The notes under the pieces were generated by a model. The model was not told the DNA's origin. It searched no databases and was given only the letters and a program-made list of their open reading frames with translations. Shown here piece by piece: positions 1-64,000 of a stretch of 64,000 nt of DNA (its first letter is position 1; every line of letters begins with the position of its first letter). The stretch comes from an uncultured Prevotellaceae bacterium (GTDB lineage Bacteria; Bacteroidota; Bacteroidia; Bacteroidales; Bacteroidaceae). The position numbers and the translations under genes were made by a program. The DNA lies in NCBI GenBank assembly GCA_949295905.1, contig CASFNA010000010.1, forward strand, positions 79,481 through 143,480. The letters run 5' to 3'.

Positions 1-1
1 T

Positions 2-1405
2 AACAACCCTGTAATCGACGCTCAGTCAGACTGTTTCTACGCAGGCGTAGTGGCCGGCCAGTTGTCTGGCCCTGACGCAAGCGTGACCAACGTACATGTG
101 GCCAACGCCAAGATAAGCGCCGCTGACGCTTCAGGCATCAATGTCGGAGGCCTTGTAGGTTTTATGGTAGGCAACTCGTCGATGTCTTCGTGCTCGGCAG
201 ATAATGTTGAAATCTACGCTCCCGAGGGCAATGGCGTAGGCGGTCTGGTCGGCAACTCTGGTACCGGCGCGGCAATCAAGGCGTCGTCGGCAATCGGCAG
301 CATCACCGCAGGAAACTCTATCGGAGGCATCATCGGCAGTGCCGGCACTGACGTTACCGTGACCAACTGCCGTGCCGACATGGTTCTTACCGGTAAGAAC
401 ACGATAGGAGGTATAGCCGGTTCTTCGTCGAGAGGCTTGATAAGCAAGAACTACAGCCGTGGCACCATCACCGCAACCGAGGCCGACCGTTGGAACGGCA
501 ACTACAGCGTAGGCGGCATAATCGGCGACCTTACGACCGACTGGGGAGGCAGCGAAGACATCGTAGCCAGCGGCAACCTTGCTGCGATAGATGCCGTCAA
601 TCTGCCTGACGAGGCCGAGGCTAAGGCCGTTCACCGTGTCGTAGGCCGCACCATATTCGATGAGGAGTGGTTTGATGGTGAGGAGCCCCGAACCGAAGTC
701 GGACTGGCTGACAACTATGCCGTGGCCGAAATGACTGTCAACGGCTTTACGCTGACATCCGATGACGCTACGACCGTTGAGGGCGCCGACGTTGCTACGG
801 CCGACGTAAACGACGCGTTCTTCACCGACAGGCTGGGCTTCGTTTATGGAACAACGGCCGACGAGCCGTGGAAGACCAGCGGAACGGCATTCCCGATACT
901 GTACTTCGAGGAGATTGCTACGGGCATATCTTTGGATATGAGCACCGTGGAAATGCACCCGTCAGAGGAAATCAGGCTGACAGCCACCGTTACGGGGGCT
1001 GATGCCGACAGGGTAGAGTTCACTACGAGCGACGCCGGCGTGGCTGAAATCGTAGGGGTAGAGTATGACGGCAACACCGCAGTTGCCACCGTGCGTTGCG
1101 TTGCCGAGGGTACAGCCACTATCACGGCGGAGATTGACGGACAGACCGCAAGCTGCCAGATAACGGCTACTTCTACAGGCATTGACGACGTTGAGGCCGT
1201 TAACGGCACGGGCATCGTTGTGTCAGGCCGCAGCATCACCGCGCCTTCGGCCGTGCGTATCGACGTGTTCGGCATAAGCGGCAACAATGTAGCGTCGGCA
1301 GCAGGCGGGCGCGCTGACGTAAGCTCGCTGCCTTCGGGCGTTTACGTAGTGGCCGCAACCGATGCCGCAGGCAAGCGCGAAGTTGTCAAGGTGGTATTGA
1401 AGTAA
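2..1405 (+). CDS. GLUG/BIG2 surface or secreted protein, 5' partial
   Basis: The reading frame is open from the left edge, so the true start lies outside the window and the internal GTG at 50 is not a start. The visible part has several GLUG-like repeats (GGLVG, GGIIG, GGIAG, each about 25-35 residues apart) that form a beta-solenoid in many Bacteroidales surface proteins. A BIG2-type Ig-like domain follows, roughly codons 280-375. The last about 60 residues (SGRSITAPSAVRIDVFG, LPSGVYVV, then a basic end) look like a type-IX-secretion or sorting C-terminus. This suggests an exported adhesin-like or scaffold protein. No catalytic motif is visible and the ligand cannot be guessed. Confidence 0.75.
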   Translation, partial: NNPVIDAQSDCFYAGVVAGQLSGPDASVTNVHVANAKISAADASGINVGGLVGFMVGNSSMSSCSADNVEIYAPEGNGVGGLVGNSGTGAAIKASSAIGSITAGNSIGGIIGSAGTDVTVTNCRADMVLTGKNTIGGIAGSSSRGLISKNYSRGTITATEADRWNGNYSVGGIIGDLTTDWGGSEDIVASGNLAAIDAVNLPDEAEAKAVHRVVGRTIFDEEWFDGEEPRTEVGLADNYAVAEMTVNGFTLTSDDATTVEGADVATADVNDAFFTDRLGFVYGTTADEPWKTSGTAFPILYFEEIATGISLDMSTVEMHPSEEIRLTATVTGADADRVEFTTSDAGVAEIVGVEYDGNTAVATVRCVAEGTATITAEIDGQTASCQITATSTGIDDVEAVNGTGIVVSGRSITAPSAVRIDVFGISGNNVASAAGGRADVSSLPSGVYVVAATDAAGKREVVKVVLK

Positions 1406-1432
1406 CCGCCGGTCATTATGGATTAAATTTAT

Positions 1433-1517
1433 AAAGGCCGTCTTTTGCACGTCAAAAGGCGGCCTTTTAGCGTGCAAAAGGTGGTCTTTTGGAAGGCGAA
1501 AGACGGCCTTTTGCAAA
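1433..1517. repeat. Family C repeat array (GGCCGTCTTTTG type)
   Basis: Several inverted copies of a word close to AAAGGCCGTCTTTTGC follow the stop codon of the surface-protein gene by about 30 bases. Arms pair with each other and are flanked by short T runs, so the array can form nested hairpins and probably ends transcription. The same family recurs near 7984, 15416, 21571, 35064 and 42453. The rest of the gap up to gyrB holds a GA-rich, then TC-rich stretch (1550-1632) and no gene. Confidence 0.8.
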
Positions 1518-1686
1518 CCGCCTGACAGTCAACGGGTTACGGGAAGGTGAGAAGGTGGGGTGGTGAGAAGGTGAGAAAATGGGCTGTCTGCTTGTCAACT
1601 TGTCCCTCGTCTCTTGTCTGCTCGTTCCTCGTCTGGCATAAAATAGTTTTTAAGAATTAAAATTTCGTCATGTTGTTTTTTTTGCG

Positions 1687-1694
1687 TACTTTTG
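1687..1694 (+). promoter_or_regulatory. Bacteroidetes -7 box for gyrB
   Basis: TACTTTTG matches the Bacteroidetes -7 consensus TAnnTTTG and sits 25 bases before the gyrB ATG. The upstream -33 element is poor: a TTG at 1673 is too close. Confidence 0.55.
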
Positions 1695-1719
1695 CAAGTC
1701 AATATACACTAACTTGAAA

Positions 1720-3693
1720 ATGGCAGAAATTCAGAACAACGAGAACAATTATTCGGCCAGTAACATCCAGGTGCTTGAAGGCCTCGAGGCCGTGCGCAAG
1801 CGTCCTGCGATGTACATAGGCGACATCAGCGAGAAAGGTCTGCACCATCTGGTCAACGAGACCGTGGACAACTCCATCGACGAGGCCATGGCCGGATATT
1901 GTACCCATATAGAAGTTACAATCAACGAGGACAACTCAATCACCGTGCAGGACAACGGCCGAGGCATACCCGTTGACGAGCACAAGAAGCTGCACAAGTC
2001 GGCCCTTGAAGTCGTAATGACCGTGCTCCACGCAGGAGGCAAGTTCGACAAAGGCTCGTACAAGGTGTCGGGCGGTCTGCACGGCGTGGGCGTGTCGTGC
2101 GTCAACGCTCTGTCTACGCGCATGATGTCGCAGGTGTTCCGCGACGGCAAAATCTACCAGCAGGAGTATGAGAAGGGCAAACCGCTCTATCCTGTCAAGG
2201 TGGTAGGCGAGACCGAACTGCGCGGAACACGCCAGCAGTTCTGGCCGGACCCCACGATTTTCACCACGACCATTTACAAGTATGACATCATAGCCAAGCG
2301 TATGCGCGAGCTGGCCTACCTCAACGCCGGCATAAAAATCACGCTTACCGACCTTCGTCCCGACGAGGAAGGCAAGACGAAGCAGGAGGTGTTCCACGCC
2401 GTTGACGGCCTCAAGGAGTTTGTCCGCTACATCGACCGTCACCGCACGCACCTCTTCGACGACGTAATCTACCTCAAGACCGAGAAGCAGGGCATACCCA
2501 TCGAGGTGGCCGTGATGTACAACACCGACTATTCGGAGAACATTCACTCTTACGTTAACAACATCAACACCATAGAAGGCGGCACCCACCTCGTGGGATT
2601 CCGCATGGCCTTGACCTCGACTCTTAAGAAGTACGCCGACAACGACCCGGCAATATCGAAGCAAATAGAGAAGGCCAAAATCGAGATTGCAGGCGAAGAC
2701 TTCCGCGAAGGACTGACAGCCGTGATATCAATCAAGGTGGCCGAGCCGCAGTTTGAGGGCCAGACGAAGACCAAGCTGGGCAACAGCGAGGTCACGGGAG
2801 CCGTGCGTCAGGCCGTATCAGAGGCTCTTTCATACTACCTTGAGGAGCATCCGAAAGAGGCGAAGATGATATGCGACAAGGTCATACTGGCCGCTACGGC
2901 GCGCATCGCGGCGCGTAAGGCTCGCGAAAGCGTGCAGCGCAAGAACCCCATGAGCGGCGGCGGACTGCCCGGAAAGCTGGCCGACTGCTCCAACAAAGAC
3001 CCCAAGGAGTGCGAAATCTTCCTTGTCGAGGGTGACTCTGCAGGCGGCTCCGCCAAGCAGGGACGCAACCGCTTCACGCAGGCCATACTGCCTTTGAGGG
3101 GCAAAATCCTGAACGTTGAGAAGGTGATGTGGCACAAGGTGTTCGAGAGCGAGTCGGTAATGAACATCATACAGAGCATCGGCGTGCGCTTCGGCGTTGA
3201 CGGCGAGGACGACAAGGAGGCAAACATCGACAAGCTGCGCTACGACAAAATCATCATAATGACCGACGCCGACGTCGATGGTTCGCACATCGACACCCTC
3301 ATAATGACGCTCTTCTACCGCTTCATGCCCAAGGTGATACAGGAAGGACACTTGTATATCGCCACTCCGCCGCTTTACCTCTGCACGTACAAGAACAAGG
3401 TAAAGGAGTATTGCTACACCGACCAGCAGCGCCAGGCGTTCCTCGACAAGTACGGAAACGGTGTCGATGACGACAAGAACATACACACACAGCGATACAA
3501 AGGTCTTGGAGAGATGAACGCGGAACAGCTTTGGGAGACAACCATGAACCCCGAGACGCGCCTCCTGAAGCAGGTAACCATAGAGAACGCGGCCGAGGCC
3601 GACGAGATATTCTCTATGCTCATGGGCGACGACGTGGAGCCGCGCCGCCAGTTTATAGAGCAGAACGCCACCTACGCCAACATCGACGCGTAA
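1720..3693 (+). CDS. gyrB: DNA gyrase subunit B
   Basis: ATPase subunit of DNA gyrase, which introduces negative supercoils together with GyrA. The GHKL ATPase motifs are clear (TVDNSIDEA, GRGIPVD, GGLHGVG within the first about 130 residues), followed by the transducer domain. The TOPRIM domain has EGDSAGGSAKQGR and the metal-binding DADVDGSHI, and the C-terminus carries the conserved RYKGLGEMN. At 657 residues it has the usual length for a GyrB without the E. coli insertion. An upstream in-frame TTG at 1714 exists, but ATG 1720 is the natural start. A strong hairpin follows at 3743. ParE is an alternative, but the sequence reads as GyrB. Confidence 0.97.
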   Translation: MAEIQNNENNYSASNIQVLEGLEAVRKRPAMYIGDISEKGLHHLVNETVDNSIDEAMAGYCTHIEVTINEDNSITVQDNGRGIPVDEHKKLHKSALEVVMTVLHAGGKFDKGSYKVSGGLHGVGVSCVNALSTRMMSQVFRDGKIYQQEYEKGKPLYPVKVVGETELRGTRQQFWPDPTIFTTTIYKYDIIAKRMRELAYLNAGIKITLTDLRPDEEGKTKQEVFHAVDGLKEFVRYIDRHRTHLFDDVIYLKTEKQGIPIEVAVMYNTDYSENIHSYVNNINTIEGGTHLVGFRMALTSTLKKYADNDPAISKQIEKAKIEIAGEDFREGLTAVISIKVAEPQFEGQTKTKLGNSEVTGAVRQAVSEALSYYLEEHPKEAKMICDKVILAATARIAARKARESVQRKNPMSGGGLPGKLADCSNKDPKECEIFLVEGDSAGGSAKQGRNRFTQAILPLRGKILNVEKVMWHKVFESESVMNIIQSIGVRFGVDGEDDKEANIDKLRYDKIIIMTDADVDGSHIDTLIMTLFYRFMPKVIQEGHLYIATPPLYLCTYKNKVKEYCYTDQQRQAFLDKYGNGVDDDKNIHTQRYKGLGEMNAEQLWETTMNPETRLLKQVTIENAAEADEIFSMLMGDDVEPRRQFIEQNATYANIDA

Positions 3694-3742
3694 CCCGTTC
3701 CGCCATAAACGGCATACGTATAAGTGTTTCCAGATACACAGT

Positions 3743-3772
3743 TAAGCCCCGGTTAGAACAAGCCGGGGCTTA
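3743..3772 (+). terminator. Intrinsic terminator after gyrB
   Basis: A perfect 10-bp stem (TAAGCCCCGG with CCGGGGCTTA) encloses a 10-base loop about 50 bases after the gyrB stop. The downstream T tract is weak (TTATTG), so efficiency is uncertain. Confidence 0.7.
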
Positions 3773-3875
3773 TTGCGTCTACAGGTATAGTCCGTTCTGG
3801 CAAAGTATGCAAAAGGACATTCGTTTATAAAAATGGTTTTTTTATGGATGAATTGTCTCATTTTTCATGCAAACG

Positions 3876-3907
3876 TTTGGAGAAACGTAAACAAATCTTT
3901 ATATTTG
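3876..3907 (+). promoter_or_regulatory. Bacteroidetes promoter, -33 and -7
   Basis: TTTG at 3876-3879, 20 bases, then TATATTTG at 3900-3907. This is a near-consensus Bacteroidetes housekeeping promoter. It lies inside the longer open frame that begins at 3844, which supports the downstream start at 3973. Confidence 0.7.
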
Positions 3908-3972
3908 CCTTTGCATTCAAACAAATGTTTATATTGAGTTTGGTGCTTTTGTCTAATTTAATACTATTGATT

Positions 3973-5220
3973 ATGAAACATTTTTTTATCACGGTGGTGT
4001 TGTTTGTTGCCAGCATCAGTGCTTCCGGCCAAGGTTTTAATGACTTTATGCACAGTCGGTTGCAGAGGGATGGAGGATTGAGAGGGCTGAAAGTCGAGAC
4101 CGACTCGAAGCGTATCGGCACATCAATGAAGAAACAGAACGCGCCGATGCGCCGTGCGGTGGCTGTTGAACCGGAAGGTACGGCGCGCCGTTTCCTTATG
4201 GTAGACACGGAACAAGTGTATGGGTTTACCGATGAAGAAGGCTACCAGATCCTCTATCCGAGACTGAGGATGCAGGAAATAGTGTTCGCCGATGACGGTA
4301 AGGTGTATGTGCCAAACATGTTCCTCACATCAATTTTCGACCCGAGTTGGTTGGAAGGGGAACTTGACGAAGAGGGCAACATCGTGATAGAGGCAGGTCA
4401 GACTGTGGCTTCAATAGACGACCCCATGATGCCTGCTGACTATACGGTGAGCCTCGTTGACATGGCGACAGGAAGCGACCCGAGCAGCGAGCCTATAATT
4501 CTCTACTTCGACGAGACCGAAAACGCATACTACCTTGACGAAAATGCGTATCTTGGATTGTTCTCGGTTTACAACATGTTCGGAATGCCCATCACGCAGC
4601 TTTATACATATTGCATCGGGGTTGCTTATGGTGACACTGCCATTTTGCCTGAAGCCGTGGAGTATGATTATTTCTACGACGAGATGACTGAAGGGGGAAG
4701 CCTTGGGCAAAAGACCGATGTCAGCTTAATCTTTGACGAAGAGGGGACGGCCTTGTCAACAAGTCTGTTGCCGGCGCATCCGGACGCATTGATGATGCTT
4801 GAGCCGCAAGAGGACGGAAGCCTCACGCTTTATTCCACCTTTGTAGTGGATGACGACATGATAGTCAGTGCCGTAACAGAGGAGCCTGACGGCGGATATA
4901 AGACGGCGGCATGGGTGGACTATGTTTATAACGCTGGCGACGGGTCGTACAAAGTGGCTGAAGGCCAGTTGGTAGGCGACCTTTTTGTCGACCCGATGAA
5001 TGGCAGTGCCGGTTACAACAACCTTTATTCTAACATCTCGCTCGTGCCGAAAGAACCTACAGGCATCGGCCATGTTGAGGCTGGAAGCAAGGCGGGCATC
5101 GTTGCTACGGAATACTATGACATGTCGGGACGCCGCATCAGCAAGGCTGCAAAAGGCATAAACATCGTGGTTAAGAAATATGCCGACGGTACGAGAGAGG
5201 CGGTAAAGACGGTCAAGTAA
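3973..5220 (+). CDS. Secreted protein with C-terminal sorting-like motif
   Basis: A 415-residue protein not assigned to a named family. The start at 3973 gives a clean signal peptide (MKHFFITVVLFVASISASG), whereas the longer frame from 3844 would run through the promoter. The mature part is acidic and beta-rich. The last about 35 residues (YYDMSGRRI, then KGINIVVKKYADG and a basic tail) match the C-terminal motif frequent in Prevotella secreted proteins and resemble a T9SS or outer-surface sorting signal. It is a single gene with its own promoter and terminator. Probable location is the cell surface or exterior; the function is unknown. Confidence 0.75.
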   Translation: MKHFFITVVLFVASISASGQGFNDFMHSRLQRDGGLRGLKVETDSKRIGTSMKKQNAPMRRAVAVEPEGTARRFLMVDTEQVYGFTDEEGYQILYPRLRMQEIVFADDGKVYVPNMFLTSIFDPSWLEGELDEEGNIVIEAGQTVASIDDPMMPADYTVSLVDMATGSDPSSEPIILYFDETENAYYLDENAYLGLFSVYNMFGMPITQLYTYCIGVAYGDTAILPEAVEYDYFYDEMTEGGSLGQKTDVSLIFDEEGTALSTSLLPAHPDALMMLEPQEDGSLTLYSTFVVDDDMIVSAVTEEPDGGYKTAAWVDYVYNAGDGSYKVAEGQLVGDLFVDPMNGSAGYNNLYSNISLVPKEPTGIGHVEAGSKAGIVATEYYDMSGRRISKAAKGINIVVKKYADGTREAVKTVK

Positions 5221-5262
5221 CCGTTTTATGGCATACGTTATTCACGGAAAAGCCATATGGAC

Positions 5263-5291
5263 GGGCGGTGGGGCTATATTCTCCGCCGCCC
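5263..5291 (+). terminator. Terminator after the secreted-protein gene
   Basis: GGGCGGTGGG pairs with CTCCGCCGCCC (one G-U wobble), followed by TTATTTCTT. It stands about 45 bases after the stop codon. Confidence 0.7.
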
Positions 5292-5456
5292 TTATTTCTT
5301 GCTTCTGTCAGCCGTATTGACCGGATATGGCTTTGTGACACCGCTCAATATCCGCCCTTCAGTAACACTGAGGCACTTGATATGAAAAATGTTTTTGCGT
5401 GTATGGCCTGATGCTGTACCATGTATGTCTTGGAAATTCGGAGTAAATACAACAGC

Positions 5457-5489
5457 AAAGCGCCCTTGCATGTGTTGCAAGGGCGCTTT
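5457..5489 (-). terminator. Terminator after the OPT transporter gene
   Basis: A perfect 14-bp stem (AAAGCGCCCTTGCA with TGCAAGGGCGCTTT) with a 5-base loop lies directly after the stop of the minus-strand transporter gene. Confidence 0.75.
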
Positions 5490-5501
5490 CAATGAATGTT
5501 C

Positions 5502-7487
5502 TTATGCCTTCTTTGTCGCCTTTATGAAGTAAGTTATTAGTAAAGCGTAGGCTATGAGCGCGCACACCTGTGACAGCGGATTGGCCAGCCACTCGGCGTT
5601 GACGAGGTTGATGTTGCCGAAGCGCAGCAGCGCGCTTACCACTCCCATGAGCGCTCCTCCGGCGATGAAGCCGCTGGCGATAAGCGTGCCTTTCTCGCCG
5701 CGCGCCTTGTTTACGTCGGCATCCTTTGAGCGTGACGTTACGTACCAGTTGATGGCTCCGCCTACGAGCAGCGGTATGTTAAGCTCAATGGGGATAAACA
5801 TGCCGAGGGCGAAGGCCAGCGCTGGCACCTTGCAAAGCGTCAGTATGATGGCGATGAGGGCTCCGATGCCGTAGAGAATCCAGGGCGCGCCCACGCCGTT
5901 CATCAGCGGGTCGATGACCGCGGCCATGGCGTTGGCCTGCGGAGCTGCCAGCTGTCCGCTGGCGAATCCGTATGTCTTGTCGAGCAGTATCATGACTCCG
6001 CCTACGGTCGCGGCTGAAACCAGCGTGCCGAGGAACTTCCATGTCTCCTGTTTTTTAGGCGTAGTGCCGAGCCAGTAGCCAATCTTGAGGTCGGTTACGA
6101 ACGCTCCTGCCATTGACAGGGCGGTGCATACCACGCCGCCCATGATGAGCGCGGCCACCATGCCTCCTGTGCCTTTCAGTCCTACGGCCACCATGATGAC
6201 AGAAGCGAGGATGAGCGTCATGAGCGTCATTCCCGACACGGGGTTGCTGCCTACGATGGCGATTGCGTTGGCTGCGACGGTGGTGAAGAGGAAGGCTATT
6301 ACCGCAACGAGCAGTATGCCGACTACGGCGAAGAGCAGGTTGCCCTTCATGACGCCGAACCAGAAGAAGAAAAAGGTTATCACGATTGTGGCTATGGCAC
6401 CTATGGCGATGACCTTGAAGGGTATGTCACGCTGCGTGCGGAGCACCTGCCGGCCTTCTTTCTTGCCTCCGCGCATCTCGCGTGCGGCCAGGCTGACGGC
6501 GTTCTTTATTATGCCCCACGAGTTGATGATGCCTATCACGCCGGCCATGGCTATGCCGCCGATGCCGATGTACTTGCCGTATGACGTGAATATTTGTTCG
6601 GGCGACATGTCGCCTACGGCTGTGGCGATGGCCGGGTCCCACTGGTTGAGCACCTGCCCGTCGAACAGCACGGCCATTACGGGCACGATGAGCCACCATA
6701 CCGCCAGCGAGCCGAGGCAGATGATGAGGGCGTACTTCAGGCCGACTATGTAGCCGAGGCCGAGCACCGCCGCGCCGGTGTTGACCTTGAACACGAGCTT
6801 CGCCTTGTCGGCCAGCTGCTCGCCGAGGCCTATTACACGCGTGGTGAAGTTCTCGTTCCACCAGCCGAAGGTTGCCACGATGAAGTCATACAGTCCGCCC
6901 ACCAGTCCGGCCAGCAACAACGGCTTGGCCTGCTGGCCGCCCTTGGCTCCGCTTACGAGCACCTGCGTCGTGGCAGTAGCCTCGGGGAAGGGGTACTTGC
7001 CGTGCATGTCGCTCACGAAATACTTGCGGAACGGGATGAGGAACAGTATGCCCAGCACGCCTCCGAGCAGCGAGCTTAGGAATATTTCGATGAACGACGC
7101 GCCCATGCCGGGGTACTTGTCTTCAAGTATGTAGATGGCCGGCAGGGTGAATATGGCGCCCGCCACCACCGCGCCCGAGCACGCTCCGATGCTCTGTATG
7201 ATGACGTTCTCGCCGAGAGGGTTGCGCCGCTTTGCCGCGGTTGACACTCCCACGGCTATGATGGCGATGGGGATTGCGGCCTCGAACACCTGTCCTACGC
7301 GCAGGCCCAAGTACGCGGCGGCGGCCGAGAAGAGCATCGTCATGAGTACGCCCCATGTCACCGACCAGCCGTTGACTTCGGGGTAGACCTTGTGAGGGTC
7401 CATCACGGGGCGGTATTCTTCGCCCTCTTTCAGTTCGCGGAATGCGTTGTCAGGCAGCCGCATTCCGTCTTTTTCCAAGTCTTCCAT
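5502..7487 (-). CDS. OPT-family oligopeptide transporter
   Basis: A 661-residue integral membrane protein with about 14-16 hydrophobic segments separated by short loops. The pattern fits the oligopeptide transporter (OPT/YSL) superfamily of proton-coupled uptake systems, which take small peptides or metal chelates across the inner membrane. Recognisable pieces are the N-terminal NGWSVTWGVLMTMLFSAAAAY, the KYPFPEATATTQVL segment after the first helices, and repeated GNxxxGMTLMTL-like helices. The start ATG at 7487 follows an AT-rich gap. A TAATTTTG -7-like element on the minus strand lies at 7536-7543. The exact substrate cannot be read from sequence. Confidence 0.9.
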   Translation of the reverse strand: MEDLEKDGMRLPDNAFRELKEGEEYRPVMDPHKVYPEVNGWSVTWGVLMTMLFSAAAAYLGLRVGQVFEAAIPIAIIAVGVSTAAKRRNPLGENVIIQSIGACSGAVVAGAIFTLPAIYILEDKYPGMGASFIEIFLSSLLGGVLGILFLIPFRKYFVSDMHGKYPFPEATATTQVLVSGAKGGQQAKPLLLAGLVGGLYDFIVATFGWWNENFTTRVIGLGEQLADKAKLVFKVNTGAAVLGLGYIVGLKYALIICLGSLAVWWLIVPVMAVLFDGQVLNQWDPAIATAVGDMSPEQIFTSYGKYIGIGGIAMAGVIGIINSWGIIKNAVSLAAREMRGGKKEGRQVLRTQRDIPFKVIAIGAIATIVITFFFFWFGVMKGNLLFAVVGILLVAVIAFLFTTVAANAIAIVGSNPVSGMTLMTLILASVIMVAVGLKGTGGMVAALIMGGVVCTALSMAGAFVTDLKIGYWLGTTPKKQETWKFLGTLVSAATVGGVMILLDKTYGFASGQLAAPQANAMAAVIDPLMNGVGAPWILYGIGALIAIILTLCKVPALAFALGMFIPIELNIPLLVGGAINWYVTSRSKDADVNKARGEKGTLIASGFIAGGALMGVVSALLRFGNINLVNAEWLANPLSQVCALIAYALLITYFIKATKKA

Positions 7488-7598
7488 GTCTTTATTTGTC
7501 TTTGTTTGTTATTCCCTGTGTTTCGCATATTGGCGCAAAATTAAGAAAAATATCGCACATGGTGAAGAGAAAAGGGATATTTTAAGCGCGTATTTTAA

Positions 7599-7702
7599 TT
7601 GAGAATTGAGAATGGAGAATTGAGAATTATGATTTGTCTTTTAGCTATGTACCCTCAAAGGTAATCATAATTATACATTCCCAATTATCCATTCTCAATT
7701 CA
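7599..7702. repeat. Family D long hairpin (GAGAATTGAGAA type)
   Basis: The left arm (about 7599-7633) contains repeated GAGAATTGAGAA words and ATTATGATT. The right arm (about 7663-7702) carries the complement, with AATCATAATT at the inner end. It makes an imperfect stem of about 35 bp in the 618-base gap between the transporter and sirtuin genes. Confidence 0.7.
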
Positions 7703-7789
7703 AAACACGGTCGATTGCGGTTCATCCGCAGTTCGGGTGTATGGCATCATGAACGAAAATCAATACTACATCCTCTTCCAAGCCTGGTA

Positions 7790-7904
7790 GTCGGTAACTG
7801 TCATGCCGCACTCCGATGCGGCATCCAGTGTATGCATCCTGTGGCGTTGGGCGTGTTGTTTTTTTCTGGATGCCGCATCGGAGTGCGGCATGACAGTTAC
7901 CGAC
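7790..7904. repeat. Family B palindromic element, copy 1
   Basis: A 115-bp element with inverted arms: GTCGGTAACTGTCATGCCGC at the left and its complement at the right, ending GTTACCGAC. Each arm holds an inner palindrome, CCGCACTCCGATGCGG. Related copies are at 33421 and 42053. Confidence 0.85.
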
Positions 7905-7983
7905 CGCCCGGCTCGAAGTAGAATGTTTGCGCTTTTGGCTTTACAGTCAATACACCTAAATTGCGGATGAACCTCGATTGCAA

Positions 7984-8049
7984 TGCAAAAGGCCGTCTTT
8001 GACACGCTGAAAGGCCGTCTTTTGGAAGCCAAAAGACGGTCTTTTGCAG
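7984..8049. repeat. Family C repeat array
   Basis: Three GGCCGTCTTT-type words in alternating orientation lie about 57 bases after the stop of the minus-strand sirtuin gene. The position is consistent with a transcription terminator. Confidence 0.8.
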
Positions 8050-8105
8050 GGCTGTTTGTAACATGTTGAAATTCAGTTGGTTACGAACGGCGTAACGCCA
8101 TGCCG

Positions 8106-8810
8106 CTATTCGTCTCCGAGAAGGATGGCCGACAGCTCGCGCATACCCTCCGACGCGCCCTTCTGTATGTGCCTTACGTCATGCCGCCCGGCGGCCATCA
8201 CGGGCTTGGGGTCGATGAGGTATATGGGCGTCTGCGGTGCGGCGTACTGCACGAGGCCTGCCGCTGGGTAGACGTTGAGCGACGTGCCGATGATTACAAA
8301 CAGGTCGGCCTGCCGCGCGTAGTCGGCCGCCACGCTGATGTTGGGCACCGCCTCGCCGAAAAACACTATGTAGGGCCTGAGCAGCGAGCCGTCGCCCGCC
8401 TTCTCGCCGGGCTGCACGTCGAGGTCGCCGGGCGTCATGGTGCGTATGAAGTGAGGGTTGTCAACGTCGCGGCTGGAGCACGTCTTCATCAGTTCCCCGT
8501 GCAGGTGGATTACGCGCGAGCTGCCCGCCGCCTCGTGCAGGTTGTCAACGTTCTGCGTCACCACGGTCACGTCATACCGCTGTTCGAGCGCGGCCACGAG
8601 GCGGTGGCCCTCGTTCGGCTTGGCCTCAAGCAGCTTGCGGCGCAGCATGTTGTAAAAGTTGTTCACGTAGACGGGGTCTTCGAGCCACGCCTCATGCGTG
8701 GCGACGCGCGCCACGGGGTAGTTCTCCCAGAGGCCGTCGGCGTCGCGGAAGGTGCTCAGTCCGCTCTCTACGGACATTCCCGCACCGGTAAGTACGAAAA
8801 GTTTTTTCAT
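8106..8810 (-). CDS. cobB: Sir2-family NAD-dependent protein deacylase, zinc-ribbon lost
   Basis: A 234-residue sirtuin that should remove acyl groups from lysine using NAD. Rossmann-fold motifs are intact: GAGMSVESG at 9-17, followed by TFR, then TQNVD at 85-89, the catalytic-histidine motif HLHG at 102-105, and GTSLNVYPAA near 185-194. The zinc-binding module normally has four cysteines in two CxxC pairs. Here the whole protein has one cysteine (C111), so the zinc ribbon is absent. Zinc-less class III-like sirtuins are, as I recall, usual in Bacteroidetes. The substrate acyl type is unknown. Confidence 0.9.
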   Translation of the reverse strand: MKKLFVLTGAGMSVESGLSTFRDADGLWENYPVARVATHEAWLEDPVYVNNFYNMLRRKLLEAKPNEGHRLVAALEQRYDVTVVTQNVDNLHEAAGSSRVIHLHGELMKTCSSRDVDNPHFIRTMTPGDLDVQPGEKAGDGSLLRPYIVFFGEAVPNISVAADYARQADLFVIIGTSLNVYPAAGLVQYAAPQTPIYLIDPKPVMAAGRHDVRHIQKGASEGMRELSAILLGDE

Positions 8811-8839
8811 TGGCTTTCTAATTTTTGCACAGGAGTGGA

Positions 8840-8945
8840 GGAGTAAGGAGAGAAGGAGTAAGTAGAAATGTCTTGTCGGATTATATGTAAGGCGTTAAAG
8901 TTCTGAATGCAAGTCATTTTTACTTACTCCTTCTCTCCTTACTCC
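8840..8945. repeat. Family D purine-rich hairpin
   Basis: The arm GGAGTAAGGAGAGAAGGAGT (8840 onward, about 31 bases) pairs with its complement ending at 8945 across a 45-base loop. It lies between divergent genes (sirtuin on minus, FKBP on plus), so it is not simply a terminator. Confidence 0.8.
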
Positions 8946-9024
8946 TTTTCTCCTTATAAATACTTCTTCCCCACAAAATTAGTGAAATTTCCATAATAAT
9001 GCCGCCGTAATCGGATAAAAACAT

Positions 9025-9032
9025 TACCTTTG
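9025..9032 (+). promoter_or_regulatory. -7 box for the FKBP cluster
   Basis: TACCTTTG matches TAnnTTTG, 45 bases before the first FKBP gene. No convincing -33 box is visible. Confidence 0.55.
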
Positions 9033-9076
9033 CACGGTTTTTAATAAGGTATAAAAGAATTACAAAAATTAGAAGA

Positions 9077-9682
9077 ATGGACAAGTTAAGTTACGCTTTG
9101 GGCCTCGGCATCGGCCGCCAGTTGGCGCAGATGGGAGCCACAGGTTTGGACATTGACGACTTCGCCACGGCGATAAAAGACGTGCTGGCAGGCCGCGAAA
9201 CCAAGGTGGCCGACAGCGAAGCGCAGACAATAGTACAGGAATTCTTCCGCCAGCAGGAGGAGAAAGCCAATGCCGAAATGGCCGAGAAAGGCAAGAAGGC
9301 CAAGGCCGAGGGCGAGCAGTATCTCGCCGAGAACGCCGGGAAGGAAGGCGTGGTGACCCTGCCCAGCGGACTGCAATACAAGGTGTTGCGCGAAGGTAAC
9401 GGGCAGAAGCCCAAGGCTACGGACAAGGTGAAGTGCCACTACGAGGGCTTCCTCATCGACGGCACGGTGTTCGACAGCAGCGTGCAGCGCGGCGAACCGG
9501 CCGTATTCCCCCTCAACCAGGTAATCGCCGGATGGACCGAGGGCCTGCAACTGATGCAGGAAGGAGCCAAATACCGCTTCTTCATACCTTACCAGCTCGG
9601 TTACGGCGAGCGCGGCGCGGGCGCGTCTATACCGCCGTTCGCAACCCTCGTGTTCGACGTTGAGCTGATAGAAGTAGTGTGA
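9077..9682 (+). CDS. FKBP-type peptidyl-prolyl cis-trans isomerase, cytoplasmic form
   Basis: A 201-residue FKBP isomerase with the Mip/FklB layout. An N-terminal alpha-helical dimerisation part (about residues 1-85, starting MDKLSYALG) is followed by a long charged linker helix and a C-terminal FKBP domain (about 90-201). FKBP landmarks are GLQYKVLREG, VKCHYEGFLIDGTVFDSS, the substrate-pocket GWTEGLQLM, and YGERGAGASIPP before FDVELI. There is no signal peptide, unlike the next gene, so it probably acts in the cytoplasm. It is first of three consecutive FKBP genes. Confidence 0.93.
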   Translation: MDKLSYALGLGIGRQLAQMGATGLDIDDFATAIKDVLAGRETKVADSEAQTIVQEFFRQQEEKANAEMAEKGKKAKAEGEQYLAENAGKEGVVTLPSGLQYKVLREGNGQKPKATDKVKCHYEGFLIDGTVFDSSVQRGEPAVFPLNQVIAGWTEGLQLMQEGAKYRFFIPYQLGYGERGAGASIPPFATLVFDVELIEVV

Positions 9683-9690
9683 TTGTATAA

Positions 9691-9823
9691 GAAGTTAAAG
9701 AATTTAAGGAAGTTGAAGGAGTTGGAGACATTTGCCGTGTTGCCGTGTCCAGACGTAATTTGATGGCACAACGTAAAGCATGCGTCTTTAACGGCTCTAA
9801 CTTCTTTAACTACTTTGACTTCC
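9691..9823. repeat. Family D purine-rich hairpin between FKBP genes
   Basis: GAAGTTAAAGAATTTAAGGA-type words (9691-9730) and the near-complement CTTCTTTAACTACTTTGACT (to 9823) form an imperfect hairpin between the first and second FKBP genes. Confidence 0.7.
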
Positions 9824-9865
9824 GTAAAACTCTGGAAATAAATCAATCAATAACATCAATAACCA

Positions 9866-10741
9866 ATGAAAAAACTTACATTTGCAGCCGTTGCGGCAGT
9901 CGCAGCCGCAATGTTCGTGTCTTGCGGCAACTCTACGCCCAAGGCAAACCTTAAGAGCGAAATCGACACCGTGAGCTACGCCATGGGTGTAATGCAGGGA
10001 CAGAGCCTCAAGGAATACATCACAAGGGGCATGGGCATCGACACTGCTTACATCGACGAGTTCATCAAGGGTCTCAATGTTGGTGTGAACGCCGGTGACG
10101 ACAAGAAGAAGTCGGCTTACTATGCAGGTGTGCAGATTGGCCAGCAGATATCAAACCAGATGGTAAAGGCCATCAACCACGACCTCTTCGGCGACGACTC
10201 GACAAGGAGCATATCAATGAAGAACCTCATGGCGGCGCTCATCGGCGGAGTGAAAGGCGAGAAGACCATCATTGGCGCGGAGGATGCGCAGCAGATATGG
10301 CAGATGAAGTCGCAGGTAATCAAGGCAAAGTCGATGGAAGCGCAGTATGGCAAGAACAAGGAAGCCGGCGCAAAGTTCATCGCAGAATATGCCAAGAAGG
10401 CCGGTGTCAAGAAGCTCGACGGCGGCGTGCTCTACCGTGTAATCAAGGAAGGCAAGGGCGAACTGCCCAAGGACACGTCGCTCGTGCGCGTACATTATGA
10501 AGGAAAGACCGTGGACGGCAAGGTGTTCGACAGCTCTTACGAGCGCAAGGAGCCCGTGCAGCTGCGCGCCAACCAGGTAATACCCGGATGGACGGAGGCC
10601 CTCACCCACATGCCCGTAGGCAGCACATGGGAGGTGGTAATACCTTACGACAAGGCTTACGGCGACCGTGAGACACCGCAAATCAAACCCTTCTCTACGC
10701 TCGTGTTCAAGATTGAACTTATCGGCGTAGGACGCAAGTAA
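9866..10741 (+). CDS. FKBP-type peptidyl-prolyl isomerase, lipoprotein
   Basis: A 291-residue exported FKBP. The signal peptide ends in a lipobox (MFVSC, cysteine near residue 20), so the protein is probably membrane-anchored and helps fold envelope proteins. The N-terminal helical dimerisation domain (SEIDTVSYAMG onward) is followed by an FKBP domain from about residue 180, with VRVHYEGKTVDGKVFDSS, PGWTEAL, MPVGSTWE and a C-terminal LVFKIELIGVG. Sixteen bases separate it from the next FKBP gene, so the two are probably one operon. Confidence 0.93.
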   Translation: MKKLTFAAVAAVAAAMFVSCGNSTPKANLKSEIDTVSYAMGVMQGQSLKEYITRGMGIDTAYIDEFIKGLNVGVNAGDDKKKSAYYAGVQIGQQISNQMVKAINHDLFGDDSTRSISMKNLMAALIGGVKGEKTIIGAEDAQQIWQMKSQVIKAKSMEAQYGKNKEAGAKFIAEYAKKAGVKKLDGGVLYRVIKEGKGELPKDTSLVRVHYEGKTVDGKVFDSSYERKEPVQLRANQVIPGWTEALTHMPVGSTWEVVIPYDKAYGDRETPQIKPFSTLVFKIELIGVGRK

Positions 10742-10757
10742 TGAAAGCTTTAGGGAA

Positions 10758-11756
10758 ATGAACATCAAATCCATATTTACGCTCGCCATCATGGCGGGCG
10801 TAATTTTCAGTGGCGCAGACGCCGCTGAAAGGAAAAAGAAGGCAATACAGGACGACGGCGCGGCTGCGGCCGGCGCAGTAACCGCGTTGAAGACTGCGGC
10901 CGACTCGTTGAGCTATGCCGCCGGCATGGTGCGCACCGACGGACTTGTGCCCTATCTTAGGCAGAGTCTGGGCGTTGACACGGCCTACATGGCCGACTTC
11001 GTGCGCGGTTACGAGGACGCGATGGCGAAAGGTTTTGACGAAAGGACAAAGGCTTATTACGCCGGAGAGCAAATCGCGCAGATGGTCAGCCAGCGCATGT
11101 TGCCATTCTTGAAGGACGAATTCGCTGGCAGGACAGACTCAATCAACGAGCGTGTGTTCAACGCAGGCTTCATCGCCGCGCTGGGAAACGGCGGCAGCCT
11201 GATGACCGCAGACGCGGCGAAGGCTTACTTCGACAAGGCTTTCAAGCAGGCCGTCGATGAACGTAACGCCGCCACAAGGAAAGAGGGAGAGGAATTCCTG
11301 GCTGCCAATAAACAGAAACCCGGAGTGTTGACAACGCCCAGCGGCCTGCAATACAAGGTGCTTGTAAAGGGTACGGGCGACGTTGCCGGCGAGAAGGACG
11401 AGGTTTCTGTCAAGTATGAAGGCCGCCTTCTGGACGGCACAGTGTTTGACAGCAGCTATAAAAGGAAAGACCCTGTGACCAAGTTCCGCCCCAACCAGGT
11501 TATAAAGGGATGGACAGAGGCCCTCACGATGATGCCCGTAGGCAGCAAGTGGGAGCTGTACATACCTTACAACCTGGCTTACGGAGAGCGCCAGGCAGGT
11601 AAAATCAAGCCTTACAGCACGCTTGTCTTCACCGTCGAGGTGGTGGCTGTGAAGAAGGCGGCGGCCGACAAGGCGCGGCCGAAAGCAACCACGGGAAAGT
11701 CGAGGATAGGTGTGGCCAAGCCTGAAAATACGGTGAAGGGCAAGGCTGACAAATAA
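10758..11756 (+). CDS. FKBP-type peptidyl-prolyl isomerase, exported, basic C-terminal tail
   Basis: A 332-residue third FKBP paralogue. It starts with a signal peptide (MNIKSIFTLAIMAGVIFSGADA) without a lipobox, then repeats the domain plan of its neighbour: helical dimerisation region (DSLSYAAGMV) and FKBP domain (VSVKYEGRLLDGTVFDSS, KGWTEALTMMPVG). It ends with about 35 extra residues rich in lysine and alanine that are not part of the fold and are absent from the other two paralogues. It is probably periplasmic. A terminator follows 25 bases after the stop. Confidence 0.92.
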   Translation: MNIKSIFTLAIMAGVIFSGADAAERKKKAIQDDGAAAAGAVTALKTAADSLSYAAGMVRTDGLVPYLRQSLGVDTAYMADFVRGYEDAMAKGFDERTKAYYAGEQIAQMVSQRMLPFLKDEFAGRTDSINERVFNAGFIAALGNGGSLMTADAAKAYFDKAFKQAVDERNAATRKEGEEFLAANKQKPGVLTTPSGLQYKVLVKGTGDVAGEKDEVSVKYEGRLLDGTVFDSSYKRKDPVTKFRPNQVIKGWTEALTMMPVGSKWELYIPYNLAYGERQAGKIKPYSTLVFTVEVVAVKKAAADKARPKATTGKSRIGVAKPENTVKGKADK

Positions 11757-11780
11757 TATTCGTTTGTCAAAAGAACAGGA

Positions 11781-11808
11781 GGGAAGCTGTTAAAAGCTTC
11801 CCTTTTTT
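11781..11808 (+). terminator. Terminator of the FKBP operon
   Basis: GGGAAGCT pairs with AGCTTCCC and is followed directly by six T residues. Confidence 0.85.
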
Positions 11809-11850
11809 ATTTCATAATGCCCTAAATCGGCGAAAAATACTGTCAAAATG

Positions 11851-11881
11851 TTGCGCGTTTCATTTTTAATGACTATATTTG
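11851..11881 (+). promoter_or_regulatory. Promoter for the Lrp-type regulator
   Basis: TTG at 11851, 20 bases, then TATATTTG at 11874-11881. The -7 box is a perfect match and lies 68 bases before the start codon. Confidence 0.6.
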
Positions 11882-11948
11882 CTCGCATTATTAAAAAATG
11901 TAATTATAACCTTGCACAGGTAAGAAAAACAAAAAATAACCTTTGGAA

Positions 11949-12419
11949 ATGGAAAAAATAGACAGTCTTGACAGGAAAATTCTTAGCATATTGTCTAAGA
12001 ACGCCCGCATACCGTTCAAGGATGTTGCGGCGGAATGTGGAGTTTCGCGCGCCGCGATACACCAGCGCGTGCAGCACCTGATTGAGAACGGCGTAATCAC
12101 CGGCAGCGGATTCGATGTCAACGCGAAAAGCCTTGGCTACTCTACGTGCACATACGTCGGCATAACTCTTGAGCGCGGCAACATGTACAAGTCTGTGGTG
12201 GAGCGCTTGGAGCATATTCCAGAAATAGTGGAGTGCCACTTCACCACCGGCCCTTACACCATGCTTGTGAAGCTGTATGCACGCGATAACGAGCAGCTTA
12301 TGGACTTGTTGAACAATCAGATGCAGGGCATTCCGGGCGTGGTGGCTACAGAAACGCTTATTTCCCTTGAACAAAGCATCAAGAGGGAAGTGCCCGTGCC
12401 GCAGGATTTGAGGAAATAA
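11949..12419 (+). CDS. Lrp/AsnC-family transcriptional regulator
   Basis: A 156-residue regulator. The N-terminal winged helix-turn-helix is typical of the family (DSLDRKILSILSKNAR, then FKDVAAECGVSRAAIHQRV, then LIENGVITG). It is followed by the RAM/AsnC ligand-binding domain, with TYVGITLE, IPEIVECHFTTGPYTMLVK and IPGVVATETLISL. Such proteins form octamers and sense amino acids or related metabolites. ATG 11949 is preferred to the in-frame TTG at 11943. It ends 16 bases before the amidotransferase-dipeptidase gene, so joint transcription is likely; both suggest peptide or amino-acid metabolism. Confidence 0.92.
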   Translation: MEKIDSLDRKILSILSKNARIPFKDVAAECGVSRAAIHQRVQHLIENGVITGSGFDVNAKSLGYSTCTYVGITLERGNMYKSVVERLEHIPEIVECHFTTGPYTMLVKLYARDNEQLMDLLNNQMQGIPGVVATETLISLEQSIKREVPVPQDLRK

Positions 12420-12435
12420 TCAGGCGCATACGACG

Positions 12436-14250
12436 ATGAGACCCTTTGACCTTGAAGGCTGTCTGGACGCTGTGTATTCGCGTTTTCCCGAGGCGGAGCG
12501 CAGGCCTGTGATTGGACTTACAGGCAATTTCGCCGACGGTGAGACGCGTTTGGCAGACCGTTACTACAGGTCTGTAGTTGCGGCCGGCGGCGTGCCGGTC
12601 ATCATTCCGCCGTTGGCGGACAAGGAATCCGTCATCAATACGCTCGACCGCATTGACGGATTGCTGCTTACCGGGGGCGGAGATGTAAATCCGTTGTGGG
12701 TCGGCGAAGAACCGTCGCCAAGCCTGCATTCTGTCAATCGTGAGCGCGACAAGGCCGAACTGACTACCGTATGCCTGGCGTTTAACCGCCAGTTGCCCAT
12801 CCTCGGGATATGCCGCGGCATACAGGTGCTGGCAGCCGCGTTGGGCGGAGAAGTGGAGCAAGACATCGCCGAAGGCTTTGCCACGGGCAGGTTGAAGCCG
12901 GCCTGTGGAAAAGAAGGCATCCTGCCGCTGTTGAAGCACAGTCAGGACGCCGACCGCAACGAGCCTACACACACGGTGAAAATAGTCCAAGGCTCGGTGC
13001 TTTCCACCTTATATAATAAGGATACGCTGGCCGTCAACTCGTTCCATCATCAGGCGGTGCGTGCCTGCGGACGGCGTTTCACCGTGTCTGCGGTGTCGCC
13101 CGACGGGGTGGTTGAGGCCATAGAGAGCTGCGAGTTCAAGCCGGTCATGGGCGTGCAGTGGCATCCCGAATGGCTTGAAGACAGTGGGCTGCCCCTCTTC
13201 AGGTGGCTTGTCGGCCGTGCGGCGGAGTTTGCCGAGGCCAAGGCCGTTCACCGGAATGTTCTCACTTTGGACACGCATTGCGACACGCCGATGTTCTTTC
13301 CGCAGGGCATACACTTCGACCGTCGCGACCCACGCATACTTGTTGACCTTCACAAGATGGACGAAGGCCGCCAGGATGCGGTCATAATGGCCGCTTATCT
13401 GCCGCAGCCCAAGCCCGGCGAGGCGTTTGCCGACAAGGTGGAGCCGCGGTTTGACAGTCCGAAAGCATACGCCGACCACATCTTCGACACGCTTGAGGGG
13501 ATAGTAGAAGGCAACAACCGCTACCTTGCCCTTGCCACTTCACCTTCTCATTTGTACGAAAACAAGCGTGCCGGGCGGCATTCCATAATGTTCGGGATAG
13601 AAAACGGGCTGGCTCTTGAGCACGACTTGGCCAACGTCGAGCACTTTGCACGGCGCGGAGTGGTGTACATCACGCTGTGTCATAACGGCGACAACGACAT
13701 CTGCGACAGTGCGCGCGGATGCTCTACGCACGGCGGAGTGAGCGCGTTCGGAGCCGAGGTAATCACAGAAATGAACCGGTGCGGCGTGATGGTGGACATG
13801 AGCCACGCTTCGGAGAAGAGCTTTTACGACGCGCTCGACATCAGCAGCCAACCCATAGTGTGCAGTCACAGCAACTGTAAGACGCTCTGCGACGTGCCGC
13901 GCAACCTCACCGACGACCAGCTTCGGGCGCTTGCGGCCAAGGGTGGGGTGGCCCACATCACGCTGTATCACGGTTTCCTGCGTAACGACGGGACGGAGGC
14001 TACGGTGCTTGACGCCATTGCCCATCTTGAGCACGCCGTCGGCATAATGGGCATAGAGCACGTAGGCATTGGCACCGACTTCGACGGCGATGGCGGTGTA
14101 AGGGGCTTGGCGGACTCTTCCGAGATGTTAAACTTCACGCTTCATCTGCTCCGTCGCCGTTACAGCGAGTGTGACATTGCCCGTATATGGGGCGGCAACT
14201 GGTTGAGGGTGATGGCCGAAGTGCAGGAAAACAGAATACGGAATAAATAG
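12436..14250 (+). CDS. Fusion: class I glutamine-amidotransferase-like hydrolase (peptidase C26) plus M19 membrane dipeptidase
   Basis: A 604-residue two-domain protein. Residues about 18-265 are a peptidase C26/PuuD-like hydrolase of gamma-glutamyl bonds: LLLTGGGDVNP, the nucleophile elbow GICRGIQ and the histidine-glutamate pair in GVQWHPEW. Residues about 275-600 are a renal-dipeptidase-like M19 metallopeptidase: the first metal ligands in DTHCDTP, GIENGLAL, VDMSHASEKSFYD, IVCSHSN, the glycine-rich GIGTDFDGDGG and GGNWLRVM. Both catalytic sets look complete. No signal peptide is visible, so it is probably cytoplasmic. A combined role in taking gamma-glutamyl peptides to dipeptides and amino acids is inferred. 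Confidence 0.9.
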   Translation: MRPFDLEGCLDAVYSRFPEAERRPVIGLTGNFADGETRLADRYYRSVVAAGGVPVIIPPLADKESVINTLDRIDGLLLTGGGDVNPLWVGEEPSPSLHSVNRERDKAELTTVCLAFNRQLPILGICRGIQVLAAALGGEVEQDIAEGFATGRLKPACGKEGILPLLKHSQDADRNEPTHTVKIVQGSVLSTLYNKDTLAVNSFHHQAVRACGRRFTVSAVSPDGVVEAIESCEFKPVMGVQWHPEWLEDSGLPLFRWLVGRAAEFAEAKAVHRNVLTLDTHCDTPMFFPQGIHFDRRDPRILVDLHKMDEGRQDAVIMAAYLPQPKPGEAFADKVEPRFDSPKAYADHIFDTLEGIVEGNNRYLALATSPSHLYENKRAGRHSIMFGIENGLALEHDLANVEHFARRGVVYITLCHNGDNDICDSARGCSTHGGVSAFGAEVITEMNRCGVMVDMSHASEKSFYDALDISSQPIVCSHSNCKTLCDVPRNLTDDQLRALAAKGGVAHITLYHGFLRNDGTEATVLDAIAHLEHAVGIMGIEHVGIGTDFDGDGGVRGLADSSEMLNFTLHLLRRRYSECDIARIWGGNWLRVMAEVQENRIRNK

Positions 14251-14371
14251 TTTTAGTGTTAACGCATCATTCTGTTGATGCGGATTCATCATGTGCTTTT
14301 GTACGGGTGCGGAAGTGTGGCTGGTGAATTTGCCAGCCCGTTTGAGACCTGTGAGCAAACAAATTATAAGT

Positions 14372-15376
14372 ATGAATATCTTGAAATCCATCTTTTTACT
14401 TTCATTATTGTCGCTTTTCGCTGCGTGCAACAGCAACAAGAAGGCGGCTTCAGCCGGCGGCGACGATGTCGTAATGCAGCCGGCAGGCCCGGCGTTCAAC
14501 GCCGACAGCGCATATGCTTTCTGCGAGAAGCAGTGCTCTTTCGGGCCGCGCACCATGAACAGCGAGGCCCACGAGCGGTGTGGGGAGTGGCTTGCAGGCA
14601 AGTTCAGGCAGTATGGCATGGACGTTACCGAGCAGCGCGTCACTCTCAACGGATATGACGGCACGCCGCTGAATGCCAACAACATAATAGCCTCTTACCG
14701 TCCCGACCTGTCCGAGCGCATATTGCTCTGCGCCCATTGGGACACGCGTCCGTGGGCCGACAACGACCCCGACAGCACCAACTGGCGCAAGCCCGTGCTT
14801 GGGGCTAACGACGGCGCGAGCGGCATAGCCGTGATGCTTGAGGTGGCGCGGTTGCTGCATTCTGACACGACAAAGCTTGCCGTGGGCGTAGACTTCGTAT
14901 GTTTCGACGCCGAGGACTGGGGAGTGCCGGCGTGGAGCGACGTTCCCGATACCGGCGATTCTTTCGCGTTAGGCGCGCAGCACTGGTCAGCCAACCCCCA
15001 CAAGCAGGGTTACAAGGCGCGTTTCGGCATCCTGCTCGACATGGTCGGAGGCCAAGGCTCGCAGTTCTGGCGTGAAGGGATGTCTATGCACTACGCTTCC
15101 GACATAGTCAAGAAAGTGTGGGCTGCGGCGCAGGTGGTAGGTTTCGGCAGCCATTTCGTCGACAGGGACGGCGCCATGGTTACCGATGACCACATCCCTG
15201 TGAACGAGAAGGCGAAAATACCGACAATCGACATCATTGCATTTTACCCCGACTGCCAGCAGAGCACGTTCGGGCCTACGTGGCATACGGTAAACGACGA
15301 CATGGAGCAGATCGACCGCGCGACGCTCGGAGCTGTGGGGCAGACCGTCATCCAAGTGCTTTATTCCGAGAAATAA
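14372..15376 (+). CDS. M28-family lipoprotein, glutaminyl-peptide cyclotransferase-like
   Basis: A 334-residue exported metallohydrolase fold. The start at 14372 gives a signal peptide with lipobox (LLSLFAAC); the longer frame from 14291 does not. M28/glutaminyl-cyclase landmarks are AHWDTRPWADND, GANDGASGIAVMLEVAR, FVCFDAEDWG, GILLDMVGG, VTDDHIPVNEKAKIPTIDII and a final TWHTVNDDME. In bacterial glutaminyl cyclases of this fold a single zinc is bound and N-terminal glutamine is converted to pyroglutamate; M28 aminopeptidases share the fold with two metals. The pattern here fits the cyclase type better, but the choice is an inference. Confidence 0.85.
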   Translation: MNILKSIFLLSLLSLFAACNSNKKAASAGGDDVVMQPAGPAFNADSAYAFCEKQCSFGPRTMNSEAHERCGEWLAGKFRQYGMDVTEQRVTLNGYDGTPLNANNIIASYRPDLSERILLCAHWDTRPWADNDPDSTNWRKPVLGANDGASGIAVMLEVARLLHSDTTKLAVGVDFVCFDAEDWGVPAWSDVPDTGDSFALGAQHWSANPHKQGYKARFGILLDMVGGQGSQFWREGMSMHYASDIVKKVWAAAQVVGFGSHFVDRDGAMVTDDHIPVNEKAKIPTIDIIAFYPDCQQSTFGPTWHTVNDDMEQIDRATLGAVGQTVIQVLYSEK

Positions 15377-15415
15377 TCTTTCAGACATGTAACTGGCTGA
15401 TTGTCAGTTTGTTTC

Positions 15416-15494
15416 CAAAAGGCCGTCTTCCGCAAAGCGAAAGACGGCCTTTTAGCGTGCAATTCATGGCCTTTTGCAGCGCGAAAGGCGGCAA
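15416..15494. repeat. Family C repeat array
   Basis: Inverted GGCCGTCTTCCGC / GCGAAAGACGGCC words plus partial further copies lie about 40 bases after the M28 gene stop, probably a terminator. Confidence 0.8.
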
Positions 15495-15924
15495 ACTGGG
15501 TTCATCCGCAGGCCTGGGTGCAAGCATGTTTGTTGCGTCATATTTGCAATCTTGCGGTTTTCTTAATTACCGGCCGGCATCCTTACAGCCGAACATAAGC
15601 GGCAGGTACTTTTACGAAACCGTACACCTTGGCTGGTGGCAAGCCGTCAGTCTTGCCCCGTTCCGTTTCTTGTTCAGCCGGTTGTTTTCACATTTAGTCC
15701 GGCAGACGGGTTCCCCACATGATGTTTGTCGTGATTTCCCGTTTTTTATTCGTCAGTATTTGTTTCTGTTTTTTACATGCAATCACGCTGATTTAAGTGT
15801 CCGATTACACGAATACGTGCCAAAAAACGCCGTTTTTACGGCTTTAAATCGCATTTTTTAAGACAATGCAACAAAATGAAATACATATGAGACAATTACA
15901 AATGTGGCGTTTGCATAAATAATA

Positions 15925-16203
15925 TAATTTTGCCTTTTGAAAGTAAACTTTACTTTAAATAACATTGCGAACCTGTCAGTTCATCACGTTAAGGCTTTAT
16001 TAAAATTAAGGTGCTTACAAGGCAACTGCGGATGTGTGGGATTTGCCGATGAATGTGGAAGGTCGTTGAAAGGCGGCCGTGAGATGTGTGCCGACGGAGC
16101 GTGCGGCTGTGTCGAAATATTTTGCAAATATATAAATAAGTATCAATAATGTGGCATTTTTTAACTAATACTATATTGTTTAACTTAGGTAACTCAAAAG
16201 ACT
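15925..16203 (+). promoter_or_regulatory. -7 box and long leader before susC-like gene
   Basis: TAATTTTG at 15925-15932 matches TAnnTTTG. It would give an untranslated leader of about 265 bases before the SusC-like ATG. The leader holds a 70-codon open frame (TTG start at 15937) that has no sign of being a gene. The 15495-15924 part of the gap contains nothing I recognise. No ECF sigma or anti-sigma gene lies beside this SusC/D pair, so leader-level control is possible but unproven. Confidence 0.4.
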
Positions 16204-19200
16204 ATGGATTATTCAAAATCTAAATCAAACTTGAAGGGCGTAGTGCTGGCACTCGGAATGGTCTGCGCCGCTTCCAATGCTTTTGCAGTTTCACTTGCAG
16301 CTCCACCGGAGAACGCGGGCGTTAACGCCCCGATGGCCGTGCAGCAGAAAGTGACGGTGACGGGTAACGTCAGTGACGCGGCAGGTCCGCTCATCGGTGC
16401 TACCATCAAGGTGAAGGGCTCGTCTACCGGTGTCGTAGCCGACATGGACGGAAACTTCAAAATCCAGGCAAATCCTTCGGACGTGCTCGAAATCTCTTAC
16501 ATCGGCTACGTTACGCAGGAAATCACTGTAGGCAACAAGACGAAGCTTACAATCACCCTCGAGGAAGAGAAGCACAACCTTAACGAGGTGGTTGTCATCG
16601 GTTACGGTACGCAGAGGCGCGAGGCCGTTACCGGTTCGGTTGCTAACGTCAGCGGTGCCGAGCTGAACCAGATTGCTGCTACCAACGCAGCCCAGGCGCT
16701 CCAGGGCCGTGTAGCAGGTGTGCTCATGACGCAGACTTCTTCAAAGCCGGGTGCGGAAATGCAGATTCGTATCCGCGGCCAGCGTTCGCTCAACGCAAGC
16801 AACGACCCGCTCATCGTGCTTGACGGTATACCCTTCATGGGGCAGCTCTCGGACATCAACCCGGGCGACATCAAGTCAATGGACATCCTGAAGGACGCAT
16901 CCGCAACCGCCATCTACGGTAGCCGCGGTGCCAACGGTGTCATCCTTATCACCACCGTGAAAGGTATGCAGGGTTCGCCAGCCAAGGTAAGCTACAACGC
17001 TTACGTGGGCTTCAAGACCGTGTTCCACAAGTACCCGATGATGAACGGTAAGAAGTATGCTGCCATGCGTGAGTACGCCGGACTCTACGAGAACACCCTC
17101 GACGAGAGCAACGACAACAACACCGACTGGCAGGACTTGTTCTACCGTACAGGTATCAGCCACAGCCACGACGTGAGCATACAGGGCGGAACACAGGGCG
17201 GAAGCTACAGCTTCGGCGCAAGCTACTACCATGACGAGGCCGTCATCCCGACACAGGGCTATGACCGTGTGGCTATCCGTGGTAACTTCGACCAGAGCGT
17301 GGGCAAGTATTTCCGCTTCGGCCTTTCTACCAATACCAACTACCACGAGACAAAGGGCGGAAACGTCGGCATATACAACGTGCTGTCAATGAGCCCGTTG
17401 GCTTCTCCGTACGATGAGGAAGGCAACCTCAAGCGTACAATCAAGATGCCTCTCGACGAGACTTGGGTGCTCACGAAGGACGTGGCCGAGAGCCTTGAGG
17501 ACACATGGCTCAACGAGGAGCGCGGCCTCGGTTCTTACAATACGATGTTCGCCGAGGTTAAGTGCCCGTGGATTGAGGGACTCAGCTACCGCATCAACGT
17601 CGGCTTGAACTACCGTACATCAAAGACGGGCGTGTTCACCGGAACAGGCGTTACCAGCACCAACCCGGATGCTGTGAACAGCGCATCGGTACAGCAGGAC
17701 GTTACGAGAAACTGGGTAGTGGAGAACCTTCTCACATACGACCGCACCTTCGCGGAGAAACACCACGTAAACTTCACAGGCCTTTATTCTGCCGAGCAGA
17801 CAACGTTTGAGCGCACGTACATGTCTGGCCGCGGCATCCCCGCTGAATACTTCCAGTATTACAACATAGGTTATGCTACCGACGAGGTATCAGTAAATCC
17901 TGCAAACCAAGACTACTGGCAGAGCGGACTTATGTCGTGGATGGGCCGTATCATGTACACCTACGACAACAAGTACATGATTTCAGCGGCTGTCCGTTCC
18001 GACGGTTCTTCACGTCTGGCAAAGGGACACCAGTGGCATACATACCCCGCAGTTTCTGCCGGATGGAACATCTCGCGCGAGAGCTTCCTGCAAGATGTCA
18101 AGTGGATTGACAACATCAAGCTGCGTGTAGGTTACGGACAGACTTCTAACCAGAGCGTTGACCCGTATTCTACCCTTGGCGCGCTTAGCGCACGTCCGTA
18201 CAACTTCGGTCCGGCAAGCACAGGCTTCCTCCGCGGTTACTATGTTTCAACGCTTCCCAACGACGAACTTAGCTGGGAATACTCTTCTACATGGAACTTC
18301 GGTGTTGACTTCTCGTTCTTCAGCGGCAGGTTGAACGGTACCATGGAGTATTACATCCAGAACACCAAGGACTTGCTCCTCAGCGTTTCGCTCCCGTCTA
18401 CTTCGGGTGTGGGCAGCTACATGGCCAACGTCGGAAAGACACGCAACACAGGTTTCGAGTTCAGTCTTAACGGCATCATTCTTGACAACAAGAACGGCTG
18501 GACATGGGATGCAGGCATCAACTTCTACTACAACCACAACGAACTTGTCGAGCTTGCTTCAGGTGCTAAGGAAGACCGCGGCAACCGCTGGTTCGTAGGC
18601 CACCCGATTGACGTAATCTACGACTATAAGAAAATCGGCCTCTGGCAGGAAGGCGACCCGTATCTCAACATCCTCGAGCCGGGCGGCAACGTAGGTATGA
18701 TTAAGGTTGAGTACACCGGTGAATACAATGCGGACGGCACACCTGTACGCGCTATCGGCGCCGACGACATGCAGGTGCAGGACATGGAGCCTGACCTCGT
18801 GGGTGGTTTCAACACCAACGTTTACTATAAGGGCTTCGACTTCTCGCTCATCGGAGCGTTCCAGATTGGCGGTACGCTTATCAGTACACTCCACTCTTCT
18901 AACGGTTACCTCAACATGTTGTCAGGCCGTCGCGGACAAATCGACGTTGACTACTGGACAGAGACCAACACCGACGCCAAGTATCCGAAGCCGGGTGGCA
19001 TCATGTCAAGCGACAACCCGAAGTACGGCAGCACCCTCGGTTACTTCGACGCAGGCTACCTGAAGGTACGCGCCATCACCCTTGGCTACGACTTCGCACG
19101 CTTCAAGGCCGTTAAGGACTTCGGCATCAGCAAGCTGCGCGCTTACTTTACGGTGCAAAACCCGTTCGTCCTCTTCTCTCCGTTCACCAACGAGTGCGGC

Positions 19201-19350
19201 CTCGACCCCGAGACCAACACAGTCAGCAACGACGGAAGCACCATGGCTGTGACGATGGAGGGCTACACCGGAGCGCACAAACTGCCGGTTGTGGGTTACA
19301 ATACTCCGTCTACACGTAATTTCTTATTCGGTATAAATCTGACTTTCTAA
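16204..19350 (+). CDS. SusC/RagA-family TonB-linked outer-membrane transporter
   Basis: A 1048-residue outer-membrane beta-barrel that imports a glycan or peptide ligand, powered by TonB. After a signal peptide (about residues 1-30, ending NAFAVS) comes a CarboxypepD_reg-like domain (VTGNVSDAAGPLIGATI). The TonB box region and the family signature NEVVVIGYGTQRR follow at about residue 128. The plug domain is next (QALQGRVAGVLM, SLNASNDPLIVLDGIPF, ILKDASATAIYGSRGANGVILITT), then the barrel, ending NLTF. It is 12 bases from its SusD partner. No glycoside hydrolase is adjacent, so the ligand is not predictable. Confidence 0.96.
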   Translation: MDYSKSKSNLKGVVLALGMVCAASNAFAVSLAAPPENAGVNAPMAVQQKVTVTGNVSDAAGPLIGATIKVKGSSTGVVADMDGNFKIQANPSDVLEISYIGYVTQEITVGNKTKLTITLEEEKHNLNEVVVIGYGTQRREAVTGSVANVSGAELNQIAATNAAQALQGRVAGVLMTQTSSKPGAEMQIRIRGQRSLNASNDPLIVLDGIPFMGQLSDINPGDIKSMDILKDASATAIYGSRGANGVILITTVKGMQGSPAKVSYNAYVGFKTVFHKYPMMNGKKYAAMREYAGLYENTLDESNDNNTDWQDLFYRTGISHSHDVSIQGGTQGGSYSFGASYYHDEAVIPTQGYDRVAIRGNFDQSVGKYFRFGLSTNTNYHETKGGNVGIYNVLSMSPLASPYDEEGNLKRTIKMPLDETWVLTKDVAESLEDTWLNEERGLGSYNTMFAEVKCPWIEGLSYRINVGLNYRTSKTGVFTGTGVTSTNPDAVNSASVQQDVTRNWVVENLLTYDRTFAEKHHVNFTGLYSAEQTTFERTYMSGRGIPAEYFQYYNIGYATDEVSVNPANQDYWQSGLMSWMGRIMYTYDNKYMISAAVRSDGSSRLAKGHQWHTYPAVSAGWNISRESFLQDVKWIDNIKLRVGYGQTSNQSVDPYSTLGALSARPYNFGPASTGFLRGYYVSTLPNDELSWEYSSTWNFGVDFSFFSGRLNGTMEYYIQNTKDLLLSVSLPSTSGVGSYMANVGKTRNTGFEFSLNGIILDNKNGWTWDAGINFYYNHNELVELASGAKEDRGNRWFVGHPIDVIYDYKKIGLWQEGDPYLNILEPGGNVGMIKVEYTGEYNADGTPVRAIGADDMQVQDMEPDLVGGFNTNVYYKGFDFSLIGAFQIGGTLISTLHSSNGYLNMLSGRRGQIDVDYWTETNTDAKYPKPGGIMSSDNPKYGSTLGYFDAGYLKVRAITLGYDFARFKAVKDFGISKLRAYFTVQNPFVLFSPFTNECGLDPETNTVSNDGSTMAVTMEGYTGAHKLPVVGYNTPSTRNFLFGINLTF

Positions 19351-19362
19351 AATCGACAAACC

Positions 19363-21381
19363 ATGAATACGTTAAAAACAAAAATAAGGAATTTAGGCAT
19401 AGCGTCCATGGGATTGCTGATGCTTAGTTCATGCTCTGACATATTGGACGAGCAGCCGCGTACCGATTTCGACCCGAGTTTCTTCGGCACGGAGCAGGGT
19501 ATTGAGAGCGGACTTACAGCTCTTTACGCCCACCTGCGCGACACTTACGGCTACGCTTACTATTACTGTATCTGTGAAACCGGCACCGACGAGTACACCT
19601 ACGGCCACGACGCCGACGGCAACTTCAAGGATGCCGACCTCTCGGGTGTAGGCCAGCTCAACGCGCAGACGAGCCGTTCAGACGCTCTTTGGGGCAATGC
19701 GTTCACGTATATCAACACCGCGAGCGGCATTATCGAGAACGGAACGGCCGCAGGTACGAGCGAGGCGCTCATCAGCGAGGCCCGTTTCTTCCGCGCATAC
19801 GACTACTTGCGCCTCGTTCAGACATTCGGAGGCGTGCCACTCGATTTCGGTGCAGGCGAGCTGAAGTTCAACACTTCTCCTACTCGTTATTCTGTACGCA
19901 ACACCGTGCCCGAGGTTTACACGAAGGCTGTATTCCCCGACCTGAAGCTGGCTGTTGAGAACCTGCCCGAGACGGGACGTCTCACCGGCGGACTGACTAA
20001 GAACGCCGCGCGCCTCGCTCTTGCCAAGGCTTACCTGGCTTACGGCTGGTGGCTTGAGAATCCGAAGAATATTCCGACTTATCCGGAATGTGACCGTACA
20101 GACCCGGACGGCCACGATGCACAGTGGTACTTCCAGGAGGCTTACAATCTGGCCATTGAGGGTATAACTAACCCTGGTCCGTTCTCTCTCCAGCCCACGT
20201 ATTATGACGTTCACCTCGGTTCCAACGACCGCAACAGCGAGGTTATGCTCTATGCAGACCACACAGAGAACAGCGAGGAGTTCAACGGCGGTTCTTTGAG
20301 CTACGGTAGCGGTGCTGCTCCCGACAACTTCGCGGTTTGGATGGTAACATGGAACTATCCCAACATGACAGCCAAGCGTGCCGACAACGGCGCATCGTTC
20401 ACTCCCGTGCTCCGTGCCGCAACCCAGGACCTCGGCCGTCCTTGGACACGTATGGCTCCGTCTCACAATGTGTTCTACGAAACGTTCAAAAACAAGACCG
20501 AAGACTCTCGTTACGACGGTACTTTCACTACCGTATTCCGTTCAAACTGGAATCTTGACCAGGCTAACTATGGCGGACTCACTGCAGCTATCAATGCTAA
20601 CGGCATGGAAGTGCCTGTAGGCGGTGCAATATTGTCTTTTGTTGATGATGATGTAGTTTACGAAGTGGCACCAACTGAAGAAAACCCTGAAGGTGTACTT
20701 CGTTCAGGTGTCAAGCTGACAACAGATAATGCTGTAGGTGGTTTTGAAGTGCCCGGCCGTTCAGACTATGTTGTGCCTTTCAGCGCTATCAGCCGTCTGA
20801 AGTACCCGATGCTGTGGAAACTCGGTGTTTACCGTACCGACAACGCCGGCACCGTAGGGCAGCCGAATGCAGGCAGCACACGTCCGTTCAACATCCTGTA
20901 TTTCTCTGACTTCTACTTCGTAGCAGCCGAGGCCGTAGTAAAGGGTGCAACGCCGCAGTCTGGATATTCAGCGCGCGAGTGCATAAACGTTATCCGTGCC
21001 CGTGCCGGCAAGTGGCGTTTCAGCAATGCGAAGAACGAAGTTTACGAGGCTGACTTCAGCGCGCAATTGACGGCAGAGACTCCTGACCTTGACAACATGG
21101 CGGAAGAGGACGCTATCAATTACATCCTCGACGAGCTTAGCCGCGAATACTTTGGCGAGACTCGCCGCTGGCTTGACCTTGCACGTACACAGACATGGCA
21201 TGAGCGTGCGAAGGAATACACCATCTGCGGAATGGAAGCAAACTCTGTAACGCCGGAGACAATCAAGCGCGACATACCTCTCGACTACTATCTCCGCCCG
21301 ATTCCGCAGGGTCAGCTCGACGCAATGGAGATGACTCCGGAAGAGAGGCAGGCATTCCAGAACCCGGCATACAGACAGTAA
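19363..21381 (+). CDS. SusD/RagB-family nutrient-binding lipoprotein
   Basis: A 672-residue surface lipoprotein that caps the SusC-like barrel and captures ligand. The signal peptide ends in the lipobox LSSC (cysteine near residue 25), followed by DILDEQPRTDFDPSFF, typical of SusD proteins. The RagB/SusD core shows the tetratricopeptide-like helices (ISEARFFRAYDYLRLVQTFGGVPL, AARLALAKAYLAYG) and the C-terminal signature ELSREYFGETRRWLDLARTQ. It is longer than SusD itself, with inserts near residues 330-480. It pairs with the preceding gene; no other polysaccharide-utilisation genes are visible. Confidence 0.95.
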   Translation: MNTLKTKIRNLGIASMGLLMLSSCSDILDEQPRTDFDPSFFGTEQGIESGLTALYAHLRDTYGYAYYYCICETGTDEYTYGHDADGNFKDADLSGVGQLNAQTSRSDALWGNAFTYINTASGIIENGTAAGTSEALISEARFFRAYDYLRLVQTFGGVPLDFGAGELKFNTSPTRYSVRNTVPEVYTKAVFPDLKLAVENLPETGRLTGGLTKNAARLALAKAYLAYGWWLENPKNIPTYPECDRTDPDGHDAQWYFQEAYNLAIEGITNPGPFSLQPTYYDVHLGSNDRNSEVMLYADHTENSEEFNGGSLSYGSGAAPDNFAVWMVTWNYPNMTAKRADNGASFTPVLRAATQDLGRPWTRMAPSHNVFYETFKNKTEDSRYDGTFTTVFRSNWNLDQANYGGLTAAINANGMEVPVGGAILSFVDDDVVYEVAPTEENPEGVLRSGVKLTTDNAVGGFEVPGRSDYVVPFSAISRLKYPMLWKLGVYRTDNAGTVGQPNAGSTRPFNILYFSDFYFVAAEAVVKGATPQSGYSARECINVIRARAGKWRFSNAKNEVYEADFSAQLTAETPDLDNMAEEDAINYILDELSREYFGETRRWLDLARTQTWHERAKEYTICGMEANSVTPETIKRDIPLDYYLRPIPQGQLDAMEMTPEERQAFQNPAYRQ

Positions 21382-21442
21382 TTGCCGGACAGTACACAAT
21401 GAGACAAGAGTGTTTCAGCTGTGTTGTTTAAGTTAATTTGGA

Positions 21443-21478
21443 GGGCGCACCGCGTGAGCGGCGCGCCCTTCGTTTTTT
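21443..21478 (+). terminator. Terminator of the susCD operon
   Basis: GGGCGCACCGC pairs with GCGGCGCGCCC (one mismatch) around a GTGA loop, followed by TTCGTTTTTTT. Confidence 0.85.
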
Positions 21479-21570
21479 TGCCGGGCTCTTGTCAGGTGGT
21501 TTCGGCCCTATGCTTTCTTGCCGTTAAACCTTTTTACTCCTACATTCCAACTTGCGGCAAACCGCACGGT

Positions 21571-21655
21571 GAAAGGCCGTCTTTTGAACGGTGAAACACG
21601 GCCTTTTGCAACGCGGTTTGCCGTCTTTCGCAAAGCGTTGGCATAAAGGCCGTTG
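21571..21655. repeat. Family C repeat array
   Basis: Alternating GGCCGTCTTTTG-like words and complements downstream of the susD terminator. The remainder of this 497-base gap holds the promoter at 21707 and a leader of about 135 bases. Confidence 0.75.
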
Positions 21656-21706
21656 TGCCGTGGTTGTTTAGCTATATAAATAAATTCTTATTTTGTTTGC
21701 TTTTAT

Positions 21707-21737
21707 TTTGCATTCAGCCTTATTTGTGCTATCTTTG
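21707..21737 (+). promoter_or_regulatory. Consensus Bacteroidetes promoter for the AAA-TOPRIM operon
   Basis: TTTG at 21707-21710, exactly 19 bases, then TATCTTTG at 21730-21737, a full match to the Bacteroidetes consensus. It lies about 140 bases before the first ATG, so the operon is expected to be transcribed constitutively by the primary sigma factor. Confidence 0.75.
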
Positions 21738-21878
21738 CATAAGATAAGCTGCACTTTGGAAATAGAAAGCAAGTCTCCTTTCACGCCCGTTTACATTCTC
21801 GTTGTAAAAGGCAAACGTAACTTGTGGTATTTGAATTAAACGTTTTTGTGTGGTTGCATTGATTATAAACGGTAGATT

Positions 21879-22922
21879 ATGTCTTCTTATTTTTACGATA
21901 TTGAGATATGTAATTTCAGGGGGATAGACCATCTGAAGATAGACGGATTGGCAAGCCTGAATGTTATTGTGGGGGCAAACAATGTCGGTAAAACGTCGAT
22001 ACTTGAAGCCATATTCATGCTTTCGGGAATGTCCAATCCATGGGTGCCGACACGTGCCAATAATCTAAGGAATGCCCAATTCGCCACGATAGACGGGATG
22101 AGGTATATGTTTCATAATCTTGATTTCGCAAACAAGCCTCTGTTGAAGGCCTCCGTTGAAGGCGGTGTAAGGCGACTGACGTTCGGTGCCGTGTTGGCCA
22201 ACAGTACGGATTCTTCTTCAAGTTTGTCGTATGCCCATTCGCTTATAAAGCAGATAGACTTTGATTTCGGCGTTGACGGCGGTGATGATTATCCGTATCA
22301 TTCGTCATTGTTCATGGGCAATGACAACACGATGCAGCAGGCCATCGACAAGGCATATCATGAAAATCTGAATTGTCTGTTCCTTTCAGCAGATAAAGGC
22401 GACGGAAACGCAATGGCAAATTTTGCAACGCTGGTGAGGCGCAACGGCAAACAACAGGTGATAGACGCGTTGAAGAACTTTGACCCGTCGATAGAGTCGG
22501 TAGAGGCTTTGCCTGACGGACTATACATCAAGGTCGGAGGGGTACAGGAACTTTTGCCTATAAGCATGGCCGGTGACGGTGTAAGGCGTATGATAAATAT
22601 CGTTTCCACGATAGCTAATGAGGACAATAATATGGTGTTGATAGACGAGCTTGACAATGGGCTTCATTATAGTGCGCATGTGAAGATGTGGCGTGCGATA
22701 CTTGGCTTTACCTTGTCGCACAATGTCCAGCTATTCGTAACGACTCATAATCTTGATTGCTTGCAGGGATTGAAAAATGCGATGCAGGAAAACGCGGTGT
22801 TTCAAAGTCTTGTCAATGTGTATGACATTGCCAGAACAAGCAAGAAAGGCTATCAGTCATATAGATATTCATATGATGCTTTGAAGGAGGCTATCGACAA
22901 AGAAATAGAAATACGGCGATGA
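21879..22922 (+). CDS. AAA-family ATPase (OLD/ABC-ATPase-like), first gene of a two-gene cassette
   Basis: A 347-residue ATPase of the AAA_15/AAA_21, OLD-like group. It begins IEICNFRGIDHLKI and has a Walker A motif GANNVGKTS at residues 32-40. An ABC-like region near residues 225-245 (PISMAGDGVRRMINI) is followed by Walker B VLIDE at 253-257 with the typical DNGLH, and an H-motif-like FVTTHNLDCL. It lacks the C-terminal TOPRIM nuclease of full OLD proteins. A TOPRIM protein is encoded by the next gene, which overlaps it by four bases (ATGA). The arrangement resembles split OLD and PARIS-type (AriA/AriB) anti-phage modules, a resemblance only. The block is AT-richer than its neighbours. Confidence 0.85.
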   Translation: MSSYFYDIEICNFRGIDHLKIDGLASLNVIVGANNVGKTSILEAIFMLSGMSNPWVPTRANNLRNAQFATIDGMRYMFHNLDFANKPLLKASVEGGVRRLTFGAVLANSTDSSSSLSYAHSLIKQIDFDFGVDGGDDYPYHSSLFMGNDNTMQQAIDKAYHENLNCLFLSADKGDGNAMANFATLVRRNGKQQVIDALKNFDPSIESVEALPDGLYIKVGGVQELLPISMAGDGVRRMINIVSTIANEDNNMVLIDELDNGLHYSAHVKMWRAILGFTLSHNVQLFVTTHNLDCLQGLKNAMQENAVFQSLVNVYDIARTSKKGYQSYRYSYDALKEAIDKEIEIRR

Positions 22923-23542
22923 GGAATGATTTTAAGGTTTTTGTCGAGGGTCCGGCTGACAAGCGTTTCATAGAGCAGTTGATTGAGCACATATGGTCTG
23001 TCGATGTTGTCAATGATTGCGTAATCAGTACCGGAGGCTATACAAATTTGAGGTCGAAAGATAAAGAGGCCGTTTATGTCAACCTGATGAAAAGGACGTC
23101 TGATGACGGCGGAGTTAATCTTGTTGTGTTTGATGCGGACAACGATTGCAACGCGCGTAGGGAGGAACTCATTGATTGGGGAGAACGTAACAGTGTGGAT
23201 TTTGAGTTGTTTTTATTGCCTGACAATATTGGCGGTGGAACGTTGGAAGACTTGTTGGAAAGGATAATAAATCCTGAAAACCAAGCTGTCATGGATTGTT
23301 GGAACGGTTATGAAGAGTCTTTGAAAGATGTCGATTTGCCTTGGAGAAATGGTAAGCCGTTGACAATACCAGCCAAGAAGACAAAGATTTACGCTTATCT
23401 GGAAGTCCTTTTGGGTGCTTCAAAGTCTGAAAAGAAAAAGATAAAGGAACCGAACAGGATATATACAGATGGAAATCATTGGGATTTGGATGCTGCCGCA
23501 TTGTTCGGTCTGATAGGATTTTTGAAAAAATATCTTGATTGA
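22919..23542 (+). CDS. TOPRIM-like (DUF3226-type) partner of the AAA ATPase
   Basis: A 207-residue protein with a TOPRIM-like layout. The catalytic-type glutamate is in FVEGPADKRF (E10), and the DxD pair is in VVFDADND (D72, D74). Next comes FLLPDNIGGGTLEDLLERI, characteristic of the DUF3226/DUF4435-like TOPRIM group. The C-terminal half has a lysine-rich stretch (KSEKKKIKE) and ends FGLIGFLKKYLD. Its ATG overlaps the stop of the ATPase gene, indicating translational coupling. It is probably the nuclease or effector of the pair. The family name is assigned from motif pattern and not from a search. Confidence 0.7.
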   Translation: MRNDFKVFVEGPADKRFIEQLIEHIWSVDVVNDCVISTGGYTNLRSKDKEAVYVNLMKRTSDDGGVNLVVFDADNDCNARREELIDWGERNSVDFELFLLPDNIGGGTLEDLLERIINPENQAVMDCWNGYEESLKDVDLPWRNGKPLTIPAKKTKIYAYLEVLLGASKSEKKKIKEPNRIYTDGNHWDLDAAALFGLIGFLKKYLD

Positions 23543-23613
23543 AATACTTTTATTGCTTAGTTCTTGTTCGGCAATATTGTTTTTAAGAATGTTTTATTGA
23601 CTGATTATAAGGC

Positions 23614-24147
23614 ATGGATGACATTTCTAAGTTGACATATAAAGTTGTGAAGTCGCGGACGGTGCGCTATGTCACGGTGGGAGTATGGGGGCTGCTTGCG
23701 GCCGTGTTTGTGCCTGCGTGGTATATGCTGCTGCGCGAGCCGTTTTACGTTGCGCCTTTTGTCATAATGCTGTTGATTACGGTTTTTGTCGTCGGTTTGC
23801 TGCTTTATTTCCATTTGATTTCGCCGCGTAGCGTGGTGCTGGCGGCAGACGCGCTCGTGCTGCGTCGTGTGCTTGGGTGCAAGACGTTCCGTTATGCCGA
23901 CATTGCCGAGGCCGGGATGTTTGCAGGCAGCGGCTCTGACATGTTCCGCTTCTGGGGCAGCGGCGCGTTCTGCGGTTTCATCGGCTGGTTTTCGGGTGGC
24001 GGCCTCGGCTCTCATTTCGAGTACGTAGGGCGTTACTCCGACGCCTTCTACCTGAAGCTGCGCAGTGGCCGCACCTACCTGTTGAGCTGTGACGGCGCGG
24101 AGCAGGCGGTCTGCCGCGTGCGTGAGGGCATGGCAAGATGCGCCTGA
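23614..24147 (+). CDS. Small membrane protein with PH-like domain
   Basis: A 177-residue protein with two adjacent hydrophobic helices (about residues 20-40 and 45-67). A soluble beta-rich part follows, with the pattern LAADALVLRRVLGCKTFRYADI and YLKLRSGRTYLLSC, as in bacterial PH-domain (bPH) membrane proteins. No enzyme motif is seen. It stands 71 bases after the TOPRIM gene and might be its third operon member, but its GC content looks like the core genome and a strong terminator follows it. Confidence 0.6.
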   Translation: MDDISKLTYKVVKSRTVRYVTVGVWGLLAAVFVPAWYMLLREPFYVAPFVIMLLITVFVVGLLLYFHLISPRSVVLAADALVLRRVLGCKTFRYADIAEAGMFAGSGSDMFRFWGSGAFCGFIGWFSGGGLGSHFEYVGRYSDAFYLKLRSGRTYLLSCDGAEQAVCRVREGMARCA

Positions 24148-24183
24148 CGGGCATTACTGCGGTTGTAAGTTGTGGCTGATTTG

Positions 24184-24235
24184 AACGGCAAAGGCGGCAT
24201 GTCAAATTGCGATATGCCGCCTTTGCCGTTTTTAA
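24184..24235 (+). terminator. Strong terminator between convergent genes
   Basis: A perfect 17-bp stem (AACGGCAAAGGCGGCAT with its complement at 24214-24230), followed by TTTTTAAA. Confidence 0.9.
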
Positions 24236-24289
24236 ATATGGTGTTTGTTGTGGTTGGATGTTTTGTCCGATGCCATTTGTTGTGTGGTG

Positions 24290-24982
24290 TTACAGCCTAC
24301 CTTCCTCGGAATAGCTGTAATACCGGCCGTCGGTGACTATGAGGTGGTCGAGAAAGTGCAGGCGCATCAGTTCGCAGGCTTTCTTCATGCGCTGTGTCAG
24401 GCGGTCGTCGTCGCTGCTTGGCCGGGTGTTGCCGCTTGGGTGGTTGTGGCATAGGGCTACGACGGTGGCGTTGCATAGCAGGGCGTTCTTCACGGCGAGG
24501 CGTATGTCTACGGCGGTCTCGGTGATTCCGCCGTGCGACAACATGACGCCTTTTATCAGCTTGAAGTTCTGGTTCATGAGCAGCACCCACGCCTCTTCTT
24601 CGGGCAAGTCCTGCATTTTCGGTAGCATGTATTCGTATATTGCGGCGGCAGAGTCGAGCTTTTGGCGCTCTTCGGCCTTTTCAGCCTGCCGTCGTTTGCC
24701 CAGTTCGCAGGCGGCGATGATTGTCACGGCTTTTGCCGGGCCGAGGCCTTTGTAGCGGCCGCCGGCCAGTTCGTCAATGGTTTTCTTGCCCAGCGTGTTG
24801 AGGTTGTTGCCGCAGTCGGCGAGCACGCGCTTCATCAGGTCTACGGCACTTTCGTCCTGCGAGCCGGAGCCTATGAGTATTGCCAGCAGCTCGGCGTTGG
24901 TCAGCACCGCCGCGCCGTGCTTCATCAGTTTTTCGCGTGGGCGGTCTTCCTCCGCCCATTGGTTTATGGAAAGTTTGTTCAT
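24290..24982 (-). CDS. radC: RadC-family JAB/MPN protein
   Basis: A 230-residue UPF0758/RadC protein. The N-terminal helix-hairpin-helix-like region (GSGSQDESAVDLMKRVL, LGPAKAVTIIAACELGKRR) is followed by a JAB1/MPN metalloprotease-like domain. Its metal-binding signature is complete: a glutamate in the TETAVDIRLAV region, then HNHPSGNTRPSSDD, with the distal aspartate. The historic DNA-repair assignment of RadC has not held up well, and its biochemical role is open. The start gives MNKLSINQW. It is followed downstream by an independent convergent gene. Confidence 0.92.
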   Translation of the reverse strand: MNKLSINQWAEEDRPREKLMKHGAAVLTNAELLAILIGSGSQDESAVDLMKRVLADCGNNLNTLGKKTIDELAGGRYKGLGPAKAVTIIAACELGKRRQAEKAEERQKLDSAAAIYEYMLPKMQDLPEEEAWVLLMNQNFKLIKGVMLSHGGITETAVDIRLAVKNALLCNATVVALCHNHPSGNTRPSSDDDRLTQRMKKACELMRLHFLDHLIVTDGRYYSYSEEGRL

Positions 24983-24994
24983 GGTAGTTTAATT

Positions 24995-25032
24995 GAGAAT
25001 TTAGAATTGCAGATTCCCAACTCTAAATTCTC
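24995..25032. repeat. Short hairpin between radC and the glycosyltransferase gene
   Basis: GAGAATTTAGA pairs with TCTAAATTCTC. The right arm overlaps the stop codon of the upstream glycosyltransferase gene. It is a short member of family D. Confidence 0.6.
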
Positions 25033-26068
25033 ATTTGTAAAACGTTTTCTCAAAAGCGTGGAATTCGTCTTGTCCTTTTACGCAGCGTTTCCACCATGCG
25101 TTGATGAAGCCACAGCCGTAACCGAAGAGCTGGATGAACGCCGCCGGGACGCTAAGAAGGCCTACCTTGAGGTTTTTGTTGGCGGCGGTGGAGTCGGCGG
25201 CGATGAGCAGGCTGTAAAGCAGTATGGGCAGCCACGGTGCGGCGCACAGCCAGTACCAGCGGTGTATGTCGTCGTATGCCATGAGCACGCGCCCTACGGC
25301 CGATGTTAGCACGAGCGCGCAGACGCCGACGGTGAACACCATGGGCAGCATGTGGACGAGCTTGAGCGACTCGGGGTATTTCTTGTAAAGGTTGATGCGC
25401 GCTATGCCGCTGTTGTACACCTGGCGGAAGAACTTGCGGAAGTCGGTGCGCCGCTTGTGCCACACCCATGCCTCGGGGAACAGGCGGCAGCGGCATCCGG
25501 CCTTGAATATGCGTATGCTGAAGTCGATGTCTTCGCCGAAGCGCATCTTGGAGAAGCCTCCGAGGCGCAGGTAGACGTCGCGGCGTATGCCCATGTTGTA
25601 GGAGCGTGGGTAGAACTTGTCGAGCTTTTTCTTGCCTCCGCGTATTCCGCCAGTGGTGAAGAAGCTTGTCATGGAGTAGCTTATGGCCTTTTGCGTGTCG
25701 GTGAACGAGGCGTGCGCCCGGTCGGGACCGCCGAAGGCGTCGGCCGGTTCGCGGCCAAGTTCGCTGTCAACGGCCTGAAGATAGCCTTCGGGCAGGACGA
25801 CATCGGAGTCGAGCACTATCAGGTATTCGCCCTTCGAGCGTTCCGCGCCGTAGTTGCGGCTCTGCCCCGGGCCGCTGTTCGGTTTGGCGTAGTAGTGCAG
25901 GTCGAGCCTGCCGGCGTATTTTGCGCACACGTCCTTGCACGTCACGGAGCTGCCGTCTTCCACGATTATCACCTCAAAATCTTTGATGGTCTGCGTAGTA
26001 AGGCTTGCAAGGAGTTCGTCTACTTCGTCGGGACGGTTGTATACGGGAACGATGAAAGAGTATCTCAT
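25031..26068 (-). CDS. Family 2 glycosyltransferase, membrane-attached
   Basis: A 345-residue GT-A glycosyltransferase. It opens with MRYSFIVPVYNRPDEVDELL and has the nucleotide-sugar motif VEDGSS and the metal-binding DSD (about residues 92-94) in GEYLIVLDSDVVLP. An acceptor-side GEDIDFSIRIFKAG follows. The C-terminal third has about three hydrophobic segments, so it probably acts on the cytoplasmic face of the inner membrane on a lipid-linked acceptor. It lies upstream of radC on the same strand (gap 48 bases). There are no other glycan-assembly genes nearby, so donor and acceptor are unknown. Confidence 0.88.
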   Translation of the reverse strand: MRYSFIVPVYNRPDEVDELLASLTTQTIKDFEVIIVEDGSSVTCKDVCAKYAGRLDLHYYAKPNSGPGQSRNYGAERSKGEYLIVLDSDVVLPEGYLQAVDSELGREPADAFGGPDRAHASFTDTQKAISYSMTSFFTTGGIRGGKKKLDKFYPRSYNMGIRRDVYLRLGGFSKMRFGEDIDFSIRIFKAGCRCRLFPEAWVWHKRRTDFRKFFRQVYNSGIARINLYKKYPESLKLVHMLPMVFTVGVCALVLTSAVGRVLMAYDDIHRWYWLCAAPWLPILLYSLLIAADSTAANKNLKVGLLSVPAAFIQLFGYGCGFINAWWKRCVKGQDEFHAFEKTFYK

Positions 26069-26143
26069 GCTATCAGTAGTTTAGGAAGTTAAGGCGTTTG
26101 AGGATTTAAAGACACAAGGCTTGTCTTTAAGTTCCATGTGTTT

Positions 26144-26249
26144 TGAAGAAATAAAGGGAGACGAAGGAGTTAAAGACGTATGCTTTATTGTCGAGCCTGA
26201 CCCTGAAAGCTGTTGTCTTTAACTTCTTTGACTCCCTTTGCTTCTTTTA
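26144..26249. repeat. Family D purine-rich hairpin
   Basis: GAAGAAATAAAGGGAGACGA (26144 onward) pairs imperfectly with CTTTGCTTCTTTTATTCC-side sequence ending near 26249. It lies just after the efp stop and before the glycosyltransferase start, on the minus strand. Confidence 0.7.
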
Positions 26250-26264
26250 TTCCGATAAAGCCGG

Positions 26265-26831
26265 TTATTCTTTTACGCGGCTGAGGTAGCTGCCGTCGCG
26301 TGTGTCAATCTGGATGAGGTCACCCTCGTTGATGAACAGCGGCACGCGTACCTCGACACCGGTCTCAAGCGTTGCGGGCTTGGTGGCGTTGGTGGCGGTA
26401 TCGCCTTTCACGCCCGGCTCGCTGTGGGTTACGCGCAGGTTGGTCTTGACGGGCATCTCGGCGTAGAGAATCGTGCCGTCTGTTGTGTCGGTTACTACTT
26501 CCACAACGTCGCCTTCCTTCATGTAGTCAACGCCAACGATGCTGTCGCGGCTGATTGGAAGCTGCTCGAATGTCTCCTGGTTCATGAAGATAAGTCCCGT
26601 AGGGTCTTCATAGAGATACTGGTAGGGGCGGTGCTCTATGCGTACGTCCTCGAGTTTGAATCCAATCTGGAATGTGCGCTCAAGCACACGTCCGTCGGTA
26701 ACGTTCTTCAGCTTGGTGCGCATCACGGTGTTGCCCTTGCCCGGTTTTACGTGCTGGAAGTCGATGCAAATCCATACTTGGTTGTCCATGCGGATGCATG
26801 TACCTTTCTTTATTTCCTGTGAGTTAATCAT
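26265..26831 (-). CDS. efp: Elongation factor P
   Basis: A 188-residue elongation factor P, which relieves ribosome stalling at consecutive prolines. The KOW-like N-terminal domain has the modification loop PGKGN with lysine 32 at the tip. OB domains II and III follow, with VDYMKEGDVVEVV and the C-terminal GDLIQIDTRDGSYLSRV, the classic EF-P signature. ATG 26831 (MINSQEIKKG) is chosen; a longer frame to 26894 adds an unconserved head. The residue before the loop is basic rather than suited to EpmA-type lysylation, and no modification gene is nearby. Confidence 0.96.
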   Translation of the reverse strand: MINSQEIKKGTCIRMDNQVWICIDFQHVKPGKGNTVMRTKLKNVTDGRVLERTFQIGFKLEDVRIEHRPYQYLYEDPTGLIFMNQETFEQLPISRDSIVGVDYMKEGDVVEVVTDTTDGTILYAEMPVKTNLRVTHSEPGVKGDTATNATKPATLETGVEVRVPLFINEGDLIQIDTRDGSYLSRVKE

Positions 26832-27034
26832 TTTGTATGTGTAATTAAATGTTGTTGTCTGTTTGCCGGTTGGCGTTACGATACCAACGCGCAAGCCTCC
26901 GCTCCGTCCGTTGGCATGGCCTCGTACGCCTAAAAAGTTGACTTTCAGGCTGCAAAGTTACTATTTTTTTAGAAAAAAGCATAAAACAAAGACCTAAAAA
27001 ACACTTAATCCTTGGTTGTTTGAAAAGAAATGTG

Positions 27035-27042
27035 TACTTTTG
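27035..27042 (+). promoter_or_regulatory. -7 box for rpmH
   Basis: TACTTTTG, a match to TAnnTTTG, 47 bases before the rpmH start. A TTG at 27012 is a possible -33 element. On the opposite strand a TAACTTTG (26953-26960) probably serves efp. Confidence 0.55.
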
Positions 27043-27088
27043 CAGCCCAAAGTGTGGAAACGAATAACAACAAAATAAAAACAAGAAT

Positions 27089-27244
27089 ATGAAAAGAACA
27101 TTTCAGCCGCACAACAGGCGTAGGGTGAACAAGCACGGTTTCCGTGAGAGAATGGCAACGAAAAACGGCCGCCGCGTGCTTGCTGCGCGCCGCGCAAAGG
27201 GTCGCAAGAAGCTTACAGTTTCTGACGAGCACCACGGAAAGTAA
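27089..27244 (+). CDS. rpmH: Ribosomal protein L34
   Basis: A 51-residue, highly basic protein reading [20 protein letters not shown] at the start and then [20 protein letters not shown]. This is the conserved L34 pattern, with a short C-terminal extension ([11 protein letters not shown]) common in Bacteroidetes. It belongs to the large ribosomal subunit. It is too short for most open-frame listings but unmistakable. It has its own -7 box at 27035. Confidence 0.97.
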
Positions 27245-27296
27245 CCGTCAGCACGTAAGAAATTGAACTGTAAAAAGAAAGAAGTAAAGCGATGTC

Positions 27297-27327
27297 TTTG
27301 CTTCTTTCTGTTTTTTTCATACCTTTG
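27297..27327 (+). promoter_or_regulatory. Consensus promoter for the PASTA gene
   Basis: TTTG at 27297-27300, 19 bases, TACCTTTG at 27320-27327, 21 bases before the ATG. Confidence 0.75.
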
Positions 27328-27347
27328 CAGGAAAACATACGACAGGA

Positions 27348-28061
27348 ATGAAGACAAAAGATTTCTTCAGAAAAATCTTCAGCTTGAGGCTTTGGCTGAA
27401 CCTTGCCTCGATGCTGGTTGTCATCGTCTTGTTGTGTTGGGGCGTGAAGGTCGGTCTTGACATATATACCCACCACGGCGAGGAGATAACCGTGCCCGAC
27501 GTAAGGCGCAAGTCTTTCGCCGACGCGGAGCACATCTTGACGGGACAAGGGCTTGGCATCGTGGTGAGTGATACCGGATATGTCAAGACGTTGCCGCCTG
27601 ACTGCATCCTTGAACAGTCGCCTGAACCGGGCAAGAAGGTGAAGTCGGGACGCGTGATGTATGTGGTAATCAACTCTTCGCATTCGCCTATGCTCACCAT
27701 CCCCGACATTATAGACAACTGCTCTTACCGCGAGGCGCGCGCCAAGTTGATAGCCATGGGCTTCAAGATAGGGCCTACGGAATATATACCGGGTGAAGGA
27801 GAGTGGCTGTATGGGCTGAAGTCGAAGGGAAGGCTGTTGCAGAACGGACAGAAGGTTTCGGTCAATGATGTCATTGTAATGCAGGTGGGTGATGGTATGC
27901 GCGACATGAACGACTCCATAGTGTTTGCCGAACCCGAGTTTTATGATGAGCTCGGAGATTCTGCGACGGCGTTGCCGCCGTCAGACGGAGTGCTTTACAC
28001 CGGGCCGGAGCAGAACGGCGACGTAGACGAGTTCGAGGTTGTTACCGGGCCGGAACAGTAA
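27348..28061 (+). CDS. PASTA-domain membrane protein
   Basis: A 237-residue protein with one N-terminal transmembrane helix (about residues 16-38) and two or three PASTA domains outside the membrane. Domain one begins ITVPDVRRKSFADAEHILTGQGL, domain two LTIPDIIDNCSYREARAKLIAMGF. PASTA domains bind peptidoglycan fragments or beta-lactams in kinases and penicillin-binding proteins, but here no kinase or transpeptidase is attached. The C-terminal about 50 residues are acidic and low in complexity. It is followed by the pseudouridine synthase and ddl genes, so a link to cell-wall metabolism is reasonable but inferred. Confidence 0.85.
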   Translation: MKTKDFFRKIFSLRLWLNLASMLVVIVLLCWGVKVGLDIYTHHGEEITVPDVRRKSFADAEHILTGQGLGIVVSDTGYVKTLPPDCILEQSPEPGKKVKSGRVMYVVINSSHSPMLTIPDIIDNCSYREARAKLIAMGFKIGPTEYIPGEGEWLYGLKSKGRLLQNGQKVSVNDVIVMQVGDGMRDMNDSIVFAEPEFYDELGDSATALPPSDGVLYTGPEQNGDVDEFEVVTGPEQ

Positions 28062-28096
28062 TCTTTGAGCGTCAGGACTATTTGCATCAATCAGCC

Positions 28097-29152
28097 ATGG
28101 CAGAAGATTTTATCGACGACATTGAGTTGGACGACGATGACGGGCAACAGCTGTATGAGCATTTGCGTGTCGTTGTAGACAAGGGACAGGAGCCGTTGCG
28201 CATTGACAAGTTCATGCTGAAGAAACTGCAGCACACCAGCCGCAACCGTATACAGCGTGCGGCCGATGCCGGTTTCGTGCATGTCAACGACCGCCCGGTT
28301 AAGAGCAATTACAGGGTGCGTCCCCTCGACGTGATTACGTTGATGCTTGACAGGCCGCAATATGACAACACCATCGAGCCGGAGGACATTCCGCTTGACA
28401 TCGTTTACGAGGACCCGGAGCTTATGGTGATAAACAAGCCTGCCGGACTTGTTGTGCATCCGGGATGCGGTAACTGGCACGGTACGCTCGTGAATGCCGT
28501 AGCCTGGCACATGAAAGACGTGCCTACGTATGACCCCAACGACCCGGAAGTGGGCTTGGTGCACCGCATTGACAAAGATACGAGCGGCCTGTTGGTTGTA
28601 GCTAAGACGCCAAATGCAAAGACAAAGCTCGGCCTGCAATTCTTCAACAAGACCACTCACCGTAGCTATAACGCCCTTGTATGGGGAAATTTCACCGAAG
28701 ATGAAGGCCGCATTGAGGGCAATATAGGGCGCGACCCGAGAGAACGCATGCGCATGGCGGTGTTCCCTCCTGATTCAGAAACAGGCAAACCTGCCGTAAC
28801 TCATTACCGCGTTATAGAGCGTTTTGGGTATGTCACCCTTGTGGAGTGCATCCTTGAAACGGGACGCACGCATCAGATAAGGGCGCACATGCGGCATATA
28901 GGCCATCCGCTCTTTGCCGACGAGCGTTACGGAGGTACCGAGATATTGCGCGGCAACCGCACGGGCAGCTACCGCCAGTTCATAGAAAACTGCTTCAAGA
29001 CATGTCCGCGGCAGGCGCTTCATGCCAAGACGTTGGGCTTTGTGCATCCGGCTACGGGCCGGCAGATGGATTTCACCTCTCCGCTTCCCGACGACATGGA
29101 GCGGCTTATAGACAAGTGGAGGGTTTATATAAAAGGAAATGAATTTAAATAA
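28097..29152 (+). CDS. RluA-family 23S rRNA pseudouridine synthase
   Basis: A 351-residue enzyme that isomerises uridine to pseudouridine in rRNA. An S4-like N-terminal domain (RIDKFMLKKLQHTSRNRIQRAADAG) is followed by the RluA catalytic domain. The latter has INKPAGLVVHPG, the catalytic-aspartate motif LVHRIDKDTSGLLVVAKT, and the RTHQIRAHMRHIGHPLFAD block. This is the layout of the RluD group. ATG 28097 is preferred to TTG 28082. It is separated by 35 bases from the PASTA gene and 9 from ddl, suggesting an operon. Confidence 0.93.
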   Translation: MAEDFIDDIELDDDDGQQLYEHLRVVVDKGQEPLRIDKFMLKKLQHTSRNRIQRAADAGFVHVNDRPVKSNYRVRPLDVITLMLDRPQYDNTIEPEDIPLDIVYEDPELMVINKPAGLVVHPGCGNWHGTLVNAVAWHMKDVPTYDPNDPEVGLVHRIDKDTSGLLVVAKTPNAKTKLGLQFFNKTTHRSYNALVWGNFTEDEGRIEGNIGRDPRERMRMAVFPPDSETGKPAVTHYRVIERFGYVTLVECILETGRTHQIRAHMRHIGHPLFADERYGGTEILRGNRTGSYRQFIENCFKTCPRQALHAKTLGFVHPATGRQMDFTSPLPDDMERLIDKWRVYIKGNEFK

Positions 29153-29161
29153 GCATACTTT

Positions 29162-30178
29162 ATGAAAAATCTCAAGAGAACCGTTGCCATCGTGTGCGGA
29201 GGTAATTCTTCCGAGTATGGCGTCTCTTTGCGTTCGGCCCAAGGGCTTTATTATTTCTTTGACAAGGAAAGGTACAATGTCTATATCGTCGTTGTGAAGA
29301 ATCTTGACTGGCACGTGGAACTGTCTGACGGCACAACCGCGCCTATTGACCGCAACGACTTTTCGTTCATGGAGAACGGCAAATTAGTGCAATTCGACTA
29401 CGCTTACATCACAATACACGGCACGCCGGGCGAGAACGGCATACTTCAAGGTTATTTCGAGCTTGTCCATTTGCCTTACTCTACAAGTGGAGTGCTTGTG
29501 GAGGCGTTGACTTTCAACAAGTTCGTGCTCAACCAATACCTTCGCGGCTACGGTGTCCGCGTGGCCGACAGCCTGCTCATCCGCAAGGGATATGAGGAGA
29601 TTGTCAGCGACGACGAAATCGAGGAGCGCATAGGTATGCCGTGTTTCGTCAAGCCTGCGGCCGACGGCAGCAGCTTCGGCGTGTCCAAGGTGAAGAACAA
29701 GGACCAGCTTGCCCCGGCCATACGCAAGGCCATGCTTGAGAGCGAGGACGTCATGGTGGAGCAGTTTATAGACGGTACGGAGATATCAATCGGCTGTTAC
29801 AAGACGCACGAAAAGAGCGTGGTGCTGCCTGCCACGGAAGTTGTTACGCAGCGTGAGTTCTTCGATTATGACGCGAAGTACAACGGACAGGTACAGGAAA
29901 TCACGCCGGCGCGCCTTTCTCCTGAAACGACCAAGCGCGTAGAAGAAATCACGAGCCAAATTTATGACATACTGCACTGCAACGGAATTATACGCATTGA
30001 CTACATCATCAGCCGCGGCAAGGGCAGCGACGGGCAGGAAGTGGACAAGGTGAACATGATTGAAATCAACACCACTCCCGGCATGACGGCTACGAGCTTC
30101 ATTCCGCAACAGGTCAAGGCGGCTGGCCTTAGCATGACCGACGTGCTTACCGACATCGTGGAAAACCAGTTCAGATAA
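29162..30178 (+). CDS. ddl: D-alanine--D-alanine ligase
   Basis: A 338-residue ATP-grasp ligase making the D-Ala-D-Ala dipeptide for peptidoglycan. Motifs include VAIVCGGNSSEYGVSLRSA at the N-terminus, TIHGTPGENGILQGYFEL, the phosphate-binding GMPCFVKPAADGSSFGVSKV, and the C-terminal metal and substrate motif EINTTPGMTATSFIPQQ. The spacing and length match Ddl. It is the third gene of the PASTA, pseudouridine synthase, ddl group; its dipeptide product is used by MurF, encoded at 40439. A terminator follows the stop. Confidence 0.96.
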   Translation: MKNLKRTVAIVCGGNSSEYGVSLRSAQGLYYFFDKERYNVYIVVVKNLDWHVELSDGTTAPIDRNDFSFMENGKLVQFDYAYITIHGTPGENGILQGYFELVHLPYSTSGVLVEALTFNKFVLNQYLRGYGVRVADSLLIRKGYEEIVSDDEIEERIGMPCFVKPAADGSSFGVSKVKNKDQLAPAIRKAMLESEDVMVEQFIDGTEISIGCYKTHEKSVVLPATEVVTQREFFDYDAKYNGQVQEITPARLSPETTKRVEEITSQIYDILHCNGIIRIDYIISRGKGSDGQEVDKVNMIEINTTPGMTATSFIPQQVKAAGLSMTDVLTDIVENQFR

Positions 30179-30197
30179 ATTTTTATTGAGTTTAAGG

Positions 30198-30239
30198 CGT
30201 CAAGGGGATAAGGTTTTTAATTATGCCCTTGACGTTTTT
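30198..30239 (+). terminator. Terminator after ddl
   Basis: CGTCAAGGG pairs with CCCTTGACG, followed by TTTTTA. Confidence 0.8.
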
Positions 30240-30269
30240 AATTACTTGTAATATTAAATCTTGACATCT

Positions 30270-31424
30270 ATGAAAGTTCCCGTTGAATTTGACAGCATCC
30301 GTCCTTTCGAGCCGGAAGAGCTGCCGCAGGTGTTCGAGCGGTTGCTTGCCGACGGGCAGTTCAGGCAGGTTCTGGCTTACGCCGTGCCCGGTTTGCCTTT
30401 TGAGAAGGTGCGCGAGAAGATGCTTTCGTGCAAGACAAACCTTGAATTTCAGGTCTCGTTCTGTTACGGTTTCATACAGTCTTTGGTCGATAAGCTTACT
30501 ACCGGCTGCGACATGGACGCTTCAGCGGTAGACAAGTCGCGCCGTTATACGTTCGTAAGCAATCACCGTGACATCGTGCTTGACTCTGGTTTTCTTGACA
30601 AACTGCTTATAGACAACGGCTTTAATACCACTTGTGAAATAGCAATCGGCGACAACCTGCTCGCCCTTCCGTGGGTTAAAGACCTGGTAAGGGTGAACAA
30701 GTCGTTCATCGTAAGGCGCGGATTGTCGCCCAAGGAGACGTTGCTGGCAAGCCGCCTGATGTCCGACTACATGCACTTCGTCATCGAGGAGAAGCACGAC
30801 AACATATGGATAGCCCAGCGCGAGGGGCGCGCCAAGGATTCAGACGACCGCACCCAGCCTGCAATCCTGAAGATGATGGCAATAGGCGGAGGCCGCGGCG
30901 ACGTTGTGGAAAAGCTGCGCCGCCTGCACATTGTGCCGCTGGCAATATCGTATGAGTACGACCCCTGCGACTACCTGAAGGCGCGCGAGTTCCAATTGAA
31001 GCGCGACAACGCCGACTGGAAGAAGTCGGCCGAGGACGACATAGAGAGTATGCGCACCGGAATAACAGGCTACAAGGGGCGCGTCCACTACCAGTGTGCG
31101 CCGTGCATCGACGCCTGGCTCGACTCGCTCGACCCCTCAACGCCTAAGACAGAGGTGTTTGACGTGATTGCTGCACACATAGACCAGGGCATACACAGCA
31201 ACTATCGCCTTTATCCCTGCAACTATGCAGCTCTCGACATTCTGCACGGCGACAGCGCTTTCAGCGGCAAATACACGGCTGAAGAGAAGGCCGCGTTTGA
31301 GAAATACCTTGCCGGACAGCTTGCAAAAATCGACATTCCGTCGAAAGACGAGCCGTATCTTATGGAGCGGATGCTCACCATGTATGCCAACCCTGTTGTC
31401 AACTATCTTAACGCCACGCGATGA
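30270..31424 (+). CDS. Glycerol-phosphate-type acyltransferase (PlsC-like)
   Basis: A 384-residue protein with the acyltransferase signature SNHRDIVLD (NHxxxxD, about residues 98-106) and a second motif AQREGRAKDSDDRTQ corresponding to the usual EGTR/EGxR block. A further VVPLAISYEYDPCD-like segment follows. Members of this superfamily move acyl groups onto glycerol phosphate or related lipids. No transmembrane helix is obvious. The start ATG 30270 is preferred to TTG 30261. The next gene overlaps its stop by four bases (ATGA), indicating co-translation with a NigD-like lipoprotein. The precise acceptor is unknown. Confidence 0.8.
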   Translation: MKVPVEFDSIRPFEPEELPQVFERLLADGQFRQVLAYAVPGLPFEKVREKMLSCKTNLEFQVSFCYGFIQSLVDKLTTGCDMDASAVDKSRRYTFVSNHRDIVLDSGFLDKLLIDNGFNTTCEIAIGDNLLALPWVKDLVRVNKSFIVRRGLSPKETLLASRLMSDYMHFVIEEKHDNIWIAQREGRAKDSDDRTQPAILKMMAIGGGRGDVVEKLRRLHIVPLAISYEYDPCDYLKAREFQLKRDNADWKKSAEDDIESMRTGITGYKGRVHYQCAPCIDAWLDSLDPSTPKTEVFDVIAAHIDQGIHSNYRLYPCNYAALDILHGDSAFSGKYTAEEKAAFEKYLAGQLAKIDIPSKDEPYLMERMLTMYANPVVNYLNATR

Positions 31425-32113
31425 GACGCAGCCTGAAATACATCCTCCTGCTGCTTGTTTTCGCGCTTTTTGCGTGTGAAAACGAGGCGTATGACACCGG
31501 CGACGGCCCTCTCTCCGACATGCGTGCCGACTTTGTCGAGGCGCAGACCGATGCCGACGCGCGCATGGTAAGCGTTGAGACCGACGACGGCGAGCGGCTT
31601 TACCTTACCCGTGCGGTGACCGTAGGCTGGATGGAACGCCCCGACACAGTGTACCGTGCGTTGCTATATTATAATAAGGTGGAGGCCGACGGCGGCACGT
31701 ACCGCGCTGAGCCGCTCGGCCTTACGCAGGTGCTTGTGCCGCCGGTGACCGACATTGCCGACGTGAAGGACGGCGTGAAGGCCGACCCCGTGGACTTTGT
31801 CAGCTCATGGAAGAGCGCCAACGGCAAGTATCTCAACCTTGAACTTGGCATCAAGACGGGCGCGGTTGACGGCTTGTATGGCACGCAGACGCTCGGTCTT
31901 GTATGCCTTGGCGTTGACTACCGGGCCGACGGTACGCGCCTCGTACGCCTCGCCCTGTACCACGACCAGGCCGGAGTGCCCGAGTATTACACTACCACGG
32001 CATACGTAAGCATTGCCGCGTCGCGCCTACCCATCGAGCCTGCCGCAGGCGACGAGGTGAGCATCGACATCGTGACTTACGACGGAACGCTTACGCGCAC
32101 GTTCTCTTTTTAA
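31421..32113 (+). CDS. NigD-like lipoprotein
   Basis: A 230-residue lipoprotein with signal peptide and lipobox (LFALFAC, cysteine near residue 19). The body has two beta-rich halves in the NigD-like pattern: an N-terminal OB-like part around RLYLTRAVTVGWMERPD and a C-terminal part around YLNLELGIKTGA and RLVRLALYHDQAGVPEYYTTTAYVSI. NigD-like proteins are abundant in Bacteroidales. The name comes from a bacteriocin locus, but their function is unknown. It is translationally coupled to the acyltransferase and followed by a strong terminator. Confidence 0.82.
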   Translation: MRRSLKYILLLLVFALFACENEAYDTGDGPLSDMRADFVEAQTDADARMVSVETDDGERLYLTRAVTVGWMERPDTVYRALLYYNKVEADGGTYRAEPLGLTQVLVPPVTDIADVKDGVKADPVDFVSSWKSANGKYLNLELGIKTGAVDGLYGTQTLGLVCLGVDYRADGTRLVRLALYHDQAGVPEYYTTTAYVSIAASRLPIEPAAGDEVSIDIVTYDGTLTRTFSF

Positions 32114-32130
32114 TCAGAATTTCAGTCAAG

Positions 32131-32168
32131 AAGGCTGCCGCCCTGCCGCCGGGCGCGCAGCCTTTTAT
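32131..32168 (+). terminator. Terminator after the NigD-like gene
   Basis: AAGGCTGC pairs with GCAGCCTT, enclosing a further GC-rich hairpin, followed by TTTTATTATA. Confidence 0.85.
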
Positions 32169-32284
32169 TATACTTTGCCGCGCGTTTTTTCGCCAAAAAC
32201 ATGAAAAAACACGTTTCCCTATGTCACAAATACGGCTTTTCTTCGTAATAAGGGTAAACGTATGACAATTTAAAACGGAATATC

Positions 32285-33370
32285 ATGAACATCAAGACAT
32301 TGGCAATTACCGCCTGTGCGGCGGTGTTCTCGCTGTCGGCTTGCGGCGGAACAGACAAGAACTTGTCGTCAAACCCAACTGCGGAGCTTGCCCGCGTGGC
32401 ATCTACCGGCTCTGTGGAGCGCACCCTCAACCTGCGTAATTTCAGCGGATTGACGGTCAACACGAGCGTGATTGTGAACTATACGTGCGGCGCGGACTAT
32501 AAAGTGGTGGTGCGCGGAGACAAGGACGCGCTCGACAGGAGCGAATTTTACGTCTCCAAGAACCGCCTTGTCGTAAAGCAGAAAGACGAGAACAGGGTGA
32601 ACGCGAACATAGATTTTCTCAATACCTTGACGCTTGACATCACCGCCCCGGAGCTGAACATCATCCAAAACAACGGCAGCACGGTGTTCAAGGCGGGGCA
32701 GTTCGCGCCCAGGAGTCTTGACGTTGTTAACAACGGCGCGCTGTCTTTTGATGTTGACGGCATATCATGCAAGGGGCAGGACGCCACCGTCTCCATCTCG
32801 AACAACGGCCAATGTTCCGTCAAAACGCCGTCAATCTCCGCGCAGGAGTTGTCAGTCAGCAACAACGGGATGCTAAGTATAGACAACTGCTACATCGTTT
32901 CAGGGCGCACTAAAATCACAAACCACGGCAATATGAAACTTGACGGCGGCATAAAAGGCTCGTCGTTGAAGTGTACCAACAGCGGAGTGTACGGCATGGA
33001 CGGCACAATCACGCTTGACGGTGGCTTTGAATACACCAACTACGGGCAGTCTTCCAATACTTGCGACGTCACAGCCGACGGCATAACCGTGGTTAATTCG
33101 GGCGTTGACAAGTTGCAAGGCAAGTTTAGGGCGGCTACCCTTGACATGAGCATCGACGGCAAGAGCGATTACGACATAAGCTATTCTGATGGGCAGGCAC
33201 GGCTTGAATGCAGCGGAATAGGCCGCTTCAAGCTCGCGCTCGACTGCCAAAGCATCGACATAGGCACGAGCGGACAAATAGACATCCAACTCTCCGGCAC
33301 GGCCGACAAGACGGAGTTCACAGGCTCGGGCGTGTCGCATATAGACACGTCGAAGCTCAATAAATTCTGA
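32285..33370 (+). CDS. GIN-domain (DUF2807) putative auto-transporter adhesin lipoprotein
   Basis: A 361-residue exported protein. The signal peptide has a lipobox (LSAC at about residues 17-20). The rest is a right-handed beta-helix-like repeat of about 20 residues (for example LTVNTSVIVNYTCGADYKVV, then LVVKQKDE, LTLDITAPELNIIQNNGS, VSISNNGQ). This is the pattern of the DUF2807 'putative auto-transporter adhesin, head GIN domain'. No catalytic motif is present. It is transcribed alone, between the NigD terminator and a family B repeat. Confidence 0.82.
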   Translation: MNIKTLAITACAAVFSLSACGGTDKNLSSNPTAELARVASTGSVERTLNLRNFSGLTVNTSVIVNYTCGADYKVVVRGDKDALDRSEFYVSKNRLVVKQKDENRVNANIDFLNTLTLDITAPELNIIQNNGSTVFKAGQFAPRSLDVVNNGALSFDVDGISCKGQDATVSISNNGQCSVKTPSISAQELSVSNNGMLSIDNCYIVSGRTKITNHGNMKLDGGIKGSSLKCTNSGVYGMDGTITLDGGFEYTNYGQSSNTCDVTADGITVVNSGVDKLQGKFRAATLDMSIDGKSDYDISYSDGQARLECSGIGRFKLALDCQSIDIGTSGQIDIQLSGTADKTEFTGSGVSHIDTSKLNKF

Positions 33371-33420
33371 AACGACGTGAGTTTGATATAGGGAGAATGT
33401 GTTTATAATCCTACTTCAAG

Positions 33421-33543
33421 CGGTCGGTTGGTAACTGTCATTCCGCGCTCCGACGCGGAATCCAGTACAAATAACATGGAAAAGACAGACTGTTTACACT
33501 GGATTCCGCGTCGGAGCGCGGAATGACAGTTACCAATTGACCG
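33421..33543. repeat. Family B palindromic element, copy 2
   Basis: A 123-bp element with near-perfect inverted arms of about 46 bases (CGGTCGGTTGGTAACTGTCA and complement). The inner palindrome reads CCGCGCTCCGACGCGG, differing from copy 1 in paired positions so that pairing is kept. Confidence 0.85.
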
Positions 33544-33648
33544 ATTGGAGCTCAAAAAGCAAGAGTTTTTATTCTGTTAGGAAGATAAATTCTTATACTG
33601 AATTTAAGTTAAATCAGGCTGCCATTTGACGGATAGCAGACGCTTTAC

Positions 33649-34129
33649 ATGACGAAGGAGGACTTTCAACACGAGGCCGAGGCCATGCGCCCGATGTTGC
33701 TTCAGGCGGCCACGGGCTTGCTCGGCAGTGCCGCCGACGCGGAGGATGCCGTGCAGGACGCACTGTTGAAGCTGCCTTATGGCCGACACCCTGCGCCGCC
33801 CGGTGGCTCCGTTGGCGAAAGTTCTCGTGCGAAACCTCTGCGTCGACCGCCTGCGCCGCCGCAGGCAGACCGTGCCCTTGGAGCTTGCGGCTGTGCAGGC
33901 GGTGCCCCAGGAGGGTATGGACGGCGACACCTTCGCGCACGTAATGAAAGTAATCGACACACTGCCAGCCGCGCAGCAGGTAGTGCTCCGCCTGCGCCAC
34001 ATCGACGGTATGCCTATGGACGAAATAGCCCAGCTGACCGGCGCGAGCGAGGCCGCCGTGCGCAAGCAGCTAAGCCGGGCGCGCATGGCCGTGAGGAAAT
34101 ATTATCTTGACAGTTTGGAAGATGAATAA
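33649..34129 (+). pseudogene. ECF-type RNA polymerase sigma factor, frameshifted
   Basis: Two overlapping frames together spell one sigma-70-like ECF factor of about 160 residues. The first frame (from ATG 33649) gives region 2, ending AEDAVQDALLKL. The second (through ATG 33779) continues LMADTLRRPVAPLAKVLVRNLCVDRLRRRR and region 4, with LPAAQQVVLRLRHIDGMPMDEIAQLTGASEAAVRKQLSRAR. The shift lies at 33772-33778, where reading must skip one base. Relatives usually have a tryptophan codon here, so the cause may be a net loss of two bases. A sequencing error, a real mutation or a programmed shift are all possible. The region 4 half has its own ATG at 33779. The downstream anti-sigma-like gene overlaps the end. 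Confidence 0.8.
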
Positions 34130-34631
34130 CAGGGAAATAAAAGACACCGAAAGGCTCGTGCGCCGCTTCTTCGACGGCGAGACTACACTGGCCGAGGAGC
34201 GCAGGCTCTACCGCCTGTTCAGCCGCAAGGGACTGCCGCAGGAGCTTGAGAAGTACCGCCCCGTCTTCGCCGCCTTCGGCTCTATGCAGGCCGGCGAGGG
34301 GCGCAGGGCGCGGCTCGTGCCGGTTTTCAGGCGCGCCGTGTGTGGCGTTGCGGCGGCAGTTTTGTTGCTGCTTGGTGTTTGGGCTTACATTGATTACCGC
34401 GAGGACAAGGCTCTGGCGCGCCTTTACGGGGGCAGTTATGTCATAGAGAACGGTGTCCGCACCGACGACCTTAGCCGCATACAGGGCGACATTCGCCGTG
34501 CTCTCGCCGACGCGGAGCGCGTAGAAAAGAGGGTAGGGCAAGGCTCGGTGGCCGACCGGGCGGAGGCCGACGTGCTCGGCAGCATCGACGACCCGGAGCT
34601 GCGCAGGCAGGTGGAAGATATGTTGAACTAA
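34122..34631 (+). CDS. Anti-sigma-factor-like single-pass membrane protein
   Basis: A 169-residue protein with a cytoplasmic N-terminal helical region (KDTERLVRRFFDGETTLAEERRLY, typical of Bacteroidetes anti-sigma proteins), one transmembrane helix (about residues 77-95) and a periplasmic charged C-terminus. The ATG at 34122 overlaps the end of the sigma gene, so the two are coupled; this position is the main basis for the call. The N-terminal part should bind the sigma factor. There is no FecR domain. A TTG at 34107 is an alternative start. Confidence 0.72.
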   Translation: MNNREIKDTERLVRRFFDGETTLAEERRLYRLFSRKGLPQELEKYRPVFAAFGSMQAGEGRRARLVPVFRRAVCGVAAAVLLLLGVWAYIDYREDKALARLYGGSYVIENGVRTDDLSRIQGDIRRALADAERVEKRVGQGSVADRAEADVLGSIDDPELRRQVEDMLN

Positions 34632-34643
34632 AAAGAAACCGCA

Positions 34644-35057
34644 ATGATTACACGCAGGATATTTCTCATTTTGACGCTGCTCGTAGGGCTGGCCGCCTCG
34701 GCTTTCAGTCAGAACAGCATCGACCGGCTGGTAGAAAACCACTCGTCGGTGGGGCAGAGCAAGTTCACTTCGGCTGTGGAGCGCGACCCTAAGACGCGCA
34801 AAATACAACGTGTGGTGAAGGTGCTTGAGCTTACAAACGCCGACATAAGCCGCTTCGCCGCAGCCTTCAGGCGCGAGGCTGCCACGGGCGACTTCACCGA
34901 GTGGCGCACGGACGACGGCCTGATGCTGGTGCTCACCGTGCGCGGCAAGGGGCAGAACCGCGTTTACATGATGAAGTGTACCGGCCCTTACGCCTATGGC
35001 AGGAAAGCCACGAGGTACAGTTTCACCAAGATTACGGTCATCGTGAAGTACGTATGA
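34644..35057 (+). CDS. Small secreted protein of the sigma/anti-sigma operon
   Basis: A 137-residue protein with a signal peptide (MITRRIFLILTLLVGLAASAFS). The mature part (NSIDRLVENHSSVGQSKFTSAVERD, then KIQRVVKVLELTNADISRFAAAF) contains no known catalytic motif; it resembles uncharacterised Bacteroidales secreted proteins found with ECF sigma operons. It lies 12 bases after the anti-sigma-like gene and is probably the regulated envelope component or an accessory regulator. The domain name is not certain, so none is given. Confidence 0.65.
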   Translation: MITRRIFLILTLLVGLAASAFSQNSIDRLVENHSSVGQSKFTSAVERDPKTRKIQRVVKVLELTNADISRFAAAFRREAATGDFTEWRTDDGLMLVLTVRGKGQNRVYMMKCTGPYAYGRKATRYSFTKITVIVKYV

Positions 35058-35063
35058 TTTTGC

Positions 35064-35146
35064 CAAAGACGGCCTTTCGCCTTCCGAAAGGCCGTCTTTG
35101 ACACGCTAAAAGGCCGCCTTTCGCATTGCGAAAGGCGGCCTTTTAT
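35064..35146. repeat. Family C repeat array
   Basis: Four alternating words of the AAAGACGGCCTTTCGCC / GCGAAAGGCGGCCTTTT type directly after the secreted-protein gene. It ends with TTTTATAA and is probably a terminator. Confidence 0.8.
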
Positions 35147-35203
35147 AACTTGTCTGATTATCAACGGGTTACAGATGCGTGTAAGGCAGATATAAGAACG
35201 TTG

Positions 35204-35324
35204 CCTTTGTAGGGACATAATTCATTATGTCCGAACGTTCTGAAAGAACGTTTTTCATTTGCTACGCTTGGGTAATACGCCTCTTCGCGGCGTGCGGACA
35301 TAATGAATTATGTCCCTACAAAGG
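35204..35324. repeat. Family A palindromic element, copy 1 (121 bp)
   Basis: Ends CCTTTGTAGGGACATAAT and its complement. Between them are a small hairpin ACGTTCTGAAAGAACGT and ACGCCTCTTCGCGGCGT. A second copy of the same length and internal order is at 41779. No open frame is present, so it is a MITE-like or hairpin element. Confidence 0.85.
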
Positions 35325-35350
35325 CTGCATTCTTTATATTTTCCACCGTA

Positions 35351-36550
35351 TTACCTTATCGTCTCCTCCTTCAGAAACCGCTCGAAGCGGTCGTGGTAGC
35401 CGTTGAACACGTTGATGTCCACCTCGCCGTGTATGCCGCTCACGCGTCCGTCGGGGCACAGTTGCCATACGGCCAGGCGCACGTCGGGGCGGTATTCGCC
35501 GTAGCGGGCTATCCATACAAGGTAGTCGCGCATCAGGTCGGGCGCTTCGGGCAGGTATTTGTTGACGAACTGCTGGCTCACGTAGAGTATCGGGCGCACC
35601 CCGGTGCGCCTCTGCACGATGCCGAGCCATGTGCGTATGCGGCTGAACATGGCCGCCGTGCCGCCCATCTGCCTTATTTGCGAGGCCGTAGGCTCCACGT
35701 CGAGCACGGGCGGCAGGTCGCCTTTCGAGAAGCGCGAGTGGCGCAGGAAGTATTGTGCCTGCTTCTTCGCGGTGGATTTTGTGGAGAAAAAGTGGTACGC
35801 GCCGACGGGTATGCCGCGCCTGCGCGCCGCGCGGTAGTCGCTTAGGTAATACGGATTGCGCACCGACGCGCCTTCGGTTGACTTGATGTAGACGAACGAC
35901 ACGGGGTAGTCTACCTTGCCGCTCACCTTCTTCCTGCTTATGTCGCCCAAGTGGGTTATGCGCAGTTTGCCCCAGTTTATTGCGTATTTCTTGCGCCCCT
36001 TGCCGTGCTGGTAGCGCGATATGTCAATGCCGTAGATGCGCTCGGCGGTGTAAGTCATGCGTTCTCCGCGGTACGCGCCGTCCTTCCATTCGCCCGTTTG
36101 CACCTTGCCCTGTGCTGTCAGGCCGCATCCGAAGCCGTTTCTCCGTCCCTCTCGCCACGCCCCGTCATAGTGGCTGCCGTCTCGTCCGCGCCAGATGCCG
36201 TGGCCGCAGGGGCGGAAGAGGCTGTCAAGCTCACCCCGGTAAGTGCCGAGGCTGTCGGCCACGGTGCCGCGCACTACGGTGTCCGCGCGGAATATCGCCT
36301 GCACCGTGCGCCCCTGTGGGTCGGTTACGGTGGCGCGTCCGTGCCTCTTCCCTGCCTTCCATTGTCCGCTGTACACGGCCGAGTCGCCGCTAAGCAGCAC
36401 CCCGTAGCCGTCAGGCCGCCCGTCGGTCACGGCTCCGCGGTATGTGTATTTGCCGTGTATGGTTATGGCGGTGTCCGCAGGTGTCTTCCTTGTACATGCC
36501 GTCAGCAGCGTCAGCAGGACTATAATAAATAAGGTAAAAGTGTTTTTCAT
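35351..36550 (-). CDS. MORN-repeat plus GH25 lysozyme lipoprotein
   Basis: A 399-residue lipoprotein (lipobox LLTAC, cysteine near 19). Residues about 30-165 contain MORN-type repeats (YTYRGAVTDGRPDGYGVLL, YSGQWKAGKRHGRA, YDGAWREGRRNGFG). Residues about 170-395 form a family 25 glycoside hydrolase (muramidase). It starts GIDISRYQHG and has VSFVYIKSTEGASVRNPYY, GAYHFFS and the acidic DVEPT. GH25 enzymes cut the MurNAc-GlcNAc bond of peptidoglycan. Active-site aspartates and glutamate are in place. Its start overlaps the stop of the gene upstream (four bases). It is the last of three minus-strand genes that begin with inositol-phosphate synthase. Confidence 0.9.
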   Translation of the reverse strand: MKNTFTLFIIVLLTLLTACTRKTPADTAITIHGKYTYRGAVTDGRPDGYGVLLSGDSAVYSGQWKAGKRHGRATVTDPQGRTVQAIFRADTVVRGTVADSLGTYRGELDSLFRPCGHGIWRGRDGSHYDGAWREGRRNGFGCGLTAQGKVQTGEWKDGAYRGERMTYTAERIYGIDISRYQHGKGRKKYAINWGKLRITHLGDISRKKVSGKVDYPVSFVYIKSTEGASVRNPYYLSDYRAARRRGIPVGAYHFFSTKSTAKKQAQYFLRHSRFSKGDLPPVLDVEPTASQIRQMGGTAAMFSRIRTWLGIVQRRTGVRPILYVSQQFVNKYLPEAPDLMRDYLVWIARYGEYRPDVRLAVWQLCPDGRVSGIHGEVDINVFNGYHDRFERFLKEETIR

Positions 36551-37566
36551 GGCATCAGGTGTTTAAGTCCGAAGCCTGCATCGGCGGCTTTTTCTATGCG
36601 CCCGTGTATGCTTATGCCGGCAAACCGTCCGCGCTCCGTGAACACGGGCGAGCCGTCTGGCGCGAGCATCGGCGGCACGTCGTGCTGCCCGTTGCCCTTT
36701 GCCGCGCCCTTGAACGCCTGCGCCTTGGCTGCCGTGGGTGCGTAGCCGTAGGCGTTGCAGCCTGCGTATGAGGCTATGGCGAGGCTGTCGCCGGCATCGA
36801 TGTCGGGTCTCGGCCATATATTAAGGTGTACAGCCGACGCGCCGTCGGGCATCTGCCGGTCGGCGGTTTGCAGCAGGCGCAGCGGCCTGGTGCGGTCTGC
36901 CGTCATCAGTCGGCACGCCGTGCGCACGGCGCGTCCTGCCGTGTCGCGGCGTATAAGGGTGTATTCAGTCACAAGCCTCATGGCAAGCCGCTTCTTCTCG
37001 GCTGCGCCTTCGAGTGCGGCGAGCAGCCTTTCGGCTTTCTCCCTGCGCGTCTTCAGGCTCTCGTCAAGTTCCGCCATGACGTTGTAGCCGTCATCGTTTA
37101 CGTTATGGGTTTTCATGTAATAGTCGGTTTCTTCAGCCATGTGGTCGAGCTGTCGTATGTTTTCCGTCAGCTTGCCTATGGCTTTGCTTACTATTGCAGG
37201 CAGTTTTTCCCCTGTCTGTGTGAGCCTTTTCTCGGCCGTGCTGTCGCTGTTGACGGTCAGCAGCAAGCCTGCGCACGACGGCAGCAGCGGCCAGCGGTTC
37301 ACCCATATGGCTGTGGTGTATGTGCGCGTGGTCACGGTTGAGTCTGTCTTTAGCGACAGGCATTCGGGTGTGAGGCTGTCGCCCAATGTCTTGAAGCAGG
37401 CCACGGGCTTGCCGTCGGCCAGCAGCTCGTAGTGCGACTTGCATTCTATCAGTGCCGTGCAGGCTGCCATCCTCTTTACCGAAAACGGCCTTAATGCCAG
37501 CAGGTATGCTATAAAAAATATCGCTGCCGGCACTGCCGGTAGCGATATCAACAGTATTTTCTTCAT
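36547..37566 (-). CDS. Membrane-anchored protein of unknown function
   Basis: A 339-residue protein with one N-terminal transmembrane helix (MKKILLISLPAVPAAIFFIA), then a region with a predicted coiled coil (about residues 125-195). The C-terminal part with GNGQHDVPPMLAPDGSPVFTE and RFAGISIHGRI vaguely resembles the nucleophile loop of trypsin-like proteases (xDGSPVF). No full catalytic triad can be confirmed, so no enzyme is claimed. ATG 37566 is chosen over a frame from 37602. The gene starts 10 bases after inositol-phosphate synthase and overlaps the GH25 gene, so the three form one operon. Confidence 0.6.
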   Translation of the reverse strand: MKKILLISLPAVPAAIFFIAYLLALRPFSVKRMAACTALIECKSHYELLADGKPVACFKTLGDSLTPECLSLKTDSTVTTRTYTTAIWVNRWPLLPSCAGLLLTVNSDSTAEKRLTQTGEKLPAIVSKAIGKLTENIRQLDHMAEETDYYMKTHNVNDDGYNVMAELDESLKTRREKAERLLAALEGAAEKKRLAMRLVTEYTLIRRDTAGRAVRTACRLMTADRTRPLRLLQTADRQMPDGASAVHLNIWPRPDIDAGDSLAIASYAGCNAYGYAPTAAKAQAFKGAAKGNGQHDVPPMLAPDGSPVFTERGRFAGISIHGRIEKAADAGFGLKHLMP

Positions 37567-37576
37567 CGTAAGCACG

Positions 37577-38881
37577 TCAGTCAATCTCCTCGTCGGCTTC
37601 AAACCCGCCCATCTCGCGTATTGCGTTCTTAAGCATCGTGTACTGTTGGAACAGGTCGTGCACTGGTTTCTCCTCGTCGGTGTGCATCGGGCTCTTCAGG
37701 TAGAACGACAACCACTCCTGTATGCCGTGCCTTCCGGCCCTTGCGGCGAGGTCGCCCAGCAGTGCAAGGTCGAGCAGCAGGGGGGCTGCCAGTATGGAGT
37801 CTTTGCACAGGAAGTCAACTTTTATCTGCATTGGGTAGCCCATCCAGCCGAAGATGTCGATGTTGTCCCAGCCTTCCTTGTCGTCGCCGCGCGGCGGATA
37901 GTAGTTGATGCGCACCTTGTGGAATATGTCCGAGTAGAGGTCGGGGTACTCTTCTTTCTTCAGAATGGTGTCGATTACGCCGAGCTTGCTTACCTCCTTG
38001 GTCTTGAAATTCTCCGGAACGTCGAGCACAAGGCCGTCCCTGTTGCCGAGAATGTTGGTAGAGAACCATCCGTTTACGCCCAACATGCGCGTCAGGAAAG
38101 CCGCCGAGAGTACGGTCTTCATCATCGTCTGCCCTGTCTTGAAGTCCTTTCCGGCAATCGGTACGCGGCATTTTTCAGCTAATTGCCACATCGCCGGTAT
38201 GTCGATACATGTGTTCGGCGCGCCCATTATGAACGGTGCCCCTTCGGCAATGGCGGCGTATGCGTAGCACATCGACGGCGCGATGTGCTCGCGGTCGTCA
38301 GCCTTCATGGCCGCTTCAAGCGTGTCCAAGCTGTCGTGTACTTCCTTGCAGCGCGGTACGTAAATCTCTGTTGAGGCAGCCCAGATTACCACTACGCGCC
38401 CGCATCCGTGCTCCTGCTTGAACGTGCGGATGTCTTCGCGTACCTGCTCCATGAGTTCCCAGCGTGTGAGGCGCGTGTCCTTGACCCATGTTCCGTCGAT
38501 TGCCTTGACGTAGTCGGGGTCGTAAACGCCCTTCATCGGCCGTATGTTCTCAAGCTCTTGCTTTACGGGATAGATGTCCCTGTCCTTCAGCACCTCTGCG
38601 TTGAGCGCGCTTTCGAAGGCGTTGTCGGGCAGTATGTCCCATGCTCCGAACACCAGGTCGTCCAACTTTGGCATCGGAACGATGTCGGCAACATGCCTGT
38701 ATTGCTTCCCGTCTCCTCTTCCAACGCGTATTTTCGCCATCTGCGTGATTGAGCCGACGGGCTTTCCCATGCCTTTGCGTATCATCAGTACGCCTGTGAT
38801 GAACGTGGAACTGACGGCGCCGAGACCGACGCACAATATGCCTAACTTGCCAGTTGCAGGCTTTACATCGCTTTGTTTCAT
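37577..38881 (-). CDS. ino1: Inositol-3-phosphate synthase (MIPS)
   Basis: A 434-residue NAD-dependent isomerase that turns glucose 6-phosphate into inositol 3-phosphate. The N-terminal Rossmann motif is GILCVGLGAVSSTFITG. Other family blocks are WDILPDNAFESA, GRVVVIWAASTEIYVP, APFIMGAPNTCIDIPAMWQLAEK, PIAGKDFKTGQTMMKTVLS, NGWFSTNILGNRDGLVL and VDFLCKDSILAAPLLLDLALL. The long form from 38992 is not used because ATG 38881 fits the family. In Bacteroides the enzyme supplies inositol lipids, but no phosphatidylinositol or inositol-sphingolipid genes are adjacent here. Confidence 0.93.
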   Translation of the reverse strand: MKQSDVKPATGKLGILCVGLGAVSSTFITGVLMIRKGMGKPVGSITQMAKIRVGRGDGKQYRHVADIVPMPKLDDLVFGAWDILPDNAFESALNAEVLKDRDIYPVKQELENIRPMKGVYDPDYVKAIDGTWVKDTRLTRWELMEQVREDIRTFKQEHGCGRVVVIWAASTEIYVPRCKEVHDSLDTLEAAMKADDREHIAPSMCYAYAAIAEGAPFIMGAPNTCIDIPAMWQLAEKCRVPIAGKDFKTGQTMMKTVLSAAFLTRMLGVNGWFSTNILGNRDGLVLDVPENFKTKEVSKLGVIDTILKKEEYPDLYSDIFHKVRINYYPPRGDDKEGWDNIDIFGWMGYPMQIKVDFLCKDSILAAPLLLDLALLGDLAARAGRHGIQEWLSFYLKSPMHTDEEKPVHDLFQQYTMLKNAIREMGGFEADEEID

Positions 38882-39067
38882 TTCAGTATAATGGTTTTTA
38901 TATCCTTGAAATACGTTGCGTTTTGTTTCCGTTAAGTTGACTTTACAATTTGCGAAAGTACAAAAAAACATCCATAGGTGTGCCATCTTCAACCTATTTT
39001 ATTGACTTTTTGATAAAAAACGGCGACATACTGTAATTTGTCTACACTTTTTACGGCGCATCTTTAG

Positions 39068-39075
39068 TAACTTTG
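39068..39075 (+). promoter_or_regulatory. -7 box for the PatB-type lyase
   Basis: TAACTTTG, 33 bases before the ATG. The 227-base gap also contains the divergent inositol-phosphate-synthase promoter region, with a TACTTTCG on the minus strand near 38953. Confidence 0.5.
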
Positions 39076-39108
39076 CGCCATTGATGTGTAACTTATTATA
39101 ACAATGTA

Positions 39109-40284
39109 ATGGCAAGATTTGATTTCGACGAGATTGTTGACCGCCGCGGCACAGACAGCGAGAAGTGGGACGGCGGAGAGGTGGACGGCGCGCTTCCGAT
39201 GTGGGTTGCGGACATGGATTTCCGTACTGCGCCCTGCGTAATCGAGGCTTTGCGCAAGAGGGTTGAGCACGGGGTGTTCGGCTACGAGCATGTGCCTGAC
39301 TCTTATTACGAGGCCGTCATAAACTGGTTCGACCGCCGCCACGGCTGGCGTATGCGGCGTGAGTGGATGATATATACCAGCGGAGTGGTGCCTGCCGTGT
39401 CGGCTGTAATCAAGGCGATGACGTCGCCCGGTGACAAGGTGCTTGTGCAGACACCGGTGTACAACTGCTTTTTCTCTTCCATAAGGAACAACGGCTGTGT
39501 GCTGGAAGACAACAAACTGGTTTACGCCGACGGCACTTATACCGTGGATTTCGACGACTTCGAGCGGCGTGCAGCCGACCCACGGGTCAAGGTTTTCCTG
39601 CTATGTAATCCGCACAACCCGGCCGGACGGGCTTGGACTCCTGACGAATTGCGCCGCATGGGCGACATCTGCATGAGGCACGGAATGTTCGTGCTGTCTG
39701 ACGAAATACACTGCGATATCGTGATGCCGGGATACAAGTACACTCCGTTCGCGTCGCTTTCGGACGAGTTTCTGCTGCATTCGGCTACGTGTACCGCGCC
39801 TACCAAGACCTTCAACATTGCCGGGACGCAGATTGCCAACATAACTGCGGCCGACGAGGACGTGCGCCGGCGCATAGACAGGGCTATCAACATAAACGAG
39901 GTTTGCGACGTAAATCCGTTCGGTGTGACGGCCTTGCAGGCGGCGTATAACGGCGGCGAGGAGTGGCTTGAGCAGCTTCTTGCGTATCTGCACGGCAATT
40001 ACGAGTGCCTGAAAAGGTTTTTCGAGGAGAACATTCCGCAAATACCTGTCACCAAGCTCGAGGCCACTTACCTTGTATGGCTCGACTGCGCGGCGCTCGG
40101 CAAGCCGTCAACCATCATCGTGGACGAGCTTCTGCACCGTGAGAAATTATGGCTCAACGACGGCGAGATGTACGGTGAGACGGAGCGTCCGTTCGTCCGC
40201 GTGAACATAGCTTGCTCCCGGCAAGTAATGCTGGAAGGGCTAAAGCGATTTGAAAAGTATGTCAGGGAAGAATTGGGAAGATAA
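39109..40284 (+). CDS. patB: MalY/PatB-family PLP-dependent C-S lyase
   Basis: A 391-residue fold-type I aminotransferase-like enzyme. It begins FDEIVDRRGTDSEKWD and has LPMWVADMDFRTAPCV, typical of the MalY/PatB group that cleaves cystathionine or cysteine S-conjugates. The PLP lysine lies in CTAPTKTFNIAGTQIAN (K near residue 231), and cofactor contacts include CNPHNPAGRAWTPDEL and SDEIHCDIV. The enzyme would yield homocysteine, pyruvate and ammonia from cystathionine. It is transcribed alone with its own -7 box. Related aminotransferases cannot be excluded by motif alone. Confidence 0.9.
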   Translation: MARFDFDEIVDRRGTDSEKWDGGEVDGALPMWVADMDFRTAPCVIEALRKRVEHGVFGYEHVPDSYYEAVINWFDRRHGWRMRREWMIYTSGVVPAVSAVIKAMTSPGDKVLVQTPVYNCFFSSIRNNGCVLEDNKLVYADGTYTVDFDDFERRAADPRVKVFLLCNPHNPAGRAWTPDELRRMGDICMRHGMFVLSDEIHCDIVMPGYKYTPFASLSDEFLLHSATCTAPTKTFNIAGTQIANITAADEDVRRRIDRAININEVCDVNPFGVTALQAAYNGGEEWLEQLLAYLHGNYECLKRFFEENIPQIPVTKLEATYLVWLDCAALGKPSTIIVDELLHREKLWLNDGEMYGETERPFVRVNIACSRQVMLEGLKRFEKYVREELGR

Positions 40285-40293
40285 GAATTTATA

Positions 40294-40397
40294 GAAGTTA
40301 AAGGAGTTAGAGAAGTTAAAGCCGTATGTTTTGCTGATAGGATTTATACACAACTGGCAAGGCATATGGCTTTAACTTCTCTAACTCCTTTAACTTC
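40294..40397. repeat. Family D purine-rich hairpin, nearly perfect 35-bp arms
   Basis: GAAGTTAAAGGAGTTAGAGA and onward to 40328 pairs with 40363-40397, with one G-U wobble across a 34-base loop. It lies between convergent patB and murF, so it may end transcription from both sides. Confidence 0.85.
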
Positions 40398-40438
40398 TTT
40401 AACTTCTGAAAATAACTTCTTTAAATTCCTAAGAACCC

Positions 40439-41743
40439 TTACAGCCACTCCTTAAGCTGGTACAGGCGTATTGAGTTGCTGCCTTTTATCAGTATGCAGA
40501 AGCCTTCCGGACGGCTGGTTTCAAGCTCTTTTTTCACTTCGTCCACGTCTTTGAACTTGCGGAACGTGCAGTCTGTCTTGTCGAACTCCGGCCCTACGAG
40601 CCACACCATGTCGAAACCTGCGTTCTGGAGGAAGTCCGCCACGCGCTGGTGTTCCTCTCCGCTGACCGCTCCAAGCTCGTTCATGTCGCCCAGAATGGCC
40701 ATCTTCCTGTCAGCCTTCATGTCGCGGAAGTTGGTCAGTGCGGCTGCCATGCTGGTGGGGTTGGCGTTGTACGCGTCGATGATAAGGCTGTTGTGCGCCG
40801 TTTGCTCCAGTTCGGAGCGGTTGTTGTGGGGCACGTATGACGCGAGGGCGTGGCTTATTTGTTCCTTCGTTACGCCGAAGTGCAGGCCCACGCAGGCCGC
40901 GGCCAGCATGTTCATCAGGTTGTAGCTGCCTATGATGTGCGTCTTCACGTCGCGCCACGGGCCGCCCTCCGTGCGCCAGCGGAAGTTAAGGTACGGGTCG
41001 CATACGGTCACTTCGCCCTCTACCTTTGCGCCCTCCGTGCCGCTGAGGCCGTACTTAACGAGGTCAAGACCGTGCGCAATGCCCATAAGGTGCTCGTCGC
41101 CGGCGTTGACGAATGCCGTGCCTCCGTGTGCGCGGAGATAGTCGTACAGTTCGCCCTTTGTCCTTATGACGCCCTCGAACGAGCCGAATCCTTGCAGGTG
41201 GGCGCGCCCCACGTTGGTGATGAGGCCGCAGTCGGGTTCCACGATGTCAACCAGTGTCTTGATGTCGCCCGGATGGCTGGCTCCCATTTCAATTACTGCT
41301 ATGTCGTGTTCCTTTGTCAGTCGCAGCAGCGTTTTCGGCACGCCGATGTCGTTGTTGAAGTTGCCTTGCGTGTACAACACGTTGTAACGCTCGCCCAGAA
41401 CGGCGGCCAGCAGCTCTTTGGTGGTGGTCTTTCCGTTCGTGCCGGTTATGCCTACGATGCGCGTTCCCAGCTCGCGGCGGTGGTGGTTGGCCAGTTGTTG
41501 CAGCGTTTTCAGGCAGTCGTCAACCAGTATGTAGCGGCCGTCGCCATCCACGGCGTACTGCTTTTCGTCGATTACGGCGTATGCGCAGCCCTCGTCGAGA
41601 GCCTTCGCAGCGAACGCGTTGCCGTTGAACGACGCGCCTTTCAGCGCGAAGAAGAGCGAGCCTTCGGGGCAGTCGCGGCTGTCGGTCGTAACCACCGGAT
41701 GCTCGGTGAAGATTTTGTAAAGTTCAGGTATGTCCATTTTCAC
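40439..41743 (-). CDS. murF: UDP-N-acetylmuramoyl-tripeptide--D-alanyl-D-alanine ligase
   Basis: A 434-residue Mur ligase adding D-Ala-D-Ala to the UDP-MurNAc tripeptide in peptidoglycan synthesis. The N-terminal UDP-binding domain (VVTTDSRDCPEGSLFFALKG) is followed by the ATP P-loop GITGTNGKTTTKELLAAVLG, then the Mur central motif EMGASHPGDIK and the C-terminal domain with YNANPTSMAAAL and LGDMNELG. The assignment to MurF over MurE rests on the overall pattern. Start may be 41743 or the next in-frame ATG at 41737. It consumes the dipeptide made by Ddl (29162) but is not clustered with it. Confidence 0.95.
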   Translation of the reverse strand: MKMDIPELYKIFTEHPVVTTDSRDCPEGSLFFALKGASFNGNAFAAKALDEGCAYAVIDEKQYAVDGDGRYILVDDCLKTLQQLANHHRRELGTRIVGITGTNGKTTTKELLAAVLGERYNVLYTQGNFNNDIGVPKTLLRLTKEHDIAVIEMGASHPGDIKTLVDIVEPDCGLITNVGRAHLQGFGSFEGVIRTKGELYDYLRAHGGTAFVNAGDEHLMGIAHGLDLVKYGLSGTEGAKVEGEVTVCDPYLNFRWRTEGGPWRDVKTHIIGSYNLMNMLAAACVGLHFGVTKEQISHALASYVPHNNRSELEQTAHNSLIIDAYNANPTSMAAALTNFRDMKADRKMAILGDMNELGAVSGEEHQRVADFLQNAGFDMVWLVGPEFDKTDCTFRKFKDVDEVKKELETSRPEGFCILIKGSNSIRLYQLKEWL

Positions 41744-41778
41744 ATTCTTTATAATGTAAGTCCGGCATAAGAAAGCAT

Positions 41779-41899
41779 CCTTTGTAGGGGCATAATTTAT
41801 TATGTCCGTACGTTCTGAAAGAACGTTTTTACAGTGTTGCGCTTGGGTAATACGCCTCTTCGCGGCGTGCGGACATAATGAATTATGTCCCTACAAAGG
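41779..41899. repeat. Family A palindromic element, copy 2 (121 bp)
   Basis: Same length and internal order as the copy at 35204: CCTTTGTAGGGGCATAAT end, the ACGTTCTGAAAGAACGT hairpin, ACGCCTCTTCGCGGCGT and the complementary right end. It lies upstream of murF. Confidence 0.85.
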
Positions 41900-42052
41900 A
41901 CGTTTTTCGCTGTTTGTGAAAAATAGCGTTATACCGAACTCGCGTTCTTTTTATGGTGCAAAGATAGTGCAAGCTGAGCGGAATGCAAAATAAAAGGGCG
42001 TGAAACGGCGTTTTATTTTGTCGTTTTTATGGCTATATCCTGCTTTAATCCA

Positions 42053-42176
42053 GGCTGTCGGTAGTTGTCATGCCGCACCCCGATGCGGCATCCATGGTAT
42101 GCAGCCTGTATCATCTGCCGTCTTGGAAGTATTATGGATGCCGCATCGGGGTGCGGCATGACGGCTACCGACAGCC
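42053..42176. repeat. Family B palindromic element, copy 3
   Basis: A 124-bp element with arms of about 43 bases (GGCTGTCGGTAGTTGTCATG and complement) and inner palindrome CCGCACCCCGATGCGG. Confidence 0.85.
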
Positions 42177-42452
42177 ATGTTTGAAGCAAGTTGAGGCTGT
42201 ATATAAAAGCTTGTACATATTGGAGTTATCATGTTGTTTCATTAAAAATGGACATGGCTTGGCACATAGACGGAATATGCAAAACGGCCGCCGGGTTTTG
42301 CATATCGCGCTCTATTGACGGCCTGTGACGGCCTGCGGCGTGCATTCAACAGGCTTTTGGCTGAAACATCGGCGGTTTTCGGCATCTTGCGTAATGGCTT
42401 GTGTGTCAGTGAGTTGCCGTTATATGGCGTTCGCCCGGCGGTTGTTACGGAT
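42177..42452. other. Gap before the restriction-modification island, nothing recognised
   Basis: An AT-rich start is followed by mixed sequence. Open frames here (up to 135 codons from 42315) cover repeat DNA on both strands and show no coding character, so they are not called. The transition towards lower GC begins about here. Confidence 0.5.
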
Positions 42453-42527
42453 GCAAAAGACGGCTTTTGCATTGCGAAAGGCCGCCTTTCATGGTGCCGG
42501 AGACCGTCTTTTGCTGTTGCGAAGGGC
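42453..42527. repeat. Family C repeat array, degenerate
   Basis: GCAAAAGACGGCTTTTGC, GCGAAAGGCCGCCTTTC and GACCGTCTTTTGC words in succession. Unlike other copies it is not next to a stop codon. Confidence 0.7.
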
Positions 42528-42546
42528 GTATTTGCGATTGCATATT

Positions 42547-42584
42547 GCCCTTGTTTTGCCATGCAGACATGGCAAAACAAGGGC
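42547..42584. repeat. Perfect 17-bp hairpin
   Basis: GCCCTTGTTTTGCCATG is followed by a four-base loop CAGA and its exact complement. There is no T tract on either side and it has no similarity to families A-D. Confidence 0.85.
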
Positions 42585-42711
42585 TTGACAATGCTTCTTT
42601 GTGGCGTAATGCGTGGCAAGGCAGGGTGCATGAAGCCTGTTCCGCAATTTTTATTTGTCATGACTTTTTACTTCGGGAGTAGCATCTTTATTCACAAGTT
42701 TTCTATTGAAC

Positions 42712-42742
42712 TTGTAGGTTAGGGCGATTTTTGTTATATTTG
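42712..42742 (+). promoter_or_regulatory. Promoter for the methyltransferase
   Basis: TTG at 42712-42714, 20 bases, then TATATTTG at 42735-42742, 58 bases before the ATG. Confidence 0.6.
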
Positions 42743-42800
42743 CACTTCGAAATGTATTGTGTGTAATCAGTGCATCTCGATAGAATAATCAGGTTTAGAA

Positions 42801-44053
42801 ATGAGAGTTGTTGAATTGTTTGCCGGAGTTGGTGGCTTTAGGGTTGGGCTTGAACGTGCCAACCGTGATTTTTTCCATGTGGTGTGGAGCAACCAATTTG
42901 AGCCTTCAACGAAGCGGCAGCACGCTTCGGAAGTTTATGTGGCAAGGTTTGGGCCTGGCGGACATGTCAACGATGATATTGCCAAAGTACCTACGGCTGA
43001 CATTCCCGACCATGACATGCTTTGCGCCGGCTTCCCCTGTCAGGATTATTCCGTTGCCCGGACATTGAGCCAGGCCGCTGGCATTGAAGGTAAAAAAGGT
43101 GTGCTGTGGTGGCAAATTGAGCGCATCATACGCGAAAAAGGCAACCATGCTCCTGAAATACTTTTTCTGGAGAATGTTGACCGTCTGCTGTTGTCGCCTG
43201 CGAAGCAACGCGGACGTGACTTCGCAATCATCTTGCAAACACTTTCCAATCAAGAGTATGTTGTGGAGTGGAGAGTTATCAATGCTGCCGATTACGGTAT
43301 GCCGCAACGCCGCCGACGCGTATATGTGTTAGCATACAAGAAAGGCTCAGTTATTGCGCGCATGATAGGCGAGCCTGCCCGATGGCTTTTTGAGGATGGA
43401 ATATTTGCTACGGCCTTTCCGGTGGCAGGTGGTACGGGTGGAGGATTGTTCGGTGGAATGATGCCTTTCGTTCTTAAGCGTGACGGCGAAGACCTTGCCG
43501 ACTTGAGTGATACTTTTAATAAGTCAAACAAGCTAAGGCCGTTCGGCAGTGCCGGGGTTATGCTCGGAGGACAGATTTGGACGGCAAAGGTTGAGCCTCT
43601 ATATGCCGGCCGACGTATGACTTTGGGAGATGTGCTCGTCTCCGGGGATGAACATGGACTGGTTACAGATGATTATTATATTGATGATGCCGACGTGTCG
43701 CGTTGGGCTTACTTGAAAGGGGCGAAGCATGAGGAACGCAGGACCAAGGACGGTTTTGTCTTTTCATATAGTGAGGGCGGCATGCCGTTTCCTGATCCGT
43801 TAGACCGTCCGTCGCGTACAATCATCACGGGGGAAGGCGGAGCGGCCCCTTCGCGCTTCAAGCATGTGGTGAGAGACCCTATGGACGGCAGGCTCAGGGG
43901 CTTGTCCCCGTAGAACTTGAACGGCTTGACATGTTCCCTGACAACCATACGGAAGGCCAGTCGCCTTCGAAGAGGGCGTTCTTCATGGGCAACGCGCTTG
44001 TCTGCGGCGTGGTGACGCGCATAGGGAACGAGATTTACCGCAGGCTGCATTGA
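42801..44053 (+). pseudogene. DNA (cytosine-5) methyltransferase, C-terminus out of frame
   Basis: A type II C5-cytosine methyltransferase. Motif I is VELFAGVGGFRVGLE (residues 4-18), motif IV has the catalytic cysteine in GFPCQDYS (C80), motif VI is FLENVDRLL, and motif VIII is YGMPQRRRRVYVLA. The frame stops at 43911, but the next frame carries on with LVPVELERLDMFPDNHTEGQ and motif X, FFMGNALVCGVV, to a stop at 44051. The shift sits at a G4 run (43897-43900); one more G would restore a protein of about 417 residues. Homopolymer miscall, true mutation or phase variation remain open. Target specificity cannot be read from sequence. Confidence 0.88.
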
Positions 44054-44062
44054 AAGAAAAAA

Positions 44063-44093
44063 GTTCCATGCCGTATCGTTTCAGGCATGGAAC
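44063..44093. terminator. Bidirectional terminator between methyltransferase and endonuclease genes
   Basis: GTTCCATGCC pairs with GGCATGGAAC. A run of A bases on the left gives a T tract for the minus strand. It lies 9 bases after the restored methyltransferase stop and 15 bases after the restored endonuclease stop, which supports both repaired frames. Confidence 0.85.
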
Positions 44094-44108
44094 ATAGGTG
44101 CTTCTACG

Positions 44109-44857
44109 TCAGTATTTTGTGTTAAGTTCGGGAAAGAATTTGGGAATGTCTTTTTTGCGGAGCGGCGAAACGCCCATCGAATACCTGCTGAGCATCTCCG
44201 CCCAGGACTCTTTTCCTAGCAGGCAGGCGCAGAAATGGGCGTATGTCAGCAGGTTGTTGGTCCGCCCGAAGTCTTTTTCTGGTTATAACCCAATGTGTAG
44301 TATTTCACGTCTTCCTGCCATGCTATTGCGTCAATGTAATGCAGGAAAACCTCTACGGGTATGCCGTAATGCAGCCCGATGGCACTTTGCAGGAACGATA
44401 CCGCTTCGGCTGGAGGGGCGTATCTGAACTTGTCTCCCGTCTGCTTGTGGTCTATGAGGAAAGCGTCCCTGACGAAAAGGCACGCCAACGTCAGGATTAC
44501 ATCGTCGTTATTGCAGCGTGATTGCTCTTCGACGAGCCTGAAAACGGCTCTGAAGCTGGCGTCGAAAACTATTTCACTGCCGTCCCTGAATATTCTCGGC
44601 ACCATGTCGTTAACGTTGCGCCTGTGTTCGCGGTAATACTCTTTGCCGTATTTTCCAAACTGTATGGAGTATCCGTCACTTTCCCATACTTTTGTGAAAA
44701 TATATTTTCCTTCTTCTTTTTCGCCTGGCCATGATATGGCTTCGTTGACAAGCGACTGTTTTATTTGCAGTTGTCGCTGGCGGTATTGACTTTTGTGTGG
44801 TTGGTAGGAAAGTGGGTGGTTGATTGCCAAAGTTCTCAATAATGTGTCTTTTTCCAT
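44109..44857 (-). pseudogene. Probable type II restriction endonuclease, out of frame near the 3' end
   Basis: The start is MEKDTLLRTLAINHPLSYQP. The uninterrupted frame gives 203 residues and stops at 44246. A second frame continues from the shift: KDFGRTNNLLTYAHFCACLL and onward to FFPELNTKY, stop at 44109. The shift is at a T5 run (44274-44278, A5 in the coding sense). One extra base would give about 249 residues ending 15 bases before the terminator. No known endonuclease family is recognised. The function is inferred from position: converging on a methyltransferase gene and downstream of a controller-like HTH gene. Confidence 0.6.
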
Positions 44858-44880
44858 GTTGTAAAAATCGTGTTAAAAGG

Positions 44881-45111
44881 TCATTTTATGGGTTTATTGT
44901 TGAAAAAGTCCTCAACAGTAATCTCTAATGCTTCTGCTAATTTGTAAATGTTGAGTAATGTGACGTTTGTTTCGCCGCGTTCAACCGTACCTATGTATGT
45001 TCTGTGAAATCCTGCTTTGTCGGCTAATTTCTCTTGCGACAAGCCTAATACGGTTCGGTAGTGTTGTACCCTTGAGCCGAATTTGCGTAAAAGTTCATTG
45101 TTTGCTTCCAT
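44881..45111 (-). CDS. XRE-family HTH regulator, restriction-modification controller protein (C protein) type
   Basis: A 76-residue single-domain helix-turn-helix protein with LGLSQEKLADKAGFHRTYIG followed by TVERGETNVTLLNIYKLAEALEITVEDFF, the pattern of C proteins of type II systems. It is 23 bases upstream of the endonuclease gene on the same strand. C proteins activate their own and the endonuclease gene after a delay, so that methylation comes first. This fits the layout: the methyltransferase has its own promoter and points the opposite way. The AT-rich context suggests horizontal acquisition. Confidence 0.85.
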   Translation of the reverse strand: MEANNELLRKFGSRVQHYRTVLGLSQEKLADKAGFHRTYIGTVERGETNVTLLNIYKLAEALEITVEDFFNNKPIK

Positions 45112-45133
45112 ACTTTTGTCTATTTATTAAGTG

Positions 45134-45168
45134 CAAAGTTAGTGTGGCATACATATAATGTTAACACT
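45134..45168 (-). promoter_or_regulatory. Promoter and possible C-box region of the controller gene
   Basis: On the minus strand TAACTTTG (45134-45141) is the -7 box, 22 bases before the controller start. Upstream of it are the palindrome TGTTAACA (45159-45166) and a spaced inverted pair AGTGT/ACACT (45141-45145, 45164-45168). These could be the operator for the C protein, but no consensus is known for this family, so this is tentative. Confidence 0.35.
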
Positions 45169-45340
45169 TTATAAATAGAGTTTGGTTAAATGGGGTTAAT
45201 GCGGAAGAGAAGTGAGGCACTTTTCTTTATGTTGATTCATGTGGTGTTTATTTTTTTAGCCTTGTGCTTTGGTGCCGAATTTTTGATGTTTTGTTAGTTA
45301 TAAAAAACGTCAAAACCGCCGCCGTGTCGATATTATTGTT

Positions 45341-45348
45341 TACCTTTG
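45341..45348 (+). promoter_or_regulatory. -7 box immediately before folP
   Basis: TACCTTTG, 7 bases before the ATG at 45356. Such closeness implies a nearly leaderless mRNA. Confidence 0.45.
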
Positions 45349-45355
45349 CCTACCG

Positions 45356-46234
45356 ATGAAAGGCATGATACCATATACAATCAACGTGGGCGGAAGGCTC
45401 ATGGACTTGTCCGAGCCGCAGGTGATGGGCATTCTCAACGCCACGCCCGACTCGTTTTATGCTGGCAGCCGCCGCCGGACGGACGATGAAATCAAGGCGC
45501 GTGCCGACCAGATTGTGGCCGAGGGCGGCGCCATCGTCGACGTGGGGGCTTACTCTACGCGCCCCGGCGCGGCGAGGGTGACGGCTGCGGAGGAGATGGA
45601 GCGCATGCGCGCGGCCTTGAAGGCGGTGCGCTCGGCGCAGCCGGAGGCCGTGGTGTCGGTGGACACTTTCCGCCCCGAGGTGGCCAGGATGGCCGTAGAG
45701 GAGTATGGCGCGGCCATCGTCAACGACGTGTCGGGCGGCAACGTGGACGGCGCTTTCGGCGGCGAGGAGATGACGGAGGAAGCCTACCGTGAGTATTCCG
45801 AAGCCGACGTGCCGCCTATGTTCGTCGAAGTGGCGCGGCTCGGAGTGCCTTATATATTAATGTCTTCACGCCCTAACGTGGAGAGCATCATGCAGGATTT
45901 TGCCCCGAAGGTGCGGCTGCTGCGCTCGCTCGGGCAGAAGGACATCATCCTTGACCCGGGGTTCGGCTTCGGCAAGACCGTGCAGGAGAACTACGCCGTG
46001 CTCGCGCGGTTGGGCTGCCTGCGCGAGATGGGGTTGCCCGTGCTTGTCGGCGCGTCGCGCAAGTCGATGGTTTCGCGCCTGCTCGGCACCGACGCCGACG
46101 GCTCGCTTAACGGCACCACGGTGGTTAACACGCTGGCCATGGCCATGGGCGGAGCATCCATCCTGCGCGTACACGACGTGAAGGAGTGTGCCGATGCTGT
46201 GAAAATGGTAAAAGAAACGATGAGATATGTTTGA
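45356..46234 (+). CDS. folP: Dihydropteroate synthase
   Basis: A 292-residue TIM-barrel enzyme joining para-aminobenzoate to the dihydropterin pyrophosphate in folate synthesis; it is the sulfonamide target. Motifs: VMGILNATPDSFYAG, VDVGAYSTRPGA, VSVDTFRPEVARMA, VNDVSGG, the loop IILDPGFGFGKTVQEN and LVGASRKSMVSRLLG. Each is in the expected order and the length is normal. The last codons overlap the start of the cyclase gene by 8 bases, so the two are translated together. Confidence 0.96.
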   Translation: MKGMIPYTINVGGRLMDLSEPQVMGILNATPDSFYAGSRRRTDDEIKARADQIVAEGGAIVDVGAYSTRPGAARVTAAEEMERMRAALKAVRSAQPEAVVSVDTFRPEVARMAVEEYGAAIVNDVSGGNVDGAFGGEEMTEEAYREYSEADVPPMFVEVARLGVPYILMSSRPNVESIMQDFAPKVRLLRSLGQKDIILDPGFGFGKTVQENYAVLARLGCLREMGLPVLVGASRKSMVSRLLGTDADGSLNGTTVVNTLAMAMGGASILRVHDVKECADAVKMVKETMRYV

Positions 46235-46997
46235 TTTCGGCATAAAAGACTTTATCGACATTGCCTGTGTCGCACTGATGCTTTACTACATATACCGCCT
46301 CATGAAGGAGTCGCGGTCGCTCAATGTGTTCATAGGCATACTGGTATTCATCCTCATCTGGCTGCTCGTGAGCCAGGTGATTGAGATGCGCCTGCTTGGC
46401 AGCATCATGGACAAGCTTGTGAGCGTGGGTGTCATTGCCATAATAATACTGTTCCAGGAAGAAATCCGCAAGTTCCTTTACAACCTCGGCACGCACCGCA
46501 AGGTGAACAGCATCATACGCTTGTTCTCGTCGGGTGAAAAGAAAGAACGCGGCGACATAGAAGCCATAATGCCTGTCGTGATGGCCTGTATGAGCATGGG
46601 CAAGAGCAAGGTGGGCGCTCTCATCGTCATCGAAAGGCTGACGCCGCTCGACGAGGTGATAGCCACCGGCGACGTAATTGACGCCAACATCAACCAGCGG
46701 CTGATTGAAAACATATTTTTCAAGAACTCGCCGCTGCACGACGGGGCCATGGTAATATCGAAGAACCGCATACGCGCCGCCGGCTGCATACTGCCCGTAA
46801 GCCACAGTTTCGACATACCCAAGGAGCTGGGACTGCGCCACCGCGCCGCCATGGGCATATCGCAGGACAGCGACGCGATAGCCATAGTAGTGTCAGAGGA
46901 GACCGGGCGCATATCGGTGGCCATACGTGGGCAGTTCCACCTTCGCCTTTCGGCCGAGCAGTTGGAAAGCATACTCACGCGCGAGCTTGATATTTGA
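46227..46997 (+). CDS. cdaA: Diadenylate cyclase (CdaA type)
   Basis: A 256-residue enzyme making c-di-AMP from two ATP. Two or three N-terminal transmembrane helices (from about residue 10) precede the DAC/DisA_N domain. Catalytic motifs are intact: the DGA motif within KNSPLHDGAMVI and the RHR motif within LRHRAAMGISQDSDAIAIVVSEETG. It is membrane-bound with a cytoplasmic cyclase domain. c-di-AMP acts in osmotic and cell-wall control. It overlaps folP at its start. No phosphodiesterase or YbbR-type regulator gene is beside it. Confidence 0.94.
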   Translation: MFDFGIKDFIDIACVALMLYYIYRLMKESRSLNVFIGILVFILIWLLVSQVIEMRLLGSIMDKLVSVGVIAIIILFQEEIRKFLYNLGTHRKVNSIIRLFSSGEKKERGDIEAIMPVVMACMSMGKSKVGALIVIERLTPLDEVIATGDVIDANINQRLIENIFFKNSPLHDGAMVISKNRIRAAGCILPVSHSFDIPKELGLRHRAAMGISQDSDAIAIVVSEETGRISVAIRGQFHLRLSAEQLESILTRELDI

Positions 46998-47161
46998 CTC
47001 GTTGGTCGTGCGACGGGAAGGCTTTTCTTTTAAATTGTTGGAAATACGTTCCACTTTGCCGCAAATTGTAATATAGACGTATCATTTGTGTTGCAATCTG
47101 TTTGCAAAACGGATAAAAAAGTTTAAAAACCAAGGAAAAGCGCGTTTTTCTTCCGTAATAT

Positions 47162-47192
47162 TTTGCTTTCTCGCAATAAAAACGTATATTTG
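47162..47192 (+). promoter_or_regulatory. Consensus Bacteroidetes promoter
   Basis: TTTG at 47162-47165, exactly 19 bases, TATATTTG at 47185-47192, 31 bases before the next start codon. It supports the small downstream gene as real. Confidence 0.75.
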
Positions 47193-47222
47193 TAGCGTAA
47201 CAATATTTATAACTTTAATGTC

Positions 47223-47513
47223 ATGGTAGATTTTAAGAATTTCTCGGCTATCCTTTCCTGCCTTGACGATTATATGGTTGACAAGGGCAAGAAGGAAATT
47301 GACGACATGGAAGCCAACATGGAGTTGGCCCGTGCCGGTTTGTTGAATGATTCCCAGCCCAGCCCGGGTTCTCCTCTGAGGGATTTGCTCATGAAGATGA
47401 GAGATGCCAACCTCTTGCCGCAAAACATACGCCAGACGTATGGCATATGGAAGATTAAGCTGTCGAAGACGATGGCCAAATTCCCGCAAATAAATCAGTT
47501 CCAGTATTGCTGA
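47223..47513 (+). CDS. Small protein of unknown function
   Basis: A 96-residue soluble protein, helix-rich, beginning MVDFKNFSAILSCLDDYMVD with an acidic middle (KKEIDDMEANMELARAG) and ending KFPQINQFQYC. I do not recognise its family. A consensus promoter 31 bases upstream and a stem-loop after the stop argue that it is expressed. It stands alone between cdaA and the OmpA-family gene. Confidence 0.6.
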   Translation: MVDFKNFSAILSCLDDYMVDKGKKEIDDMEANMELARAGLLNDSQPSPGSPLRDLLMKMRDANLLPQNIRQTYGIWKIKLSKTMAKFPQINQFQYC

Positions 47514-47536
47514 ACGACGGAAGATGCGGCCAAGCT

Positions 47537-47572
47537 TCCAATGCGCCCCGACTTTGATTGGAGCGCATTGGA
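47537..47572 (+). terminator. Stem-loop after the 96-residue gene
   Basis: TCCAATGCGC pairs perfectly with GCGCATTGGA around a 16-base loop, without a T tract, so it may be a weak terminator or an mRNA-stabilising hairpin. Confidence 0.5.
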
Positions 47573-47661
47573 TTGCGTTTGGACGTAAGCGAATACATGC
47601 GCGGCGTGGTTAATTTAAGTTAATGCCTTTCAACGTTGGCGCGGATTGCACGTCTTATATG

Positions 47662-47669
47662 TAAATTTG
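47662..47669 (+). promoter_or_regulatory. -7 box for the OmpA-family gene
   Basis: TAAATTTG, 35 bases before ATG 47705. It lies inside the longer open frame from 47636 and so supports the later start. Confidence 0.5.
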
Positions 47670-47704
47670 CGACAAATTACCAATCAAACGTAAATATTTA
47701 TAGT

Positions 47705-48586
47705 ATGAAAAAGAATGTTTTGGCCCTCTCGCTCATTGCGGGATGCCTCTTGGCAAGCAGCTGTGTAAGCAAGAAACAGCTTGAGAACTGCCAACTGGAG
47801 AACAAGGAACTGACAAGCAAATACCAAGACACGCAGGACAAGCTGTCTGATACCAACGCGAAACTCGCGGCAAGCAACGTCCGCGTAGCCAGCCTCGAAG
47901 AGCAGCTCGAACAGTCGAAGAGCACGCTCGAGTCACTCCAAAGCTCGCTCGACAAGAGCCTCACGGCCAGCAACCAGACTACGGTGAACATATCGAAGCT
48001 GGTAGACCAAATCAACGAGTCAAACCAGTACATACGCCACTTGGTCGAGGTGAAGAGCAAGAGCGACTCGCTCAACATGATACTTACCAACAACCTGACA
48101 CGCTCCTTGAGCAAGGAAGAACTGAAGGAGGTTGACGTGCAGGTGCTCAAGGGCGTGGTTTACATCTCGCTGGCGGACAATATGCTATACAAGAGCGGCA
48201 GCTATGAAATCAACGAACGAGCCGCCGAGACGCTCAGCAAAATCGCGAAAATCATCAAGGACTACAAGGATTACGACGTGCTCATCGAGGGTAACACCGA
48301 CAATGTGCCAGTCAACACCGCTTCAGCGTCGATGAAGAACATCCGTAACAACTGGGACTTGTCTTGCCTCCGTGCGTCAAGCGTGGTGCAGGCGCTTATC
48401 AACCAGTACGGCGTTGAGCCGAAGAGGCTCACAGCCGGAGGCCGCGGCGAGTTCAATCCCGTCACATCCAACGACACTGCCGTCGGCAAGCAGCGCAACC
48501 GCCGCACGCAAATCATCATCACTCCGAAGCTCGACCAGTTCATGGACCTTATCGACAAGGCTCCCGAGAGTGCTGACGCGGAATAA
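47705..48586 (+). CDS. OmpA-family peptidoglycan-binding lipoprotein with coiled coil
   Basis: A 293-residue envelope protein. The start at 47705 gives a signal peptide with lipobox (LLASSC, cysteine near residue 20). A long coiled coil follows (about 25-130, rich in Q, E, K and L, e.g. KKQLENCQLENKELTSKY). The C-terminal OmpA domain (about 165-285) has VLIEGNTDNVPV, RASSVVQALINQYGVEPKRL, GRGEFNPV and NRRTQIII, matching the peptidoglycan-binding helix and its conserved aspartate and arginine. It probably links outer membrane to cell wall. The upstream frame from 47636 is not used because it spans the promoter. Confidence 0.92.
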   Translation: MKKNVLALSLIAGCLLASSCVSKKQLENCQLENKELTSKYQDTQDKLSDTNAKLAASNVRVASLEEQLEQSKSTLESLQSSLDKSLTASNQTTVNISKLVDQINESNQYIRHLVEVKSKSDSLNMILTNNLTRSLSKEELKEVDVQVLKGVVYISLADNMLYKSGSYEINERAAETLSKIAKIIKDYKDYDVLIEGNTDNVPVNTASASMKNIRNNWDLSCLRASSVVQALINQYGVEPKRLTAGGRGEFNPVTSNDTAVGKQRNRRTQIIITPKLDQFMDLIDKAPESADAE

Positions 48587-48620
48587 TGTTTCGATAGAAT
48601 AGAAATTCTTATTTGAGATA

Positions 48621-48656
48621 AAGCCGTCTGCTGAAAACAGCAGGCGGCTTTTTGTT
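48621..48656 (+). terminator. Terminator after the OmpA-family gene
   Basis: AAGCCGTCTGCTG pairs with CAGCAGGCGGCTT (one wobble) around AAAA, followed by TTTGTTTTTT. Confidence 0.9.
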
Positions 48657-48749
48657 TTTTATCCGTTTCTTGTCCTTTTTCCAATCGTTGGTGGTGACGT
48701 ATATGTTCTTTTATTCGTCAATATTGTTCTAAATATCCGATTTAACATT

Positions 48750-48757
48750 TAGCTTTG
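48750..48757 (+). promoter_or_regulatory. -7 box at the start of the accessory block
   Basis: TAGCTTTG, 39 bases before the FtsZ-like gene. A TTG at 48724 is a poor -33. Sequence turns AT-rich from here. Confidence 0.5.
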
Positions 48758-48796
48758 CACCCTTCTTCGTATTAGTAAGTAACTAATTCTTTATTT

Positions 48797-49183
48797 ATGG
48801 GAACAATAAAAGATTTTATTAAGAGGATTGCCGAGGGGAAAAGAATCCTGTCGCTTGACGTGAAAGACATTGAAAGTTTGTATATGGAAAGGCGCGAACC
48901 TGTGGTGCAGATAGGTCACGGCGTGGGTTTCAGGCGGTTGGAGGATGCTGTGATGGAATCCTTAAATTCGCCAGATGAAATCTGTTTAAGTCACTGTCAC
49001 GGTTTCGTTTTTTGCATTTTCATAGATTTAAACGCACCCCATCCGCTTCAAGTGAGTGAATTGGAACAGTTGAATTGGCTTTTGGAAGATTGGCCGTCTG
49101 ACATTTTGCGCAATGTGAAATGGGGCATTTACGTTGACGATAGCCTTGGCGACAGTGTGGAGGTTGCCATTGTTGTAGGATGA
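48797..49183 (+). CDS. FtsZ C-terminal-domain-like protein without a GTPase domain
   Basis: A 128-residue protein that I read as the second half of an FtsZ/tubulin fold standing alone. SLDVKDIESL (S19-L28) matches the FtsZ T7 loop NLDFADV, keeping both aspartates (D21, D24) that complete the active site of the neighbouring subunit. VVQIGHGVG then matches the MGxGxASG segment and AVMESLNSP the AAxxALNSP helix. The C-terminal GIYVDDSLGDSVEVAIVVG matches the FtsZ strand pattern GxxIDxSLxDxVxVTVIATG. The N-terminal GTP-binding half with its GGGTG motif is absent. A filament-binding inhibitor or cap of cell division is an inference. It pairs with the next gene (13-base gap). Confidence 0.6.
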   Translation: MGTIKDFIKRIAEGKRILSLDVKDIESLYMERREPVVQIGHGVGFRRLEDAVMESLNSPDEICLSHCHGFVFCIFIDLNAPHPLQVSELEQLNWLLEDWPSDILRNVKWGIYVDDSLGDSVEVAIVVG

Positions 49184-49196
49184 AATATGTGGAATT

Positions 49197-49946
49197 ATGA
49201 AGTTTGAAGAATTTAAGAAACTGGCCGAAAATCCTCAACCTTATGTAGGGGACGTGTTTTATCGTCTTGACGTTTTTAATATGTCAGGACGTTATATCAA
49301 GGAAGTTTGTAAATATCCAGTGTTTGAGGTGTGGCTTTCCAATTCGAGTTTTTATCATTCATTGTCAGAAGCGGAAGCGGTTTTGGGACGCATTGTGAAT
49401 GGGAAACATTCGGATGGAATTTATTGTGCGTATGTTTACAAACTCCCGTTTGGTAAAAACGTTTCGTACGGACAGTTTGCCGAGGCGTTCGCTTACGATT
49501 GTGGCGGGCAACTTGTGGATAGGTCGTATTGTTCAAATCTTGATGAAGACTACGACAAGGAACATTCCGTATTCCGTGGGCGGACGGGTGATGCCATACG
49601 GTTTGATGAGGAAAATTTTGTTGAAGTGTTTGATGCTTCTTGTTTGAAAGTGCGTCTTGCCATTGTTTTGCATAAAGTACCGTCTGTTGAAATATGCTGG
49701 AAGCGTTATCTGAAGATGAAGGAACGTGTTGAAACAGATTGGAAAATGCCTTATGACGGAATGGCTGGACATTTGGATTTTACGGACGACTCGTATGTCG
49801 TGATTGATTGTGAGGAACATGAAAAAGATTACATTGAATGTCATTCTCATGCCAATTCGATATATATGTTCAAACCTCGCTTTCAAATTCCGCATGAATT
49901 AAAAGGGCCTCTTCTGGAAGATTATCGTGCGAATATGGAAAAATGA
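49197..49946 (+). CDS. Unrecognised protein, partner of the FtsZ-like gene
   Basis: A 249-residue, acidic, soluble protein without signal peptide, helix or known motif. It has aromatic-rich stretches (YVGDVFYRLDVFNMSGRYIKEV, VLHKVPSVEICWKRYLKMKE) and a histidine/cysteine-containing C-terminal part (VIDCEEHEKDYIECHSHANS). It follows the FtsZ-like gene by 13 bases and is surely co-transcribed with it. Its role may be linked to that protein (cofactor, immunity or effector), but nothing in the sequence says which. Confidence 0.6.
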   Translation: MKFEEFKKLAENPQPYVGDVFYRLDVFNMSGRYIKEVCKYPVFEVWLSNSSFYHSLSEAEAVLGRIVNGKHSDGIYCAYVYKLPFGKNVSYGQFAEAFAYDCGGQLVDRSYCSNLDEDYDKEHSVFRGRTGDAIRFDEENFVEVFDASCLKVRLAIVLHKVPSVEICWKRYLKMKERVETDWKMPYDGMAGHLDFTDDSYVVIDCEEHEKDYIECHSHANSIYMFKPRFQIPHELKGPLLEDYRANMEK

Positions 49947-49970
49947 TGAGTAAAGTGAAAGAAAATCAAC

Positions 49971-49978
49971 TATATTTG
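49971..49978 (+). promoter_or_regulatory. -7 box for the nuclease-like gene
   Basis: TATATTTG, 36 bases before ATG 50014, supporting that ATG rather than the later GTG as the original start. Confidence 0.6.
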
Positions 49979-50013
49979 TAGTCAATATGTTTAATTAAAA
50001 GCGTAATGTTCTT

Positions 50014-50897
50014 ATGGGAATAAGTAGTATTTCAAAGTTGCGGAGTTATTTTGATAAGTTGGATGTGAATGCGTCTTTGTTTATCGCACTAGAGAAAGAC
50101 CCTGCTTGGTGGCGAAAATTGAGAGAAGATGGGACATTTATATAAATGTAAGAAAAGACAATTATATAAGTGTTTATTACAGAGGAGCCTCGATTATGAA
50201 GTTGAGTTATGACAACGGAAAGTTTAAGGCTGGAATCCATAATAACTATTTAGGTGTGGATAAGGAGGTCGCATCAGAGTTAGGCTTACATTATGGAAAC
50301 GAAGATGTTTCTCCTGAAAGAATCGTGTCAATGCTTGAAACGATAAAATATAGGGTTCGTCAGAATAAAAAGAACAAAGGACTACCAGAGGCGGAGAATG
50401 GTGATGAGGAAAAAGTCAGCGAAAAATTTGTGCAAAGCGAGGTGTATAAGAACGGCTCTTATTTGGATACCGAGTTTGCGATAACATTGGATGACGAACC
50501 TACGATACGTATAGACCTTGTTAGGGTGGACGATTGTGGAAAAATTCAATTTGTTGAATTGAAAAGGATTCAAGACCTGCGTTTAGTAAATGAGGAAATC
50601 TTGACGCAAATGCGTAACTACAAAAGCTTTTTAGAAAAGGTTGATGTAAAGGAATTTGTTGATTATTATAATAAAGTATTGGCAATAATGAGGAAAATTA
50701 AAATATTGCCGGATAAAGTTTTATGTGATAAAATCAGTGACGTGAATAATTACGTAGAACTAATGATGACAAACTATAAGAAAAAGGGCAAGAGCCATGG
50801 GCGTTTGGACCGACTTAATAACATTAGACGTTCATTTGAAGAAAATGAAATACATTCAAATATTGATAGTGTAATTTCTGATTATAAAAAATGGTGA
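50014..50897 (+). pseudogene. PD-(D/E)XK-type nuclease-like gene, frameshifted near its start
   Basis: The 43-codon frame from ATG 50014 (SKLRSYFDKLD, then LREDGTFI) ends at 50145. A second frame continues with YINVRKDNYISVYYRGASI and runs 250 residues more to 50897. The break lies in a TA-repeat (50139-50144); one more TA would join the frames. The long part has RIDLV and then IQFVELKRI about 20 residues later, an aspartate and ExK spacing typical of PD-(D/E)XK nucleases, preceded by LDTEFAI. A shorter protein could start at GTG 50106. Probable function is DNA cleavage, inferred from the fold motif. Lysine-rich and AT-rich, unlike core genes. Confidence 0.62.
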
Positions 50898-51263
50898 CTA
50901 TATACGACATTACCCTAAATTTTGCCACGGCAAAACCAATGGCCATGACAAAGCCATAGGACTTACATTCAGACGTAATAGTCTGGAGCGTAGATAATTA
51001 TGCAAAATAGCTTTGCGGAAAGATAGCGTGGCATCGCTTTTTTCTTGCAACAGAGTTATTATTCGGTTTAGAGTGATTGGAAATGGCGGATTTATTAGGT
51101 TGTGGCGTGATATAGAAGTGGCATAAGAAGTGTGGCAGGTAAAATAATGAAGTGGCGTTACAGAGTGGCCATGTACTTTGCTGGACACTTTATAGAGATT
51201 GAAAGAAGAGCAAATGCAATATATTCAGATATAAACCGTTATATTTGCAGCGTTATAAAGAAA
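50898..51263. other. Gap, no gene recognised
   Basis: Several short frames exist on both strands, none with coding character. A TATATTTG at 51240-51247 is a lone -7-like match on the plus strand with no gene behind it. The hairpin at 51264 belongs to the minus-strand HNH gene. Confidence 0.5.
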
Positions 51264-51300
51264 AAAGCCACCGTCATAGTGCCAAACTGACAGCGGCTTT
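51264..51300 (-). terminator. Terminator of the HNH gene
   Basis: Read on the minus strand, AAAGCCGCTGTCA pairs with TGACGGTGGCTTT (G-U wobbles only) and is followed by TTTCTTTAT. It lies about 50 bases after the HNH stop. Confidence 0.8.
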
Positions 51301-51352
51301 GATAGAACTCATGACCTTGTTGCAGCAAGGTTAGAGTGTGAACAATGCAACA

Positions 51353-51610
51353 TTACTTTGGGTACTGCTTACCTTTGGAAGAGTTCGCTCTACTATTCAT
51401 CGGCTGCAAATTGTTCAAATGGTCAGTACCACCAAGTGCTTGGGGTTTGGAATGGTCTACATTCCACCCCATTGGACTTGTCTTTCCATAAGAGTAACGA
51501 TACATTTCGTTTCCGTATTTGTCCTGTCGGTACAAATCAGGATTTTTACCCCTTATAGTCTGACCTTTATCCCAAATTTGGTCAAGCCTTTCTTCAGAAT
51601 AATTAGCCAT
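51353..51610 (-). CDS. Small HNH endonuclease-like protein
   Basis: An 85-residue protein whose second half is a compact HNH motif: WNVDHSKPQALGGTDHLNNLQPMNSRANSSKG, read in parts as the metal-binding DH, the central N and the final histidine position replaced by an N-rich helix. The first half (ERLDQIWDKGQTIRGKNPDLYRQDKYGNEMYR) is the usual lead-in of stand-alone HNH proteins of the GxxW/colicin-like group. It could be a phage or toxin-type nuclease. No immunity gene is evident beside it. Its own terminator follows. Confidence 0.75.
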   Translation of the reverse strand: MANYSEERLDQIWDKGQTIRGKNPDLYRQDKYGNEMYRYSYGKTSPMGWNVDHSKPQALGGTDHLNNLQPMNSRANSSKGKQYPK

Positions 51611-51994
51611 GACAATCTTTTTACCTTATGTTAATAATGTGGACTATCCTTGGTAACGGAGAGGAACTTCGCCATCTTAATCATCAGGAAGATTGGTTGA
51701 AAACTGTCGTTGTGTCCGAGAATGGGCTTTTAAGCACAACGAATGCCGATGGCACTAATATACTCTTTTACAAATGTCGTACCACCGTACAAATGCGTCA
51801 ATTTGTCAGATTGTAAGTCTTACTGAATGCCATACATGACAGCTACATTGAAAGTCATGGATTCCATATAACACTAAAAAGTAGTAGCATAGTTTCGGCA
51901 GATACAAAATATGCTTGACTTATAACATATTCCAGATAAATTTTGTATCTTCGCGCCGTCCAATAGGACAGACATTGCGGAAATAAAAAAGGAA
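51611..51994. other. Gap, no gene recognised
   Basis: A 62-codon frame at 51628-51816 lacks any family resemblance and is not called. A TATCTTCG at 51946-51953 is a weak -7-like match for the structured leader and secreted-protein gene beyond. Confidence 0.45.
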
Positions 51995-52136
51995 GTGCCT
52001 TATACTCGATAAATCGCCAATTTAAGAAAGTACAACGAGGCACAGAGGACAGCTCATATCAAGTGGGTTGCCCTACTGTGCGTTGTACAAGCGTTTGGCG
52101 ATGCTTTCGGGTATGCACGGTAGGAGCAGCCCACTT
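51995..52136 (+). promoter_or_regulatory. Candidate structured leader RNA
   Basis: Two hairpins stand in tandem. GTGCCT (51995-52000) pairs with AGGCAC (52038-52043). AAGTGGGTTGCCCTAC (52061-52076) pairs with GTAGGAGCAGCCCACTT (52120-52136), enclosing GTGC/GCAC and AAGC/GCTT inner helices. The second is a branched structure of about 76 bases ending 84 bases before the ATG of the next gene. I know no Rfam class it fits. It could be a cis-regulatory RNA, a recombination site or a hairpin element. Confidence 0.45.
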
Positions 52137-52220
52137 TCCTTATATATAAACTTTGCTGAAACAAAAACAAATTGGACTCTATTGGCTGCGCAGAGTTTAG
52201 ACCGTAAAATTCGCCAAAAG

Positions 52221-53576
52221 ATGAAGAAGAAAATTTTGTTGTTAGCCGCCACTCTTTTACTTTCCTTATCAGTGGCAGAAACGGCTACTGCGCAAAGTGC
52301 AGTACAAAGGAAGTCGTATGTAACAAGTAGTATGGCAAGGAAGATAACCTATTTTTGTCAGTATAAAGACCTTGCTATGGCAATATTTGCAGACGCAAAT
52401 GAAATAGTTTCAGGCGTGGAGCTTGATAAAACAATCAACACGCTTGACAAACATTTGGACTGCGCAGAAAATTTCTTTTTGGCCATTTATTACCGATATG
52501 GCATGGAAATGGGATATGGAGTATTGGAAAATATGGGGCTTACGCCACGAGAAATAGAGGTTGTGCAAGCTGAATGGAAGAAAGATGATGAACGGAGAGC
52601 CGCCATAGCGGAACAGAAGAGAAAGGAGAAAGAAAGTGGCTATTTGAAACTCATTGAAGAAAATGGTGTATTCACATCAGAGCAACTTGCCGTTCAACCG
52701 AAGATAAGCATAGACTTAACAGCCATATCAATGCTGTTGCCTGATAATCCCAAAAGTAAAATTGATTATTGGTTTTACTGTATTATCAGTAAAGATGGTT
52801 ATATATCATTGGAAGATGCAAATGATACGTTGAAATATGCAAATGCGCAAAAGATGATATACAATAACTTCATAAAAGGAGATAATGCAATAGAAGTAGG
52901 AAAAGTAGAGATAGACGGCAAACGCATTTCAGTTAACAGCCGAGTTCCTATACACCTGAATGAAGAACGTAAAAGGGATGTAAGAGGTTCTCATAATAGC
53001 GAATTGACTTTTAGAATACAAAAAGATAAACGATTAAATTCATGGTTTGTTATTTGGGGTGACAAATTTCCCAATAGACATCTTCTATGCAATGATATAC
53101 AATGTTTTAAGTCACAACTGACAGGTGCGCTTTATAATTGTCGTGGTTTGGAAAATTTGGATATTGACCGCTATAATTATATTGAAGTAATGCCGTATCA
53201 GCGTAAGTTGAAGTGCAATCTTTTAGCAGATGATGTAGAAGATGTATATTTACCACATGTATTTGAAATTTCACTACTCGATGCAGGGGGAATGAAAGTT
53301 GCCAAACTTGAATATGAGACTTGTTTGATACCTGAAAATGCCTTTGTGGAACAAGATAAGGACTATTTGCTACGTTGCAACAAGATGGAAAAGAAATACC
53401 AGAAACAACCAAACCGTTTTGTGGACGTATCTATGAAAGATGGAGATTTTACATACTACGTTAGTTCTGATGGATTTGAATATAATTTTGCCAGTGAAGC
53501 GTACAATATTTGTCTTTTGGGAAAAGAGGGTGTCTTTATGTTGTTTAATGAACAGAAGTTTGTAAAACGTAAGTAA
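52221..53576 (+). CDS. Secreted or periplasmic protein of unknown function
   Basis: A 451-residue protein with a clear signal peptide (MKKKILLLAATLLLSLSVAE, cut near TATA-QS), no lipobox. The mature part is charged and mixed alpha/beta, with a lysine/glutamate-rich helix (ERRAAIAEQKRKEKESGYLK) near residue 135. Downstream there are FYCIISKDGYISLE and several DYFxxRGLENLD-like stretches. No enzyme motif is recognised. The start at 52221 is chosen because the longer frame from 52068 covers the structured leader. Gap of 11 bases to the membrane-protein gene, so probably one operon. Confidence 0.65.
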   Translation: MKKKILLLAATLLLSLSVAETATAQSAVQRKSYVTSSMARKITYFCQYKDLAMAIFADANEIVSGVELDKTINTLDKHLDCAENFFLAIYYRYGMEMGYGVLENMGLTPREIEVVQAEWKKDDERRAAIAEQKRKEKESGYLKLIEENGVFTSEQLAVQPKISIDLTAISMLLPDNPKSKIDYWFYCIISKDGYISLEDANDTLKYANAQKMIYNNFIKGDNAIEVGKVEIDGKRISVNSRVPIHLNEERKRDVRGSHNSELTFRIQKDKRLNSWFVIWGDKFPNRHLLCNDIQCFKSQLTGALYNCRGLENLDIDRYNYIEVMPYQRKLKCNLLADDVEDVYLPHVFEISLLDAGGMKVAKLEYETCLIPENAFVEQDKDYLLRCNKMEKKYQKQPNRFVDVSMKDGDFTYYVSSDGFEYNFASEAYNICLLGKEGVFMLFNEQKFVKRK

Positions 53577-53587
53577 AAAACAAAACC

Positions 53588-54025
53588 ATGGATGTAATAG
53601 AGGTTATTTTATCATTATTAGGCGTTGGTGCTGTAAGTGTGTATTTGATTTGGGCAGTATTCGCAGCTTTTAATATACTGTGGGCGATATTTTCCGCTAT
53701 ACTGGCTAAAAGGCGTGGCAGAAATGCTTGGAATTGGTTTTTCCTGACGTGTTTCTATGGTATCTTCGGGCTGTTATTCCTTGCTTGCTCAAAGACTATC
53801 AATCAAGGAGAATACCGTGAAAGTGATACGCTGGCAAAAGTCCTATGGTGGGTATTCCTTATACCAACAACAATTATTGTTACGTTGGCGATTATTATTT
53901 CCATTGAGAAGCGGAAAGATGATGAACTGACACGTAAGGTTTTGAAGGATATGAAGCAAGAGGAACAAATGTACCATCAAGACAAAAACGACAACATTCC
54001 GACTTTCGATGATTGGGATAGATAG
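53588..54025 (+). CDS. Small membrane protein
   Basis: A 145-residue protein with about three transmembrane helices (residues 5-35, 50-67, 85-107), the motif AKRRGRNAWNWFFLTCFYG between the first two, and a charged C-terminal tail (KDMKQEEQMYHQDKND). It follows the secreted-protein gene by 11 bases. I do not recognise a family. Confidence 0.6.
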   Translation: MDVIEVILSLLGVGAVSVYLIWAVFAAFNILWAIFSAILAKRRGRNAWNWFFLTCFYGIFGLLFLACSKTINQGEYRESDTLAKVLWWVFLIPTTIIVTLAIIISIEKRKDDELTRKVLKDMKQEEQMYHQDKNDNIPTFDDWDR

Positions 54026-54230
54026 AAAAGTACAATCTATGTATCAAGAAATGGGGGGTGTCTTTAGACCAAAGGCACTCCCATTTTCATGTCAATTCCA
54101 AATTACGATTAACATCTACAAGTAGTATTATGGCATACGTACAGTTACTATTATAATTGTAGTGTCTGCTTTCCCACCAAAGTTCCATTCCAAAGTTTAT
54201 TACCGTGGAAATTAAAGAACGACAAACGAA

Positions 54231-54614
54231 ATGGAACAGGAATTTGTATTGAAGATTGCTAATGAAATCAACCGTCAGATACGGTGTGGCGTGACAACGG
54301 ACGTTGTAATGTCTTGGGGAGTTTCCAAACGCATGGCCACGGTTTACAACGACATGGCCACGCTGGCACTAAGAGTAAGCGGAGTGTTGCACAAAGGCTG
54401 GGTTTACGTCAGCTTGGACGAAAGCAGGGATGTCTATATTGTCACGCTACTTTCAGCGGACAAGAAGAAAGTCGTCAGCGTACATGATGAAGTCTATTGC
54501 GAGGATTTGGGCGGTTTGATTGACAGCCTTGTTGAGCGGAAAACGGAATGGACAGACGAAGAATACAAGAAGCAGGCATTGGCTGACAGCGAAAAGAAGT
54601 GGAATAGCCAATGA
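54231..54614 (+). CDS. Unrecognised small protein, phage-like context
   Basis: A 127-residue soluble protein (MEQEFVLKIANEINRQIRCG, then WGVSKRMATVYNDMATLALRV), acidic at the C-terminus (EWTDEEYKKQALADSEKK). No known motif. It overlaps the next gene's start by four bases (ATGA), so they are translationally coupled. The position before tail genes suggests an element-encoded accessory protein. Confidence 0.55.
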   Translation: MEQEFVLKIANEINRQIRCGVTTDVVMSWGVSKRMATVYNDMATLALRVSGVLHKGWVYVSLDESRDVYIVTLLSADKKKVVSVHDEVYCEDLGGLIDSLVERKTEWTDEEYKKQALADSEKKWNSQ

Positions 54615-54895
54615 CGATGGACGCAAAAGCAAAGAAGCAACTAAGCAAGCTGATGAAGTTGGAAAATGAACGTGGCGTTTCTCCATTCGCAAGAATGAAG
54701 CATACGCCATTACCCACCCTTTTCAGGATATTAGATAACATTTCTCCAAAATTAGACCTAAGCAAGGTTGAGAGAATTGAATATAAGGTTTTGGATGAAA
54801 TTGGGGAACGGCTACATTGGCTTTGCGATACGACAAACCAATACAATCGGATAATCATCTTGTTTGATTTGCCGCTGTATCTACAAAAGATGTAA
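54611..54895 (+). CDS. Unrecognised small protein, coupled to the preceding gene
   Basis: A 94-residue basic, helical protein (MTMDAKAKKQLSKLMKLENE, later LDLSKVERIEYKVLDEIGERLHWL). Start overlaps the stop of the upstream gene. An in-frame second ATG is at 54617. No family is recognised. Confidence 0.55.
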   Translation: MTMDAKAKKQLSKLMKLENERGVSPFARMKHTPLPTLFRILDNISPKLDLSKVERIEYKVLDEIGERLHWLCDTTNQYNRIIILFDLPLYLQKM

Positions 54896-54950
54896 AAAGC
54901 CTTTCAGTTATATCTAAGAAAAAGAGGTTGATTGAGACTGCGATTTATTT

Positions 54951-55106
54951 TTAGGTTTTAGGAACAAGGCGATACTTCAACCGCCACTGGATGTTGTCAT
55001 AATTATCCGTGGCACTATAAAGTTCGCCTTTCAACTCAACTTTTACTTTGCGGCTTTGTATCAGCCGTCTTAATTTATCTTCCATAAAATAGTATTGCAG
55101 TCTCAT
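54951..55106 (-). CDS. Possible small protein on the minus strand
   Basis: A 51-residue open frame (MRLQYYFMEDKLRRLIQSRK, later YSATDNYDNIQWRLKYRLVP) in the 500-base gap between plus-strand genes. It has balanced composition and an in-frame second ATG at 55085. It was recovered by reading the reverse strand directly. No promoter box or family resemblance is found, so this is a tentative call. The remaining gap, 55107-55395, shows nothing I recognise. Confidence 0.4.
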   Translation of the reverse strand: MRLQYYFMEDKLRRLIQSRKVKVELKGELYSATDNYDNIQWRLKYRLVPKT

Positions 55107-55395
55107 ATCAACTTCTTTTTATACCCACCTTATAACAGGCGAACTTATTAGATTGCCTGTAGATTGCCGTGTTTTAATGATTATTGGCTAAATAACGTCT
55201 GTTTTTACATTTCCATAACATCATTTCCAAGTAGTCATAATCCAGTCCAGTTATAAGCTAAATACAATCATATTTAAGGCAAAAGTAGAACTGTTTTTCA
55301 GTGGAGCCGTACACCATTACAAGCGTAGCCATGTTCCGTGGTGCTTCAAGGTAGCGAAGCCGCCATTTTTGAGTTGTAACTAAAAGTAGAACGAT

Positions 55396-55857
55396 ATGAG
55401 CTGGTTAGACGATACAGAAAACCACAGGAAACGTCAGGTGGCACTGATGGCGAAAGCCTTTGGCGGCAATGACATTCAGAAAGCCACGGACAATGACGTT
55501 TCGGAAGAGGAAGAAAAGAAGCCCAAGAGGAAAGCTACGCCCTATGGCGGCAAGTCCGACATGTACAAGATGAAGATGTTGAAGCTAAGGAAATTCAACG
55601 AGCAAGACCAAAAGGAATACGTAGGCGTTGAGGACGTGGCAAATTCCTATATCGCAAACCACGAGAATGGCGACATTATCATCAGCAAGACCACGGACGG
55701 ATATTTGGTAAGCAAGTTCCCGATTGATATAGAGAATGAGGAGGGAGAGGAAAAGGAAGCAACCACCCTTTTGGAAGCAATAGACGTGGCACTGCAATAC
55801 AAGGATGATTTGGACGATGCAAAAGCACCTGAACAAATCATGTATAAAGAGGAATAA
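55396..55857 (+). CDS. Unrecognised acidic protein, phage-like module
   Basis: A 153-residue protein (MSWLDDTENHRKRQVALMAK) with an acidic/lysine-rich segment (SEEEEKKPKRKATPYGGKSD) and a C-terminal part (GVEDVANSYIANHENGDIII) that could form a small alpha/beta domain. It sits 19 bases before the next gene and is probably in its operon. No family is recognised. Confidence 0.6.
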   Translation: MSWLDDTENHRKRQVALMAKAFGGNDIQKATDNDVSEEEEKKPKRKATPYGGKSDMYKMKMLKLRKFNEQDQKEYVGVEDVANSYIANHENGDIIISKTTDGYLVSKFPIDIENEEGEEKEATTLLEAIDVALQYKDDLDDAKAPEQIMYKEE

Positions 55858-55876
55858 CAAAAAGACAAAAGAAGAT

Positions 55877-56689
55877 ATGAACAACAAGATTTTTCAAGAC
55901 AACCTGCATACCGCAGAGAAGATAGAGGCGGCACGCAGGGCAAGGGAGCAGCAAATCAACAAGGGCATTTCTTATGGCTCTGCACCAGCCATCGGTTCAG
56001 ACATAGAGAAAGCCATCCAGTCACAGACGTTGGATGCCAACGGTGGCGATATGGACGTACTTACTCCAGAGGTTGAGGCTTACAAACGCCAGCTTGACAA
56101 CGGCAATGTAACCGAGACATGGATTGACCTGCAAATGCAGAACATACAGCGGCAACTGATATACAATCCAACCGACAACCGTCTGTTGCAGTTGAAGAAA
56201 GTCCTTTTAGCGAAGAAGAAAGAGCTAAGAACTGGTGAGAAAGCTGCCGTAGAAGCATTGTCTGCCGCCCGCAAGGCCAGCAGCTTACTCTTATCACCCG
56301 AAGACATTGCCAATGGCAGTAAGGCACGGGATAAAGCCGTACAGAAAATTATAGACACCCTGACGGAAGAGTTTGGCGAGTTAGAAGCTGACCTCAAGGA
56401 CGGTGTACACCGTGGCGGCAAGATGCTTACCTATAAGAATGCCACGCTTGCTTTCGGACGTGAGAGCATGACCACACCACTATTGGTAAACATACCCAGC
56501 GGTTTCAGCAACTGTGAGCTGCAAGCGATAAAGAAGCGTGCCACGCAGATGGCCAAGGCTTACGGTATGCAAATACTGTATGGCGAGCGTACCACGGACA
56601 TCATACTTTGGATAAACCCAACGGCATACTATGACGAGTTCGGAAACTGGCACGACTACGCAGCGGAACAATCATTGAAGAATTTGTAA
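55877..56689 (+). CDS. Phage-module protein of unknown function, coiled-coil-rich
   Basis: A 270-residue protein. The start at 55877 (MNNKIFQDNLHTAEKIEAAR) follows a purine-rich AAGAAGAT ribosome-site-like stretch; the frame from 55805 overlaps the preceding gene. It has a helical first half (QMQNIQRQLIY, LLQLKKVLLAKKKEL) and a more globular end (GFSNCELQAIKKRATQMAKAYGMQILYGERTTDII). It could be a structural or assembly protein of the element, but no specific role is visible. A terminator follows. Confidence 0.6.
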   Translation: MNNKIFQDNLHTAEKIEAARRAREQQINKGISYGSAPAIGSDIEKAIQSQTLDANGGDMDVLTPEVEAYKRQLDNGNVTETWIDLQMQNIQRQLIYNPTDNRLLQLKKVLLAKKKELRTGEKAAVEALSAARKASSLLLSPEDIANGSKARDKAVQKIIDTLTEEFGELEADLKDGVHRGGKMLTYKNATLAFGRESMTTPLLVNIPSGFSNCELQAIKKRATQMAKAYGMQILYGERTTDIILWINPTAYYDEFGNWHDYAAEQSLKNL

Positions 56690-56748
56690 ATTTGCATATA
56701 TGGCAAAAGTATAGAGATTGATTTTTAGGATAACGCATTTAGTCATTT

Positions 56749-56793
56749 CTCCCATAGCCCAAACATAGTTTAAAGGCTATGGGAGTTTTATTG
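56749..56793 (+). terminator. Terminator before the tail-gene module
   Basis: CTCCCATAGCC pairs with GGCTATGGGAG, then TTTTATTG. It covers the in-frame ATG at 56779, which is therefore not the start of the next gene. Confidence 0.85.
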
Positions 56794-56844
56794 TCGAATG
56801 CTGACGGCAATTATAATAGAGGAAAATACATTAATCCTTTCATT

Positions 56845-58580
56845 ATGTCAACAAAGAATTTAGGACAGGTGGCTGGCGTGGCGATACAGAACACACCGCC
56901 AACGAACATTGCTTTGATTTGGTATGACAATACGCCATCACAAATGTGTCACAAGGTTTATGACACTGCAAAAAAAACATGGGTAATCATAGACCAAAAA
57001 ATCATATCCTCAATAACGTACAGTGAGATTGAAAACATAGCACGCCAGTCAGGGTTGCCATTGGGAAAATTCTATCAGATTACAGACCGTAATAACACGT
57101 TGGCGCTGTCAATCGCATCAACAAAAGTACAATATACAGATAGTTTGGGAAATATCCTGATAGACGATTTAGGAACTAATATACAGTACCACGTATCATC
57201 ATCTAATTTGCAAATTGATGACATTAGCGGTACATTCAATTCAGTTAACAGCAAACTTGTCTTCATATTTGAAGAACTGGAAAACGATATTAACAATGAT
57301 TATATATTAGGTAAAACCTACCGAAATAATGCGTGGAAACTTTTTAAGTTCAAATTGAAATCATTGATTTCATCGCAAAACGGAAATTCCATAACATGGA
57401 ATAATGGGTTATTCCTTAACGCGACAAAGCTCTTTAATGACCTTAAAGACAAAATAGGCGGATTTGTTTCATATGACACATATATTAAGACAGTAGATAC
57501 GCAAAATACGGCTATAAACAACGTAGGAAAGGAAAATCAGGAGATTATTAGCAACGCCCAAAAGGCTTTGACCGAAGCTACTAAGCCTGATACATTCTAC
57601 GCAACCCAGTTACCTTCAATTTCAACTGGCGGTGAAGCTACTGATGTAGCGAAAGGAGATACGTTGTTGAATATTGTATCAAAAATACAAAGATATATCA
57701 ACAAGTTCAAATATGCTACTGGTATAAAAATTTCTGATAAGTTCACGTCATTAGACAAATCTGGTAAAGTTAATAATAACGACACTGTAGAAACAGCTAT
57801 TGCAAAACTACAAAACCAGCAATCTAATTTGCGGTTTAGCCTTCCAACAGATTGGACACCTAACAACAGTACCAATCAGAATGCTGTTGCAGGCGAGGGG
57901 TATGATTCGGTATTTGGTAAAGCCTTCCAACAGATTGGACACCTAACAACAGTACCAATCAGAATGCTGTTGCAGGCGAGGGGTATGATTCGGTATTTGG
58001 TAAAATTGAAGCTGATAGGCGAATTAAGAATAATCTGCAACGTTCAATGGATGTTGTCATTTGGGGGTATGATGAAGGTTCATATAACTTGAATTATAGG
58101 GTGGAAAATGGAATGCTTGAAATCCGTATAATTCAATTTATGAAAATGGAATGGCTTTATACGAGAATGCCAGCGTATGATTATATGAAATTCTATCCTT
58201 TTGATTTTGAAGAAGATTTTATTAATCAAATTAAACCGCTATTATTTTTGCCAAGTGGCAATGATGTTGCGAGGTTAATACCATTAACAACCATCTCATT
58301 AGCAAAAGTGGCAAATTCTGATGGTTGGGAAACTCCTAATTATGATATTAAAGCGTTGGTTTCGTTGGCTTATTCCAAATACAGCATTTATGTCGATGAT
58401 AAATATGTAGAAAAAGAGAGTTTGGGGCTTTCTTTGACACCTATTTCTAAAATATCAATGGTAGATGGCGGATTGCAGGTTCAGGAAGTCAATGATAATA
58501 CAACATTCCAAAGTTTGGCAGAGGACAGTCAAATTCGATATTACATTCCACCGATGTTAATACGTTACAAATTATTCTGA
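56845..58580 (+). pseudogene. Phage tail-type protein, interrupted by an 83-bp tandem duplication
   Basis: The start ATG 56845 (MSTKNLGQVAGVAIQNTPPT, then IALIWYDNTPSQMCHKVYDT) is of a type common in Bacteroidales phage tail or fibre proteins. The frame runs to 58092, but its last about 60 residues are nonsense produced by a second copy of 57838-57920. With one copy removed, the upstream frame joins the downstream one exactly (IEADRRIKNNLQRSMDVVIWG) and gives about 550 residues ending at 58580. The second part alone is a 177-residue frame from 58047. It is upstream of the large fibre gene and is probably a tail or host-recognition component. Confidence 0.72.
57838..58003 (+). repeat. Exact 83-bp tandem direct duplication
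   Basis: Copies 57838-57920 and 57921-58003 are identical base for base. The unit is not a multiple of three, so the extra copy shifts the frame inside the tail gene. Confidence 0.97.
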
Positions 58581-58707
58581 TTATCTACGATGGTTGTAAG
58601 ATTTGCAAAGGAGTATCGTCCCATAATGGAGCGATGCTCCATCTTTATTAACACGTCATTCAGCAGTTATTATTAGAACAAATGTATAATCAAAAGATAA
58701 ATAATTT

Positions 58708-61700
58708 ATGGCTGATAGAATTCAACATCGCAGGGATACAAAAGCCCGATGGGCTGAATACAACCCTATACTCTTAGAGGGTGAAGTGGGTTATGTGACC
58801 GATAATCCTAACCAATACAAGATTGGTGACGGAGTTCATGCGTGGAATGATTTGCCGTTCAGAGGTTTTGACGGAACAGTGACACAAGAAACAGGTAATG
58901 CTACAGATGCAGTTATGTCGCAAAAGGCTGTAACGGAAGCATTGGAAGCTGTTATAGGCAAGGTTGACCTTCTTGACCTTATGGCTAACAAGACACCAGA
59001 TGAAATGGGTTTGTCACCAACCGCTGGTCATTCGAGATATGAAGTATATTATATCTTTAGTGATACAATAAATGCGAATGTTGGTACATTGGACGTATTT
59101 TCTGATAATATGTTACATGTGTTAACGACTGTATTCACCACGCATTTTCTGTTGGATGATGGCAACATTTCCTCAACACATGTTGATGATAAGATATTCA
59201 CTTACTACAGAAGCTGGAACTACAATGCCCCCAATCTTGACACTGAAAAAAACACTTGGACAAAGTGGAAGGAATATAATGTAAACATAGTACATCAGAA
59301 AGGTGACAGTCTTACAGATGTCATGTCGCAAGCTGCTGTAACTGCGGAATTAAGCGGAATAGAAGCAAAAGTCGGATATGTTACATGCACCACAGGAGCA
59401 TCCGATTCCGCTAAAACGGTTTCGCTTTCTGGTTTCGCCCTTACGACAGGCATCCGCCTTGTCGTGAAGATGAGTTATGCGAACACGGCAGCATCGGCTA
59501 CGCTGAACGTGAACAATACAGGTGCGAAAACGCTGTATTATAACGGCAATCCGGCAACGGCGGACAACACTTGGGAAGACGGCGAGACGCTGGACGTGTA
59601 CTATGACGGCACGAACTATCAGGCAAGCAATGTCCTTGGCGGTTCGGGAAGCGGCGGCAACATGATACTGGAATGGGACACGGATGCCGCGACCACGCGC
59701 TTGCAGGTGAAGCAGAGCCAGCGCAAGGCAGGAGTTATCGTTTCTTATAACAATCCAATCATGGGATGGGTGAACGAACAGTATGTCGGGACGCTGTTCA
59801 CGGATGTAGAATGGGTAAAAGATGAAAACTGGGACAAAACTGTAACAAGCAAACAGATCTCTACATTAACAAGAACGGCATCCCTGATAGGGGATTACCT
59901 TGTCAATTCGTTAACAGGAGAACTCACATCCAATGGAGGTTGGAAGTCTTTTAAGGCGGAAGTTTCATGTTATTCAAAAATACATAGTTATGTAGGGTCT
60001 TCCCCTATTGGTATTGTTGGTATGGCTTTTTATGATGATGAAGACACGTTCATCAGCGGTTATCAGGCGATCAGCGCATCGTATTATGAAGAAGTGGAGC
60101 TTGCAATCCCAGAAAACGCAGTTACAGCCCGTTGGAGTTGGCTTGTAGACGGCAATCAAAACCAGCCGTTCCCCTATAACGGGGATTATTCTGTCATACC
60201 ACAACCTGCTTTAGACGCAGAGAACATAGCTTATGGAAACGGGACACAAGCCGATTTCAATGGGAAAGTGGAGGAAAGATTAGAAGAATTGTCAGATTTA
60301 AGCGGGACAATAGAATTGACTGACATCAACGGCGTAAGCAATCATGATACGCCGAACTTGCTTAATCCAGAAGGTTTCCAAAAAACATTCAATGACGGAA
60401 TCCAGGACTTCACTCCTCCGAACGAAGGTTACGAAATGTCAAACCGTATTGAATGTACAGCTGGAGATTGGTTTACCCGTACAGGTACGGCTACGGGTAT
60501 GGTGGTAGTTACTGATGCTGACGACACAAACGGACAAAGGTTATTCCAAGAGAACGGAAGTACATTGGGTAATACGTTCCAGGTGCCCGATGATATGGCA
60601 TGGGTAAGATATATCCGAATGGCAGTAGAGGTGGCAGGAGTGGAAGAAGGAACTGTTGCCGTATGTCGAGGCAAACAAGCATATCTTGGCGATGATAAAG
60701 GAGATTTTGTTACAATTGATTCCTTAAGGGTAACAAAACGTAATTTAGCAAAAGACGTTTCTTATCTGAAATCGCCAGACGGGAAGTATTGGGAACTATA
60801 CGTAGACGAAAGTCATACCTTGAAAATAAAAGAAGTTGACCCGGATGTAATACCAGACAGCGAATTGCCAGCATCATGGGACACGTTGAATCTAACGGGA
60901 ACTTTTGAGAACTCTTTTGACAGGGCTTGCATTATGAGTAACAAGTTCCTGATAGACATGAAATACAGTGGCGCTGTTAAAGTTTATGAGATTCCAACAG
61001 CGCTGATAAACGAATGGTGTAATTTTGAACATTTCTACACAGATGAAGGTAATGAGCGTTATATTGTGGCAACAATGGAAAATGTCGCCGGCAATAACAC
61101 ATCTGGCATCACTATATTTGACGAGAAATTTAACATAATTGAATCAGGAATAAAAATGGTATCTACATTGAATGGGTTTCTTGATTTACATGACTTTGTG
61201 TATATAGCTGATGACCATCTTATACTATTTGATTCCATGAGCTATGATGTTGATATTTCTGGAGTAGGTGAAAAGAACATTCGTGGTGCCGTAATCCAGG
61301 AGATAAAAAAGGAAAACGGCGTGTGGAAGCAGATAGGAGGCATGGCACTAAACGATTATCCTCAACTATGCACGGACGCATTCGGAGATTTGGGAGATGT
61401 AGTTGACGCACACCCGAATACGCTTGGACTTGATTATGACGGGAATATAATAATAAATTTGAGAAATTGGGATACGTGGATTAAAATTCGCCGCGTAGAC
61501 AATGGTGACGGAACTGTCACAATCGGCTCACAAAACAAGGACTACAATGAAGCCATAATCGGCAGAGTCGGAGGAAGGCATAATTCGGCGTATATTGATG
61601 ACAAGCGCGTGTTGGAGCAAGGATTTACATTCACAGACACACCTGCGGAATATACAGAAGTATCGTCTGACGAATGGGAAGACTGGATGTTTTTCCACGC

Positions 61701-62208
61701 ACATGATGTGAAATATTGGGGGATGAAAGACATAGAGGGGACTAAATACCCAACTTACACACTGTTCGACAACAATTATTGCACAGAAAACAGGAATGTA
61801 AACAACGCATACAACATTCTAAACAAACGTAATAATGTAATTATTAATCCGAAAGGGAATGTGTCAGCGAACTATAATAACACGTATGATTCAGATGAAA
61901 ATTATGCAAAATACACGTGCTCAAGAGTTGTTCAATTGTCAATAGACTGGGAAAACCATCTCATTAAGGACTATAGAATTTATATAGTTCCGAAAATGTA
62001 TGCAAGAGAACAAAGCGGAGCAACAATGTACAAAGAGGGAGTAATAAGCATTGATTATTCATACAATGGCGGATTTGGTCTGTGGGATTTCACCACAGAG
62101 GACACACAGGTTAGCGGACATATTTACTCAGGTGGGAAACGCCTGTTCTGGGGGCAGTTCGCAACCCATCGCAAGTGTTACAGGACGAATACTTATAACT
62201 TAAGATAA
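58708..62208 (+). CDS. Large phage tail fibre: Mtd-type N-terminus, arylsulfotransferase-like C-terminal propeller
   Basis: A 1166-residue protein. Residues 1-60 are the Mtd/fibre N-terminal type: RIQHRRDTKARWAEYNPILL, GEVGYVTDNPNQYKIGDGVHAW and NDLPF. Repeats MSQKAVTEAL (about 73) and MSQAAVTAEL (about 207) follow, as in many Bacteroidales fibres. The C-terminal third (about 790-1166) reads as an arylsulfotransferase-like beta-propeller: LHDFVYIADDHLILFD (H828), DAHPNTLGLDYDGNIIINLRN (H902), FFHAHDVKYWG (H997, H999) and SRVVQLSIDW. Such histidines are catalytic in ASST enzymes. Whether sulfate is transferred or the fold only binds host glycan is unknown. Confidence 0.78.
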   Translation: MADRIQHRRDTKARWAEYNPILLEGEVGYVTDNPNQYKIGDGVHAWNDLPFRGFDGTVTQETGNATDAVMSQKAVTEALEAVIGKVDLLDLMANKTPDEMGLSPTAGHSRYEVYYIFSDTINANVGTLDVFSDNMLHVLTTVFTTHFLLDDGNISSTHVDDKIFTYYRSWNYNAPNLDTEKNTWTKWKEYNVNIVHQKGDSLTDVMSQAAVTAELSGIEAKVGYVTCTTGASDSAKTVSLSGFALTTGIRLVVKMSYANTAASATLNVNNTGAKTLYYNGNPATADNTWEDGETLDVYYDGTNYQASNVLGGSGSGGNMILEWDTDAATTRLQVKQSQRKAGVIVSYNNPIMGWVNEQYVGTLFTDVEWVKDENWDKTVTSKQISTLTRTASLIGDYLVNSLTGELTSNGGWKSFKAEVSCYSKIHSYVGSSPIGIVGMAFYDDEDTFISGYQAISASYYEEVELAIPENAVTARWSWLVDGNQNQPFPYNGDYSVIPQPALDAENIAYGNGTQADFNGKVEERLEELSDLSGTIELTDINGVSNHDTPNLLNPEGFQKTFNDGIQDFTPPNEGYEMSNRIECTAGDWFTRTGTATGMVVVTDADDTNGQRLFQENGSTLGNTFQVPDDMAWVRYIRMAVEVAGVEEGTVAVCRGKQAYLGDDKGDFVTIDSLRVTKRNLAKDVSYLKSPDGKYWELYVDESHTLKIKEVDPDVIPDSELPASWDTLNLTGTFENSFDRACIMSNKFLIDMKYSGAVKVYEIPTALINEWCNFEHFYTDEGNERYIVATMENVAGNNTSGITIFDEKFNIIESGIKMVSTLNGFLDLHDFVYIADDHLILFDSMSYDVDISGVGEKNIRGAVIQEIKKENGVWKQIGGMALNDYPQLCTDAFGDLGDVVDAHPNTLGLDYDGNIIINLRNWDTWIKIRRVDNGDGTVTIGSQNKDYNEAIIGRVGGRHNSAYIDDKRVLEQGFTFTDTPAEYTEVSSDEWEDWMFFHAHDVKYWGMKDIEGTKYPTYTLFDNNYCTENRNVNNAYNILNKRNNVIINPKGNVSANYNNTYDSDENYAKYTCSRVVQLSIDWENHLIKDYRIYIVPKMYAREQSGATMYKEGVISIDYSYNGGFGLWDFTTEDTQVSGHIYSGGKRLFWGQFATHRKCYRTNTYNLR

Positions 62209-62216
62209 AAACGAAC

Positions 62217-62522
62217 ATGAAAGGATTAGTAGAAAAAATCGGGATTGACAAGCTTGCCCATTTGGGTATCGGAGGGCTTGTGTGCGCGTTGTTTACGTTT
62301 GTGGTCATGCTGCAAGACATGGATACGCTGCTGGGCGGCAATGTGTGGCGTGCGTTGTTAACTCCGTTTATCGGAACGGTGGCAGTTATGATGTTTGAGC
62401 TGTTCAAGGAGTATCTGGACAGTGAATTTAACTGGAAGGATGTGCTGTGGACTTTTATCGGGTGCCTGCTGGTGTTTGCGGCAGTCGGAATGGGGATATT
62501 GTTTTATGTGTTGTCTAATTAG
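62217..62522 (+). CDS. Small membrane protein after the tail fibre, holin-like candidate
   Basis: A 101-residue protein with three hydrophobic segments (about residues 16-32, 45-62, 76-98) and a short N-terminal amphipathic start (MKGLVEKIGIDKLAHLGIGG). Nine bases after the fibre gene, so co-transcribed. Position at the end of a tail module and size suit a holin or lysis accessory, but no family motif proves it. The DKLAHLGIGG start also recalls the YfiM/DUF2279-type small membrane proteins. Confidence 0.55.
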   Translation: MKGLVEKIGIDKLAHLGIGGLVCALFTFVVMLQDMDTLLGGNVWRALLTPFIGTVAVMMFELFKEYLDSEFNWKDVLWTFIGCLLVFAAVGMGILFYVLSN

Positions 62523-62636
62523 CACTACTATAAACAATTTGCTTGCTAAGCCATGCTTATATCCATCTACAGTAAACTATACCGCTAAGATGTAGAAGCG
62601 GCTGCTACGGCATTGCAAATATGCTCTATGACGGAG

Positions 62637-62687
62637 AATAAGGGAACGGAAGATAAGATTTTCTATCCGTTCCCTTATTTTTTTCTA
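62637..62687 (+). terminator. Terminator of the tail-fibre operon
   Basis: AATAAGGGAACGGA pairs perfectly with TCCGTTCCCTTATT, followed by TTTTTTTC. It also faces the minus-strand transposase. Confidence 0.9.
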
Positions 62688-62709
62688 TCCGTAGCCATAG
62701 ACAGAATTT

Positions 62710-63774
62710 TTATATTGCAGCCTTTTTCGGTCGGCTCGTCACCTCATTGTAAGTTATCCTGCGTCTGCAATTTGCGGTGAAATAGTGGAAACGCTCACTT
62801 TCGTCCATGTCATTGGTGTTGTAACGGAAACTAAACTCATCAAAATACCTTTGCATGTGCTTGCGGCTTATCCAACTGTAAGTACCGTTTATGGCACGTT
62901 TGCAATAGTTGCTCCAAAACGCTTCAATGGTATTGGTATATGCGCCACCGTCAACGTAGATACCGTGGCCGTGGTCAACGATATGGTGGTTATACAGCTT
63001 ACTGATTGTCTTGTAGCCCTGCCACTCATCGGAGTACACCTTGGCGGTACGCTTAACCTTACGCAATACTGGCACTGTAAGCTGCTTGTAGGTGGTATTC
63101 TTGACCACTTTACAAACCACGCAGCCCCCACGTTCGAGAATGCCCATGACGGGTGTCTTGTCCTTAAAGCTCCTGACCTGCGAGTTCTTGACTTTTTTAT
63201 TCTTGTGGCGGTTCTTGTTCTTGCCGCCCACGAAAGTTTCATCCAGCTCAACCTCACCGCTGAACTTGTCCGTTGTCTCCATGCCGAAGTTTTCACGGAT
63301 GCGCTGTAACATGAACCACGCAGTCTTTTGCGTCACGCCTATGTCCTTGGCCAGTTGCACGGAGGATATGCCTTTCTTGTGTGACGTGACGAGGAAGATA
63401 GCCATGAACCACTGGTAGAGCGAGGTCTTGCTGCCCTCAAACATTGTACCGATACGGACATTGAAGTTCTTGCCCGTGTTCTTGCAACGGTACATGCCAT
63501 CGCCACGGCGATAAACCTTTGAAGTTGGGTCGTATGGAGATACTGGCTCACCGTCAGGCCAAAGCTGGCGTTCAAGGTACACTATGCAGCTTTTCTCATC
63601 GGGAAACGCTGCATGGAAGTCCGCCATTGACTTGAATTTGCCGATATTGCTGCCTACTTTCCTTTTCATAAGCCCCTTGTTTTTGTTGTTCTTTAGGGCT
63701 ATTAACTTTGGCGACAATTTTTCTTTGGGCAGAAAACGCCTGAAAACTGTGGATTTTCGGGGTGGCGCAAGCAT
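62710..63774 (-). CDS. IS1595-type (ISXO2-like) transposase
   Basis: A 354-residue DDE transposase. A zinc-ribbon-like N-terminal segment (DGMYRCKNTGKNFNVRIGTMFEGS) is followed by WFMAIFLVTSHKKGISSVQLAKDIG. The catalytic acidic residues follow in ELDETFVGGK (first), VYSDEWQGYK (second) and NTIEAFWSNYCKRAINGTY (third), with the family pattern intact. The start is either the listed one or MKRKVGSNIGKF at 63669. No clear terminal inverted repeats or target duplication were found nearby, so the boundaries of the element are not called. Confidence 0.88.
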   Translation of the reverse strand: MLAPPRKSTVFRRFLPKEKLSPKLIALKNNKNKGLMKRKVGSNIGKFKSMADFHAAFPDEKSCIVYLERQLWPDGEPVSPYDPTSKVYRRGDGMYRCKNTGKNFNVRIGTMFEGSKTSLYQWFMAIFLVTSHKKGISSVQLAKDIGVTQKTAWFMLQRIRENFGMETTDKFSGEVELDETFVGGKNKNRHKNKKVKNSQVRSFKDKTPVMGILERGGCVVCKVVKNTTYKQLTVPVLRKVKRTAKVYSDEWQGYKTISKLYNHHIVDHGHGIYVDGGAYTNTIEAFWSNYCKRAINGTYSWISRKHMQRYFDEFSFRYNTNDMDESERFHYFTANCRRRITYNEVTSRPKKAAI

Positions 63775-64000
63775 GGCACGTTGCTAACTTGCTGTCATCA
63801 AGCGAGTTTTGTTAAAGTGTTAAACTTTTATAACAGAATTACGTGACACATTTTTAGGCTAAATCTGTATAAGGAATATACCTCTTTGAAATCAAGAGAG
63901 TTAGAAGAATTACCTCGTTTTCGGGTAATGAGTTGGTAACCGTTCTAATTGCCGTGGTCTGCATCGCTTTGCTTGTTCGGGAAACTCTTACGGTACAAAG
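63775..64000. other. Right window edge, no gene recognised
   Basis: AT-rich, then ordinary sequence (from about 63930) with no open frame of note. No tRNA-like or attachment-site-like sequence can be recognised. Whatever follows the element lies outside the window. Confidence 0.4.

What the first reader, a model, noticed from the sequence alone, without database searches (positions are those of the whole stretch)
48797..49183. Stand-alone C-terminal half of an FtsZ-like fold in an accessory block
The 128-residue protein keeps the FtsZ T7-loop pattern SLDVKD (D21, D24), the segment VVQIGHGVG, the helix AVMESLNSP and the last strand pattern GIYVDDSLGDSVEVAIVVG, but has no GTP-binding half. A free C-terminal half carrying the T7 loop could dock on an FtsZ subunit's nucleotide face and poison or cap filaments. 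It lies at the start of the AT-rich block, co-transcribed with an unknown 249-residue gene.
Basis: partly seen in the sequence, partly recalled or inferred. Interest (0 to 1): 0.75.

Follow-up and report, generated by a model that had tools for sequence, protein, structure and literature searches.

The report
Free-standing FtsZ C-terminal domain protein
A small gene makes only the back half of FtsZ, the protein that builds the bacterial division ring; relatives of it sit in accessory, partly defence-like gene islands of related bacteria, so it may be a home-made brake on cell division.

Summary
Observation confirmed: the 128-aa protein is a lone FtsZ C-terminal domain (end of H7, T7 loop, H8-H10, S7-S10) without GTPase half or tail. 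Same-genus FtsZs match it at E about 1e-9. A three-row profile hits FtsZ in the PDB at 3.9e-5; P0001 alone only at 0.038.

It is not unique. I found 22 such genes in 20 Bacteroidaceae genomes, some fused (guanylate kinase; probable UDG domain). A profile made only from FtsZ recovers all 19 members tested; the best of 969 shuffles/reversals scores E 1.2. Three of four pairs tested show purifying selection. Neighbours recur: the 249-aa family, WYL regulators, AAA+ ATPases (four IetA-like). Five of 19 loci have AAA+ within 1.5 kb, 0.22 expected (post hoc). No AAA+ was found in the window's locus.

The two T7 aspartates rank joint third of 44 FtsZ-conserved columns in retention, which fits docking on FtsZ; but the two nearest relatives lost one. 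No binding test was possible.

The parts
48797..49183 (+). stand-alone FtsZ C-terminal-domain gene, 128 aa
48818..48871 (+). codons 8-25: half of helix H7 and the T7-loop equivalent (..RILSLDVKDI), D21 and D24 kept, Asn position = Ser19
   Evidence: alignments
48827..49108 (+). core codons 11-104, synonymous sites saturated against G065 although both flanks are 83-89% identical DNA: two long-diverged allele types
48750..48757 (+). TAGCTTTG, fits the Bacteroidetes -7 promoter consensus TAnnTTTG (consensus recalled); kept in G065 and G273
   Evidence: sequences
48620..48656 (+). terminator-like hairpin and T run after the ompA-like gene, so the FtsZ-domain gene probably starts its own transcript
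   Evidence: read from the sequence; not scanned
49197..49946 (+). partner gene, 249 aa, family without a Pfam hit; 87% identical in G065; relatives also beside FtsZ-domain genes in G195, G409, G491
50014..50897 (+). third gene, homologue of the G065 294-aa gene (84.6% over 253 aa) and of a G504 297-aa gene; reading frame appears broken near 50118-50140 relative to G065 (described only)
   Evidence: G065 homologue hits PADLOC PDC-S11 weakly, E 2.4e-4
47705..48586 (+). OmpA-like lipoprotein gene that marks the left edge of the island; 91-96% identical protein in G004, G053, G065, G273

Best explanation
The gene encodes the C-terminal (T7-loop) domain of FtsZ alone, one member of a family of FtsZ-C-domain proteins carried in accessory islands of Bacteroidaceae (shown by sequence). 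Most likely it works on FtsZ itself (inferred): lacking GTPase half and tail, it can occupy the nucleotide-bearing face of an FtsZ subunit as the next subunit's C-domain would, without offering a new growing end, and so caps or slows filaments and holds back division, probably as the output or a regulated part of a conflict/defence locus whose partner genes (here the 249-aa protein, elsewhere AAA+ ATPases) control it.
For: Homology to FtsZ from end of H7 to S10. T7 aspartates kept in 13 of 19 members each (the second is Glu in 5 more), joint third of 44 FtsZ-conserved columns after the W and G of the WG pair near the last strands; mean retention 0.30; the H10 Glu is kept in 11 of 19 while the FtsZ GG and SPLL motifs are mostly lost. 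H10 and strand S9 are subunit-contact elements (MciZ, passage of PMC8456036), and the synergy (T7) loop inserts in the neighbour's pocket (same paper; PMC13423816). Purifying selection in 3 of 4 pairs. AAA+ genes within 1.5 kb in 5 of 19 loci against 0.22 expected; four match PADLOC IetA at 5e-24 to 2e-33. Cell-division-related effector domains, with rare FtsZ/tubulin ones, are reported in conflict systems (PMC7159879 section 17).
Against: No binding, toxicity or structure data. The full NxDxxD motif is in 6 of 19 members only; the nearest relatives G065/G273 lack the first Asp. D24 could be kept only as a helix N-cap. Identity to host FtsZ2/FtsZ1 is just 28/23%. The window locus itself has no AAA+ or WYL gene among 10 ORFs scanned, so the defence link rests on other loci. 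The AAA+ test was made after the neighbours had been seen.
Confidence: 0.42

Rival explanations
1. Exapted scaffold: the FtsZ C-domain was reused as an adaptor or substrate for partner proteins (249-aa family, AAA+ ATPases, fused enzymes) and no longer touches FtsZ.
For: Fusions to guanylate kinase (G438, PF00625 E 1.4e-51) and a probable UDG domain (G006, just below the Pfam cut-off); recurrent partner genes; very low identity between members (12-32% to the first row); T7 Asn lost in 13 of 19.
Against: The two T7 aspartates are kept far above the mean of FtsZ-conserved positions.
Confidence: 0.28
2. Decoy or sensor: it presents the FtsZ C-domain that phage and host inhibitors bind, soaking them up or alerting a defence partner.
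For: Gp0.4 (predicted), SulA and MciZ act at the C-terminal region/synergy loop of FtsZ, and CapRel senses a Gp0.4-FtsZ complex (PMC13423816, abstract and passages). Two strongly diverged allele types at one locus and island neighbours of defence type.
Against: A decoy should look like the host FtsZ; identity to it is 23-28% and exposed motifs are not preserved.
Confidence: 0.18
3. Decaying fragment of a second FtsZ with no function.
For: Many genomes of the genus carry a second full-length FtsZ; one broken relative exists (G438:C84:25643, stops inside); the G065/G273 pair has few changes (12 nonsynonymous, 7 synonymous; omega 0.465), too few to show constraint.
Against: Intact frames in 22 genes; dN/dS with Fisher 2e-39 (G409/G491), 1.5e-10 (G036/G063), 3.8e-7 (window/G065); conserved promoter and gene order; the three-member clade is not nested in either host FtsZ clade.
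Confidence: 0.05

Closest known systems
FtsZ C-terminal domain (Pfam PF12327) of Bacteroidaceae FtsZ
   Same: Homologous from the end of H7 to S10, incl. T7 aspartates in the window protein.
   Different: No PF00091 GTPase half, no linker or C-terminal peptide, below the Pfam cut-off.
FtsZl1/FtsZl2 families (Makarova and Koonin 2010, PMC2875224, passages seen)
   Same: Diverged FtsZ-superfamily proteins.
   Different: Opposite architecture: they keep the N-terminal FtsZ-like domain; FtsZl1's C-terminal domain shows no similarity to FtsZ C-domains.
Proteinaceous FtsZ assembly inhibitors (SulA, MciZ, Gp0.4)
   Same: Proposed outcome: blocks the subunit interface.
   Different: They bind the C-domain; this IS a C-domain and would bind the N-domain face. 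No sequence relation was tested.
IetAS-type AAA+ defence loci and vWA/AAA+ conflict systems (PADLOC IetA; Kaur et al. 2020, PMC7159879, passages and section 17)
   Same: IetA-like AAA+ beside the FtsZ-domain gene in G195, G067, G413, G400.
   Different: Not at the window locus; the second IetAS gene (a protease, recalled) was not looked for.

Membership tests
FtsZ | N-terminal GTPase with GGGTGTG signature | tested here: not met
   absent from the 128-aa ORF; PF00091 in the own genome only at C10:38772 and C7:155505
FtsZ | homologous C-terminal domain | tested here: met
FtsZ | T7 synergy loop GxxNxD | tested here: not met
   Ser at the Asn position, both Asp present; motif definition from PMC8456036
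FtsZ | linker and conserved C-terminal peptide | tested here: not met
   protein ends with the last strand
FtsZ | GTP-dependent filament formation | not testable with these tools
   needs biochemistry
Pfam FtsZ_C PF12327 | score above the gathering cut-off | tested here: not met
   16.9 against 27 bits
FtsZ assembly inhibitor | binds FtsZ and blocks polymerisation | not testable with these tools
   structure prediction switched off; no wet assay
IetAS-like defence locus | IetA-type AAA+ gene in the locus | tested here: not met
   window locus: none among 10 ORFs. Met at G195, G067, G413, G400
IetAS-like defence locus | second gene IetS | not tested
   not searched

The most novel reading that the evidence does not exclude
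Bacteroidaceae carry a family of FtsZ C-domain-only proteins that act as division-arrest effectors of AAA+-controlled (IetA-like) defence or conflict loci: the cell poisons its division ring with a copy of FtsZ's own half, released or remodelled by the AAA+ partner.
Probability: 0.27. Interest if true: 0.86.

Novelty: new variant of a known kind. Interest (0 to 1): 0.72.

Why it matters
FtsZ is the target of many natural and drug inhibitors, which bind whole FtsZ. A natural, widespread stand-alone C-terminal domain would be the reverse: a piece of FtsZ used against or instead of FtsZ. It would show that the two FtsZ halves can live apart in nature, give a new handle on filament ends, and, if the AAA+ link holds, tie division arrest to defence islands in gut and rumen Bacteroidaceae.

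Tried and rejected
Viral contigs: no relative of P0001 or P0002. Phages: no hit for P0002 or the G533 member. Plasmids: P0001 and the G504 member hit only OY726001.1 at E 0.02 and 0.004, which is a full-length 435-aa FtsZ beside an FtsA-like gene; the G434 member hits nothing. The first family-level search with the narrow profile at E 1e-13 (301 genomes) listed one short frame besides the window's (G500, 231 aa, not followed); the broad profiles were needed. G003 (353 aa, nucleoside deoxyribosyltransferase-like, E 0.024) was left out as doubtful. G284 (311 aa) is an FtsZ1 cut by a contig end. The weakest counted member, the second G195 gene, scores 8.6e-4 with the pure FtsZ profile and 0.43 with FtsZ1 alone. 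Paper searches with stand-alone/FtsZ_C terms returned mainly unrelated papers.

Considered and rejected: recent fragment of host FtsZ (tree) and chance similarity.

Full report
Observation. The ORF at 48797-49183 (+) encodes 128 aa with all the segments quoted. It aligns with same-genus FtsZ from the last part of helix H7 through the T7 loop to the last strand. In 200 same-genus genomes the best full-length FtsZ matches reach E 1.2e-9 (193 of 200 genomes match at 0.001 or better; the call lists part of the matches). blastp gives 53.5 bits for P0001 and 52.8 for its G065 relative, against at most 26.6 for 400 shuffled queries. Against the PDB the three-row profile A2 lists 46 sequences at E up to 1; 44 are FtsZ and two are ribosomal eL32, best FtsZ 3.9e-5. 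P0001 alone is weaker: 14 of 17 listed are FtsZ, best 0.038, three are eL32. Pfam FtsZ_C stays below its cut-off.

Relatives at the same locus. Two genomes carry the gene at the same place, between an OmpA-like lipoprotein gene and the 249-aa gene: G065 (42% identity) and G273 (40%, gene runs off its contig at codon 126). The 249-aa gene is 87% identical in G065; in G273 only its last 39 residues are on another contig end. The genome-contig scan names G065 and G273 contigs as uncultured Prevotella MAGs. In the relative G004 the OmpA-like gene is followed instead, after about 0.5 kb, by what I recognise from memory as the start of a 16S rRNA gene, at the contig end.

Two allele types. Window and G065 DNA align at 83% (47331-48824) and 89% (49112-50680) on both sides, but nothing aligns between. 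In codons 11-104 synonymous sites are saturated, whereas the 249-aa gene has dS 0.27, dN 0.07. The whole-gene comparison still shows constraint (dN 0.55, dS 2.0, Fisher 3.8e-7). I infer replacement by a long-diverged allele or very old alleles kept at one locus.

The wider family. A profile of FtsZ and stand-alone C-domains, run on 85 same-genus genomes at least 85% complete with the full match list shown, gave short or fused C-domain frames in 7 of 85: window, G065, G036, G006, G063, G067, G071 (G003 at E 0.024 left out). On 99 genomes of the order, 97 of them from other families, none of the 97 showed a short frame at E 0.001; more diverged ones could be missed. With G273 and two genes in G195 and two in G521 this makes 22 genes in 20 genomes of 7 genera. 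Of these 22, 19 were aligned (G273, G517 and G491, near copies of aligned members, were not). The set was built iteratively, so I checked it with a profile made only from 46 FtsZ1/FtsZ2 C-halves: all 19 match at 2.1e-14 to 8.6e-4, the best of 969 shuffles and reversals at 1.2. The 19-row profile finds FtsZ in the PDB at 1.4e-8. On a tree the 19 fall on one side of a branch, with weak support 67/87, so one or several origins remain open.

Architectures. G438: C-domain fused to guanylate kinase (PF00625, 1.4e-51). G006: probable UDG domain (24.1 against cut-off 24.3) plus C-domain. G409 and G491: 281-282 aa with an N-terminal part without Pfam hit (G409 tested). G195: 219 aa with a diverged N-part lacking GGGTGTG. 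The rest are 127-161 aa. G434/G517 frames end at a stop inside the profile match and were read only up to it.

Constraint and the T7 loop. Among 44 columns conserved in at least 90% of 46 FtsZs, mean retention in the 19 members is 0.30. Highest are W (0.89) and G (0.84), then the two T7 aspartates (0.68 each, with Glu in 5 more at the second), then a T7 Leu and the H10 Glu (0.58). The GG (0.11, 0.21), Met (0) and SPLL (0.05-0.21) positions are largely lost. The Asn of the T7 motif is in 6 of 19. This ranking was made post hoc and the rows are related. dN/dS: G409/G491 0.08/1.0, G036/G063 0.39/2.1, window/G065 0.55/2.0, all significant; G434/G517 too similar to say (p 0.5); G065/G273 12 and 7 changes, not tested.

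Neighbourhood. Within 7 kb, blastp clusters and profiles show the 249-aa family at window, G065, G195 (two), G409 (two), G491; a WYL-type regulator cluster at G195, G400, G409, G504, G533; IetA-like AAA+ at G195, G067, G400, G413; an MBL nuclease at G065, G273, G409, G504; a GmrSD/DUF262-type cluster at G067, G400, G434 (identities, not every member scanned). A fifth AAA+ (G521) is of another type with weak PADLOC hits. AAA+ density in the 18 genomes tested is 210 in 61.3 Mb; 5 of 19 loci have one within 1.5 kb, expected 0.22, Poisson 3.7e-6 (within 4 kb: 0.55, 2.6e-4). These neighbours were seen before the test, and islands may be AAA+-rich in general, so the value overstates the case. The window locus lacks such a gene among 10 scanned ORFs. 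In 10 of 398 same-genus genomes the 249-family occurs; 4 of those 10 (window, G065, G273, G195) are known to carry the FtsZ-domain gene nearby.

Mechanism. Shown: homology, domain limits, family, constraint, neighbours. Inferred: binding to FtsZ. [quoted passage not shown] A free C-domain keeping the T7 acids could sit on that face and cap the filament; without linker and tail it would not be anchored. Alternatives (scaffold, decoy/sensor) are set out above; the CapRel work (PMC13423816, abstract and passages) makes a sensor role thinkable, but low identity to host FtsZ speaks against mimicry.

Known or new. The FtsZl families keep the other half (PMC2875224, passages). Conflict systems with rare FtsZ/tubulin domains are reported (PMC7159879, section 17). 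Searches, of which I saw listings only apart from the papers named, showed no paper on stand-alone FtsZ C-domains; subscription journals are mostly not held.

Noticed in passing
own genome G000:C7:155505-155978 (L002) and many same-genus genomes: A second full-length FtsZ (FtsZ2) with intact GTPase and T7 motifs and a long linker, outside the ftsA-ftsZ locus, forms its own clade (27 distinct sequences in the tree). Its role is unknown to me.
   Followed up: partly
window 50014-50140: Third gene of the block appears frame-broken near its start relative to the 294-aa G065 homologue; sequencing error or decay not distinguished.
   Followed up: no
window 51353-51610 (-): 85-aa HNH-endonuclease-like ORF, just below Pfam cut-offs.
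   Followed up: no
window 58708-62208 and 62710-63774: 1166-aa protein with a phage Mtd_N domain, then an IS1595-type transposase at the contig end: prophage or element remnants in the same AT-rich block.
   Followed up: partly
G438:C84 (L171:6257-7240): FtsZ C-domain fused to a complete guanylate kinase domain, linking the module to guanine nucleotides; a second, broken copy lies 1.4 kb away.
   Followed up: partly
G409 and G491 (L178, L179): A tyrosine-recombinase gene lies beside the FtsZ-domain island (Pfam confirmed for L179), suggesting mobility.
   Followed up: partly
G500:C15:18589-18936: FtsZ C-domain match in a 231-aa open frame, not examined.
   Followed up: no
plasmid record OY726001.1: PLSDB plasmid of Phocaeicola massiliensis carries a chromosomal-looking cell-division cluster with ftsA and ftsZ; probably a mislabelled chromosome piece.
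   Followed up: partly
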